A stretch of 46,884 nucleotides of DNA from Bacillota bacterium (GTDB lineage Bacteria > Bacillota > Desulfotomaculia > Desulfotomaculales > Desulforudaceae). The number at the start of each line of letters is the position of its first letter. The stretch's first letter is position 1. The notes below the pieces were generated by a model, which saw nothing but the letters and a program-made list of their open reading frames with translations, did not search any database and had not been told where the DNA came from. The stretch spans positions 1 to 46,884 of the forward strand of contig JBFLXL010000012.1 in assembly GCA_040757205.1 (NCBI GenBank), written 5' to 3'. Made by a program: the position numbers and the translations under genes. Below are positions 1 through 46,884 of this stretch, piece by piece.

Positions 1-86
1 GGTGGCCATTTGGCCATGTTGAACCCAATGTCCGCGCCCGGGCCGCCGGACCGTGAGCGCGGTACCCGTCCGCGTCACGGCCAGAA

Positions 87-110
87 GAAGAACCCCGGCA
101 GGGGTTCTTC
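87..110. terminator. Perfect 10-bp hairpin, possible terminator
   Basis: GAAGAACCCC (87-96), loop GGCA, GGGGTTCTTC (101-110) form an uninterrupted 10-bp stem. No good T-run follows on either strand (TTCTTCTGG on minus, GCCTTC on plus), so a terminator role is only plausible. The first 291 bases hold no gene I can support. Confidence 0.35.
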
Positions 111-291
111 GCCTTCAGTGCCCCGGTTCCCCTTGGGGGTCCGGGGGCGTTAGCCCCCGGGGTGGCTTGTTGCTCTTGCCGCTAACCTTGCGCCTTCCAC
201 AACGCCCCACACGCCCCGCAACCCCGGCGGGGAATGTTGGACTATATCCCGCTCTTATTTCGCTGCTCCTGGACCACCTGGCGGCCCAGCG

Positions 292-585
292 TCATTCTTC
301 TGCCACCTGGCTTGAAACAAACATGCTTCTCAGTCTTTCATCTGCCAGCATGTACACTCCGCCGTTTTCTGCCAGCAGTACCGGCTTGCCTTTCGCGTTG
401 TCAACTCTTACTTTTTCCCAGCCTTCCAGATTGACCATCAGCCACATTTCCAAAGTTTCAATCCCGCTGATTCGCCAAGATGCTTCTTCCGAACCTGTCT
501 TTGTATAGCCGTAAAAGACTTCGTTCAATCCAAGTACTTCGCGCAGTTTCTTGTTCAGCACCTTAACCCCCCCCCCTTCCAACAA
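292..585 (-). CDS. Small hypothetical protein, probably the C-terminal part of a frameshifted gene
   Basis: Up to 97 codons; I do not recognise a family. The protein-like part begins near codon 7 (VKVLNKKLREVLGLNEVF) and contains balanced, aromatic-rich sequence ending in SSQVAEE, unlike the low-complexity shadows around it. The first codons (MLEGGG) lie in a run of ten G on the coding strand (plus-strand C run 567-576), so the nominal start is doubtful. Just upstream, in the -1 relative frame, a short ORF carries CPKCGKRNF and stops inside the same G-run. Removing one G would join both into one protein of about 107 residues with an N-terminal zinc knuckle. It could be a phase-variable gene, a decayed gene, or a sequencing length error. 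Confidence 0.4.
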   Translation of the reverse strand: MLEGGGVKVLNKKLREVLGLNEVFYGYTKTGSEEASWRISGIETLEMWLMVNLEGWEKVRVDNAKGKPVLLAENGGVYMLADERLRSMFVSSQVAEE

Positions 586-646
586 AATTCCTTTTGCCGC
601 ATTTTGGGCATATGCCCGTCACTTCCCCGCCCCGCTTCCCGAACAT
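563..646 (-). pseudogene. Zinc-knuckle N-terminal fragment, out of frame with the downstream gene
   Basis: A 27-codon reading frame from an ATG (a GTG ten codons into it is also possible, just before TGICPKCGKRNF). It ends at a TAA created directly after a ten-G tract. It contains one CxxC knuckle. With nine G instead of ten the frame continues into the hypothetical protein downstream. The coding status of this piece alone is weak; its interest is the frame relation. Confidence 0.3.
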
Positions 647-690
647 TGACCCGCAGCCCTTGCGCCACAAGGCTTTCCGGCCCCGTTTAT

Positions 691-744
691 TGTCCGCCGA
701 ATTGTCCGCCACATGCCCGTCAACTGTCCGCCGAATTGTCCGCC
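691..744. repeat. 20-bp direct repeat, two copies
   Basis: The 20-mer TGTCCGCCGAATTGTCCGCC occurs at 691-710 and again at 725-744, a 34-bp period. Each copy itself contains TGTCCGCC twice. It lies in the non-coding stretch between the tRNA-Pro terminator and the small gene. It may be iterated binding sites or a simple tandem duplication. Confidence 0.7.
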
Positions 745-763
745 GCAAACCCGCAAACCCGCA

Positions 764-791
764 AAAATCAAGGGTTCCTTGCGGAACCCTT
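764..791 (-). terminator. Intrinsic terminator downstream of tRNA-Pro/hflX
   Basis: On the minus strand AAGGGTTCC, loop GCAA, GGAACCCTT (783-791 pairing with 770-778) is a perfect 9-bp stem followed by GATTTTTG. It sits 77 bp beyond the tRNA-Pro 3' end and would end transcripts reading from hflX through the tRNA. Confidence 0.7.
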
Positions 792-867
792 TTGAAACTC
801 TTGCCCGGCTCCCTTATTTTGTTAAAACCCTGGAACCCTTGGTATCGCTGGCTTTGTGGAAGGTAAA

Positions 868-945
868 TGGTCGGGATGACAGGATTTGAACCTGCGGCCT
901 CACGGTCCCGAACCGTGCGCTCTAGCCAAACTGAGCTACATCCCG
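868..945 (-). tRNA. tRNA-Pro (anticodon CGG)
   Basis: The minus strand folds as a full cloverleaf: acceptor CGGGATG pairs with CATCCCG, the D-arm contains GCTCAG...AGAGC, and the T-arm contains GGTTCAAATCC. The anticodon arm is CACGG-TTCGGGA-CCGTG, so the anticodon is CGG, reading CCG (Pro). The 3' CCA is encoded (868-870). It lies 38 bp downstream of hflX on the same strand. Confidence 0.96.
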
Positions 946-982
946 TTCGTCTTTCTTATCTTAGCGAAAACGAGCCCTAAAG

Positions 983-2260
983 TCAAGAATCTGCTTGCTC
1001 TTCAAGTTCCTCAAGCCGCGCCGCGATTCGGCGCGCCCAGGCCACCGGCAGTTCGGCCTTGATCTCCACCCCGTCCTCCCGGTGGTGTTCCGCCAGCACC
1101 AGGCCGTGTTCATGCGCCAGCGCCACCAACCGGGAGTGGCCGTAGGGGATCAGGAAACGCTCCCGCGTCCGCCGGGCGGACAGCGCGTCCGCAACGGCGG
1201 CCCTAAGGGCATCCAAACCGGTTCCGGTCGCGGCAGATACGGCCAGGTCGTTTCGCCCCAGGAGTTCTGGTTCCCCGGAGGCGACCAGGTCGGCTTTATT
1301 GAACACCATCAGCCGCGGCTTGCCGGCGGCGCCCAGTTCCTCGAGCACTCCGTCCACCGCTGTGATGTGGGACCGGTGGGCCGGGTGGCTCAGGTCGACC
1401 ACGTGCAGCAAAAGGTCGGCCTCCACGACCTCTTCCAGAGTGGCCCGGAAGGCAGCCACCAGGTGGTGCGGCAGATGCCGGATAAACCCCACCGTGTCGG
1501 TGAGCACCACGACCTCGTTCGTCGGGAGGCGCAATTGCCGGCTGGTCGGGTCCAACGTGGCGAACAGGCGGTCTTCAACGAATACCCCCGCACCGGTGAG
1601 AGCGTTTAGAAGCGAGGACTTTCCGGCGTTGGTGTATCCCACCAGGGCCACCAGCGGCACTGGGACCGTCTGGCGGGCCTGCCGGAGCAGCTGCCGGTGC
1701 CGGCGGACCTCGGCGATCTCGCGCTGTAGGTCGGCGATCCGTTGGCGAATGCGGCGCCGGTCCGTTTCCAGTTTGGTTTCACCGGGACCCCGGGTGCCGA
1801 TGCCGCCGCCCAGCCGTGAGAGTTCGGTGCCCCGGCCGGTCAGGCGCGGCAAAAAGTAGTTCAGCTGGGCGAGTTCCACCTGGAGTTTTCCTTCGCGGGT
1901 GCGGGCCCGGCTCGCAAAGATATCCAAGATGATCTGGGTGCGGTCGAGCACCCGCACACCGGTCGTATTCTCCAGGTTTCGGGCCTGGGCCGGAGACAGG
2001 TCCTGGTCAAAGATGAGGAGTTCCGCACCGGCGGCACTGCAAAGCGCCGCCAATTCCTCGGCCTTGCCGCGGCCGACAAAGTGCGCCGGGTCCGGGCGCG
2101 GCCTCCTCTGGACGACGGTGCCCGCCACTTCGGCCCCAGCCGTGGCAGCCAAACGCCCCAACTCAGCGAGGCTATCCCGCACCTCTTCCTGCGTCGCGTC
2201 CCCGAGTCCCACCCCTACCAGCACCGCTTTTTCCGCACCGGCGTCCGGAATTCCCGTCAA
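983..2260 (-). CDS. hflX: GTPase HflX
   Basis: A 425-residue ribosome-associated GTPase of the HflX family (TRAFAC class), thought to split or rescue stalled 50S/70S ribosomes. The N-terminal HflX domain (about 1-190) carries the family signature GTRGPGETKLETDRR before a coiled segment. The G domain follows with the P-loop GYTNAGKSS, switch motif LFATLDPTSR, G3 DTVGFI and G4 NKAD. Length matches the family. The start is TTG, supported by AGGAG seven bases upstream; no ATG lies nearby. It is transcribed toward tRNA-Pro. Confidence 0.97.
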   Translation of the reverse strand: MTGIPDAGAEKAVLVGVGLGDATQEEVRDSLAELGRLAATAGAEVAGTVVQRRPRPDPAHFVGRGKAEELAALCSAAGAELLIFDQDLSPAQARNLENTTGVRVLDRTQIILDIFASRARTREGKLQVELAQLNYFLPRLTGRGTELSRLGGGIGTRGPGETKLETDRRRIRQRIADLQREIAEVRRHRQLLRQARQTVPVPLVALVGYTNAGKSSLLNALTGAGVFVEDRLFATLDPTSRQLRLPTNEVVVLTDTVGFIRHLPHHLVAAFRATLEEVVEADLLLHVVDLSHPAHRSHITAVDGVLEELGAAGKPRLMVFNKADLVASGEPELLGRNDLAVSAATGTGLDALRAAVADALSARRTRERFLIPYGHSRLVALAHEHGLVLAEHHREDGVEIKAELPVAWARRIAARLEELEEQADS

Positions 2261-2445
2261 CAGCCCACTCCTCTCCTTAGCAACCCAAGCACATTATAGC
2301 ATCCGCCGGGAATCGGCCGCAAAAAAGTTGCGTGCCGGGCTAAAACACCGGTGAATCACTTGCATCGTCGGGTTAGAGGGATTTGCATCCGTTCTGTCGA
2401 AGACGGAATTATGAGAGAAATGTCAAGGGGAGTGCCTGGTTTATC

Positions 2446-4038
2446 GTGCAGTACATCAACGGAGCCCAGTTGCAGGAAGTGCTGATCGCGGGGGCGGCCC
2501 GCCTGGCCCGCATGCGCCAGGAAATCGACCGGTTGAACGTTTTCCCGGTACCCGACGGTGACACCGGCACCAACATGTACCTGACTTTCATGGGCGCGTT
2601 GCAGGAACTGGGTCAAACCAGCGACGAGTCAATCGGTGCCGTGACCGAGGCGATGGCCCGGGGTGCGCTTCTGGGAGCCCGCGGCAATTCCGGCGTGATC
2701 CTGTCGCAGATTCTGCAGGGTTTTTCCGCTGCCCTGGCCGGCAAGGACCAGGCCGGCGCCGCAGACATCGCCGAGGCTTTTGAGAAGGGGGTGGAATTCG
2801 CCTACCGGACGATAAGCGATCCGGTGGAGGGCACAATCCTTACCGTCGCGCGAAGCGCCACGGAAGCGGCCCGCGAATCGGCAGAGCGCAGCCCGGACAT
2901 CCGCCGCTTAGGCCTCCAGATTTACCGGCGGGGTGCCGAAACCCTGACCCTGACCCCGGAACTCTTGCCGGTGCTGAAACAAGCCGGGGTGGTCGATGCG
3001 GGAGGCAAGGGACTTCTGGTCATTCTCGAGGGTATGCTCCACGTCTTCCGGCGCTTCCGGGAGGAGGAACTGCTCACTGCCCCGTTTGACTTCCTCACCG
3101 GTTCGGCGCAGAGTACCCCGCACTTGGAAGAGTTGGAGGATATCCGTTTCCTCTATTGCACCGAGTTTTTAGTGCGGGGTCCGGACCTGAAGAGTGATGA
3201 ACTGCGAGCCGGCCTGCGCCATTTGGGCGACTGCCTGATGGTGGCCGGCAACGGGAACATGCTCAAGGTCCACATCCATTCCAACAACCCCGGGCGCGTG
3301 CTCGAGGAGGGTCTGCGCCACGGCACCCTGCACGAGGTGCATATCAACAACATGGCCGACCAGACCGCCGAACTCAAACAACCCAGGAAACCCCTGGCGC
3401 TGGTGGCGGTGGTCTCCGGCGAGGGACTGGCCAAGATCTTTGAAAGTCTCGGAACCGACGCTGTTGTGCCCGGACAGCAGACGATGAACCCGAGCACCGA
3501 GGAGATTCTGCGCGCTGTGGAGCGCGTTCCCGCGGACCGGGTACTCATTCTGCCGAATAACTCGAACATCATCCTGGCCGCCCAGCAGGCCCAGGCGCTG
3601 TCCAAGAAGGAAGTGCGCGTGGTGCCCAGCCGCACTGTGCCCCAGGGCCTGGCCGCCATGCTCTCCTTTGCGCTGGACGCGGACCTGGAGACGAACGCCT
3701 CCCGGATGGAAGCCGCTCTCGGAAATGTGCTGACCGGCGAGGTCACCCAGGCGGTGCGGGACGCGGCGATGGACGGGCAGGAAATCGCCGCGGGGGGTTG
3801 GCTCGGCATTGCCGAAGCGAACCTGGTCACCGGCGGCGGCCTGAGCGAGGTGACCGAGAAAGTGATCGGCGCACTGGTGGCTGCCGGCAGCCTGGTGACG
3901 CTATACCACGGCAAAGACGTGAGCACTGCTGAAGCCGAGGAAATAATCGCCGGGCTCCAAGCGGTCTTCCCCGGCGCCGAGTTCGAGCTGTACTACGGTG
4001 GACAACCCCTGTACCATTTCATTATTTCAGTGGAGTGA
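2446..4038 (+). CDS. fakA: DAK2-domain fatty acid kinase subunit (FakA/YloV family)
   Basis: The ATP-binding subunit of the bacterial fatty acid kinase, which phosphorylates acyl groups presented by a DegV/FakB protein to feed phospholipid synthesis. The N-terminal DAK2 domain has the ATP/Mg signature FPVPDGDTGTNM and LGARGNSGVILSQ. A central linker and a C-terminal DegV-like domain follow. I place the start at GTG 2446, where the protein aligns with the usual YloV N-terminus and AAGGGGAG lies 14 bases upstream. The frame stays open back to TTG 2383, giving 551 instead of 530 residues. The stop is 6 bases before degV, so the two are translationally linked as in the functional FakA-FakB pair. 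Confidence 0.93.
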   Translation: MQYINGAQLQEVLIAGAARLARMRQEIDRLNVFPVPDGDTGTNMYLTFMGALQELGQTSDESIGAVTEAMARGALLGARGNSGVILSQILQGFSAALAGKDQAGAADIAEAFEKGVEFAYRTISDPVEGTILTVARSATEAARESAERSPDIRRLGLQIYRRGAETLTLTPELLPVLKQAGVVDAGGKGLLVILEGMLHVFRRFREEELLTAPFDFLTGSAQSTPHLEELEDIRFLYCTEFLVRGPDLKSDELRAGLRHLGDCLMVAGNGNMLKVHIHSNNPGRVLEEGLRHGTLHEVHINNMADQTAELKQPRKPLALVAVVSGEGLAKIFESLGTDAVVPGQQTMNPSTEEILRAVERVPADRVLILPNNSNIILAAQQAQALSKKEVRVVPSRTVPQGLAAMLSFALDADLETNASRMEAALGNVLTGEVTQAVRDAAMDGQEIAAGGWLGIAEANLVTGGGLSEVTEKVIGALVAAGSLVTLYHGKDVSTAEAEEIIAGLQAVFPGAEFELYYGGQPLYHFIISVE

Positions 4039-4044
4039 TGAGCC

Positions 4045-4896
4045 TTGACGAAAAGCGTTCAAATTGTTACCGACAGCACCGCCGACATTCCCGCCGAACT
4101 GGCCGAGCGGCACGAGATTGTTGTGGTCCCCCTGAAAGTGATCTTCAGCGACGAGGAGTTCTACCGCGACGGAATCGACCTTGCGCCGGAACAGTTCTTT
4201 GCCCGCCTGGCCGAGCTTCCGGCCTCCACTTCTCAGCCGTCCCCGGCGGAGTTCCTGGACGTCTACCGGCCCCTGGCGGAAGAGGGCCGGGAGATCATTT
4301 CCATACACATCTCGGCGGCCTTGAGCGGCACCGTGCACTCCGCCCAGGCCGCCCGGGCCCTGCTCCCGGACGCTTCGATCGACGTCATCGACTCGAAGCT
4401 TACCAGCATCCCTCTGGGCATGGCGACGCTCGCCACGGCGCGGGCGGCACAGGCTGGCCTCGACCGGTCGGAAATACTCGCGCTGTTGAATTCCATTCTG
4501 GAGTCCACCGGCATCTACTTCATGGTGGACACCCTGGAGTACCTGCAGCGGGGCGGTCGCATCGGCCGGGCGCAAGGCCTTCTGGGCACCCTGCTCAACA
4601 TCAAGCCGTTGTTAACGCTCAAAGACGGCCAGGTCACCCCCTTTGACAAAGTGCGGGGGCGGGCCAAAGGGCTGGAACGCCTGGCGGGTGTGCTGGAGGA
4701 GGCGGTGCGCCAGGGGCCGGTTAAGTACGGCGTCACCCACGGGAACACCCCTGAGCTTTTTGCCCAGCTCGGGGAAAAACTAGCCGCGCGCGCGGGGTCC
4801 GGCCCCGACCTGTCCTGCCGTGTCGGGGGCGTAATCGGCGCCCACGTCGGACCGAGTGTGATCGGCTTCTCATTCCACCGGGACGTTGGCTGGTAG
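4045..4896 (+). CDS. DegV family fatty-acid-binding protein (FakB-like)
   Basis: 283 residues, the standard DegV length. DegV/FakB proteins bind one fatty acid and hand its carboxylate to FakA for phosphorylation. Seen here: the N-terminal TDSTADIP motif, the middle signature HISAALSGT, and the helical-domain motif YLQRGGRIGRAQ. The start is TTG with GGAG nine bases upstream (inside the end of fakA). The tight pairing with the DAK2 protein supports FakB. Which fatty acid it binds cannot be read from the sequence. Confidence 0.93.
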   Translation: MTKSVQIVTDSTADIPAELAERHEIVVVPLKVIFSDEEFYRDGIDLAPEQFFARLAELPASTSQPSPAEFLDVYRPLAEEGREIISIHISAALSGTVHSAQAARALLPDASIDVIDSKLTSIPLGMATLATARAAQAGLDRSEILALLNSILESTGIYFMVDTLEYLQRGGRIGRAQGLLGTLLNIKPLLTLKDGQVTPFDKVRGRAKGLERLAGVLEEAVRQGPVKYGVTHGNTPELFAQLGEKLAARAGSGPDLSCRVGGVIGAHVGPSVIGFSFHRDVGW

Positions 4897-4962
4897 AGGG
4901 GGACAGTCCCTTTGGGGAGAGAGGGACTGTCCCCTTGGGGAGAGGGGGACTGCCCCCTTCGT
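4897..4962. repeat. Palindromic repeats with GGGGACWGTCCCC core
   Basis: Three consecutive variants (GGGGGACAGTCCC, GGGACTGTCCCC, GGGGGACTGCCCCC) separated by TTTGGGGAGAGA-type spacers follow the degV stop codon. The same family recurs at 7258-7395 and 40139-40260. The array lies between two convergent genes, where its hairpins could also end transcription from both sides. Confidence 0.85.
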
Positions 4963-5093
4963 GGCTCTGCTCCATTTTGTTCTTCCCATTCCGGCTTCTG
5001 AATTCTGGCCCTTAGGGTGACTACCCCTTTATGGCTCTGCCCCGTTTTGGTTTTCTCATTCTGAATTCTGGCTTCTGGCTTCTGAATTCTGAT
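4963..5093. repeat. Imperfect direct repeat rich in CTTCTGAATTCTGG
   Basis: The segment TGGCTCTGCTCCATTTTG... near 4961-5008 is repeated imperfectly from about 5032 (TGGCTCTGCCCCGTTTTG...), each copy ending in TTCTGAATTCTGG. Further TTCTGGCTTCTGAATTCTG units run up to the stop codon of the glycosyltransferase. The same TTCTGAATTCTGG unit occurs around 19560-19835. No gene is present. Confidence 0.7.
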
Positions 5094-6263
5094 CTAGCGT
5101 ACCCGTGATAAATACGGTGGGTGTTCGATCAGGCGCCGGTACAGGCTTTCCAGTTGGGCCGCCAGCACTCCGGCGGATAGTTCGCGGGCGTTTTTCCGGG
5201 CGGCAGCGGCCATTCTCCGGTGCAGCTCATCATCGCTTAAAAGCAGCAGAATTCTTTCGGCGAAGGCCTCCTCGGACAAGCCGGTCAGGAACCCGTCCTC
5301 ACCGTGGCTGACCATTTCGGCCACGCCGAACGCGTCCACCGCCACGGCCGGTACCCCGGCGGCCTTGGCCTCGCCGATCACCAGCCCCTGTGTTTCAGTC
5401 ACGGACGCAAACACGAACAGGTCGGCCCCGGCATAACAGCTTGCCACGTCCCGTCCGGCCAGAGGGCCGGTGAACACCGTGCGCTCACCGATACCAAGCG
5501 CCCGTGCTAGAAGTTTCAGGTTTCCGGTCTCCGGACCGCCGCCGACCAGCACCAGGCGGACCGGGGTTTTGCGGGGGCCGTCCAGGACCTGCCGGTAGGC
5601 CCGCAGCAGGAAATCGATGTTCTTTTCCTGCCCCATGCGGCCCACAAAGAGGAGCACTTTCTCTTCCGCCGCTATCCCGTACCGCTCCCTGAGCCAGCGC
5701 GGGTCACCCTGCTGAAAATCCTCGATCTTGATTCCGGTGGGAAGCTTGGTTACGGGCACTTGCACCCCAAGGCCGCGGATATATTCGCCGATCACCCAGG
5801 TGGGTACCAGGACCATGTCGCACCGGTTGCAAAACTGTGCCGACAGTTTCTGGGTCATCTTCCGCGTCAGGTTGCGAGCCACCGGGAGGTAGTGCACGTA
5901 CTGGTCGTACAGGGTGTGGTAGGTGAATACGAGTGGCAGCCCAAGGTCCCGTGCGCACCGGGCTCCCAGCCGGCCGAGCATGAATGGTGAATGCACGTGG
6001 ATGATGTCCACCTTGAGTTGTTTCAGAGTGCCTTTGAGGCGCAGGGAGATCGGAATCGCGATGTTGTAGCCGGGATTCGTCGGGGACGGTACGGAGTAGA
6101 AGCGGAAAATGGACTCCTCCCGGGCGTGCACCTGTCCGTATCGAGGCGCGAAAATATAGACCTGATGGCCCAGGGCGAGCAATTCCTCGCTGAACGTTTC
6201 TATGGAGCGCACCACCCCGCTGGTGTAGGGGCGATAGCTGTCGGTGAATACGGCCACTCTCAT
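5094..6263 (-). CDS. GT4-family glycosyltransferase
   Basis: 389 residues with the two-Rossmann GT-B fold typical of family GT4. The N-terminal domain starts MRVAVFTDSYRPYTSGVVRSI, the pattern of diacylglycerol/phosphatidylinositol glycosyltransferases acting at the inner face of the membrane. The C-terminal nucleotide-sugar domain shows LLFVGRMGQEKN, a conserved VGGGPE and the acidic ExxG-type motif TETQGLVIGEAKAAGVP. The sugar donor and acceptor cannot be assigned; a glycolipid head-group enzyme is plausible from the N-terminus. The start ATG has only a weak GTGGGG upstream. A MITE-like element lies 140 bp upstream of its start. Confidence 0.88.
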   Translation of the reverse strand: MRVAVFTDSYRPYTSGVVRSIETFSEELLALGHQVYIFAPRYGQVHAREESIFRFYSVPSPTNPGYNIAIPISLRLKGTLKQLKVDIIHVHSPFMLGRLGARCARDLGLPLVFTYHTLYDQYVHYLPVARNLTRKMTQKLSAQFCNRCDMVLVPTWVIGEYIRGLGVQVPVTKLPTGIKIEDFQQGDPRWLRERYGIAAEEKVLLFVGRMGQEKNIDFLLRAYRQVLDGPRKTPVRLVLVGGGPETGNLKLLARALGIGERTVFTGPLAGRDVASCYAGADLFVFASVTETQGLVIGEAKAAGVPAVAVDAFGVAEMVSHGEDGFLTGLSEEAFAERILLLLSDDELHRRMAAAARKNARELSAGVLAAQLESLYRRLIEHPPYLSRVR

Positions 6264-6400
6264 TTATGGATTCCCCACTTCGCCCTGGTTGTGTTCCAAG
6301 CCTTTCCGCTGTTCAATCTTTCTCCACACACCCCCAATATACCCGCCAGGCGCAAACAGGATGCCCCGAGCCCTGCTCCTTCCCGCGTTCGGTTTCGCTC

Positions 6401-6567
6401 CTGGGAGACCGCTGCAAAACTGCGCCTGGCTTTGTCAGGCTCGCCGTCCGGTGCTCACGTACCACCCAGTACGCTCCGCGCCGTCCGCCTTCGCCTTTCG
6501 CGCCATACTTGTTTTTCGCGGTCTCCAAGCGTTTAGAGCAATTTTTGGTTTTGCAACACTCTCCTAG
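6401..6567. mobile_element. MITE-like 161-bp element, copy 1
   Basis: A 161-bp core (6404-6564) is almost identical to 15294-15454. Its ends are imperfect inverted repeats: GGAGACCGCTGCAAAAC on the left, and GGAGAGTGTTGCAAAAC reading in from the right (14 of 17 identical), with CTR/YAG just outside. A second inverted pair (GGAGACCGC / GCGGTCTCC) lies inside. No ORF for a transposase is present, so it would be non-autonomous. The right end overlaps the stop codon of the Yip1-like gene. No clear target duplication could be confirmed by eye. Confidence 0.75.
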
Positions 6568-7235
6568 CCGGCGGCAGCCGGGCTGAAGCTCCGGAGGAGG
6601 GCCAGCAGGAACCATAACCCTAATAAGGGCACCGCCACCCGCGCGACCCTGAGGTCCAGGAGCTTGGCGCCGCCAATGGAGGCCAGGGCCAGCCCCCAGA
6701 TCGTGAACGGGTTTACCGCGTTAAGCAACGGGAACCATTTGGCGTCCACGCCTTCGGGCACGAGATAGACCGCACTGACGCTCAGTTGCAGATAATCGGC
6801 GCGCTGGGGGTCGGCGAAAAACCGCACCACTGAATCCAGGTAGAGTCCCAGCACGTACGGCACCATTCCGAAAACAACCAGGTTGAACAACAAGCCGAAC
6901 GTAACCGCGCGCCCCGCGCCGCTCGCTAGAATCCGAAAAAGCAAGACAATCATGAACCAGGTGATGACAGGGCCGAGCAGGGCGTTCGTCGCCGCTACAC
7001 CCGGCGCTAGGGCGGCAAAGCGGGCCAGTTCATCCGCGGGTACCCCCGGCGGTGGGGCGTGTTCCACCAGCCAGTGGGAGTGCTCTAGTATCTTGTCCCA
7101 GATCAGCAGCACAAAAAGCACGTTGGTGGCCAAAAGCAGTGACGCCGCCGTCAGCGCGCGCGGCCGGCGGATGATGTCCTCCAGGGTGCGGACCGGGTTG
7201 ACAAGCATCCCCACAATCCGGGCCGCCGTGCCCAT
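6564..7235 (-). CDS. Yip1-domain integral membrane protein
   Basis: A 223-residue membrane protein with about five hydrophobic segments (near residues 25-45, 75-100, 105-130, 165-190, 195-215) and a soluble loop after the first. The arrangement and the N-terminal PVRTLEDIIRRP motif are like bacterial Yip1/DUF1282-type proteins of unknown role. I chose ATG 7235 because AAGGAGG sits 11 bases upstream. The frame stays open upstream to 7514, but there it reads through GGGGACTGTCCCC repeats and a Gly/Arg/Lys-rich low-complexity stretch (KGTVPLGPKGTVPLG). Its last codon overlaps the end of MITE-like copy 1. Confidence 0.75.
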   Translation of the reverse strand: MGTAARIVGMLVNPVRTLEDIIRRPRALTAASLLLATNVLFVLLIWDKILEHSHWLVEHAPPPGVPADELARFAALAPGVAATNALLGPVITWFMIVLLFRILASGAGRAVTFGLLFNLVVFGMVPYVLGLYLDSVVRFFADPQRADYLQLSVSAVYLVPEGVDAKWFPLLNAVNPFTIWGLALASIGGAKLLDLRVARVAVPLLGLWFLLALLRSFSPAAAG

Positions 7236-7526
7236 GGGAGGGATGTCCTCCTTGGCTCCCAGGGGAACAGTCCCCTTACGGTTGTAGGGGGACTGTCCCC
7301 TTGGCCCCGAGGGGGACTGTCCCCTTCCGGTTGGCTCCTTGGCCCCTAGGGGGACAGTCCCCTTGGGTCCGAGGGGGACTGTCCCCTTAACAGTCCCCTT
7401 TGCCTTATGGTCTTTCCGGTCTTTGCCGCCGCCCGCGGCTTCCCCCGCGCCGCCTCCGCGGCCGGGGCCGGCGGCTCTGCCGCTCCTCTTTTTGCGGGCT
7501 CCCCTCGCGGCCATCCTTTTCCCCCT
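7236..7526. repeat. Spacer with five or more GGGGACAGTCCCC palindromes
   Basis: Between 7258 and 7395 the palindrome GGGGACWGTCCCC occurs repeatedly in both orientations (for example GGGGGACTGTCCCCTT, and AGGGGGACAGTCCCCTT), with spacers such as GGGCCCGAG, GGCTCCTTGG and CCTAGG. The rest (about 7396-7526) is GC-rich and low in complexity with no supported gene. The motif also appears at 4897-4962 and 40139-40260, always between genes. Confidence 0.85.
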
Positions 7527-8120
7527 CTATTCGGCGGCGCAGGGCGGGCACAATACGCGCCCGCCTTGATCGGCCGCCCGGTCCTCGAAAACGTATTCGC
7601 CGCACCGGCCGCACAACGCCAGGCACTTCACCCGCTGCCGGACCGGGGGCTCCATCCTCACCCTGCGGACTTGAAAGAGTTCGCTCTCCGGCATTTCCAT
7701 CAGGCGGTCCGAGATATCCTCGCGCTTCCGGGCGAAGGCCCGGCGGTTTTCCTCGCCGGGCTCGTTGAAAGCTTTTTCCTGCATGGCGTGCAATTCCTCC
7801 AGCTCCGGGACGGGCGCGGTCAAGGACACCCGAACCGCCTCTCCTCCAGCCTCGCGCCGCGCAAAAGTGTACACGTGCTTCCCGTGGTCGGCGACCACCA
7901 GGTTGGCCTTGCCCAGAGTACAACCGGTCACGGCTTGGACGGCGTCCGCGGCGCAGGCCCGGTTCTCGACCACACAAACAAGGTCCGCACCCTGGGCGCC
8001 CGCCGGGTCAAGGCCCAACTCCCGCAAGCCGGCCTCGGCGGCCCGGAAGCCGATCACCAATCCCGGACAAACGTGCCCGTGAAACTCAAGGGCCTTTTCC
8101 CAGGGACTTTGTACGCACAT
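7527..8120 (-). CDS. FmdE-domain protein with C-terminal zinc ribbon
   Basis: 197 residues. The N-terminal FmdE domain, named for a subunit associated with formylmethanofuran dehydrogenase, has the signature FHGHVCPGLVIGFRA (about 13-27) and a Cys pair region ENRACAADAVQ...GCTLGKAN. The C-terminus is a zinc ribbon (CLALCGRCGEY then CPPC). Such proteins are common in anaerobes near molybdenum or hydrogenase genes; the biochemical role is not established. ATG has GGAGACGAGG just upstream. It lies 140 bp downstream of the last ech gene on the same strand, but a hairpin separates them, so co-transcription is uncertain. Confidence 0.85.
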   Translation of the reverse strand: MCVQSPWEKALEFHGHVCPGLVIGFRAAEAGLRELGLDPAGAQGADLVCVVENRACAADAVQAVTGCTLGKANLVVADHGKHVYTFARREAGGEAVRVSLTAPVPELEELHAMQEKAFNEPGEENRRAFARKREDISDRLMEMPESELFQVRRVRMEPPVRQRVKCLALCGRCGEYVFEDRAADQGGRVLCPPCAAE

Positions 8121-8213
8121 GTCCTCGTCTCCTCCACTGCAGATATGGTTCTTACCTGTAAGGAGTATTCGGTCCCGTCAGGCCGAATTCCTGCCCGGCC
8201 GCCAACACGAAAG

Positions 8214-8235
8214 GAAGGGCCGCAACCGGCCCTTC
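8214..8235 (-). terminator. Hairpin terminator after the ech operon
   Basis: GAAGGGCCG (8214-8222), loop CAAC, CGGCCCTTC (8227-8235): a perfect 9-bp stem 25 bp beyond the echF stop. The minus-strand tail CTTTCG is only moderately T-rich, so some read-through into the fmdE-like gene is possible. Confidence 0.6.
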
Positions 8236-8260
8236 TCGACAGTCAGGTTAAGCCACCTGG

Positions 8261-8677
8261 TCAAAAGCCGTTGTTCAGCACAAATTCCTCGTCGACCGGC
8301 TCTCCTTCCCGCCCCAGCGTCAGTTTCCGGTCGGCCGGCGCGGTGTGTTCCTCGAATATCTTTACGGACCCAAACTTGCAGACCTCGACGCAGCGGGCGC
8401 AGTAGATGCAAGCGAAGGGTTTGTACAGAATCGTCACGTCGGGGTCCTTTTTGTCCCCGATCTTCTTGATGGCCTGCGCGGGACACACCCGCTCGCACAG
8501 GCCGCAGTAGCCGCAGGTGAGAAAATCAACCTCCAGTCTGCCCCGCGTGCCCGGAAAGTACGGCCGCTTTTCAAACGGGTACTTGCGGGTGGCCGGTGAA
8601 CCGGTCAGGTTTTTCGCGATGTTGGGGATCATCCAGGGCATTTCCACACACCCCCGCTTTGCTATGGGGCGGCTCAT
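8261..8677 (-). CDS. echF: Ech-type hydrogenase ferredoxin-like subunit (EchF)
   Basis: The electron-input subunit of the membrane [NiFe] hydrogenase, passing electrons between soluble ferredoxin and the small subunit. Two [4Fe-4S] motifs are visible: CGYCGLCERVCP and CIYCARCVEVCK. An N-terminal stretch typical of Ech/Hyf/Nuo 'I' subunits (MIPNIAKNLTG) precedes them. The start is uncertain. ATG 8677 is given; ATG 8641 (MPWMIPNIAK) also fits the family; the frame is open to 8734 inside echE. Without the upstream extension the length is 126-138 residues. It is the last gene of the operon. Confidence 0.9.
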   Translation of the reverse strand: MSRPIAKRGCVEMPWMIPNIAKNLTGSPATRKYPFEKRPYFPGTRGRLEVDFLTCGYCGLCERVCPAQAIKKIGDKKDPDVTILYKPFACIYCARCVEVCKFGSVKIFEEHTAPADRKLTLGREGEPVDEEFVLNNGF

Positions 8678-8690
8678 CACCGCCGGCCGC

Positions 8691-9767
8691 TTACCTTTCG
8701 GTACAGGACATACACGGGTCGATCGAAAGCACAATCACCGGAACATCGGCGATCTCACAGCCCGGCAGCATGGTCAATAGCGCCGGGATGTTGACGAACG
8801 TCGGCGTGCGCACCTTCAGCCGCTCCAGGTGGGAAGTCCCGTCGCCCAGAGCGTAGTAGAAAAGCTCCCCGCGTGGCTGCTCGACGCGGATCGCGGCCTC
8901 ACCGTTCGGAAAACCCTTCACTTTGACCTTGGTCTCGCCTTCCGGCAGCCGGTCCAGCGCCTTCAACACCAGTTCATAAGCCTGATATGTCTCCCGAACC
9001 CGCACCTGGGTCCGGGCGTAGCTGTCGCCGTCCGTCTCCACCATCGGCTCGAACCCCAGTTCGCCGTACGCCGCGTAACCGGTCAAGCGGGCGTCCCAAG
9101 CGCCGCCGCTGCCGCGCAGGGTCGGTCCGACCGCGCCCAGCTTCCAAGCCTGGTCCTTGGGCAGCACGCCCCTGCCCACCGTGCGGGACTTAATGGTGTA
9201 GTCATGCTTGAAGACCGGAATCACGGCGTCAATCTGAGGCTTTAGGGTTTTGAGCATCTCCCGCATCCGGGCGGCCTGCTCGGCGTCGATGTCGCGCCTT
9301 ACTCCACCGATCACGCAGGTCGACTGGATCACCCGCTGTCCGGTGGTCATCTCCAACATGTCGAGCACGATCTCGCGGGCCCGCCAGCACTGCATAAACA
9401 GGCTCTCAAAGCCGAAGGAGTCGGCCAGGAGCCCGAGCCACAGCAGGTGGCTGTGCAGACGCGAAAGCTCGCTCCAAATCACCCGCAGGTACTCGGCCCG
9501 GGGCGGCACCTTCACCTCCATGATCTCCTCGATCGTCTGGCAGTAGGCCATCCCGTGGATGAAGCTGCAAATCCCGCAGATCCGTTCGCACAAAAACACG
9601 TTGTTAATGTATGGATTCTTTTCGGCCGCTTTTTCGATGCCCCGGTGCATATAGCCGATCGCCGGCAACACCTCGACGACCCTTTCATCCTCCACGGTCA
9701 GCTTCAGCTGAATCGCTTCCGGAAGTACGGGGTGCTGCGGGCCGAACGGAAACGTCATCCTCGGCAT
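8691..9767 (-). CDS. echE: Ech-type [NiFe] hydrogenase large subunit (EchE)
   Basis: The catalytic subunit of an energy-converting group 4 [NiFe] hydrogenase, 358 residues. The nickel ligands are present: CERICGIC (Cys64 and Cys67) and the C-terminal DPCMSC (Cys352 and Cys355), so this is a hydrogenase and not a NuoD-type subunit, which lacks these cysteines. The protein ends three residues after the last ligand (TER), leaving almost no C-terminal peptide for a maturation protease to remove. No selenocysteine (TGA) replaces a ligand. It lies 3 bases after echD. Confidence 0.95.
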   Translation of the reverse strand: MPRMTFPFGPQHPVLPEAIQLKLTVEDERVVEVLPAIGYMHRGIEKAAEKNPYINNVFLCERICGICSFIHGMAYCQTIEEIMEVKVPPRAEYLRVIWSELSRLHSHLLWLGLLADSFGFESLFMQCWRAREIVLDMLEMTTGQRVIQSTCVIGGVRRDIDAEQAARMREMLKTLKPQIDAVIPVFKHDYTIKSRTVGRGVLPKDQAWKLGAVGPTLRGSGGAWDARLTGYAAYGELGFEPMVETDGDSYARTQVRVRETYQAYELVLKALDRLPEGETKVKVKGFPNGEAAIRVEQPRGELFYYALGDGTSHLERLKVRTPTFVNIPALLTMLPGCEIADVPVIVLSIDPCMSCTER

Positions 9768-9770
9768 AGG

Positions 9771-10154
9771 TCAGTCTATCCCTCCGTCTCCAGTCTCGGG
9801 TCGTTTCTTCAACAGCGGTGCCCGGGGGCTCTCCTCCGACAGGAGCAGCCGGCCTCCGAAATCCAGGGCGATGCCGGTGATGTTGATCCCGAAGAACTCC
9901 TTCATCTCGTTCTCGATCAGCGCCGCGTTCAGGTGCAGCCCGGAAATGCTGGGGAGTTCCTCGTCCTTCCCCACCTTTACCGCGAGGCACACGAGATCCG
10001 GTTCCTTATGGAAGAAATATTTTACGACGAAGTGCTCTTCCTGGTCCAGACAGACCGCCGTGACCAGACGGCTGTTCTCGTCGAGCAACCGTTGCACCGC
10101 GAGGCCGAGTTCGCCCTTGCCCACCGAGATCGTCTCCATAACCGGCTTCACCAC
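9771..10154 (-). CDS. echD: Ech-type hydrogenase subunit D (NuoC-like, 30-kDa family)
   Basis: 127 residues resembling a short NuoC/30-kDa subunit: LLDENSRLVTAVCLD, then ENEMKEFFGINITGIALDFGGRLLL, corresponding to the conserved E-x-E-(x)-D-x-F-G-I-x-F region. It stabilises the hydrophilic arm and binds no cofactor. The start is GTG 10154, 3 bases after echC; an in-frame ATG lies five codons later. The downstream gene starts 3 bases after its stop. Confidence 0.88.
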   Translation of the reverse strand: MVKPVMETISVGKGELGLAVQRLLDENSRLVTAVCLDQEEHFVVKYFFHKEPDLVCLAVKVGKDEELPSISGLHLNAALIENEMKEFFGINITGIALDFGGRLLLSEESPRAPLLKKRPETGDGGID

Positions 10155-10157
10155 CGC

Positions 10158-10583
10158 CTACTTGATTTTGCTAAGCTTATCCAGCGCCAGCACCACGCCG
10201 TCGATGACGGCCTCGGGCCGGGCCGCGCACCCGGGAACGTAGACGTCCACCGGGATCACCTGGTCGATGCCGCCCAGGATGTTGTAGCAGTTGTGGAACA
10301 CGCCCCCGGTGGCCGTACAAGCCCCGACGGCCATGACCAGCTTCGGGTCGGGCATCTGTTCGTAGAGATTCTTCAGCACTCTGGAGCTGCGCCTGTTCGC
10401 CGGGCCGGTCACCACCAAAAGGTCGGCGTGTTTGGGGTTGCCAATGTTTAATATGCCGAATCGCTCGACGTCGTAGTACGGCGTCAGGCAGGCCAGAATC
10501 TCGATGTCGCAGCCGTTGCAACTGCCGCAACAGTAGTGGACGATCCAGGGTGACTTCACGCGGGCCTTGCTGATTAATCCCAC
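10158..10583 (-). CDS. echC: Ech-type hydrogenase small subunit (EchC)
   Basis: 141-residue small subunit holding the proximal [4Fe-4S] cluster. Ligand motifs: CCGSCNGCDIE (Cys22, Cys25 region), GACTATGG (Cys89) and PGCAARPEA (Cys119). It is short, as in Ech and NuoB-type subunits, with no signal peptide, so it faces the cytoplasm. The start is GTG with AGGAGGAG upstream. Confidence 0.94.
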   Translation of the reverse strand: MGLISKARVKSPWIVHYCCGSCNGCDIEILACLTPYYDVERFGILNIGNPKHADLLVVTGPANRRSSRVLKNLYEQMPDPKLVMAVGACTATGGVFHNCYNILGGIDQVIPVDVYVPGCAARPEAVIDGVVLALDKLSKIK

Positions 10584-10604
10584 CGTTCCCTACTCCTCCT
10601 TGTG

Positions 10605-11477
10605 CTACACCCTTGCGCTGCTGAACACGAACTGGATGAGGACGATATTCAGCAGGACCAGCCCGACTCCTTTACCCCAACTGATGGACAACATCCAGGT
10701 CCAGCGCACACGGGCGGTGACGTTGTCGACCACGAACTCCAGGAAATAGGCGCCGAGCGCCAGGAGCACCCCCGCCCAAAGCGGCTGGGCCCAGAAGAGG
10801 GCCACAAACGCCAGAATCAGGACCAGTTGGTACCAGTGGGCCAGTTCAATAAGGGCCAGGGTGCGGCCCGAATATTCGGTGTACACGCCGCGCACCAGTT
10901 CCTGGTGGGCGTGCTCCGAAGCCGAGATATCGAACGGCGACTTGCGGAGCTTGATGCCCAGGGCCACCAAAACGGCCACAAACGCCAGCGGCAGTGTCAA
11001 CAGGAGCGGTTGGCCGTGCTCCAGCACCCCCGAAACCATGAAGGTGCCGGTCTGAAGAAAGATGGCCACGACCGTCAGCAGAAGGATCGGTTCGTAGGAC
11101 AGCATCTGCAAAAGTTCCCGGTGCGCTCCGATGTGCGCGTACGGCGAACGGACGCTGTAGGCCCCGAAGGCCAAACAGGCGGCCGCGAAGGCCAGCACGA
11201 AAAAGATGATCAACAGGTCCTGGCCGACGAACAGCATAAACACGGTCACCATGGTCAGCAAAAGATAACCCCAGACCCACACCAGCGATGCCCTGTTGGG
11301 CAGTGAGGGCGCCTTGCCCCAGAGCTTCAGGAAATCGTAAAACGGCTGCCGTACCGGCGGGCCGATCCGGCCCTGCATCCGGGCGGTGATCCTCCGGTCG
11401 ACCCCGCGCAGGAAACCGCCCACGAAGGGGGCCAGCACCAGGGCGGCGAGGCCGATCAACAGTTCGGTCAGGCTCAC
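10605..11477 (-). CDS. echB: Ech-type hydrogenase membrane subunit B (NuoH-like)
   Basis: About 290 residues with eight or so transmembrane helices. It is the NuoH/HyfC/EchB-type subunit that joins the hydrogenase arm to the ion-translocating membrane part. Visible family motifs include RRITARMQGRIGPP near the N-terminus and RKSPFDISASEHAHQELV with acidic residues in a membrane loop. I place the start at GTG 11477, which overlaps the echA stop by four bases (GTGA); the upstream extension in the same frame lies inside echA. Confidence 0.93.
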   Translation of the reverse strand: MSLTELLIGLAALVLAPFVGGFLRGVDRRITARMQGRIGPPVRQPFYDFLKLWGKAPSLPNRASLVWVWGYLLLTMVTVFMLFVGQDLLIIFFVLAFAAACLAFGAYSVRSPYAHIGAHRELLQMLSYEPILLLTVVAIFLQTGTFMVSGVLEHGQPLLLTLPLAFVAVLVALGIKLRKSPFDISASEHAHQELVRGVYTEYSGRTLALIELAHWYQLVLILAFVALFWAQPLWAGVLLALGAYFLEFVVDNVTARVRWTWMLSISWGKGVGLVLLNIVLIQFVFSSARV

Positions 11478-13441
11478 ACGATCACCCCCACAAACAGGGC
11501 GGCCAGGAGCGCGATTCCGGCTCCGTTCACCCATACATTAAGGCTCCGCTCACCGAACACCCGGCTCCAGTAAAACCCTCCGGTCGCGAGGAGCACCGCC
11601 TGGTCGCCCAGCGACGTGAACACCGGTCCGCCGGCTGAGGACGCCTGGTGCTCCCCGCACAGGTAGACCGGACGGATATCCTCGGTGCGCACCCGGACCA
11701 GCAGCGCCGGCAGCAGCAGCGCCGCTCCGATCACGACAAAGAGCACCCACGGGGTAAAGAAGCCGAAAGACGTTTTGAGGTGCCACCCCGCCGTATCCAG
11801 GGCCGGACTGTAGCCCATCGCCGCTCCGGCCGGATTGATAAGGTAGGACACCAGAGGCGCCGCCAGGACGCTTAAGACTACGCCGCCCGCCAACAGACCG
11901 GCCACCACCAGGTAGGAAAGCGACCCCCGCGGCTCGGCCTCCGGCGGTGCGGCCTCCGGAGCCCCCGCCCCGGCGGCCGTGTGGCTCATCAGCCGACCGA
12001 TCCAGCGGACCCAGAAGACTATCCCGGCCGCGCTGCCGATGACCAGGAAGGCCACCACCAGTGAGAACCAGACGGTAGGTGCGGCGGCCGCGGCCTGGAG
12101 GGCGGCCCACTTGGCGAACAGCACCCCGAAGGGCACGAACAGCATCACGACCATTCCGATGATCGCCATCCCGGCCAAGGCCGGCAACCGGGTGACCAAT
12201 CCCTCCATATCCTCGATATCCCGGCTGTGGATGCTCTGTTCCATAATCCCGACCGCCAGGAACAGGACGCCCTTGACGACGGCGTGGTAGATGATCAGGG
12301 CGATCGCCGCGGCTATGGCCAAGCCGGTATTGATTCCGGCGCAACAGATGATCAGCCCCAGGCTGGAGATGGTCGAATAGGCCAACACCCGCTTGGAGAC
12401 GTTCTGACTGATGGCCAGGACCGAAGTAATCATGAAGACAAAAGCGCCGAACACAGCGATGCCGGCCGAGAGGTACGTTCCCTCGTAGCCCGGCGCCAGG
12501 CGGAGCACCAGGTAGACCCCGGCCTTGACCATGGTGCTGGAGTGCAGCAGCGCGGAGACCGGAGTAGGCGCCACCATCGCCCCCAGGAGCCAGCTCTGGA
12601 AGGGGACCTGGGCCGCCTTCGTGAAACCGGCGAAGCAAAACAGGGCGAGCGGCAGGAGCATGACCGGGGCCACGGTGCCGAACCCGGTCAAATCGAGCAG
12701 CGAGAGCGACCCAGACGCCTGGTACGCGAGGCTCATTCCGGCCACCAGGGCCAGGCCGCCCACCAGGTTCATCCAGAGCGCGCGCAGGCCCGACTGTTCC
12801 GCCTCTTCGGTAAGATCGTGCCGGATCAGGTGGTAGCAGCAAAGCGTGGTCAGTTCCCAGAAAAGGAAGAACCACAAGAGGCTGTTGGCGAAGACCACCC
12901 CGTTCATCGCGCCCAGAAAACCGACCAGGAAGAAGAAGAAAACGTGCTGCCGTGTGGCCCCGAGCTTCAGGTGCCGCTCGTGGCTCTGCATATAGTTGAG
13001 GGCGTACATTACGATCAGGCTGCCGGTCACCGAGATCACCAGGCACATGATCACGGCCAGCAGGTCAATGTGGAAGGCCGGCTGAACCTTGAACCCCGAC
13101 GGCAGCCAGGCGAACTTGAAGAGGGCGAACAGTACGAGCTGCGTCGCCCCCAGTCCCAACACCAAAAGATGTTTGCGCACCACGCCGACATAAACGAAAT
13201 ACGCCAGCAACACGAGTTCAATAATCAGGATGAGTGAATCCCAGTGTCCGGAGGGGGTGAAGGTCAAAGGTCCGTTTTCGAGGACCTGAACCAGGAGCAG
13301 TACGGATGCGGCGATCAAGGCACCCGATGGCAGGATAATCAGAAGCCGCCGCAACCGCTCATCCTTGATCGCCAGACTCGCGGCGGCTGTTGCCACCGGC
13401 AACAGGACCAGAACGGCGACCAGACTCTCGCCAGACAACAT
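11474..13441 (-). CDS. echA: Ech-type hydrogenase membrane subunit A (NuoL-like ion pump)
   Basis: 655 residues, 14 or more transmembrane segments. It belongs to the proton-antiporter family (NuoL/MrpA/HyfB/EchA) and is the likely H+ or Na+ translocating subunit. Family features seen: the LLWFFLFWELTTLCCYHLI helix with the key Glu, the lysine-containing AGFTKAAQVPFQSWL helix, and LLHSSTMVKAGVYLVLRL. ATG is preceded by GGGGGGTAATAG. It is the first gene of a six-gene operon (echA-echB-echC-echD-echE-echF) with overlaps or gaps of at most about 21 bases. Confidence 0.94.
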   Translation of the reverse strand: MLSGESLVAVLVLLPVATAAASLAIKDERLRRLLIILPSGALIAASVLLLVQVLENGPLTFTPSGHWDSLILIIELVLLAYFVYVGVVRKHLLVLGLGATQLVLFALFKFAWLPSGFKVQPAFHIDLLAVIMCLVISVTGSLIVMYALNYMQSHERHLKLGATRQHVFFFFLVGFLGAMNGVVFANSLLWFFLFWELTTLCCYHLIRHDLTEEAEQSGLRALWMNLVGGLALVAGMSLAYQASGSLSLLDLTGFGTVAPVMLLPLALFCFAGFTKAAQVPFQSWLLGAMVAPTPVSALLHSSTMVKAGVYLVLRLAPGYEGTYLSAGIAVFGAFVFMITSVLAISQNVSKRVLAYSTISSLGLIICCAGINTGLAIAAAIALIIYHAVVKGVLFLAVGIMEQSIHSRDIEDMEGLVTRLPALAGMAIIGMVVMLFVPFGVLFAKWAALQAAAAAPTVWFSLVVAFLVIGSAAGIVFWVRWIGRLMSHTAAGAGAPEAAPPEAEPRGSLSYLVVAGLLAGGVVLSVLAAPLVSYLINPAGAAMGYSPALDTAGWHLKTSFGFFTPWVLFVVIGAALLLPALLVRVRTEDIRPVYLCGEHQASSAGGPVFTSLGDQAVLLATGGFYWSRVFGERSLNVWVNGAGIALLAALFVGVIV

Positions 13442-13740
13442 TTAGCTATTACCCCCCGCCCAAATTTTCATAATAATCAATAAGTTAATTATGAAAAAAA
13501 TAAAAAAATCTTGCGTTTTTCTTGCTGGGATTAGGCCTTATAAGTTGTATGTTTATGGCTGTTTTTCTATAGTGAAAATATTCTATCTTTTTGCCCTAAT
13601 CAAGTCAAGCGTTTTCCTGACGAAAAAATGTATTCGACCGGTCCATGGAAGCCAGAATGCAGATATCCCCGACAATCGGGGCGTCGCTAATGTCACCCAG
13701 TATATAAGAAGAACCTTTTCCCATACACTGGATGGACTGT
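13442..13740 (-). promoter_or_regulatory. AT-rich upstream region of the ech operon
   Basis: A roughly 250-bp block (13460-13710) is strikingly AT-rich compared with the GC-rich genes on both sides. It includes CATAAT...ATTATG (13471-13495), an inverted repeat 40 bp before echA, and a small hairpin CCCCGA-CAA-TCGGGG near 13667. It is the natural place for the ech promoter and operator; several -10-like stretches exist and I could not choose one. A possible 83-codon plus-strand ORF here looks compositional, not real. Confidence 0.5.
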
Positions 13741-13829
13741 GAATTGCTTATTAAACCGGGTTGTACGGCAGTTAAACCGGGTTAGGTGTTTGTGTTTTCT
13801 CCGGCCGGTTAAAAACCTTGCCCGGGCAG

Positions 13830-13856
13830 AAAAAAACCGGACCCCCAAGGGTCCGG
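13830..13856 (-). terminator. Strong intrinsic terminator of the LysM/SleB gene
   Basis: On the minus strand CCGGACCC, loop TTGG, GGGTCCGG (pairing 13849-13856 with 13837-13844) is followed by TTTTTTTC (13830-13836). It lies 25 bp after the stop codon of the cell wall hydrolase gene. Confidence 0.93.
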
Positions 13857-13880
13857 CAAACCAGGGTTTTAACTGGCTGT

Positions 13881-14651
13881 CTAGCGAGGGTAGGCGAAAC
13901 GGAACGCACCGAGGTCGCGGGCCACCGGCAGGGTGTGCAGGAAGCGGTTGGTCACCCAGGGTTCGAAGAAGAAGAGCGACCCCCAGGAGGGGTCCTCCCC
14001 GTTCAGCGCCGCCTGGGCCGCCCGCACCGATTCGGGGGTGGCCGGCCGGTTGATGAAGCCGTTCAAGACCGGTTCGAACTGGTACTTGCCGTGCGACCGG
14101 TCATAGATCACGCTGGCGATGGTGTTGGGGAAAAGGTGGGATTTGACTCGGTTCAGCACCACGGCGCCGACGGCAACCTTAACTATGAAAGGCTGGCAAT
14201 CCGCCTCGGAAGTGATCAACCGGGCCAACAGGTCAAAGTCCCGGGCCGATACCAACCAGCGGCTGGGGGCCGCACCTGCTTGGGCTCCCCCAACCGGAAC
14301 CCTTAGAATCTGTCCGGGATGGATTTCGGCTTTGGTGAGACCATTTAGGCGCATTAGTTCGCGGTAGTCGGTTCCGTAGCGCTGGGCGATTTTGAACAGG
14401 GAGTCTCCGGGACGCACGGTGTAGGTGTTCCGGCCCGGTATGGTCAGGGTCTGTCCCGGGCGGATCTCGGTCCGGTTGCCGAGACCGTTCGCGGCGATCA
14501 GGTCCGCCGTGGACACGCCGTAACGCTGGGCGATTTTGAACAAGGACTCACCCGCCTGGACCGTGTGCGTGGCCGCAAAAGCGGTGCCGGCGGAAAACAG
14601 GACTATAATGCAGGAGCACAGAGCCGCAAGAATCAGGCGTTTTTGCATCAT
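13881..14651 (-). CDS. LysM-repeat cell wall hydrolase (SleB/CwlJ family)
   Basis: 256 residues, secreted. A signal peptide (MMQKRLILAALCSCIIVLFSAGTAFA) is followed by two LysM domains (about 28-72 and 76-120, each with the ESLFKIAQRYG or DSLFKIAQRYG motif), which bind peptidoglycan. A SleB/CwlJ-type hydrolase domain follows (about 138-250), with LARLITSEADCQPFIVKVAVGAVVLNRV and a catalytic Glu candidate in ITSEA. This domain family cleaves spore cortex or vegetative wall, so the gene suggests a spore former or its relative. GGGAGG precedes ATG. A small upstream ORF overlaps its start by one base. Confidence 0.92.
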   Translation of the reverse strand: MMQKRLILAALCSCIIVLFSAGTAFAATHTVQAGESLFKIAQRYGVSTADLIAANGLGNRTEIRPGQTLTIPGRNTYTVRPGDSLFKIAQRYGTDYRELMRLNGLTKAEIHPGQILRVPVGGAQAGAAPSRWLVSARDFDLLARLITSEADCQPFIVKVAVGAVVLNRVKSHLFPNTIASVIYDRSHGKYQFEPVLNGFINRPATPESVRAAQAALNGEDPSWGSLFFFEPWVTNRFLHTLPVARDLGAFRFAYPR

Positions 14652-14734
14652 TACCTCCCTGATGCCAGCCGTCTCAGTTCGTAAAAGGCCGATAGAGCCG
14701 GTACCGCCTTGGGCCTGCCGGTCTTGGTTTCCAT
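14651..14734 (-). CDS. Possible 27-codon upstream ORF coupled to the hydrolase gene
   Basis: ATG 14734 to TAA, encoding METKTGRPKAVPALSAFYEL followed by RRLASGR. Its stop overlaps the hydrolase ATG (TAATG), and it contains the hydrolase ribosome site. GGGAGGTG lies directly before its ATG (spacing very short). It may be a real coupling peptide or a fortuitous open frame in a structured leader. No homologue is recognised. Confidence 0.3.
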   Translation of the reverse strand: METKTGRPKAVPALSAFYELRRLASGR

Positions 14735-14818
14735 CACCTCCCGCTCCTGTCTGCCGGAACCCAAGCCTTCCCGTCCTAGCCTGTTTAGCCAGTGATACGG
14801 CTGTTTTACGCCATTATA
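14735..14818 (-). promoter_or_regulatory. Promoter -10 and structured leader of the hydrolase gene
   Basis: TATAAT (minus strand of 14813-14818) is a perfect -10, but no good -35 is seen. In the leader, CTTGGGTTCC can pair with GGAAACCAAG 25 bases later, enclosing the ribosome site of the small upstream ORF. GCTTGGG can alternatively pair with CCCAAGGC further down. I compared it with the ydaO, GEMM and ykkC riboswitch consensus sequences from memory and found no convincing match. Confidence 0.45.
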
Positions 14819-14861
14819 CCTTGTTTTCTTCCCTTTTCCAGACCGTAAATATTGGAAAGTC

Positions 14862-15275
14862 TCAGGGGTCGCTGCCTATGGAGGCTTGTCCTACCAATTC
14901 GATGAGCCTGGTCAGGGCCTGCCCGGCGTTTTCTACCAGCAGTTCGATATCGTCTTGGCCCGCCCGGTCGACGTGCAGCCCGGCGACGACCACCACGGTC
15001 CGGTTCAGTTCCCGGGCCGCCCGGGCAGCGGCCGGCCGGGCCACCTCGTCGTCCTTGTGCCCCAATACCGGCAGGACCGCCACGTTGCTGCTCACCTTTG
15101 CCGGATCATCCAGGCTCGGGCGCGGCAGGCCGAGGGCCACCGCCCCGACGTGCGGGCGTTCACCGCCCAAAAGCGCCACGATCACCCCGTCCGGGGTAAC
15201 GGTGGCCGCGGCCTGGACCACGTGCCGCCCCGTGCCGGCGACTACCTCAACCCGCCTGATAGGCTCAGTGTTCAT
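14862..15275 (-). CDS. LpdD-like (prenylated-flavin chaperone family) protein
   Basis: 137 residues resembling the small LpdD-type proteins that accompany UbiD-like, prenylated-FMN decarboxylases. The features I rely on are GGERPHVGAVALGLPRPSL, NVAVLPVLGHKDDEVARPAA and VVVVAGLHVD. No UbiD decarboxylase is in the window, so the partner is unknown. ATG has GGGGGGTGG upstream. MITE-like copy 2 ends 16 bp before the start codon, so that element forms the immediate upstream region. Confidence 0.65.
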   Translation of the reverse strand: MNTEPIRRVEVVAGTGRHVVQAAATVTPDGVIVALLGGERPHVGAVALGLPRPSLDDPAKVSSNVAVLPVLGHKDDEVARPAAARAARELNRTVVVVAGLHVDRAGQDDIELLVENAGQALTRLIELVGQASIGSDP

Positions 15276-15290
15276 TGATGACCACCCCCC

Positions 15291-15457
15291 CTAGGAGACC
15301 GCTGCAAAACTGCGCCTAGCTTTGTCAGGCTCGCCGTCCGGTGCTCACGTACTACCCAGTACGCTCCGCGCCGTCCGCCTTCGCCTTTCGCGCCATGCTT
15401 GTTTTTCGCGGTCTCCAAGCGTTTAAAGTAACTTCTGGTTTTGCAACACTCTCCTGG
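15291..15457. mobile_element. MITE-like 161-bp element, copy 2
   Basis: The core 15294-15454 has exactly the same length (161 bp) as copy 1 and differs at only a handful of positions. It has the same inverted ends (GGAGACCGCTGCAAAAC and, from the right, GGAGAGTGTTGCAAAAC), flanked by CTA on the left and TGG on the right. Inserted between selB and the LpdD-like gene. No transposase reading frame. Confidence 0.75.
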
Positions 15458-15496
15458 TTCACGTTGCCGCAAGGCGCGCATCGGCGCCGGCCCCGC

Positions 15497-17404
15497 TCAT
15501 TTCTTCACCAGAAAGCGCAAGTCCCCCACCCGCTTCGTGTACCGGGTCCGGTCAAAGTGCTCCAGGAGCGGCAGAGTGTACCGGCGGGACGTCCCCAAAA
15601 GGTTTCGCGCCTCCCCCACCGAGAGGCCCTCGTGGTCCGCCAGGTAGTTCGCGATCCGCCTTCTGGCTTCCTCCACCGCCTCGGAGTGAAAACACCACTC
15701 ATTGTCGACCCTGACCAGCGTTCCGCCCCGGATCAGGTGATGCAGGTACTCCTGACCTTCCGGATCCGGGAGCCCCAGTTTCTCCAAAGCCTGAATAGTG
15801 GCCGGCGGCTGCATCCCGCCGGCGCGGAACAGGCCTTCCAGCTCCGTCAGCGTTTTCCTGGCTTTCTCCGGCAGTTCCCGCTCGGCGAACTCCCGGAAGG
15901 CGATGCTCTGCGGGTAGAGGGTCACCACGCCGTCGGTTTCCAGCGCCGCCAGGAAGTCCTGGAACCTGGCCGTGCTGAATCCGGAGAACGCCCGGGAACG
16001 GAGTTCCTCCCGAGGGTGGCCCTCCCGCAGCGGGTAGCGCCCGTGGTAGTCCTTGAGTATCCCGGTCACGGCCCGCTCCCAACGCCGGTAATCATCCGTG
16101 TGGGCCAAAAACCCGGCGCCCGGCAGCCGGCGCAAGACTCCCCCCGCCTCCAGTTCCCGGCATACGGCCGCGGTCGTCTCCGGCTCAAGTCCCGTGCCCT
16201 GGGCCACTTCGTTCTCGTTGAGGGGCGCGGGGCCGCCCTGCAAAAACTGGCTGATCAACTCGCCCGGATTCCCTTTTTCGAGAGTGGCCAACCGCTCCAG
16301 CACGTGCGGCTGGTTCCGTTTGTGCCGCGGCGGGTTGGCGTCGATCACCCGCCCGCCGCCGATGGTGCGCATCGGAGAGTAGGAGCGGATCACGAACCGG
16401 TCTCCCCGGTCGGCGACAGATTGGGCCTCCAGGATGACTTGCGCGTAGCACTCCTCCCCCGGCGCCAATTCATCCCGGTCCAAGAGCAGCACGCGGCCCA
16501 TGATTTCGGCCGCGCCCAGGTGGAAACGCACCCGGGCCCTGTTTTTGAGCGGCCGGGGCGCGTTGCCCAGCAAAAACAGCCGCACGTCCACCCGCCGGGT
16601 CGGTTTGAAAAGGCCGGCCGCGGCCAGAACGTCCCCCCGGTTGATCTCCTGGGTCTCCAGGCCGACCAGATTCACCGCCACCCGTTGCCCGGAGCCGGCC
16701 TTCTGCACCTTCTGATTATGCACCTGGAGCGAGCGCACCCGCGAAACCAGGCGCCGCGGCAGCACTTCGACCGGGTCCCCGATTTTCAGCGCGCCGGACG
16801 CCAGGGTGCCCGTCACCACCGTGCCGAATCCGACGATCGAAAAGACCCGGTCGATCGGCAGGCGCGCCTGGCCCGCTCCGGTCCGGTCCCGCAGGCCGCC
16901 CGTCTGCGCGACGATCGCCTCCCGGAGGGCGGGCAGCCCCGCCCCGGTCAGCGCCGACACCCGCATTACCGGCGCGTCCTCCAGCACGGTGCCGTCCAGG
17001 AAGTTGCGGACGTCTTCCTCCACCAGTTCCAGCCAGTCCGGATCCACCAGGTCGACCTTGTTCAGCACCACGATGCCGCGCTCAATATCCAGAAGCCCAA
17101 TAATGTCCATGTGTTCACGGGTCTGGGGCATGACCCCCTCGTCGGCGGCGATCACCAGCAGTACCAGGTCGATGCCGCCGATTCCCGCCAGCATGTGTTT
17201 CACAAAACGTTCATGTCCGGGTACGTCCACAATGCCGGCCCGCCTCCCGTCCGGGAGGTCCATGTAGGCGAACCCCAATTCAATGGAGATCCCGCGCTCC
17301 TTTTCCTCCCGGAGGCGGTCGGTGTCGATGCCGGTGAGTGCCTTGATGAGCTGGGTTTTCCCGTGGTCGACGTGACCCGCCGTCCCGATGACCAGGTACT
17401 TCAT
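15497..17404 (-). CDS. selB: Selenocysteine-specific elongation factor SelB
   Basis: 635 residues. SelB delivers Sec-tRNA(Sec) to UGA codons that carry a SECIS hairpin. The N-terminal EF-Tu-like GTPase starts [20 protein letters not shown] (G1), with [10 protein letters not shown] (G2), DVPGHERF (G3) and NKVDLVD (G4). Beta-barrel domains follow, and the C-terminal third holds the winged-helix repeats that bind SECIS RNA (ending [20 protein letters not shown]). Length is normal. ATG overlaps the selA stop by four bases (ATGA). Confidence 0.97.
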
Positions 17405-18822
17405 TCCGTCACCCCCAGCGCCCGGTCCAACGCCGCCGTGAGCAGGGCGAATTCGTCTTCGGCGATGGTCCGCGGGTCAAGGCAGAACCGCTCCTCCTGC
17501 ACCCGGCCCACCACCGCCGGGTCCGCCGCGCGCAGCCGGGCCGCGAGCTCGGTCAGTGACAGGGCTTTCGGCCGCACCGTCACCAGGACGGTCTTCGGCT
17601 GAGCAGTGGGGAGGGCGCCCCCGCCCACCTGGGAGAAGTCCTCCTCCACCCCGACTTCGGCCCGGCCCACAAGGACCGGACCCAGCAGCCCGGCCAGACG
17701 CCCGGCCTTTTCCGCCAGCGCCCCGGCCCCGGCGGCGAGCATCTTCAGGGTCGGGATTCTCTCCAGGGCCGCCTCGGGGTCCAGGTATTCCCGGAGCGTC
17801 GCCTCCAGGGCCGCGAGGGTCATCTTGTCCACCCGCACCGCACGGGTGAGCGGGTTTTTCTTCATCCGGTCCACGGCCTCGCGCCGGCCCGCGATGATCC
17901 CGGCCTGCGGCCCACCCAGGAGCTTATCCCCGCTGAAGGTCACCACGTCCACTCCGGCCCCCGCGGTCTCCTGTACCGTGGGCTCATAGGGATAGCCGAA
18001 CCGGCTCAGGTCGACCAGAAAACCGCTGCCCAGGTCGGACATCACCGGCAGACCGTATTCCCGGCCCAGGGCCGTCAATTCCTCGAGGCCGACCTCGTGG
18101 GTGAAGCCGACGATCCGGTAATTGGACGCGTGCACGTGCAAAAGAAGCGCGGTTTCGGACGTGATCGCGTCCCGGTAGTCGCGCAGGTGCGTTTTATTCG
18201 TGGCCCCGACTTCCACCAGCCGGGCGCCGCTCTGTTTCATCACCTCGGGAATGCGGAAGGAACCGCCGATCTCCACCAATTGGCCCCGGGAAACGATCAC
18301 CTCGCGGCCCGCCGCCAGGGTGCCCAGGGCGAGCAGAACGGCTGCGGCGTTGTTGTTCACCACCAGGCACGATTCAGTCCCGGTCAGAAGCTTAAGCAAG
18401 TCCTCCACCAGCGCGTAGCGGGAGCCCCGCCGGCCGGTGTCCAGGTTGAATTCCAGGTTGGAATAGTGGGCGGCCGCCTCGTGCACCGCCCGCAAGGCGC
18501 TGTCGGGCAAGACCGCCCGTCCGAGGTTGGTGTGCAACACCACGCCGGTCGCGTTGACCACCCGCCGCAGGGCCGGACGCGCCTTGGCGCGGACGGTTGC
18601 CGCCACGTCCCGGGCGGCTCTTGCCGCCAACTCCTCCCGACTCCCGGGTACCCGCCCGGGCTCGGCGCGCGCTGTCTCCCGCCAGTGCTGGAGCACCTCG
18701 CGGACCGCGGCCACCACGAGCGCGCGGGGGTGCTCCGCAAGGAGCCCCTCCACCTCCGGCTCCCGCAAAAGCTCATCTACGGCAGGGAGCCTGCGCAACA
18801 CATCTCCATTGTCAAACCCCAA
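17401..18822 (-). CDS. selA: L-seryl-tRNA(Sec) selenium transferase SelA
   Basis: 473 residues, PLP enzyme converting Ser-tRNA(Sec) to Sec-tRNA(Sec) with selenophosphate. Seen: the N-terminal tRNA-binding region with [14 protein letters not shown], the active-site region [10 protein letters not shown] and the PLP lysine in [14 protein letters not shown] (Lys300). The start is TTG with GGAGG ten bases upstream. With selB it forms an operon. Neither selC (tRNA-Sec), selD nor a recognisable selenoprotein is in this window. Confidence 0.97.
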
Positions 18823-18864
18823 AACCGCCGCACCTCCCGCCTTTTGTCTCTAAGCCGTCCCCCT

Positions 18865-19545
18865 TCAGGACCGGGTAAGGGCGAGAACCACGCCCGTCAC
18901 GCGCAGGTCGGCGCCGTCCGCGTCCGTGCCCGGCGATTCGTGCCGGGCGAACAAAAGCCACTCCCCGGCGGGGAGCCCGAACTCCAATTTGCCGTCCGGA
19001 TCCGTTATTCCGTAACGCCCCCCGGGCCGCCCGCGGCCGATCGCGTGGACCTTGGCCCCGCCGAGGGGCCGGCCCCGGTACTGGACCAAGATTTCCTGTT
19101 CCGTTCCCGCGGGCGGCAGGGGCACGATTTCCATCTCCCGCCCGAACGATCCGGGCCACGGCGTGTCCTGCTCGACGAACACCAGCCGCTTGGCGAAATG
19201 GCCATAGCGGATGGTCCGGACCACTTCTTCCCCGGCCTGCTCTTCAGCCGGTCCCGGAAGGTAACGGCCGTCCACGGTTACCGACCAGACCCCCGGGTCA
19301 TACTCCGCGAGGAGAGCATAAACCCCGCGCACTGCGGGGAAGAATTTTGCCGACAAGGTATCGCCGTCCTCAACCAAGGCCAGTTCCACCGGTTCCCCGC
19401 CCGGCGGGGCGGCCCATAGGCGGGCACGGTCGGGCCGCGCCTTGCCCTGCACCTCCATGTGGTGCCCGTACTGAAACCGGCAGGCGGCCGCTTTGCCCAA
19501 CGGCACCCACAGGGCGCACTCAAGCCAGATGTTGTGCGGAGCCAT
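18865..19545 (-). CDS. DUF4198-like protein, possibly metal related
   Basis: 226 residues. The N-terminal MAPHNIWLECALWVPLGKAA and the beta-rich repeats resemble DUF4198 proteins, some of which are linked to nickel uptake. Unlike those, no signal peptide or membrane anchor is visible, so it would be cytoplasmic. A C-terminal carboxypeptidase-regulatory-like beta sandwich fits GGRYGITDPDGKLEFGLPAGEWLL. The start ATG has AGGAGGTCTTACTAA. It ends 43 bp before selA and may be co-transcribed with selAB. A nickel role for the hydrogenase is speculation. Confidence 0.6.
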   Translation of the reverse strand: MAPHNIWLECALWVPLGKAAACRFQYGHHMEVQGKARPDRARLWAAPPGGEPVELALVEDGDTLSAKFFPAVRGVYALLAEYDPGVWSVTVDGRYLPGPAEEQAGEEVVRTIRYGHFAKRLVFVEQDTPWPGSFGREMEIVPLPPAGTEQEILVQYRGRPLGGAKVHAIGRGRPGGRYGITDPDGKLEFGLPAGEWLLFARHESPGTDADGADLRVTGVVLALTRS

Positions 19546-19874
19546 TTAGTAAGACCTCCTAAAAGAGCCAGAATGCAGAATTCAGAATTCAGAATGAAAA
19601 CCATTAGAATCCTTAATTCAGAAGCCGGGATCCAGAATATGAAACAAGATTACGGGCCTTGCCGTCTAATTCACCCGTTTGACAGCCTAAGACCAACACG
19701 GTTGGCACTGCAAATACCTGATACCGACGGCGGTGGTTTTAATCCTTCCCCTTCTTCTAGATTCTGGATTCTGAATTCCTGTCTGTCCCTCCCTTCCACT
19801 ACTTCTGAATTCTGGATTCTGGATTCTTGTTCCTCCTACAGTTTAACCCGGCGGACCCATTGTCGTACGTCGCC
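19546..19874. repeat. Intergenic region with AGAATTCAGAA-type repeats
   Basis: No gene. Near 19566-19640 the motif CAGAATTCAGAATTCAGAAT and variants (TTAATTCAGAAG, GATCCAGAAT) occur. Near 19757-19830 the inverse (ATTCTGGATTCTGAATTC, TTCTGAATTCTGGATTCTGG) occurs, so the two clusters could pair as a long imperfect hairpin. The same motif family is found at 4990-5090. Confidence 0.7.
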
Positions 19875-20945
19875 CTAAAACTCGTGCAGAATCTCGTATT
19901 CAGTAGTCCGTTGCACCGGGACGAAACCGGCGTCGCGGATCACCCGGATGATCTCGGCCAGCGGCACGCGGTGCGCCGCTCCCGCCGCCCGGACCACGTT
20001 CTCCTCAAGCATCGTGCCGCCGAAGTCGTTCGCGCCGAAGGAAAGCGCCACCTGGGCCACTTTCGCCCCTTGGGTGACCCACGAGGCCTGCACGTTCGGA
20101 AAGTTGTCCAGCATGAGGCGGGACACGGCCAGCACCTTCAGGTACTCGTGGCTCCCGGCGGGGTCGCCGCCGAGTTCAGTGTTGGGTGGCTGGTAGCTCC
20201 AAGGGATGAAGGCGGTGAACCCGCCGGTACGGTCCTGGGCCTCCCGCAGGCGGACGAGGTGGCGTACCCGTTCGGCCGGCGTTTCCACCGTGCCGAACAT
20301 CATGGTCGCCGTGGTGCGCATCCCCAGCTCGTGGGCGGCGTACATCACGTCCATCCACTCCCGCCAGGAGATCTTGCGGGGGCTGATGAAGCGCCGCACC
20401 CGGTCCACCAGGATCTCGGCGCCGCCTCCGGGCACCGAATCCAAACCCGCCTCCCGCAGGGCCGCCAACAGCTCACGCACCGCCAGCCCTTCCCGGCGGG
20501 CCAGGTACACGATCTCCGGCGGCGAAAACGAGTGCACCTGGATGCCGTCAAAGCGGGCCTTGATCGCCCCGAGCATCCCGGTGTAATACTCCAGCCCGAG
20601 TTCGGGGTGAAGCCCGCCCTGGATCAGCACCTGCGTGCCGCCCAGACGCACCAGCTCCCCGATCTTCTCAATGATCTCCTCCACGGACAGGACATAGGCT
20701 TCCGGAGCATCAGGGGCGCGGTAGAAAGCGCAAAAACGGCAGGCCGACACACACACGTTGGTGTAGTTGATGTTCCGGTCGATCACGAAGGTAACTCGCC
20801 CCTCCGGGTGCCGCCGCCGCCGTGCCAGGTCCGCGGCCCGGCCTAAGTCCAAAAGACCGGCCGACTCAAGCAGGACCGTGCCCGCCTCTTCCGTGAGCCG
20901 CTCACCGGCCGCCGCCTTTTCGAGGACCTCCCGCAGTTCAGGCAA
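19875..20945 (-). CDS. mqnC: Cyclic dehypoxanthine futalosine synthase MqnC
   Basis: A 356-residue radical SAM enzyme of the futalosine menaquinone route, cyclising dehypoxanthine futalosine. The iron-sulfur motif is CVSACRFC (Cys65, Cys69, Cys72), preceded by NINYTN. The MqnC type, rather than MqnE, is suggested by CAFYRAPDAPEAY and by IPWSYQPPNTELGG. The start is TTG with GGGGAACACC upstream; it overlaps the end of mqnA by eight bases. Last gene of the menaquinone operon. Confidence 0.94.
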   Translation of the reverse strand: MPELREVLEKAAAGERLTEEAGTVLLESAGLLDLGRAADLARRRRHPEGRVTFVIDRNINYTNVCVSACRFCAFYRAPDAPEAYVLSVEEIIEKIGELVRLGGTQVLIQGGLHPELGLEYYTGMLGAIKARFDGIQVHSFSPPEIVYLARREGLAVRELLAALREAGLDSVPGGGAEILVDRVRRFISPRKISWREWMDVMYAAHELGMRTTATMMFGTVETPAERVRHLVRLREAQDRTGGFTAFIPWSYQPPNTELGGDPAGSHEYLKVLAVSRLMLDNFPNVQASWVTQGAKVAQVALSFGANDFGGTMLEENVVRAAGAAHRVPLAEIIRVIRDAGFVPVQRTTEYEILHEF

Positions 20946-21786
20946 GGTGTTCCCCCCAGATGGCGAGCCGCACCCGTTCCTCGATCAGGCCCGTTTTGTA
21001 CGTATAGTCATAGAAGGTTAAAAGTCCCCGGCGGTAGTCGGCGTCAAAGTCGTGCCGGACCAGCTTCAAATAGTCAGCAACGAACTCCCGGGACAGGCCC
21101 GTCCGGCGCACGCCGAGGTCCAGCACCGCCTCGCGCTCCCGAAGGCCGATCTCCCGGGCCTGATGCAGCGCCGCGACCAGCACGGCCGTTTCCCGAGGGT
21201 GAGCCAGGGCATAGTCGCGCCGGACCACCCAGACGGCGAAAACCATTCGTTCCCCGGTGAACTTCTTCCAGGCCTCCCCGAGATCGACGACCACCAGCGG
21301 CGCCCTGGTTTCCCGCACGCGCCGGTAGGCGGCCAGGGCCTCGTCGCCGATCAGCAAGGCGGCGTCAGCCTGGCTCAGCATGAGTTCCAGGTTTGAAACC
21401 GTGCTTTCGAACTGCACGTCCACGTGGTAGTAATGGTGGAACAGGACCCTCAACAGGGCCACGGCGCTGGCGGAGGTGTCCGGCAGGCACACCTTTTTCC
21501 CGTCCAGCTCGGTGAGCGGCACCTTGCTCATCAAAAAGATGCTCCCCACCGGGCCGTCCGAACTGATTGAGAGACCGGGCACGATCAAGCAGCGGTCCGG
21601 GTGACGGGCGTACTCGATGCTGGAGATCGGGGTTATCTCCAATTCACCGCGCAAGAAAAGCCCGTTCAGCCGCGTGGGTGGGCCCTTCACCAGAACGGCG
21701 GGCACGTCAACCAGGCCCTGTTCAAAGGCGTAGTAGATGGGCAGGCAGTTCAGGTAATCTACCTGTCCCAGGCGGATCAACGTCAT
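20938..21786 (-). CDS. mqnA: Chorismate dehydratase MqnA
   Basis: 282 residues, periplasmic-binding-protein-like fold without signal peptide. It converts chorismate to 3-enolpyruvylbenzoate, the first step of the futalosine route. Family features: the N-terminal RLGQVDYLNCLPIYYAFE and PPTRLNGLFLRGELEITPISSIEYA. The ATG overlaps the mqnE stop (TGATG) and has GGAGG ten bases upstream. Confidence 0.95.
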   Translation of the reverse strand: MTLIRLGQVDYLNCLPIYYAFEQGLVDVPAVLVKGPPTRLNGLFLRGELEITPISSIEYARHPDRCLIVPGLSISSDGPVGSIFLMSKVPLTELDGKKVCLPDTSASAVALLRVLFHHYYHVDVQFESTVSNLELMLSQADAALLIGDEALAAYRRVRETRAPLVVVDLGEAWKKFTGERMVFAVWVVRRDYALAHPRETAVLVAALHQAREIGLREREAVLDLGVRRTGLSREFVADYLKLVRHDFDADYRRGLLTFYDYTYKTGLIEERVRLAIWGEHLA

Positions 21787-22901
21787 CAGGCGAAATCCTC
21801 CCTGACCACGTTATACAGCGTATCGCGTTCCACCGGCACGCGGCCCGCCGCCCGGACGAGCCGCAGGAGTTCTCCCTGCCCCAGGCTCTGGGCCGTCTGG
21901 CTGCCGGCCGCCCGGGCAATCTGCTCCTCGACCACCGTGCCGTCGATATCGTTAACCCCGAAGTTTAAGGAAATCTGGGCCAGCTTAGGCCCGATCATCA
22001 CCCAGTAAGCCTTGATGTGCTCGAAATTGTCGAGGATGAGCCGCGCCACCGCCAGCGTTTTCAGGTCGTCGTACCCGGTGGTGGCGGTGGGGATCTCCGG
22101 CTCGAGGGCGGTGTTCCGCGGGTGGAAGGCCAGCGGGATGAAAGCCTTGAAGCCCCCGGTCCGATCCTGGAGTTCCCGGAGCTGCAAGAGATGCTCGACC
22201 CGCTCCTCCAGCGTCTCCACGTGTCCGTAGAGCATGGTGGCGTTGGTGCGGATGCCCAGCCGGTGGGCCGTTTCGTGCACGGCGAGCCAGCGCGCGCCGC
22301 TGATCTTGTTCGGGCAGACCAACTCCCGCACCCGCGGGGCGAAGATCTCGGCCCCGCCGCCGGGCAGGGTATCCAGGCCGGCCGCCCGGAGTTCAACCAA
22401 TACGTCCTCAAGCTCAAGCCCATGCAGGCCGGTCAAATAGTCCACCTCGACCGCGGTCAGGGCCTGGATGATCACGCCGGGGACTGCGTCCCGGAGCCGG
22501 GTGAGCATCTCCCGGTAGTAGTCCAGGTTCAGATCGGGGTGCAGGCCGCCGACGACGTGCACTTCGGAAATGCCGAGCGCCCAGGATTCGCGTGCCTGGG
22601 CCTCGACTTCGCCGAGGGACATCACGTAACCGGCCGGGTCGCCCGGTTCCTTGCCGAAGGCGCAGAACCGGCAGCCGTTCACACAGATGTTGGTGTGGTT
22701 GATGTGCCGGTTCACCACGAAGTACACCCGGTCGCCGTGTTTTTGGAGCCGGGCGGCGTCAGCCAGCCGCCCGACCCCGATCAGGTCCGGAGACTGGAAA
22801 AGGGCCATTCCGTCGTCGAGCCCGAGACGGGTACCGCTTTGCACCTTCCGGGCGACCGCCCCGAGCCTGTCGTCAAAAAACTCATAGTCCACGCTGATCA
22901 T
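21786..22901 (-). CDS. mqnE: Aminodeoxyfutalosine synthase MqnE
   Basis: A 371-residue radical SAM enzyme joining 3-enolpyruvylbenzoate to an adenosyl group from SAM to give aminofutalosine. The cluster motif is CVNGCRFC (Cys73, Cys77, Cys80), preceded by NRHINHTN. The family block FHPRNTALEPEIPTATTGYD is present near the C-terminus. The annotated ATG 22901 has GGGG very close upstream; the GTG four codons later would be better spaced, so the exact start is open. Confidence 0.94.
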   Translation of the reverse strand: MISVDYEFFDDRLGAVARKVQSGTRLGLDDGMALFQSPDLIGVGRLADAARLQKHGDRVYFVVNRHINHTNICVNGCRFCAFGKEPGDPAGYVMSLGEVEAQARESWALGISEVHVVGGLHPDLNLDYYREMLTRLRDAVPGVIIQALTAVEVDYLTGLHGLELEDVLVELRAAGLDTLPGGGAEIFAPRVRELVCPNKISGARWLAVHETAHRLGIRTNATMLYGHVETLEERVEHLLQLRELQDRTGGFKAFIPLAFHPRNTALEPEIPTATTGYDDLKTLAVARLILDNFEHIKAYWVMIGPKLAQISLNFGVNDIDGTVVEEQIARAAGSQTAQSLGQGELLRLVRAAGRVPVERDTLYNVVREDFA

Positions 22902-22914
22902 ACCCCGTTATCTT

Positions 22915-23769
22915 TTAACCGATTAACACGTCAGCCAATGTAAAAACGAACATCGTCAGCGAGAGCGCCACGTTCACGTGGAAAAAAGCAACGTTGATGC
23001 GCGCCGGGTCCGCAGGGTTGGCAATCATGTGCTCGTACATCAGGAGCCCGGCCGCAATGCCCACCCCGATGAAATAGAACGCCCCCAGACCCAGCATCAG
23101 CCCCGCCGCCGCAAACAGCACCGGCGCCAGAACATGGAAGACCAGCGCGACCCGGAGCGCCCTGACGATCCCGAAGCGCGCCGGGATGGAGTGAATCCGG
23201 TGTTCCCGGTCGAAATTGTAGTCCAGGCAGGCGTAGATAATGTCAAAACCGGCCACCCAGAACAACACCCCCAGACCCAGCAGTACGGGGGCCAGAGTGA
23301 AGCCGTTCGCGATCGCGATCCAGCTCGCCACCGGGGTGATCCCGAGCGCCATTCCGAGCCAGAGGTGGCAAGCCCAGGTGAAACGCTTGGTATACGAATA
23401 GGCGGCCAGGATGAACACCGCGAACGGGAAGAGCTTCGCGGCCAAGGGGCTCAGCTGCATGGCCGCCAGCCCCAGCAGAATAAAGGAGAGCACGGCGTAT
23501 ACCCAGACCTCGGCCACCGACAGGATTCCCCGTGGCAGTGCCCGTTCGGCGGTGCGGGGGTTGGCCTTGTCGACATGCCGGTCGATGATCCGGTTTAAAG
23601 ACATCGCCCCGGTACGCGCCCCGACCATGGCCAGGGTGATCCACAAGAGGTCGTGCCCGCTGGGAATGCGGTGCTCCACCAGCAGGGCGCCGATGTAGGC
23701 GAAAGGAAGGGCGAACACCGTGTGCTCGAAACGAATCATCTGGGCCACGATGACCACGCGCTGCAACAT
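22915..23769 (-). CDS. mqnP: UbiA-family prenyltransferase (MqnP)
   Basis: 284 residues, about eight or nine transmembrane helices, UbiA superfamily. It attaches the polyprenyl chain to the dihydroxynaphthoate precursor in the membrane. Motifs: the first Asp-rich NRIIDRHVDKANPRT and the second DYNFDREHRIHSIPARFG. The position between mqnE and ubiE supports the MqnP role over a 4-hydroxybenzoate function. AAAGGAG lies rather far (17 bases) before the ATG. Confidence 0.92.
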   Translation of the reverse strand: MLQRVVIVAQMIRFEHTVFALPFAYIGALLVEHRIPSGHDLLWITLAMVGARTGAMSLNRIIDRHVDKANPRTAERALPRGILSVAEVWVYAVLSFILLGLAAMQLSPLAAKLFPFAVFILAAYSYTKRFTWACHLWLGMALGITPVASWIAIANGFTLAPVLLGLGVLFWVAGFDIIYACLDYNFDREHRIHSIPARFGIVRALRVALVFHVLAPVLFAAAGLMLGLGAFYFIGVGIAAGLLMYEHMIANPADPARINVAFFHVNVALSLTMFVFTLADVLIG

Positions 23770-23799
23770 CGCCGCTTTGACTAATGCTCCTTTACGGGC

Positions 23800-24546
23800 C
23801 TAACTCGGCTGCGGTTTCGCACCGGAGTGCACAGTCACAATCCCGCCGGTGAGTTCCGTGTATTGCACGTCCACCAGTCCCTGCCGCACAAACAATTCGC
23901 GGACATGGTCCCGGGGCGGAAAATGTTCCAGGGACATGGACAGGAAATCGTAGGGTCCGGTAAAACCCACCCCCAACCGGCCGACCAGGGGCACCACCCG
24001 GCGCAGGTACAGGGAGTGCGCCTGCTTCAGCACCGGGAGTTCCGGTTTAGCCAACTCCAGGCTGACCACTCTCCCGCCGGGCCGCACCACCCGTACCATT
24101 TCGGCGATGGTCCGCTCCAGGTCGGACACCGTGCGCAGGGCGAAGCCAATCGCCGCCGCGTCGAAGCTGCTATCCGGAAAGGGCAGTCCGGTGGCCTCGC
24201 CGGCGACCAGCTCGACCATTTCACCCAGCGGCGCGCGCTCCAGGTTCTCCCGGGCCCGGGCCAGCATCTCCGGGCAGAAATCGAGCCCCACCACCCGGCC
24301 CTCCCGCCCCACCAGCCGGGCCAACTCCAGCGTCAGGCGCCCCGTCCCGCAAGCCACGTCCAGCGCCCGGCCCCCGGGTTTGAGTCCGCAGACCGCCGCC
24401 GCCGAGGCGCGCCAGTAGCGGTCCTGGTTCAGGCTCAGCACACTGTTGAGCAGGTCGTAGCGGTGGGCGATCGATGCGAACATGGCCAGCATCGCCTCGG
24501 CCTTCGCTTCCGGGGAATCGCCGGGCTCTTGTGTCCCGCCGTTCAT
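23800..24546 (-). CDS. ubiE: Demethylmenaquinone methyltransferase (UbiE/MenG/MqnG)
   Basis: A 248-residue class I SAM methyltransferase doing the last C-methylation of menaquinone. Motifs: ALDVACGTGRLTLELA (SAM binding), VGLDFCPEMLARAREN and FPDSSFDAAAIGFALRTV, the UbiE signature region. ATG 24546 has GGGAG six bases upstream. A TTG two codons earlier overlaps the preceding stop and is an alternative. It directly follows a hepS-like gene, as menG does in Bacillus. Confidence 0.95.
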   Translation of the reverse strand: MNGGTQEPGDSPEAKAEAMLAMFASIAHRYDLLNSVLSLNQDRYWRASAAAVCGLKPGGRALDVACGTGRLTLELARLVGREGRVVGLDFCPEMLARARENLERAPLGEMVELVAGEATGLPFPDSSFDAAAIGFALRTVSDLERTIAEMVRVVRPGGRVVSLELAKPELPVLKQAHSLYLRRVVPLVGRLGVGFTGPYDFLSMSLEHFPPRDHVRELFVRQGLVDVQYTELTGGIVTVHSGAKPQPS

Positions 24547-24548
24547 TT

Positions 24549-25298
24549 TCAACTCCCGGCCCCGGCCGGGGGCTGTCCCGGCCAGTCTAACAGGTGGGCG
24601 GCCAGGCCGTCAAGCGCGTCCCGCGGCGCACCCGGTGCCAACCCCGCCAGGCGGCGCCGGGCCTCTTCCAGATGTTGGCGGGCGTCTTTGGGCAATCCCC
24701 GGGCCGAAAGACCGTATCCCATCCCCAGGTTGTAACCGAGCCGGTACAGGTCTTCGCGCGCCCGCTCCGGCGCCTCCCCTTCCAGGCCCGCGATCAGACA
24801 CGCCTGGGCGATCAACTCGGCGGTTTCTTGCCGTACCGCATCCGCGACCAACGCCGGTGTGGCGCTCAGGTGGAGGCGTGAAATCGCCCCGTCGTGGATT
24901 CGGCACACTGCCTCCGACAGTGGTTGCAGCACTCCCATCATACCGCTCGAACCGACCAGGCCGAAAAACCGCCCGAGGTAGTAATCCCCGATGAGCACGG
25001 CCAGCCGCGTGCGGTCGTTGCCCGGGCCGCCGTCCTCGTTAACGTGCTGATGGACCCGCACACTCAGGAACAACAACTGGACCATCGTAGCCAGGGCGAC
25101 CAGCTTGGCGCGGGCGCCGTTGAACAGCCGACCCGTGAGGAGCACCACCCCCGGCCGCAGGTCAACCTCGAGCGGCGGCAACTCCAAGAGCGTGTACATG
25201 TTGTAGTGCTCAGCCGCCGGAAACCGGTCGGTCACGTTAGTGGCCCGGTGCACTTCTTCCAACTCGGACCGGATAGAATCAAAGAATCGCGTGGTCAC
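24549..25298 (-). CDS. Heptaprenyl diphosphate synthase component I-like protein (HepS)
   Basis: 249 residues. The length, the place directly before ubiE, and the pattern MVQLLFLSVRVHQHVNED...LAVLIGDYYLGRFFGLV match the small HepS-type subunit of heterodimeric polyprenyl diphosphate synthases. HepS lacks the catalytic DDxxD sites of HepT; here the corresponding segment is HQHVNED (83-89). It would set chain length for the menaquinone tail with a HepT partner, which is not in the window. The start is GTG with GGAGG 12 bases upstream. First gene of the menaquinone operon. Confidence 0.72.
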   Translation of the reverse strand: MTTRFFDSIRSELEEVHRATNVTDRFPAAEHYNMYTLLELPPLEVDLRPGVVLLTGRLFNGARAKLVALATMVQLLFLSVRVHQHVNEDGGPGNDRTRLAVLIGDYYLGRFFGLVGSSGMMGVLQPLSEAVCRIHDGAISRLHLSATPALVADAVRQETAELIAQACLIAGLEGEAPERAREDLYRLGYNLGMGYGLSARGLPKDARQHLEEARRRLAGLAPGAPRDALDGLAAHLLDWPGQPPAGAGS

Positions 25299-25596
25299 GA
25301 AACAGCAAAACCTCCACGTGGGTTCCCCTGAATAGAGAGAATTCGTGCTCTTCCGAGTATGTCCTCCTAGTAAACTTGTACAGAATGAGTGGAAATAAAC
25401 CGGGATGCGGAGAAAACCGTTGAGGCGGCAATGACACGCGGAAGGCGCGTTGCCGGGTAAAGAACGGCGGGGAGCTCAAGGAAGGCGGCGTGGCTGCGCA
25501 GTGAAACAAAATGGCCCTGCACATTTCCTTTCGGAGTGGCAAGGCCGATTCAGTTTTCTCCATCCCTCTGCGGCTTGGTACTAATAAATATCCCCC
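25299..25596. other. Intergenic region between the menaquinone operon and speH
   Basis: 298 bases with no supported gene. TAGGAGGACATAC (minus strand near 25370) looks like a ribosome site but no start codon follows at proper distance. The promoter of the menaquinone operon should lie here; I could not pick a convincing -35/-10 pair. No hairpin terminator was found after speH. Confidence 0.5.
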
Positions 25597-25986
25597 CTAA
25601 TGATTGACCGCCTTTAATTCGGGCACGGAATCCGGAAAGATTCCCCTGACAGTTTCTTCCGCTTTGATCTGCTTGGCATTGAAGCGGCTGCACAAGTAGT
25701 TGCAGGCATCCCAGGGATCGACCCGATCGCCGCAGGTGAAAACGTCTACGGCCGCGTAACCCAATTCGGGCCAGGTATGGATGGTGAGATGAGACTCGGA
25801 AATCACGACCACGCCACTGACTCCCTGGGGGCTGAACTTGTGAAACACACACTCCCTGACTTCGGCTCCTGCTGCTAGTGCTGCGTTGACCATTATTTCT
25901 TCTACTTTCCTGGGATCATTTAGTACGTTGAAGTCGCATCCGTAGATTTCGGCAAGTATATGCCGCCCCATGGGTTTCATCGTCAT
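25597..25986 (-). CDS. speH: S-adenosylmethionine decarboxylase proenzyme
   Basis: 129 residues, the short prokaryotic type. It makes decarboxylated SAM for spermidine synthesis. The proenzyme cleaves itself at [12 protein letters not shown]: Ser65 becomes the pyruvoyl group, with His70 (TIHTW) and the Cys in VFTCGD as conserved catalytic residues. ATG has GGGGGAAGAT upstream. No spermidine synthase (speE) is adjacent. It has its own consensus promoter. Confidence 0.96.
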
Positions 25987-26012
25987 TATCTTCCCCCTTC
26001 AGAAGTAGAATT

Positions 26013-26065
26013 TGTTGGTTAAATTCCAACAGAATAAATTCTAACATATACGGTAGGTTTGTCAA
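26013..26065 (-). promoter_or_regulatory. speH promoter and adjacent palindrome
   Basis: On the minus strand TTGACA (26060-26065), a 16-bp spacer and TAGAAT (26038-26043) form a near-consensus SigA promoter. Just downstream of the -10, TGTTGG-AATTTAA-CCAACA (26013-26031) is a 6-bp inverted repeat placed at the start of the transcript, suitable as an operator or leader hairpin. The speH start codon is about 50 bp beyond the -10. Confidence 0.8.
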
Positions 26066-26100
26066 CAGAATTTTAGGCCTGATTCGGCTAATTCCGCCAC

Positions 26101-26418
26101 CTAAGGCCGTTTGGCGGCGACTTTGATGAAGCTCACCAGGGCCGCCGGCCCGAAGATCTGGTCGCTCTAAGCGGGTGGTCCGCCGCTCTGCCCCGTTCAG
26201 GTAAAGAGACAACCATGCCGCTCTAGCGGCACCATCGGAAGGATGAAAATACCCCTCACCCTGACCCTCTCCCAGAGGGAGAGGGGATTTTCAGGGTAGT
26301 CACCCCGATCTGGCCCGGCGGTGGACCCGCTACAATATACGGACCCAGGGAGCGGAAGGTGTCAAACGACTTGGCCCTTGTCCACGCCTGCAAACCGGTC
26401 GAACCGCGTCATAACCGC
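26101..26418. other. Non-coding spacer with a possible gene remnant and a CCCTCTCCC hairpin
   Basis: No intact gene. On the minus strand near 26101-26165 a short frame reads DQIFGPAALVSFIKVAAKRP and stops, like the tail of a lost gene; upstream it is blocked by a stop. At 26265-26285 CCCTCTCCC-AGA-GGGAGAGGG is a perfect 9-bp hairpin preceded by CCCCTCACCCTGA, a repeat type seen in many bacterial genomes. It lies beyond the stop of the 727-residue gene and could act as its terminator. Confidence 0.5.
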
Positions 26419-28602
26419 CTAGTCTTCTTCCAGGAACAGGTATAAAAGTGGCGGGGCCCCGAACATCATCACCATGGCCGAGGCCACCACCCCGGAATCA
26501 TTGAAGATGAGCGCCACCACACTGGCGACGGCGATGCCCACCAGCCCTTTGAACACGTACGGGTACTGATCCCGGAACGTCTGCATGCGCCCGGTGGGCC
26601 GGTAAAACAGCAGAATCAGCCCGCCGAGGCTTGCCAGGTAGACCCGGCTCCAGATGGTGTAGCGGATGAGCTTCAAGTTCATCGAGACTTTGCGCTCGAT
26701 GATACTGTATGCCTCCTGGAAGCCGCGCTCCAGGTCCCCGCCGAACACCAGCCGGGCCGCCCGCCCGATGTGCGACTGCTGCTCCGCGCCCCGCATAAAC
26801 TCGAACGCCGTCAGCCCGGCCAGGAAAACGAACACCCCGCCGGCGCCCGCCAGAATCAGCCGCCGGGTGAAACGCACGTTCAGAAGCAAGAGGATCGTCA
26901 CCGGGAAAGCAACCAGCGCCGTGATGGTGCCGCCCATGTTCGCGCCGATCCCGGGGTTCGCCATCGCGAACAGGGTGATCAAGAACAGTGCGCCGGAGCC
27001 GCCCAGAACCGGGCCGCGGAAGCGGCGCGGCGCAAGGGTCAGGGTGCAGACCGCGGTCAGAATCACCGCCCCGATCAAAACCCCCATGAATTCGTTGCCG
27101 ATGCCGTAATACCGGGCCCCACCCAGCGGGTCATAACTCAAGAGCGAAAACTTCTGCAGGGGAGCGCCCAGGAACAGGTCTACCAGGATCACCAGGGCCG
27201 TGAGCCCGCCCAGGAAGGCGAACGCGCCGACCGCGGTATGCCAGCTCATCCTGATCGCCGCCGCCCCCACCGCCAGGGTGACGGCCACCATCTGCACACC
27301 CACCCAAACCGGACCCGGCTGCGGCAAGAGCGGCAGCACCAACGCGGCCAGCGGAAAACTCATGATCACGAGCAGCGCGCCCCGTATGTATTCCCGCCGC
27401 ACGATGCCGATCTCCCGGAAGAGAATCGTGAGCAGGGCGGCGATCACCACGGCGACCTGAATGGTCATATAGGTCTTGATGATCGGTGCCCGGACGTTGT
27501 GCGTGAGAACCAGTTGGCGGTTCAGCGCCTGGAGTCCGCCAAGGTCCGGCTTGCCCGGAATGACGGTGAGCGGCCGCCCGGTCATGTTCACCGGCGCGTC
27601 CACATGCAGAAACCGCGTCACGGTGGGAGCGAGGTCGGTGTTGTTGACAATGCCCGGGCGCCTGGTGGAAAAAGCGGTCAGTGTGCCGCTGCCCTCCGGC
27701 CCGAACATCAGGACCGGGCTCAAAGTGTCGCCGGCCGCAATGCTCGCCGCCGGGGGCGTTGGAGACACGACCAGCAGGAGGTCCCGCCCGGAATCGAGTT
27801 CCCGGCGCACCCGCTCCACGAATTCCGCGCACTCTTTCAGGGCGGAAGCGCGCAACTCCGTCAGGACCTCCGGGAGCACCATCGGCCTAGCCTCGTCCAG
27901 CCGGGAGAGGTCGCCCAGTTCAATCACCAGAAAGTCGACCCCGTCCGCATCCCGGAACGCCGCGAACAGACGTTCGTAATCGGTGCGCAGACCTCCGGGG
28001 AAGCGGGAGTCCGCGGCGAGCGTCTCGTCACCGATCACACCCCGGTCCACGAGCCCCCACCCGTCCATGGCAATCAAGGCCGCCGGGCGCCGCGGCATGC
28101 CGTCCCAGTCCGCGTTGCCCAGCACCCCGGTCACCAGCCCGTTGGCCCGCAGCGCCGTGCCCAGGGCACCGACCTCGGCCGGGTAGGGGAGCGCCCGGGT
28201 AAGCTCCCAGACACGGGCGATGCCCAAGTGCACCACGCTCCCGTCCGGGGCCGCAACCCCGGTCCGGCGGGCGTATTCTTCTCCGGCGGGAATGCGCTGC
28301 ACCCGCTCGTTGACCTCAAAAGCGGGAAAACCGACGCCGGTGGCCACGATCCGGCTGCCCGCCCCGATGGAGGCATGGCTGTTCTCCACGTTCCGGAGGC
28401 CGCCGGTGTTGGTATTCATCAGGCCCAGCCCGGCGTACGGCACAAGATCGCCAAACGCCTCGGAGGCCCCCAGGTCGCTCAAACTCATCCGGTCGATGAC
28501 CACCATCACGACCCGCCCTTCGGCGGCGGCCGCCGGGTGGGCTCCAAAAAGGGCCGTGTAAAGCAACAGGGCCGCCACCAGACCCAGCCCCGGAATTCTC
28601 AA
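26419..28602 (-). CDS. Exported phosphatase-like domain fused to a multi-pass membrane domain, function unknown
   Basis: 727 residues. A signal peptide (ending AAAAEG) is followed by a roughly 340-residue extracytoplasmic domain. Its start VVMVVIDRMSLSDLG, the ENSHASIGAGSR segment and NTDLAPTVTRFLHVDAPVNMTGRPL look like the alkaline phosphatase/sulfatase superfamily metal core. The second half has about ten transmembrane helices (from about residue 375 on), ending LFLEED. I do not know a characterised member; a cell-envelope role, for example on wall or lipid precursors, is a guess that fits the neighbouring glycosyltransferase and deacetylase. Confidence 0.75.
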   Translation of the reverse strand: MRIPGLGLVAALLLYTALFGAHPAAAAEGRVVMVVIDRMSLSDLGASEAFGDLVPYAGLGLMNTNTGGLRNVENSHASIGAGSRIVATGVGFPAFEVNERVQRIPAGEEYARRTGVAAPDGSVVHLGIARVWELTRALPYPAEVGALGTALRANGLVTGVLGNADWDGMPRRPAALIAMDGWGLVDRGVIGDETLAADSRFPGGLRTDYERLFAAFRDADGVDFLVIELGDLSRLDEARPMVLPEVLTELRASALKECAEFVERVRRELDSGRDLLLVVSPTPPAASIAAGDTLSPVLMFGPEGSGTLTAFSTRRPGIVNNTDLAPTVTRFLHVDAPVNMTGRPLTVIPGKPDLGGLQALNRQLVLTHNVRAPIIKTYMTIQVAVVIAALLTILFREIGIVRREYIRGALLVIMSFPLAALVLPLLPQPGPVWVGVQMVAVTLAVGAAAIRMSWHTAVGAFAFLGGLTALVILVDLFLGAPLQKFSLLSYDPLGGARYYGIGNEFMGVLIGAVILTAVCTLTLAPRRFRGPVLGGSGALFLITLFAMANPGIGANMGGTITALVAFPVTILLLLNVRFTRRLILAGAGGVFVFLAGLTAFEFMRGAEQQSHIGRAARLVFGGDLERGFQEAYSIIERKVSMNLKLIRYTIWSRVYLASLGGLILLFYRPTGRMQTFRDQYPYVFKGLVGIAVASVVALIFNDSGVVASAMVMMFGAPPLLYLFLEED

Positions 28603-28738
28603 GGACGCACCTCTTCTCCGTTACCGACTTTACTCATTCTAATGCACCGTCCCGGGGAAAAACAACACCCAAGCGGGGGATAGTTCCCCTTGTGGGAAGC
28701 CGCTTGAGGTCTCATTTCTATTTCCGACCTGTCATCAC

Positions 28739-29890
28739 CTACTCAAATTCTGCACTCACCCGGTCTTTCCCCCCGGCCGCCAGGGCTTCGCGGTAGACCG
28801 CCAGGGTGCGCTGTACCATCTGTTCGCGGGTGAAGAGTTCGCTGACGCGTCTGCTGGCCGCCGCGGCCATGGCTTGTGCTCTCGCCCGGTCCCGCAGGAC
28901 GCTCGCCAAGGCTTGGGCCAGCGCCTCCGGGTCACGGGCCGGCACGAGCCTGCCCGTCCGGCCGTCCTCCACGGCCTCCGGCACCCCGCCGACCCCGGCG
29001 GCGACCACTGGGCAACCTGCGGCCATCGCCTCCAGCACCACCAGCGGCAGGCCCTCGGTGACCGAAGGGAGCACAAACACGTCAAACAAGCTTAACAAGC
29101 CGGCTGCGTCCGGGCGGTATCCCAAAAACCGGGCGTCCACCCCAAGCGCCCGGGCCGTCTTTTCAAGCGGCGCCCTCAGCGGCCCGTCGCCGGCGATCAC
29201 CAAAGCGACCGGATGCTCCCGGTCCCGCAGTACGGCCGCGGCCTGCAAGAGGTATTCCACTCCCTTTTGCGGGGCGAGGCGCGCCAGGGTGCCCACCACC
29301 GGGCGGTCCGCGGGCAATCCGAGTTCCCGGCGCAGCGCCTCCCCACCCCCGGCCTGCGGCACCGGCGGGTCGATCCCGTTGTACACGGTCACCGCCCGTT
29401 CGGGCCGTACCAGCCCGAGTTCCAGCAGCTCGGCGCGCACGTATTCCGCGACGCAGATAGTGCGGTGGGACCACCGGAGCACCGCTTTCTGCGCCGCGAT
29501 AGCGGCGCGCTGCCGCCATACGCCTCCCAGCCTGACCGACCCGTGCATTGTCACCACCACCGCCGGGACCCCGGCCAGACGCCCCGCCGGGCAGGCCGCC
29601 AGTGCGGCCGCCGCCGCGTGGGCGTGCAGCACCGTCACCCGGTGGGCGCGGATCAGCCGGACGAGGTGCCACAGGGCCCCGACCTGCCGGTCGACCCGCG
29701 GGCCGGGTTCAATCCACACCGGGGCCGTCGCGAGCCCCACCTCCCGGAAGGCGGCGAGCAAGGGCGCGGGACCGGCCACCAGCACCTTTACGCCCCGCTG
29801 GTGCATCCCCCGCGCCAGGGTCAGGAGGTGGTTTTTCATGCCCCCGTCCGCGGGCCTGATAACGTGCAGGACGTCGAACCGTTCCGCCAT
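28739..29890 (-). CDS. GT4-family glycosyltransferase
   Basis: 383 residues, GT-B fold. N-terminal DVLHVIRPADGGMKNHLLTLARGM is the acceptor-side domain of GT4 enzymes. The C-terminal domain has VGTLARLAPQKGVEYLLQA, VIAGDGPLR and the nucleotide-sugar motif PSVTEGLPLVVLEAMAAGCPVVA. ATG 29890 is chosen because AGGAG lies 11 bases upstream. The frame remains open a further 47 codons through a CAGA tetranucleotide repeat. Substrate unknown; divergent from a polysaccharide deacetylase. Confidence 0.88.
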   Translation of the reverse strand: MAERFDVLHVIRPADGGMKNHLLTLARGMHQRGVKVLVAGPAPLLAAFREVGLATAPVWIEPGPRVDRQVGALWHLVRLIRAHRVTVLHAHAAAAALAACPAGRLAGVPAVVVTMHGSVRLGGVWRQRAAIAAQKAVLRWSHRTICVAEYVRAELLELGLVRPERAVTVYNGIDPPVPQAGGGEALRRELGLPADRPVVGTLARLAPQKGVEYLLQAAAVLRDREHPVALVIAGDGPLRAPLEKTARALGVDARFLGYRPDAAGLLSLFDVFVLPSVTEGLPLVVLEAMAAGCPVVAAGVGGVPEAVEDGRTGRLVPARDPEALAQALASVLRDRARAQAMAAAASRRVSELFTREQMVQRTLAVYREALAAGGKDRVSAEFE

Positions 29891-29973
29891 GTCGTTTAGT
29901 ACTCCTTTTCCTGGAAAGCCTGCCTGATCCTTATTTGCCCGCCGACCGGCCGCCGTATTCCCAGCGCCGCACG

Positions 29974-29994
29974 CAGACAGACAGACAGACAGAC
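29974..29994. repeat. CAGA tetranucleotide microsatellite
   Basis: Just over five uninterrupted CAGA units in the divergent spacer between the glycosyltransferase and polysaccharide deacetylase genes, 84 bp from the first and 134 bp from the second. On the minus strand it lies in the open extension of the glycosyltransferase frame, encoding LSVCLSACG. Copy-number change here could shift that frame or change promoter spacing. Confidence 0.85.
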
Positions 29995-30128
29995 GATCGG
30001 TGATTCGGCGGGACAGCCCGGATTCCTGCACTCGCCGCGCCGTCGGGGCAGGCCCAAAAAACGAGGATTATCGACCGGATAGCGCGAATATACCGGAATT
30101 AACGACGCAAATGTGGAGGGAGCGTTCG

Positions 30129-31082
30129 ATGCACTGCCGTGCACCCGATGCCGGGCAAACTCCGACCCCTGCAAGGCCGCCCCACCGATCGCCCCTAACA
30201 TGGGGCATTCTGGCGACCGTCTTCTTTCTCCTGCTCGCTCCGTTTCATTCCCCTGCGCCCGTCTCGTCCGAATTTGCTCCACGGGATATCTCGGTTTTAA
30301 TGTACCACAAGGTGAACCCGGACCGGTACACGGGCGGCTGGGGACTGCGGGTGGACCCACGGGAGTTCGAGTGGCAGATGAGCTACCTGGCGGCTCGGGG
30401 TTACAGCACCATTACCCCGGATCAGCTCTGGGCCTGGCTGGACCACGGTGCGCCCCTACCCCCGAAGCCGGTCCTCATCACTTTCGACGACGGCTACCGC
30501 GACAACTACGTCTGCGCCTACCCGATTATGCGCGAGTACGGGTTTTTTGCCACGGTCTTCGTGGTGGCCAACGCGGTCGAACGCACCAACTACTTCGACG
30601 TAGACACCCAGCCGGTGAACGTAATGTTGAGCTGGAATGAGATCCGGGCTTTGGACGCGGCCGGCTGGACTATCGGCGCCCACACCCTGGACCATCCCCG
30701 GTTGACCGCCGTCAGCCCGGGCCGGGCCGAGCACGAGGTACGCGGCGCGCGCGAAGTTCTGGCGGAGAGATTGGGCCGCCCCGTGCAGCACTTTTGCTAC
30801 CCGTACGGCGAATTCAACGACCATACGGTCCAAACGGTGGCCGACTCCGGGTACATGCTCGCCTTCACCACCGTACAGGGCCGGGTCGAGGCCGGTGACG
30901 ATCCCCACACCTTAAAGCGCCTGCGGGTGACCGGCCGCACCAGCCGAGCCCAGTTCGCGCGCCTCCTGGAAAGCCGACACCCGGATTTCCTCACCCGGCT
31001 TGCCGGTGGCAGCCGCCCCGCCGGCCCCGGAGGTCCGACAAAAGAAAACTCCCCTCTTTCAGGGGAGCCTTGGCCGTACTAA
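30129..31082 (+). CDS. Polysaccharide deacetylase (NodB family), membrane anchored
   Basis: 317 residues. An N-terminal hydrophobic segment (about 23-41) acts as signal or anchor. The carbohydrate esterase 4 core shows SVLMYHKVNP, the metal motif TFDDGYRDN (118-126) and the HTLDHPRL motif with metal His. It removes N-acetyl groups from peptidoglycan or an exopolysaccharide. ATG 30129 has TGGAGGGAG upstream; earlier in-frame codons lie in the divergent spacer. The last 15 codons overlap the ferredoxin gene's terminator on the other strand. Confidence 0.92.
   Translation: MHCRAPDAGQTPTPARPPHRSPLTWGILATVFFLLLAPFHSPAPVSSEFAPRDISVLMYHKVNPDRYTGGWGLRVDPREFEWQMSYLAARGYSTITPDQLWAWLDHGAPLPPKPVLITFDDGYRDNYVCAYPIMREYGFFATVFVVANAVERTNYFDVDTQPVNVMLSWNEIRALDAAGWTIGAHTLDHPRLTAVSPGRAEHEVRGAREVLAERLGRPVQHFCYPYGEFNDHTVQTVADSGYMLAFTTVQGRVEAGDDPHTLKRLRVTGRTSRAQFARLLESRHPDFLTRLAGGSRPAGPGGPTKENSPLSGEPWPY
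31040..31067 (-). terminator. Terminator of the ferredoxin transcript, inside the deacetylase 3' end
   Basis: On the minus strand CTCCCCT (31067-31061), loop GAAAG, AGGGGAG (31055-31049), then TTTTCTTTT. It lies within the coding end of the convergent deacetylase gene (residues near KENSPLSGE). Confidence 0.85.
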
Positions 31083-31093
31083 ACCGGATCAGG

Positions 31094-31282
31094 CTAATGT
31101 TCCAGGATCGCCTCGGTCGGGCAGCCGTCCATGGCGTCGTGGGCGCGTTCCTCCAGGTCGTCGGGCACCTCGTCCCTGACCGCCACCGCCTTGTCCTCGT
31201 TGCCCCAGTTGAACACCTCCGGGCACATCTCGATGCATACCCCGCAGCTGATGCAAAGTTCCGGATCGACTTCCACCTGCAA
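31094..31282 (-). CDS. [4Fe-4S] ferredoxin
   Basis: 62 residues. CISCGVCIEMCPEVF gives the CxxCxxC block and a following Cys, and the C-terminal DGCPTEAI gives the last ligand: the pattern of single-cluster (4Fe-4S, Thermotoga or Desulfovibrio type) ferredoxins. The acidic middle is typical. The start is TTG with GGAGG nine bases upstream. Downstream of sat copy 1; it may donate electrons to the sulfate reduction enzymes or to Ech, which cannot be told from sequence. Confidence 0.94.
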   Translation of the reverse strand: MQVEVDPELCISCGVCIEMCPEVFNWGNEDKAVAVRDEVPDDLEERAHDAMDGCPTEAILEH

Positions 31283-31427
31283 AGCCGGACACCTCCTGCA
31301 CTTGGGAGAATTTCATGGCTAGTCTGGCGTGCACCGGCGCAAAGTATGCAGGCGCACAAGGCCGCGGCCCGCTCCAGCCCGGAGGCGGGCCGCCACCCAG
31401 TTCTGAGATTGGTGGGTTTTCAGACGG

Positions 31428-31733
31428 CTAGTAGCCGGCCAGGAACTCCTCCATTATGTCCACGCTCGCCTTTTCCACCACCAGGTCGAAGATCTTGTCC
31501 TTGATGTCCCTGGGCAACTGTTCGATGCTCTTCGTGGTGGCGCTATCAAACTTGGCCGTGGGAAATACGGCCAGCACCTTGTCCCGCTGTTCGGCGGTGC
31601 ACGGCACGCGCAACACCTTGAGTCCGGCGAACGCCTCCTGGGTCAGGTCGCCCAGCTTAACGGCCTGCAGCTTGGCGAACCGCTCCTCGTTGATCCACAC
31701 GTTGATCGGGAAGGTCTCCTCGTGATGGGTCAT
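31428..31733 (-). CDS. Conserved-looking small protein of unknown function downstream of sat
   Basis: 101 residues, soluble, acidic: MTHHEETFPINVWINEERFA at the start and EFLAGY at the end. One Cys (Cys in VPCTAEQRD). ATG has AAGGAGG upstream. It begins 24 bp after sat copy 1 and is probably in the same transcript, followed by a ferredoxin. I do not recognise a family. Position suggests a role tied to sulfate activation. Confidence 0.7.
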   Translation of the reverse strand: MTHHEETFPINVWINEERFAKLQAVKLGDLTQEAFAGLKVLRVPCTAEQRDKVLAVFPTAKFDSATTKSIEQLPRDIKDKIFDLVVEKASVDIMEEFLAGY

Positions 31734-31757
31734 CTTCTCTGATACCTCCTTAACTAA

Positions 31758-33020
31758 CTAGAGTTCGAGCGGCGGCACCGTAAACAGCGGCTGCCTCTGC
31801 GCCAGGTACTGGTCATTCACGTATGCGGAACCGAAGCCGTACTTCTCCGCCGTTTCCAGGATAATGTCGAACACCTCGGGGCGGAAGATGATCCGCGGCG
31901 GCTTCACGCCGTCCTGGATGATGCTCCGGACCACCGTGCCGCTGAAGTTCTGGCGCTCCTTGGTGTGCCCGCACAGGCCCATGTAGGTCACCTCACCGCA
32001 CAGCGGGCAGAACCACCACTCCAGCACCCGGATCGGCGTGATGCGCAGGTCCTCCTTGGAGATGGTGTCGAAGATGCGGTGCGCGTCGTACGGATCGTAG
32101 TAGCTGCCCACGCCGGCGTGGTCGCGGCCGAACATGTGGTGGGTGATGCCCAGGTTGGTCCGGACGATGGCGTGGAAAATGGCTTCCTTCGGGCCGGCGT
32201 AGCGCATGTCCCACATGATGATCGAGGTGAGGTGCACGTCTTCCCGGAAGTAGCCGTATTTTCTTAAGGCGTCGTGGGTGAGAACGATCGCCTCGTCGAT
32301 GTAGTCACCCTTGCGCTTTTCGCCCATGACCGCGCTGACCACGACCCCGGTGATCGTCTTCTCCACCGGTTGGTCGGCGTGGCAGGCGATCCAGGAATGC
32401 TTCATCAGCCACTCGTGGCCGCTGTGGGGCACGTTGCGGGTCTGGTGGGCGACGCAGCGCTCCCAGCCCTTCTCGGCGATCTTGGCCCGCATCTGGCGCG
32501 GGGTCAGGAAGAACGCGTCGTAGGGCTCGTTCATCTTCGGGGGGTTCACCAGGGTAACCTTCCCGCCGATGAAACGGTCGGCGTACCGGTAGGTCCGGGC
32601 GCAGCCCGGGTGCTTTTCGTCGTCGGTGCCGTAGATTTTGGCGGCCATGTTTTTCAGGTCGTACTCGAAAATCTCCTCCACGTCCAGGGTGGCCAAAGGC
32701 TGGTTCTGGGACATCAGCAGGAGGGTATCCCCCTCTTTGATTCCCTTGGCGGCGATCTCCTCACTGGACATGTCGAAGACGATGGGGATTGACCAAACCA
32801 CTCCGCTCGCCAGGCGCATATTTTCGACCACGCCGTCCACATCGGCCTTGGTCATGAAGCCTTCCAACGGAGTAAAGAAGCCGTAGGAAAGCATGATGAC
32901 TTCGCGCGCGATCTGGTTCCGGATCGGAATTTGGGTGAGGCCACGGATCTTATCCACCGCCTCCTGCGGATCCATTACCCGTTCGACAATTTCTTTTCCA
33001 CCGTGCCCGATCAGACTCAT
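31758..33020 (-). CDS. sat: Sulfate adenylyltransferase, divergent copy 1
   Basis: 420 residues (ATP sulfurylase), forming APS from sulfate and ATP. Active-site motif QTRNVPHSGHE (193-203) keeps the QTRN and HxxH residues but has Val where Pro is usual. GRDHAGVGSYY is intact. A C-terminal CPLC...CGH zinc-type motif is like that of thermophile and archaeal Sat. The protein is clearly different from copy 2 (34059-35321). ATG 33020 has AAAGGAG nine bases upstream. Followed by the 101-residue gene and ferredoxin. Confidence 0.93.
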   Translation of the reverse strand: MSLIGHGGKEIVERVMDPQEAVDKIRGLTQIPIRNQIAREVIMLSYGFFTPLEGFMTKADVDGVVENMRLASGVVWSIPIVFDMSSEEIAAKGIKEGDTLLLMSQNQPLATLDVEEIFEYDLKNMAAKIYGTDDEKHPGCARTYRYADRFIGGKVTLVNPPKMNEPYDAFFLTPRQMRAKIAEKGWERCVAHQTRNVPHSGHEWLMKHSWIACHADQPVEKTITGVVVSAVMGEKRKGDYIDEAIVLTHDALRKYGYFREDVHLTSIIMWDMRYAGPKEAIFHAIVRTNLGITHHMFGRDHAGVGSYYDPYDAHRIFDTISKEDLRITPIRVLEWWFCPLCGEVTYMGLCGHTKERQNFSGTVVRSIIQDGVKPPRIIFRPEVFDIILETAEKYGFGSAYVNDQYLAQRQPLFTVPPLEL

Positions 33021-33091
33021 GTCTCTTCTCCTTTCCCTATACGGATATTTGCTTCCGTCACTACACACGGACTCTCTGGGCAATCAGTCAT
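33017..33091 (-). CDS. Possible 24-codon leader ORF of sat copy 1
   Basis: ATG 33091 encodes MTDCPESPCVVTEANIRIGK followed by GEET, and its TGA overlaps the sat ATG (ATGA). A full consensus ribosome site AGGAGGTGA lies at 33111-33119, about 20 bases before this ATG, longer than optimal. Two Cys codons are present. It may be a leader peptide or chance. Confidence 0.25.
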   Translation of the reverse strand: MTDCPESPCVVTEANIRIGKGEET

Positions 33092-33110
33092 CGCCGAAAC
33101 TCTGGAAATA

Positions 33111-33232
33111 TCACCTCCTCATGCGGATTAGCGCGTGCGGGGTCGATGTTTTGTACATTATGGCACGTGTTGGTGCATACTGCTGCGCTTGTTCACAATA
33201 TCACTATAGCAAACATCCTTGGGTGCGGTCAA
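33111..33232 (-). promoter_or_regulatory. Promoter and leader of sat copy 1
   Basis: On the minus strand TTGACC (33227-33232), 18-bp spacer, TATAGT (33203-33208) make a good SigA-type promoter. The leader is about 180 bases and holds an extra AGGAGGTGA ribosome site at 33111-33119, 91 bases before the sat start codon. Sat copy 2 has the same arrangement at 90 bases. The rest of the spacer up to 33628 shows no gene or element I can support. Confidence 0.7.
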
Positions 33233-33629
33233 TACAATCCAACAATTTTGGCCCAGACAACTGCCTGGGTACCAATTAATAGCCCAACGACCCAGAGTCT
33301 CGCCCTGGTGAAACCGCTTGGAGTACAGAAACCCGTTTTCGAGGCTGAAACCGGGACAATTATGGCCTGCCTGGCTATGTTCCAGAGTGCGCAAACCGAG
33401 CCATTGAGGACGGTAGTGCTTTGTATTGCACCGGATTTGTCATTTTCTCTTTACAAACCGTCCCTTTGTTGGTTGCCGCCCGTGCGCCCGCTTACCGAAA
33501 GCCGGGACATTCTTGGCGGCCCCTCGGCGTTAGTGCGGTTGATCGATCCCATGTGGTTACGTACCACCTTATCTTACCAAATTGATGGCTCTATTCCGTC
33601 GGGTTGTCCGGCAACTACATGACTTCTCT

Positions 33630-33669
33630 CAAAAAAAGCAGAATCCGTAAGCCTTCTTTGACTTACGGA
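33630..33669 (-). terminator. Terminator of tRNA-Pro(GGG)
   Basis: Minus strand TCCGTAAG (33669-33662), ten-base loop, CTTACGGA (33651-33644), then TTCTGCTTTTTTT. It starts ten bases beyond the encoded CCA. Confidence 0.88.
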
Positions 33670-33678
33670 AGTACTTTA

Positions 33679-33756
33679 TGGTCGGAGCGACAGGACTTGA
33701 ACCTGCGGCCTCTACCACCCCAAGGTAGCGCTCTAGCCAAGCTGAGCTACGCCCCG
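33679..33756 (-). tRNA. tRNA-Pro (anticodon GGG)
   Basis: Cloverleaf on the minus strand: acceptor CGGGGCG pairs with CGCTCCG (one G-T), D-arm GCTCAG...AGAGC, anticodon arm CTACC-TTGGGGT-GGTAG giving anticodon GGG, T-arm GGTTCAAGTCC, CCA encoded. It reads CCC/CCU proline codons. It sits between the two sat genes on the same strand. Confidence 0.96.
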
Positions 33757-33994
33757 ACTGAGCTTGTGTCCTTGATTGTACCCCATGATCCGGCCGCTCG
33801 TCAAGTGAGCCGAAAACGTTTCAGGACGTTCCAGGTGCGGGGCCGCCCGGCGCTCCAGGCGTTTCGGCGTTGTTTTGAGAACTTGCCGCCCTTTTGAAAA
33901 CTCGCCGCCCGGTGCTTTTGGACCACGGGCGACACAAAGACAGGTCGGCTTGCCCCGCCAACGTTGAGTGAGCCGGCCGCTCCACGGCGGAAAG

Positions 33995-34026
33995 AGGGCC
34001 CGCGTTCCGTGCCGGAAGCGGGCCCT
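33995..34026 (-). terminator. Terminator of sat copy 2
   Basis: AGGGCCCGC (33995-34003) pairs with GCGGGCCCT (34018-34026), with an inner TTCCG/CGGAA stem, then CTTTCC on the minus strand. It lies 33 bp past the sat stop. The remaining 33757-33994 has no gene I can support. Confidence 0.75.
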
Positions 34027-34058
34027 TTAAGCAATTCTTGCAGCTTAAAAGAGACTGA

Positions 34059-35321
34059 CTACTTCTTGCCTTCCTGGATTTTCTTCAGCATCTCGGGGGT
34101 CAGTTCTTCGTAGGCGTGCTTCTTGATCTCGACCTTCTCCGCGGTCTGGTAGTACTCTTCCAGGATAGCCAGGACTTCGGGCCGGCCGAATTCCTTCGGC
34201 AGTTCGGCGCCTTCCTGCATTGCGCGGCGGAACTGGGTACCGGACACGATGACCCGGTCTTCCTTGCCGTGCGGGCAAGTCATCAGGGAAGCCATGCTCT
34301 CGCACTTGTAGCAGTAGAAGGTCCAGTTGATCTTCATCGGGGCCAGTTCCAGGGCGCCCGGCCACAGCTCGTCGAAGATGGTCTGGGCGTCGAACGGGCC
34401 GTAGTAGCTGCCCACGCCGGCGTGGTCGCGGCCGACGATCAGGTATTTGCAGCCGAAGTTCTGCCGGAAGACGGCGTGCAGCAGGGCCTCACGCGGGCCG
34501 CCGTAGCGCATCTCCATCGGGTACACGGCGAGCGCGATGTTCTGCTTCGGGAACCAGTTGTTGATGAGGGCCTCGTAGCACTTGACGCGGGTCTCGCCGG
34601 GGATGTCGCCGGCTTTCAGGGCGCCCACGATGGCGTGGATGACGGCGCCGTCAACGGCTCCGCTTTCCAGGGCGAACTTGACCAGGTATTCATGGGAGCG
34701 GTGCATCGGGTTGCGGGTCTGGAAGGCCACCACCCGCGACCAGCCTTTGCTCTCGAAGAGTGCCCGGGTGTGGGCCGGGTACATGTAGTACTCCGGGTAG
34801 ATTTCGTGGTATTTGCCTTCGTTCAGGGCCTTGATCGGGCCGCCGAGGTTGAACTCGCCCTGCTTGAAGGTCTTCTCCACGCCGGGGTGCCCCTCGGCGT
34901 CGTCGGTCTTGAAGACTTCCTTGGCCTGGGCCATTTTGTCGATCTGGTAGATCTCCTCTATGTTCATGGTTGCATACACCTCGCCCGACTCACGGTCGAT
35001 CAAGGCGACGTCGCTGCCTTCCTTGACACCGGAGGCCTCAAGTTCGGCGGCGGAGATGGATAGGGTGACCGGCATCGGCCACATGGTGCCGTCGGCGAGT
35101 TTAAGGTCGAATACGCAACCCTGCCAGTCGGCCTTGTTCATGAAGCCTTTCAGCGGGGTGAACGCACCCATGCCGAGCATCAGGATGTCCGAGGTCTCCA
35201 TGGAGGTCATGTAGACTTTCGGGAGGCTTGCCGCGCGGGCGATTTCGGCTTCACGCGCCTCGCCCTCCAGGAACAGGGGCATCAGTTTTTTCTCCGGACC
35301 ATGCGGATTTGGTAGCGCCAT
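34059..35321 (-). CDS. sat: Sulfate adenylyltransferase, canonical copy 2
   Basis: 420 residues, ATP sulfurylase. Motifs QTRNPMHRSHE (201-211), GRDHAGVGSYYGPFD and CYKCESMASLMTCPHG (zinc-type CxxC...CxxH) are all as expected for dissimilatory sulfate reducers. ATG 35321 has AGGAGGGAAACACTG upstream and gives the usual N-terminus MALPNPHG. The frame is open upstream through the leader to 35642, including a GTG at 35414 directly after AAGGAG. No aprBA or pyrophosphatase gene is adjacent. Confidence 0.96.
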   Translation of the reverse strand: MALPNPHGPEKKLMPLFLEGEAREAEIARAASLPKVYMTSMETSDILMLGMGAFTPLKGFMNKADWQGCVFDLKLADGTMWPMPVTLSISAAELEASGVKEGSDVALIDRESGEVYATMNIEEIYQIDKMAQAKEVFKTDDAEGHPGVEKTFKQGEFNLGGPIKALNEGKYHEIYPEYYMYPAHTRALFESKGWSRVVAFQTRNPMHRSHEYLVKFALESGAVDGAVIHAIVGALKAGDIPGETRVKCYEALINNWFPKQNIALAVYPMEMRYGGPREALLHAVFRQNFGCKYLIVGRDHAGVGSYYGPFDAQTIFDELWPGALELAPMKINWTFYCYKCESMASLMTCPHGKEDRVIVSGTQFRRAMQEGAELPKEFGRPEVLAILEEYYQTAEKVEIKKHAYEELTPEMLKKIQEGKK

Positions 35322-35545
35322 CAGTGTTTCCCTCCTAAAAAAAATAGGTGTTAAAAGCCAGACCATCCCGTAATATTTCTTGCCTAGTACTCTTTTCTTT
35401 CGGTGATGTTTCACCTCCTTGCAAAAATTACGTTTCCCGGGAGGCGGGTCCTCTAGTCTAATCCCGCTCCCAGAAGCGGTATCTATCCCCTGGTTGCCGG
35501 CGGGACGGGTGTTGCGCCCTCCCCCCCCCGCAACCGAAACAGTCG
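35322..35545 (-). promoter_or_regulatory. Leader of sat copy 2
   Basis: Contains an extra full ribosome site AAGGAGGTGA (35411-35420), 90 bases before the sat start, overlapping a small hairpin GGTGA-AACA-TCACC. A nine-C tract lies at 35521-35529 next to the lysC stop. I found no convincing promoter pair; the transcript may come from upstream of hom/thrB/lysC or from an atypical promoter. Confidence 0.45.
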
Positions 35546-36781
35546 CTAGGCCGGTGCGCCGGAGGCGGGTACCTCGCCCAGGTTGAACTTCATATGCAGC
35601 ACCCGGACCGCGCGTTCGATTTCCTCCCGGCCGATCACACACGACACCTTGATCTCCGAAGTGCTGATCATGGCGATGTTGATGCCCGCTTCGGCCAGCC
35701 CTTCGAACATCGTCGCCGCGACCCCGGGATAGGAGACCATTCCGGCCCCCACGATCGAAACCTTGGCCAGGGTGTCGTTGAAGGTCACCCCCTTGGCGCC
35801 GACCAGTGCCTGGATGCGGCGAACGGCCTCCAGTGCCCGGGACAGGTCGTCCCGGCTCACCGTGAAGGCGATGTCGTTCCGGCCGTCGCGCATTGCGCCC
35901 TGAATGATCATATCCACGTTGATGTTGGACCGGGCCAGTTCGCGGAAGATCCTTGAGGCGATGCCCGGACGGTCCTCAACGTCGAACAGGCTGATCTTGG
36001 CGATATTCACGTCGTGGGCCACCCCATTCACCACCGCCGTCTTCTCCAAATCGCCGACCTCCTTTATGAGCGTCCCCGGCCCGTTGTTGAAGCTCGACCG
36101 CACCACCAGGGGTACCCCGTACAGCTTGGCCAGTTCCACGGCCCGCGGGTGCAGCACGACCGCCCCGAGGCTGGCCAGCTCCAACATTTCGTCGTAGGAT
36201 ATCATGTCCAGTTTGCGGGCTTCGGGCACCAGGCGGGGGTCGGCGGTATACACGCCGTCCACGTCGGTGAAAATCTCGCAGACCCCGGCCTTCAGGGCCG
36301 CGGCCAGCGCCACCGCCGTGGTGTCCGAACCGCCCCGCCCCAGGGTGGTGATCTCGCCGTCGCGGGTCACCCCTTGGAAGCCGGCCACCACCACCACCCG
36401 GCCCCGCTCGAGTTCGGAGTGCAGGCGGGCCGTGTCTAGGCCCACAATCTTCCCTTTGGTATGGATGCCGTCAACGGTGATCCCGGCTTGGGCACCGGTC
36501 AGAGAAACCGCGTCCAAGTCTATCGCCTGAAGTGCCATGGTCAGAAGGGCGATCGACACCTGCTCGCCGGTGGCCAACAGCATGTCGATTTCCCGGGCCG
36601 AGGGGTTCCGGGTGACCTCGCCGGCCAAGGCCAGCAATTCGTCGGTGGCGTCGCCCATGGCCGAGACTACCACCACGACCCGGTGCCCGTCTTCAACCGT
36701 ACGTTTGATCCGGACGGCCACCCGGGCGATCCGTCCGGCGTCGGCCACCGAACTGCCCCCAAACTTCTGCACTACGAGCAT
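35546..36781 (-). CDS. lysC: Aspartate kinase
   Basis: 411 residues, first step of the aspartate pathway to lysine, threonine and methionine. The kinase domain begins MLVVQKFGGSSVAD and has GRGGSDTTAVALAAAL and FTDVDGVYTADPR. Two C-terminal ACT domains follow (about 265 onward), the site of feedback inhibition. ATG 36781 has AGGAGGCAC upstream and overlaps the thrB 3' end by ten bases. Third gene of a hom-thrB-lysC operon. Confidence 0.96.
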   Translation of the reverse strand: MLVVQKFGGSSVADAGRIARVAVRIKRTVEDGHRVVVVVSAMGDATDELLALAGEVTRNPSAREIDMLLATGEQVSIALLTMALQAIDLDAVSLTGAQAGITVDGIHTKGKIVGLDTARLHSELERGRVVVVAGFQGVTRDGEITTLGRGGSDTTAVALAAALKAGVCEIFTDVDGVYTADPRLVPEARKLDMISYDEMLELASLGAVVLHPRAVELAKLYGVPLVVRSSFNNGPGTLIKEVGDLEKTAVVNGVAHDVNIAKISLFDVEDRPGIASRIFRELARSNINVDMIIQGAMRDGRNDIAFTVSRDDLSRALEAVRRIQALVGAKGVTFNDTLAKVSIVGAGMVSYPGVAATMFEGLAEAGINIAMISTSEIKVSCVIGREEIERAVRVLHMKFNLGEVPASGAPA

Positions 36782-37713
36782 ATCGTGCCTCCTGCCACAG
36801 TTTCCACCGTACACGCGCCATCCCGGTCCGGCGCCAGGGTCGGCGTCCAAGCCGGGAGTCCGAGTTTAGCGAAGGTTTCCCGCATCCCCGCGGCTATTGC
36901 CCCCGCCTTTTCCGGGTCGTCCGTCAGGGCGACCACGGTGGGTCCGGAACCGCTGAGCGCCGCCCCCAGTGCGCCGGCTTCAAGAGCGGCCTCGATAACG
37001 CCGGCCAATCCGGGCACAAGCTGTTCCCGGTACTTTTGGTGCAGGCGGTCGGCCATGGCGGGGGCCAAGAACTCTAATCGGTCCCCGGTGAGGGCCCCGA
37101 CCAAGAGCGCCACGCGCCCCAGGTTGAACACCGCGTCCGCGAAGGGAACGTCGCGCGGCAGAACCGCCCGGGCCCGGGGGGTGTATACGTTAACGGCGGG
37201 GACGGCCGCCACCGCTAGGAGTCCGGCGGGCGGTTCCAGGCGCAGGGCGAGCGCCGCCGCGCCGTCCGGAACGGCCACCGTCAGGCCTCCGAGCAGTGCC
37301 GGGGCGACGTTGTCCAAGTGTCCGTCCATTTCCCCGGCTAAACGCAAAAGTTCGGTTTTTGACAGTCGGTTCCCCAAAAGGGCGTTGGCGGCGACCAGCC
37401 CGCCGACCACCGCCGCCGCACTGGAACCGAGTCCGCGAGCCGGGGGAATATTATTGGTCATGCGCAGGCTAAGGCCAGGTGGATGTTCGCGGTGCAGGTC
37501 GAACACCCGCCGCGCCGCCCGGAGCGTCAGATTGGACTCGTCCGCCGGGATCTCCGAAGCCCCCTCACCCTGGACGGTGACATCCAGGCCCTCCGGCACG
37601 ACTTTGAGCTCCACGAAGTTGTAAAGCTCCAGGGCCAAACCCAGGCAATCGAATCCGGGGCCCAGGTTGGAGGACGTGGCCGGCACCCGGACTATCGCTT
37701 TGCGCCCGCTCAA
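36772..37713 (-). CDS. thrB: Homoserine kinase
   Basis: 313 residues, GHMP kinase family, phosphorylating homoserine toward threonine. Motifs: VRVPATSSNLGPGFDCLGLA at the N-terminus, the ATP loop PPARGLGSSAAAVVGG, and the C-terminal GAALSGSGPTVVAL. TTG start overlaps the hom stop by four bases (TTGA). No thrC is present nearby. Confidence 0.95.
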   Translation of the reverse strand: MSGRKAIVRVPATSSNLGPGFDCLGLALELYNFVELKVVPEGLDVTVQGEGASEIPADESNLTLRAARRVFDLHREHPPGLSLRMTNNIPPARGLGSSAAAVVGGLVAANALLGNRLSKTELLRLAGEMDGHLDNVAPALLGGLTVAVPDGAAALALRLEPPAGLLAVAAVPAVNVYTPRARAVLPRDVPFADAVFNLGRVALLVGALTGDRLEFLAPAMADRLHQKYREQLVPGLAGVIEAALEAGALGAALSGSGPTVVALTDDPEKAGAIAAGMRETFAKLGLPAWTPTLAPDRDGACTVETVAGGTICS

Positions 37714-39005
37714 CTATCGCCCTCCACCCGGATCACATTGCAGACCCTCTCCACCACGTCCAGGCCGGTGAGTCCGGCCAGGGCGCCGCGCAGATTCTGC
37801 TCGGCCACCTCGTGCGTGACCAGAACCAGTTCGGCCTTGGTCCCTTCGCTGTGTTTCTGCGTCACCGCGGCCAGGCTGACCTGGTTGTCCCCGAACACCC
37901 GCGCGATCTGAGCGAGCACCCCGGGCCGGTCCACGACCCGAAGGCGCAGGTAATTCTTGCAGCTGACCCGCCCCATCTCCTTGAGCGGGCGGTCCTCGAA
38001 GCAGGTGCAGCTGATGATGCCGGGAACCCGGTGCACGATGTTCCGGGCCGCATCCATGATATCGGCCACCACCGCGCTCGCCGTCGGCAGGGCTCCGGCG
38101 CCGCGTCCGTAGAACATGGTCTCGCCGACCGCGTCACCCCGGACGTAGATGGCGTTGAAAACGTCGCTCACGGCGGCCAGCGGGTGCCGGCGCGGCAACA
38201 GCGCCGGGTGCGTCCGGACCTCAATGCCCTCCGGGGTATCCTTGGCGATCCCCAGGAGCTTGATCACGTAGCCGAGTTCGGTGGCATAGGTGATATCTTC
38301 GGCAGTAATTCGCGAAATTCCTTCAACGTACACGGCCGGGAACGAAATCCGGGTGTTGAAGGCGATAGAGGCCAGGATTGCCGTTTTCCGGGCCGCGTCG
38401 TAGCCCTCCACGTCGTTGGTCGGGTCGGACTCCGCGTAGCCGAGCGCCTGCGCCTCCTGCAGCACGGTCTGGAAGTCGGTGCCTTCGGCGGTCATCCGGG
38501 TGAGCATGTAGTTCGTGGTCCCGTTCAGGATACCCATCACCGCTTCGATCCGATTCGCAGCCAGGCACTGTTTGAGGACTCGGATGATCGGGACGCCGCC
38601 GGCCACGCTGGCCTCAAACAGGAGGTCGCTCTTGTGTTCACGGGTGAGATCGAAAAGCTCCTTCCCGTGCTCCGCCAGCATGTCCTTGTTGGCGGTGACC
38701 ACGCTCTTCCCCCGCCTGAGCGCGCGGCGCACGTAGTCGAGCGCCGGCCCGGTGCCGCCCATGACCTCCACCACTATTTGTATGGCCGGGTTTTCCAGAA
38801 TGTCTTCCGGCCTGTCGGTGAGCACACCGGGGGGCAATGACAAACCCCGGTCGCGGCCTACGTCCCGAACCATAATCCGGTCGATCTCAAGCCGCACACC
38901 GGCTTTGCGCGTGATGAGGCCGGCGTTTTTCTGCAGAACTTGGTACACGCCGCCGCCGACCGTACCCAAACCCAGAAGGCCGATCTTGATGACCCTCTCG
39001 TTCAC
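37710..39005 (-). CDS. hom: Homoserine dehydrogenase
   Basis: 431 residues. N-terminal NAD(P) domain IGLLGLGTVGGGVYQVL, catalytic domain with GILNGTTNYMLTRM and EGYDAARKTAILA, and a C-terminal ACT domain (about 350-425, YLRLRVVDRPGVLAQIA) for feedback control. It reduces aspartate semialdehyde to homoserine. First gene of the operon. The spacer to the divergent radical SAM gene holds a TATAAT near 39128 on the minus strand. Confidence 0.96.
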   Translation of the reverse strand: MNERVIKIGLLGLGTVGGGVYQVLQKNAGLITRKAGVRLEIDRIMVRDVGRDRGLSLPPGVLTDRPEDILENPAIQIVVEVMGGTGPALDYVRRALRRGKSVVTANKDMLAEHGKELFDLTREHKSDLLFEASVAGGVPIIRVLKQCLAANRIEAVMGILNGTTNYMLTRMTAEGTDFQTVLQEAQALGYAESDPTNDVEGYDAARKTAILASIAFNTRISFPAVYVEGISRITAEDITYATELGYVIKLLGIAKDTPEGIEVRTHPALLPRRHPLAAVSDVFNAIYVRGDAVGETMFYGRGAGALPTASAVVADIMDAARNIVHRVPGIISCTCFEDRPLKEMGRVSCKNYLRLRVVDRPGVLAQIARVFGDNQVSLAAVTQKHSEGTKAELVLVTHEVAEQNLRGALAGLTGLDVVERVCNVIRVEGDS

Positions 39006-39187
39006 TGGCCTTTTTCCTCCTCCACAAGGTGACGTCCATTGCTACCTCAAAAAACAATACTTCTCCATCTTCCGCAGTTTTCCTCTTGCCGATGGCTTTT
39101 TGTGCGCTTGTGTCTACAAGTGCAATTATATTAATGTAAACACAAATAGCTATTGAACGGCATGTTCGATGGGGTGTGAAAACGGCT

Positions 39188-40126
39188 ATGGCCGAGGGTA
39201 AGGAGCGGAAACGGGAGCGGGAGCGGGGCTTTGTACCGGCTTACCTGAAGTTGGGGTTGGAGAATCTGCGGCACCGGGCGGGACGGGCTTACCGGGAACT
39301 GAAGAGCTGCCGGCTTTGTGCCCGGGAGTGCGCGGTGAACCGTGTCCTGAACGAGACCGGAACCTGCCGGGCCGGACGGCTCGTGATGATTTCGAGCTAC
39401 GGCCCGCATTTCGGCGAGGAGGCCCCGCTCGTGGGGCGGTACGGTTCGGGCACCGTATTCATGACCCACTGCAACCTGAAATGCGTCTTCTGCCAGAACT
39501 ACGGCATCAGTTGGCAGGCGGAAGGCGAACCGGTCACCGTGCGAAAGCTGGCCGGCATCCTGCTGGGCCTGCAGAAACGGGGCTGCCACAATGTCAACTT
39601 CGTCAGCCCCACCCACTACGTGCCGCAGATCATCGCCGCGCTGTACTTCGCCGCTCGCGAGGGTCTGCGGGTCCCGGTGGTCTACAACACGGGCGGCTAC
39701 GATTCATTGCGGACGCTGGCGCTGCTCGACGGTATAGTGGACATTTACATGCCGGACGTGAAGTATATGGACCGTGATACGGCCAGGCGCCTGTCGGGAG
39801 CGGAAGACTACCCAAGCGTCGCCAAGGCCGCCGTCCGCGAGATGCAACGCCAGGTGGGCGACCTGGTGACGGACCGGGACGGGATCGCGACCCGGGGGCT
39901 CTTGGTGCGGCATCTGGTGTTGCCCGGCGGCCTGGCGGGCACCGCCGAGCTGATTGATTTCCTGGCGGCAAAAGTCTCCCCGGATTGTTTCATCAACATC
40001 ATGGCCCAGTACCGCCCGGCCTACCGCGCGCGGCACTTCCCGCCTCTGGACCGGCGGCCGTTCCGGGAAGAGGTGCTCGAAGCGATTCGCATGGCCCGCG
40101 ACCGCGGCCTGCGCGTCTACACCTAA
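39188..40126 (+). CDS. PflX-like radical SAM protein
   Basis: 312 residues from ATG 39188 (GTG 39176 is an alternative four codons earlier). An N-terminal four-Cys segment CRLCARECAVNR...TGTC precedes the radical SAM site CNLKCVFC (about residue 95-102). This is the architecture of COG1313/PflX proteins, relatives of pyruvate formate-lyase activase with unknown targets. No glycyl radical enzyme is adjacent. Its upstream region is shared divergently with hom. Confidence 0.88.
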   Translation: MAEGKERKRERERGFVPAYLKLGLENLRHRAGRAYRELKSCRLCARECAVNRVLNETGTCRAGRLVMISSYGPHFGEEAPLVGRYGSGTVFMTHCNLKCVFCQNYGISWQAEGEPVTVRKLAGILLGLQKRGCHNVNFVSPTHYVPQIIAALYFAAREGLRVPVVYNTGGYDSLRTLALLDGIVDIYMPDVKYMDRDTARRLSGAEDYPSVAKAAVREMQRQVGDLVTDRDGIATRGLLVRHLVLPGGLAGTAELIDFLAAKVSPDCFINIMAQYRPAYRARHFPPLDRRPFREEVLEAIRMARDRGLRVYT

Positions 40127-40510
40127 AAAAAGGGGAAAAGGGGGGCAGTCCCCTATCCCCCCCCTATTTCCGTATCCAAAGAGGGACGTGCCCTTTTCCG
40201 TAACACCAAAGGGGGACAGTCCCCTTGGGGAGAGGGGAACTGTCCCCGTTCCAGGGGACTGGCTCCTTTTCCCGCATGGAAACCTGACGATTACCAGTAC
40301 AAGTGACAAGTGGGAAAAGGTGCCTGTCCCCCTCGGTGACCCTGTTCCTTGGCAACCAGGATATCCACTCGTGACATCAGGAAAGGCAAAAGGGTCTGAC
40401 GCTTTTTCGAGGTGCGCAAAAGGTGTCTGACACTTTTTTCGCACTCGTGTTTAGTGAAAAAGGGTCGACACCTTTTTCGGTGCGTGGGCGCGCTCCCCTT
40501 TTGGCGCCCT
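40127..40510. repeat. Cluster of two palindrome families
   Basis: No gene. 40139-40260 holds GGGGACAGTCCCC-type palindromes (GGGGGCAGTCCCC, GGGGGACAGTCCCC, GGGGAACTGTCCCC). 40390-40480 holds three units of another family: AAAAGGGTCTGACGCTTTTT, AAAAGGTGTCTGACACTTTT and AAAAAGGGTCGACACCTTTT, each a palindrome around GTC(T)GAC. GGGCGC...GCGCCC near 40490-40510 may be the terminator of the minus-strand gene that follows. Confidence 0.85.
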
Positions 40511-41920
40511 TTAGGCATCACTGGGGCGGCGGGCAAGGATGGTGGAGATCCGTACGGCCAGCCGCACCAAGGGATGGTTTGCGGTCCTCTGCAGCCGCCG
40601 GAACTCCTCCCGCGTCCGCCCCACTTCCTCCTGCATGAAGCGGATTGAACGCTGCAGGTCCTCCCCAGCCTCCAGGGCATCGCGCAGATCGCGCTGCATC
40701 CGGTCGATCTCTTCGCGCAGGGTCTTCTCCTTGCGGGAGGCCGTGAATCGTTCCTTCTCGCCCCGGGCTTTCAGTTCGATTATTTCCCCTTGGAGTTCAG
40801 CCACGCGGGCACTCTGCTCCTCTTTCAGCTGGGCGAGTTCGCTCTTTTGTTCCCGGGCCCGCTCGCGGAACTGCTGGAGCTTGCTGAACATCCCCTCCAG
40901 GTTGTTCTGGGTCGCCTCCAGTGAATCCCGCAGCCGGCGGGTCTCATCCTGGGAGTCGCGGGCCCGCTGGACCCACAGGCGGCACTGGTGCAGGATGCTG
41001 TTCGCTTTCGACTCCAGTTTCCGCACCTGGTCCTGGTAGTAGAGAATCTCCTTCTTGCGCAGCGACAGGAGCAGGTCTTTCTCGGAAAGCAGGGTGGCCA
41101 GGTGGTCCCGCTGGTCCCGGACGATGACGTGCTGAGCGACGGCTGCGGCTGCCTCCCGCTGGGCGGAACCCAGTTCTTCGAGTTGGGCCTGCACCTGCTG
41201 GTACTTTCGGTACCACTGCTCGCGCTCCCACTGCCAGCGTTTCTTCTGATCGCGCAGGATGCCCAGGTACTTTTTCATGACCTCTTCGTAAACCCGGTGG
41301 GCGGACTGGTTGTAAGTCCAAACGCTCTCACTCTGGATTTCGAAGTACGGAAACTTGCGCACCTGGGCCTCCACCGAAGCCTCGGTGGCCAGGCGCCACT
41401 TGTTTACCACGGTTGCGATCTGGGGCAGGGACAGGCCCGCAGGATGCAGCCGGAGAGCCTTGATAATGAGATGATTCAAGGGATAGCCTTCGGTCTCGGT
41501 GTCCCATTCGGTCAGGCCCCACGTCCCGTTGGTCAACTGGACGAACCGCCCGTCCCGGATCAGGTTCGCCTCTTCCGCAATCAGGCGCCTTAGCTTCTTC
41601 TTCTTGTTTGGGCCAACGTTGACCGCATCCCAGAGGCTCAAGGCTTCACCCCGCTTGAGGAGCAGGTGGTAGAACTGGTCGTTTTCCCGGTTGCCCTCAA
41701 GGTTAAGCATCCACAGACGGTCCTCTCCCTGTTTGAAGCCAGCGTGCTGTTTCAGGCAGAGCAGCACCTTTTCCTCAATCTGGCTCAGGGAATAGTCCTG
41801 CAGCATTTTCCGCCGCACGTAAGGCGCCAGTTCCTTGGCGGACATAGCTTCAAAAAAGAACAGGGTCTTTTTCAGTACATCGGTCAACGAATGTAGGGTC
41901 CCGCTCACCGGTGCGCTCAC
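40511..41920 (-). CDS. HARE-HTH (RNA polymerase delta-like) domain protein with long coiled coil
   Basis: 469 residues. In the N-terminal part, IRDGRFVQLTNGTWGLTEW (about 121-139) closely matches the end of the HARE-HTH winged helix of Firmicutes RNA polymerase delta subunit. A similar unit seems to precede it (LAPYVRRKMLQDYSLSQIEEKV...LWML, 31-73) and another winged-helix-like unit follows (150-205, WTYN). Residues about 210-440 are a nearly continuous charged coiled coil; the C-terminus is basic (RLAVRISTILARRPSDA). No signal or membrane segment. The start GTG is uncertain. Function unknown; nucleic-acid binding plus oligomerisation is inferred. Confidence 0.72.
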   Translation of the reverse strand: MSAPVSGTLHSLTDVLKKTLFFFEAMSAKELAPYVRRKMLQDYSLSQIEEKVLLCLKQHAGFKQGEDRLWMLNLEGNRENDQFYHLLLKRGEALSLWDAVNVGPNKKKKLRRLIAEEANLIRDGRFVQLTNGTWGLTEWDTETEGYPLNHLIIKALRLHPAGLSLPQIATVVNKWRLATEASVEAQVRKFPYFEIQSESVWTYNQSAHRVYEEVMKKYLGILRDQKKRWQWEREQWYRKYQQVQAQLEELGSAQREAAAAVAQHVIVRDQRDHLATLLSEKDLLLSLRKKEILYYQDQVRKLESKANSILHQCRLWVQRARDSQDETRRLRDSLEATQNNLEGMFSKLQQFRERAREQKSELAQLKEEQSARVAELQGEIIELKARGEKERFTASRKEKTLREEIDRMQRDLRDALEAGEDLQRSIRFMQEEVGRTREEFRRLQRTANHPLVRLAVRISTILARRPSDA

Positions 41921-42019
41921 CTTCTCCCTTCATTTGCTAGTGATCCCAGGTCTTTACAGATAAATACCCCGTCGACCCGGTAAACCCTGCGGGAAAAGGC
42001 AAACTTTTTTTAGGAGTTT

Positions 42020-43542
<1,523 letters not shown>

Positions 43543-43687
43543 TCGGACGATCAAAGGCGCCAAAGGCATTGCTCAAGGAATAATCCGTTGGCGCAAGCCG
43601 GTTCAATTCTCGGCTCGGTCGGTTCTGACTGGGTATTCTATTCCGCGTGGTCTGGGCCGGTCGGCGGCCCGTCAGCCGGGGCCTTTC

Positions 43688-43921
43688 CTAGTCCTGACCC
43701 TGGACCGAGTCCACGCCGTAGCGCATGAAGTGCTCCCGCAGGTTGGCCACCGTCCCCGCCGGCACCTCGAAGGCGCCGGCCATTTCCGCATCGCTCCGCC
43801 CCTCGCGTAAGCCCTCGATGAAAAGGTCGAAGTCTATGCCGACCTCGTCAGTCTTTAGTTTCAAGCTGGGCTGCGTGCTCCACGGCGCCCGCGACCAGGT
43901 TTCCCAACGGTCGATATCCAT
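43688..43921 (-). CDS. Small HTH-like hypothetical protein
   Basis: 77 residues from ATG 43921 (an earlier ATG at 43972 is open). LREGRSDAEMAGAFEVPAGT VANLREHF reads as a helix-turn-helix of the Sin/MarR-like resolvase type (about 38-66), preceded by DFDLFIEGL. GGGGG lies 14 bases before the ATG. It follows the aminomutase gene by 100 bp on the same strand and could be its regulator; this is inference only. Confidence 0.5.
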   Translation of the reverse strand: MDIDRWETWSRAPWSTQPSLKLKTDEVGIDFDLFIEGLREGRSDAEMAGAFEVPAGTVANLREHFMRYGVDSVQGQD

Positions 43922-44021
43922 TAGTGAGCTAAGGCCCCCTTTTCCCCGGCAGGCGTTGGTCTGCAAGACCAAAGACCGACGGTCCGCTCCGTGCCCATAG
44001 GTTCCCCCACGACCGGCGCTT

Positions 44022-45293
44022 TCATAAGCCGGACGGTCGGTTGGGGTACGGAAGGACCCGGTTTTCCCAGGTGCGCAGGATCAAGCGCTGGTCGTCATGG
44101 TCCACCACGTATGAAGGGGTCACCGGCGTCTTGCCGTAACCCCCGGGAGCGTTGATGATATAGGTGGGCACCGCCAGGCCCGAAGTGTAACCGCGCAGTT
44201 GGTCCATAATGGCTAGCCCTTCCTCGACCGGAGTGATGAAGTGGCTGGTGCCCCGTACCGACTTGGCGTGAAAGATGTAGTAGGGCCGCACCCGGGCGCG
44301 GAGAAGCTCGTGGTTCAGCTTTTTCATCACGTGCGGGTCGTTGTTGATTCCCTTCAACAGTACGGCCTGATTGCCCAGAACCACTCCCGCCCGCACTAAC
44401 CGGCCGCAGGCCTGGATGGCCTCGGGCGTGACCTCCAGCGGGTGGTTGAACTGCGAGTTGATATATACCGGCGGATACCGCTCCAGTACGGCGCAGAGCC
44501 CCGCCGTGATCCGTTGCGGCAGGGTCACCGGCGTCCGGGTTCCCAACCGCTTGATCTCAACGTGCGGGATGACGTGCAACTCGCCCAGGAGCCAATCCAG
44601 CACCGTGTCACTCAAAAGCAGCGCGTCACCGCCCGTGACCAGAATGTCGCGGATTTCGCGGTTCTCACGGATGTACTGCAGGGCGGCCTCAAGCACCCGC
44701 CGCGGCTGGTGCCGGTCCACCTCCCCGATGTTCCGGCGCCGCTGACAGTGGCGGCAGTAGGTGGCGCACTGGTTGGTAACGTTGATAATCAGCCGGTCCG
44801 GGTACCGCCGGGTGATACCGGGCGCGGGGGACGTCAGCCGTTCCGCCATGGGGTCGGCCGTTCCGCGGCCATCGGTGATCTCGGCCGCCGACGGGACGGC
44901 CTGAGCCCAGATCGGCCCCTTCATTCCCCCAACGGCCATCACGGCGGCATAGTACGGAGACACGGCCCACCGGTACTGCCTGGAGACCTGGTCAATATCG
45001 CGAATCTCATCGCGGTTGAGTTCCACAAACCGGGCCAGCACCTTGACGTTCGTGATTCGCTGGCGCATTTGCCAATGCCAGTCCAGCCATTGCTCCTTGG
45101 TCCCGCCCAAAAGCTTCAACAGCCGCTCTTTGTGGACCCCGATCTCATCGGCCCGCTCACGCCCACAGGGGATATAGTCTTTGACCATCAGGTAGTCGGC
45201 AATGCGGCCCTTCAGTTCCTTGGCCCGCTTCAGTCCCTGCTTCCGGCTCTCCTCCGGCGACAATACGCCGCACTCCAGGCTGTCGATCGCCAT
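44022..45293 (-). CDS. eam: KamA-family aminomutase, predicted glutamate 2,3-aminomutase
   Basis: 423 residues, radical SAM and PLP enzyme. The cluster motif is CATYCRHC (Cys176, Cys180, Cys183). The PLP lysine is in GGYGKTP (Lys388). In lysine 2,3-aminomutase two Asp (293 and 330, Clostridium numbering), 37 residues apart, hold the substrate's side-chain amine. Here the equivalents are Lys344 (FHAKSVRG) and Asn381 (YIINAPGG), again 37 apart: the pair described for glutamate 2,3-aminomutase. Product would be beta-glutamate, an osmolyte. ATG 45293 has GGGAGGTG upstream. A c-di-AMP riboswitch and terminator precede it. Lysine activity is less likely. Confidence 0.85.
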   Translation of the reverse strand: MAIDSLECGVLSPEESRKQGLKRAKELKGRIADYLMVKDYIPCGRERADEIGVHKERLLKLLGGTKEQWLDWHWQMRQRITNVKVLARFVELNRDEIRDIDQVSRQYRWAVSPYYAAVMAVGGMKGPIWAQAVPSAAEITDGRGTADPMAERLTSPAPGITRRYPDRLIINVTNQCATYCRHCQRRRNIGEVDRHQPRRVLEAALQYIRENREIRDILVTGGDALLLSDTVLDWLLGELHVIPHVEIKRLGTRTPVTLPQRITAGLCAVLERYPPVYINSQFNHPLEVTPEAIQACGRLVRAGVVLGNQAVLLKGINNDPHVMKKLNHELLRARVRPYYIFHAKSVRGTSHFITPVEEGLAIMDQLRGYTSGLAVPTYIINAPGGYGKTPVTPSYVVDHDDQRLILRTWENRVLPYPNRPSGL

Positions 45294-45330
45294 GTGTTTC
45301 CACCTCCCGAAAGCGACTTGGCCGGCAAAC

Positions 45331-45357
45331 AAAAACCCCGGAGCACCGGTTCCGGGG
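45331..45357 (-). terminator. Riboswitch expression-platform terminator
   Basis: Minus strand CCCCGGA (45357-45351), loop ACCGGTGC, TCCGGGG (45342-45336), then TTTTTGTTTG. It lies between the ydaO aptamer and the aminomutase ribosome site, so it can switch transcription off when formed. Confidence 0.92.
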
Positions 45358-45394
45358 AAGATGCGCGAACAATATCCGTTCCGACAACCCTGAG

Positions 45395-45545
45395 CGGCTT
45401 GTCAGCCGGGCCATCTTCCCACGCTTGCGAGGTTAGCTGACGGGTTCGGGTCGAAAGCTAACCCTACCCGGCGTAATGCCGGGATTCACCCCAATTGGTG
45501 GTTCCCCCGCTTCCCGGACTTTTCCCGGGAACTCAGCGCTCTTGT
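45395..45545 (-). promoter_or_regulatory. c-di-AMP riboswitch (ydaO-yuaA class)
   Basis: Read on the minus strand, the conserved ydaO core is plain: GCGGGGGAACCA, then TTGGGGTGAATCC, GGGTAGGG, CGACCCGAACCCGTCAGC and TAACCTCGCAAGCG (ending near 45421). The hairpin CGGCT-TGTC-AGCCG (45394-45407) follows. The class binds two c-di-AMP and usually turns genes for wall turnover, potassium or osmolyte handling off at high ligand. Here it sits above the aminomutase gene with a classical terminator downstream. Confidence 0.95.
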
Positions 45546-45551
45546 GAAGAT

Positions 45552-45581
45552 AGTATACACTGCGCAACAGACCGGTGTCAA
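45552..45581 (-). promoter_or_regulatory. Promoter of the riboswitch-aminomutase transcript
   Basis: Minus strand TTGACA (45576-45581), 18-bp spacer, TATACT (45552-45557). Transcription should start about 45545, exactly at the 5' edge of the aptamer. Confidence 0.9.
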
Positions 45582-45609
45582 ATTAAAGATACCGTTATTG
45601 CCACCAGGC

Positions 45610-46218
45610 CTATAGATGGCAGGTGTCGTTGAAAAGCAAAAGCTGGGCGCGGTCGGGTTCGAAAAGCTCGACGACGGTGAGGGCGGCGTTGTCCTGGCGC
45701 AGGCGCCAGTACTGGTTGAGGTCCATCCGCATCAGGAGGGCCACACTGGCCCGGATCGAACCACCGTGGGCGGCCACCAGCACTTGGTCGTCCGGATGGC
45801 GGGCGGCGATTGCTTGCAGCGCACGGACGCAGCGGTCGGCCACCTCGTTCAGGGTCTCACCGCCCGGCAAACGGGTTTCCAGCGGCTTGGACCACCATTT
45901 CCTGGAGACGTCGGGGTACATGCGGATAATCTCCTCGCGGGTCAACCCCTCCCAATCACCGAAGTTGATCTCCCGCAATTCGGCCATCCGCTCTACTTCC
46001 GCCCCGTGCGGTTCCGCCAGGATGCGGGCGGTGTCGTAAGCCCGGCGCAGGTCGCTGGAGTAAAAACCCGCGAAACGCTGGTCCTTGAGCCTAAGCGCCA
46101 GGGCCCGGGCCTGCCGGATTCCGGACTCGCTCAGTAAGATATCCGCATGACCCTGATAACGGAGTTCGTAATTCCACAACGTTTCACCGTGCCGCACCAA
46201 GTACATCTTGCAGCCCAA
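45610..46218 (-). CDS. Histidine phosphatase family protein (phosphoglycerate mutase-like / CobC-like)
   Basis: 202 residues. The catalytic motif LVRHGETLWN carries the phospho-acceptor His, and the second His is in VAAHGGSIRA. REINFGDWEGLT is typical of the CobC/alpha-ribazole phosphatase and GpmB-like group. Whether it serves cobalamin synthesis cannot be decided. I place the start at TTG 46218, with GGAGG ten bases upstream; ATG 46206 is four codons later. Confidence 0.88.
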   Translation of the reverse strand: MGCKMYLVRHGETLWNYELRYQGHADILLSESGIRQARALALRLKDQRFAGFYSSDLRRAYDTARILAEPHGAEVERMAELREINFGDWEGLTREEIIRMYPDVSRKWWSKPLETRLPGGETLNEVADRCVRALQAIAARHPDDQVLVAAHGGSIRASVALLMRMDLNQYWRLRQDNAALTVVELFEPDRAQLLLFNDTCHL

Positions 46219-46285
46219 GGATATCCTGCCTCCTTCTTCGAGAAAGGACCACACTGCGGACAGGCTGCGCCCAAAACCACCCGCA

Positions 46286-46699
46286 TCAATCGGTCCAAAG
46301 TTCCTTTACCTTGCGCACCAGTTCGTCTATGAGGTGGGGCAATGGTTCGGACTTCAGGCCCACAATGGTGGTTCTCCCCGGAATCAAGGGCAGCAAGATT
46401 TTGGCCGCGGTACTCTGAGCGATGGCTTCGGCCATTTTGGGGGTGAGTTCCCCCAGCATGGAATTGGGTACGACTATGCTGATCGGGCCGACAATGAGGT
46501 CCACTCTCCCGGCGTTCAACACGACGGCGTTTTCCCCGCTTGCACCCTCGTTCGCTCCGGCCCGCAGCATTACCGCCGTGGCCAGAGCGTTCGTGCCCAG
46601 AGCGAGAATTTCCGCTCCCTCGGGGAGTTCTTTTCTCAGTTTTTCCGTGATGTGCTTACCTATGCCGCCTCCCTGGCCGTCAACGACCGCAATACGCAC
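46286..46699 (-). CDS. DUF3842 family protein
   Basis: 137 residues. MRIAVVDGQGGGIGKHITEKL is a nucleotide-binding-like Gly-rich start typical of DUF3842. The middle ALGTNALATAVMLRAGANEGASGENAVV and VGPISIVVPNSMLGELTP are family blocks. No function is known. It lies 68 bp upstream of the phosphatase gene on the same strand, and TATAAT (46721-46726, minus) just upstream is a likely -10. Confidence 0.85.
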   Translation of the reverse strand: MRIAVVDGQGGGIGKHITEKLRKELPEGAEILALGTNALATAVMLRAGANEGASGENAVVLNAGRVDLIVGPISIVVPNSMLGELTPKMAEAIAQSTAAKILLPLIPGRTTIVGLKSEPLPHLIDELVRKVKELWTD

Positions 46700-46884
46700 C
46701 CGCTCCCACCTCTGCCCTGAATTATAGCATACGTGTAAAAAAAAAGAGACCCCACCAGGCTGTTGCTGCCGGAGCTATTTGTCACTGATTGACGCGTGCC
46801 AATGGCACTCGTCATTGCCGGGAGTGGATGGCACCGGGAGCCGTGACAGTTGACGTTCCCGGCCCCCGGACCTCTTGGATCGAG
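46700..46884. other. Window-end spacer with a GTGCCAATGGCAC palindrome
   Basis: No gene. GTGCCAATGGCAC near 46797-46809 is a perfect 13-bp palindrome, followed by ATTGCCGG and GGATGGCACC half-site-like copies. A nine-base A tract at 46738-46746 reads as a T-run on the minus strand after a weak GGC-GCC hairpin. Confidence 0.4.

Follow-up and report, generated by a model that had tools for sequence, protein, structure and literature searches.

Gene and locus

The window analysed here is the whole 46,884-nucleotide stretch (positions 1 to 46,884 of contig JBFLXL010000012.1, assembly GCA_040757205.1) from a Bacillota bacterium of the order Desulfotomaculales. On its reverse strand, at 40511..41920, lies an open frame of 469 codons with a GTG start, encoding the 469-residue protein named in the original prediction, which we call Q. 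The alignment with most relatives begins only at codon 5, and the gene may therefore really start at the GTG at 41908, which would yield 465 residues. The gene is present in one copy in its own genome, and its nearest relatives in named records, 97% identical in UBA911 and 74% in Candidatus Desulfopertinax cowenii, make its bearer an anaerobic firmicute. Comparison with the orthologue at locus L005 gives a Ka of 0.049 and a Ks of 0.413 (Ka/Ks ∼0.12), low in both halves of the protein, and by this measure Q is under purifying selection.

Upstream of Q and on the same strand is a conserved neighbour, guaB (IMP dehydrogenase, 42020..43480). Within the order, guaB lies at most 1.6 kb upstream and on the same strand as Q in 38 of 41 loci (L002 and L062 being the same place); two of the exceptions (L053 and L057) start near a contig end, and the third (L050) shows no guaB. 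A divergent GNAT gene also lies upstream in 22 of the 41 loci. In other families the neighbours, as read from their sequences, include RluD, LspA, PgpA and a transporter, with no known sporulation genes among them. Assigning a pathway from the neighbours was rejected, guaB being constant but uninformative. In families f31 and f51 the Q relative has a DNA methylase gene a short way upstream (8 of 20 loci, L118–L125; e.g. L118:8916-9773), the L118 copy matching PF01555 with 84.5 bits.

The window also contains GGGGACWGTCCCC-type palindromes, with 24 matches (at most one mismatch, both strands counted) against 2.9 expected, clustered at 4899-4957, 7263-7386 and 40134-40479. The third cluster, downstream of Q, also carries AAAAGGGTCTGACGCTTTTT-type repeats, and the clusters look like REP-like elements.

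Domain architecture of protein Q

Residues 78-139 (41504..41689, reverse strand) carry the signature of a delta-type HARE-HTH domain (DGRF...WGLTEW), DGRFVQLTNGTWGLTEW occupying residues 123-139. No named family in Pfam or NCBIfam matches the window protein above its curated cut-off, which agrees with the original suggestion of a factor not yet described. Taken alone, the protein scores 14.1 bits against PF05066 (cut-off 25.9) and 19.0 bits against TIGR04567 (cut-off 42, E 0.0012), both sub-threshold, and the 12 members of the order matched in the TIGR04567 search all fall below the cut-off; a relative from family f31 (L118) clears the PF05066 gathering cut-off of 25.9 with 30.3 bits. We then drew on a 59-row alignment of Q, which left out the window's own copy (L003), a broken copy (L059) and duplicates, and from which 44 rows were chosen for diversity (alignment A2). 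All 44 members matched TIGR04567 at E ≤ 0.01, and the six top matches of the A2 profile in the PDB were RNA polymerase delta chains (E 4.4e-5 to 0.0048), with the best stretch at residues 77-136. An hhalign comparison of residues 78-139 with 20 deltas reached 98.7%, but since those deltas had been chosen with the A2 profile itself, the PDB matches are the cleaner evidence. Judged by profile homology, the kinship of residues 78-139 with the N-terminal (HARE-HTH) domain of delta is real, and the claim that such a domain sits in a long coiled-coil protein is borne out by the PDB and TIGR04567 matches.

The original prediction had also proposed extra winged-helix units, and had staked itself on a winged-helix fold in the first 210 residues. 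Such a fold is indicated by homology for residues 78-139 and by prediction for residues 146-206 (41303..41485, reverse strand), while an earlier unit at residues 9-75 is as yet unproven. Residues 146-206 are modelled by AlphaFold2 as helix-helix-helix-strand-strand with block pLDDT values of 72-86 over residues 151-210, and VIA-align superposes them on FoxP2 (Z 9.3, rmsd 2.4, 71 aligned). Their structural matches include TtgV, Fox, linker-histone and other DNA-binding winged helices; the top Z was 9.6, but with an rmsd of 6.1, and VIA-align often gives a best Z of 7 to 8 even where there is no clear match. Residues 9-75 (41696..41896, reverse strand) form three predicted helices with an F..W.L end at a pLDDT mostly below 50, and are possibly a third winged-helix unit, the first in order along the chain. 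The AlphaFold2 models were built from three aligned sequences and have mean pLDDT values of 52.7 and 41.1. Foldseek with the Q model returned nothing at E ≤ 0.001, and delta is absent among the best 50 structural matches listed (Foldseek; VIA-align), which mostly probe residues 141-222. Descent of the winged-helix units as an internal repeat is not claimed: hhalign between the N-terminal units, and of units 1 and 3 against delta, gave probabilities of 0.5 to 17%.

Residues 211-445 (40586..41290, reverse strand) are assigned to a coiled coil by their hydrophobic periodicity and SMC-type coiled-coil matches. The hydrophobic period is 3.5 residues, a peak that the piece 270-330 alone does not show, and the net charge is +6; because of this charge and this period, the region is no acidic tail. 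The original reading of about 230 residues of coiled coil in the place of delta's acidic tail thus holds, at ∼235 residues. The best-conserved stretch within it, residues 280-317 (40970..41083, reverse strand; EKDLLLSLRKKE ... KANSIL.QCRLWV), has 16 invariant positions in alignment A1, and over the 59 rows the mean share of the majority residue is 0.81 for block 276-300 and 0.78 for block 301-325, among the best conserved of the protein. A nucleoid SMC was rejected, as the coiled coil alone matches. Q resembles SMC/Rad50 in low-level coiled-coil similarity (TIGR02168, 20.1 bits) but lies far below the cut-off of that model (567), and there is no ATPase domain among its matches.

The C-terminal tail, residues 449-466 (40523..40576, reverse strand; HPLVRLAVRISTILARRP), is basic and hydrophobic. 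Its pattern consists of a Pro or Trp-Pro and, after it, a stretch that is both basic and hydrophobic (window: HPLVRLAVRISTIL; distant relatives: WPVRLALRL). This pattern recurs in 67 of 79 rows, among them distant relatives, and most of the other 12 end alike by eye. A membrane or partner anchor is possible; the tail of the window protein has a hydrophobic moment of 0.37, which is not high for Q (maximum 0.64) and counts against such an anchor.

Distribution of Q

How widely such proteins occur was a question raised by the original prediction. Within the order, 104 of 113 genomes have a Q match, the window's own genome and one broken copy (G041) included, as do 78 of the 80 well-assembled genomes. 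Full-length matches are 43-97% identical, with two divergent ones at 40-41%, and the gene is near-core in its order. Most genomes contribute one row, and extra rows are coiled-coil matches, a split gene (G041) or a second piece (G079); G090 has two full copies.

Across the phylum sample, 47 of 398 genomes encode a protein whose match covers all or most of the first two units (rows read by eye, and counting G187, whose match runs from position 38 only). Nine relatives from five families (f51, f52, f60, f63 and f133) are 638-705 residues long, with ∼200 residues inserted before the last winged helix, and the third unit was undetected in six relatives examined from f31. One relative (L113, genome G159) is split into two frames of 311 and 157 residues, unlike L114, by a frameshift or a sequencing error. 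Three f69 genomes (G167, G205 and G339) hold other large frames of 603-618 residues whose delta-type match is sub-threshold; these may be one more fusion family.

A defence or phage origin was considered and rejected. None of 73 candidate stretches from viral contigs was confirmed as a Q relative, PHROGs gave no match for the N-terminal part of the window protein and PADLOC matched in the coiled coil only; one weak PHROGs match (E 0.092) was obtained for a Q relative.

Upstream elements

The boxes reported for sigma-H are RNAGGAWWW and RNNGAATWW (PMC8510167), and we scored RNAGGAWWW-N11-13-RNNGAAT over 13 positions, counting a site at 12 or more of 13. For the 104 genomes with a match, 58 upstream regions were read, loci with fewer than 150 bases upstream being excluded, and 42 of the 58 orthologues have a sigma-H-type site. 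The same score was reached by 6.1% of first-order shuffles, by 1 of 58 reverse complements and upstream of 29 of 299 conserved neighbouring genes; among these neighbours, the MinC-looking cluster c22 has a site in 5 of 6 loci. As the positive control, spoIIAA, was recovered in only 10 of 30 upstream regions, the score is specific rather than sensitive and no sharp test of sigma-H. In 34 of the 42 cases, spread over 15 of 16 families, the site falls 60-95 bases ahead of the start. Family f1, to which the window belongs, reaches no score of 12 or better at the usual distance (0/7), only sites of 11, and the putative promoter of the window's Q gene (41962..41990, reverse strand) is a weak one, at 11/13 as scored at the same site in L001, with a degenerate −10 box read by eye beside the 97% identical L001. 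Transcription of Q in this organism may also come from read-through of guaB, ∼100 bases upstream. Distant relatives have a site of at least 12 in 9 of 20 cases, commonly of the form GCAGGAAAA-N12-GTCAAAT.

The canonical 0A box, TGNCGAA, is found upstream of none of the 58 orthologues. Nineteen of the 58 regions, against 4.2% of shuffles, carry TGTWGAA, an element other than the 0A box; in 18 of them it stands at a fixed distance of 117-132 bases before the start, and in the nineteenth at −41.

Loss of Q together with sporulation genes

Each genome of the order was scored for three sporulation markers, namely Spo0A, SpoIIAB above cut-off and SpoIVA above cut-off, with the split, sub-threshold SpoIVA of G041 and G051 taken as missing. 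Ninety-four genomes are 85% complete or better. At least two of the markers are missing from four of these (G031, G040, G041 and G103), and Q is absent, a relic or broken in all four, against none of the other 90 (Fisher p 3.3e-7, uncorrected for kinship). The 85% threshold was picked after the data had been seen; at 90% or more the counts are 2/2 against 0/83, and over all 113 genomes 5/7 against 5/106. Two of the 90 (G011 and G081) have part of Q only, the match in G081 beginning at contig base 3.

What is left of Q differs among the four. G041 (L059) has Q in two frames with stops, with guaB and the GNAT gene kept; G040 (L201) has a relic, fragments of residues 232-293 at the right place beside the same two genes; in G103 (L202) Q was not found beside the retained pair; and in G031 it is absent, with weak guaB matches only. 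The first three, with SpoIVA split in G041 and Q at three stages of loss, may be lineages of recent non-sporulators. Assembly errors could also be the cause of the Q and SpoIVA splits in G041. The four genomes belong to three families and are all small (1.2-1.9 Mb) and fragmented, and for this reason general gene loss is a confounder of the association. None of the other genomes without Q (G004, G005, G009, G059, G108 and G110) is more than 84% complete; the guaB of G009 is cut off by the contig end, and the other five have weak guaB matches only. Two further genomes, G029 (84% complete) and G084 (64% complete), miss markers, yet have a Q match.

At the level of the phylum Spo0A is uninformative on a link between Q and sporulation: 45 of the 47 Q genomes have it, as do 345 of the full 398. 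Within the order, retention or loss of Q seems to go hand in hand with retention or loss of the ability to sporulate, the independent losses being few. The original prediction had spoken of a nucleoid, replication or transcription factor, and the co-loss and the sigma-H-type promoter point, within that range, to sporulation; Q is probably a new early sporulation factor.

Q compared with the delta subunit of RNA polymerase

Q shares with delta (RpoE; TIGR04567, PF05066) the signature DGRF...WGL..W in residues 78-139, for which delta chains are the best PDB matches. Unlike delta, it has at least one further winged helix, a long coiled coil, a C-terminal tail and often a basic run: at least three consecutive K/R occur in the loop region in 39 of 59 Q rows and in none of 20 canonical deltas. 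The W-x-P segment just after the domain, which in Bacillus subtilis delta cross-links to the beta' jaw (PMC7749165), follows the domain in 16 of the 20 deltas, against 0 of the 56 Q rows (of 59) with the WGLxxW pattern. Since it lacks an acidic tail, misses the curated cut-offs and has no W-x-P, we did not file Q as delta; its sequence features mark it as kin to the delta domain and not itself a delta subunit.

The two proteins also keep apart in distribution. Canonical delta above cut-off is encoded by 0 of 47 Q genomes against 105 of the 351 others in the 398-genome phylum sample (p 2.4e-7, kinship ignored), and by reading of the lists no family has both. This exclusion may be plain phylogeny. 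In the order itself, the PF05066 search matched 17 of 113 genomes, ten of these matches being Q itself, and four places outside Q were above cut-off.

Possible role of Q

The reading that we favour, to which we give a probability of about 0.4, is that Q is an early-sporulation, DNA-binding coiled-coil protein that tethers the chromosome in the way that RacA does. Q would be made before asymmetric division from its sigma-H-type promoter, a timing suggested by the sequence, and would dimerise through its coiled coil. Its winged helices, the delta-type HARE-HTH and at least one other, with folds assigned by homology and prediction, would bind DNA, and the conserved C-terminal tail would hold the protein at the membrane or at a polar partner. 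In this manner Q would gather or tether the chromosome for the spore as RacA does in Bacillus, with no kinship to RacA implied. The racA gene is under sigma-H control, and RacA, which is much smaller than Q, reaches the pole through DivIVA and binds ram sites. RacA has an N-terminal HTH followed by a C-terminal coiled coil and acts early in sporulation (PMC6593407); Q likewise has its coiled coil after N-terminal HTH domains, a resemblance in working only, but differs in its DNA-binding domains and its much greater size. None of the NCBIfam matches of Q is named for RacA, in a library that may hold no RacA model. A wider version of the favoured reading holds that Q and its distant relatives are a sporulation chromosome anchor of deep-branching anaerobic spore formers, a DNA-to-membrane tether that recruited a delta-type domain independently of Bacillus RacA and replaced free delta there; we consider it somewhat unlikely in this full form.

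The main rival to a RacA-like protein is a polymerase-bound factor. Q would then be the delta equivalent of these lineages, its domain docking on the beta' jaw and shelf and its coiled coil, in place of an acidic tail, acting on the polymerase at the sporulation sigma switch. Delta being the nearest kin of residues 78-139 and the mutual exclusion of Q and canonical delta both speak for this, as does the report that B. subtilis delta favours the exchange of sigma-A for other sigma factors (PMC11156646). Yet the jaw-cross-linking W-x-P is absent, the basic run that Q often carries is one that the 20 deltas lack, there is no acidic tail, the exclusion may only reflect descent, and decay along with sporulation is not expected of a general polymerase subunit; we regard a delta equivalent as unlikely. 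We would also be surprised if Q were a site-specific transcription factor or nucleoid-associated protein of the sporulation phase that tethers nothing and uses its coiled coil for dimers or filaments only. A winged helix with DNA-binding structural matches, a coiled coil and the sporulation link speak for such a protein. A dimeriser, on the other hand, would need less than a coiled coil of ∼235 residues whose central motif is near-invariant, together with a conserved tail at the end of the protein.

Least probable, in our estimation, is a general cell-cycle or stationary-phase protein, whose losses would be genome reduction and whose sigma-H-type site would mean stationary-phase control only. 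The small size and fragmentation of the four genomes without a sound Q fit this explanation, and sigma-H serves non-sporulation genes too, the MinC-looking cluster being a possible case among the neighbours of Q. Against it, the guaB and GNAT genes that flank the site are retained in three of the four genomes, and another small genome (G043, 1.8 Mb), which has all three sporulation markers, retains Q.

HARE-HTH domains have been proposed as readers of modified DNA (PMC10853773, PMC11037411). Q shares the domain superfamily with the restriction/modification proteins that carry them, but no nuclease or methylase domain was found in it with Pfam, and its gene is conserved beside guaB, outside a defence island.

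Implications

The HARE-HTH domain is already known; what appears new, among the literature matches listed, is the architecture of Q, its link to sporulation and the exclusion of delta, none of which occurs in the titles and abstract openings of those matches (HARE-HTH, sporulation, RacA, Desulfotomaculum). The survey of Aravind and Iyer from 2012, the main one for HARE-HTH, may mention such proteins. To our knowledge, how the chromosome is positioned and captured for the spore outside Bacillus is largely open, and Q offers a concrete candidate for chromosome capture: it is near-core, linked to sporulation, and combines domains of the DNA-binding type with a coiled coil and a conserved tail. 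If Q acts instead on RNA polymerase, it would be a developmental factor that has taken up a delta-type domain, in lineages where no free delta was detected.
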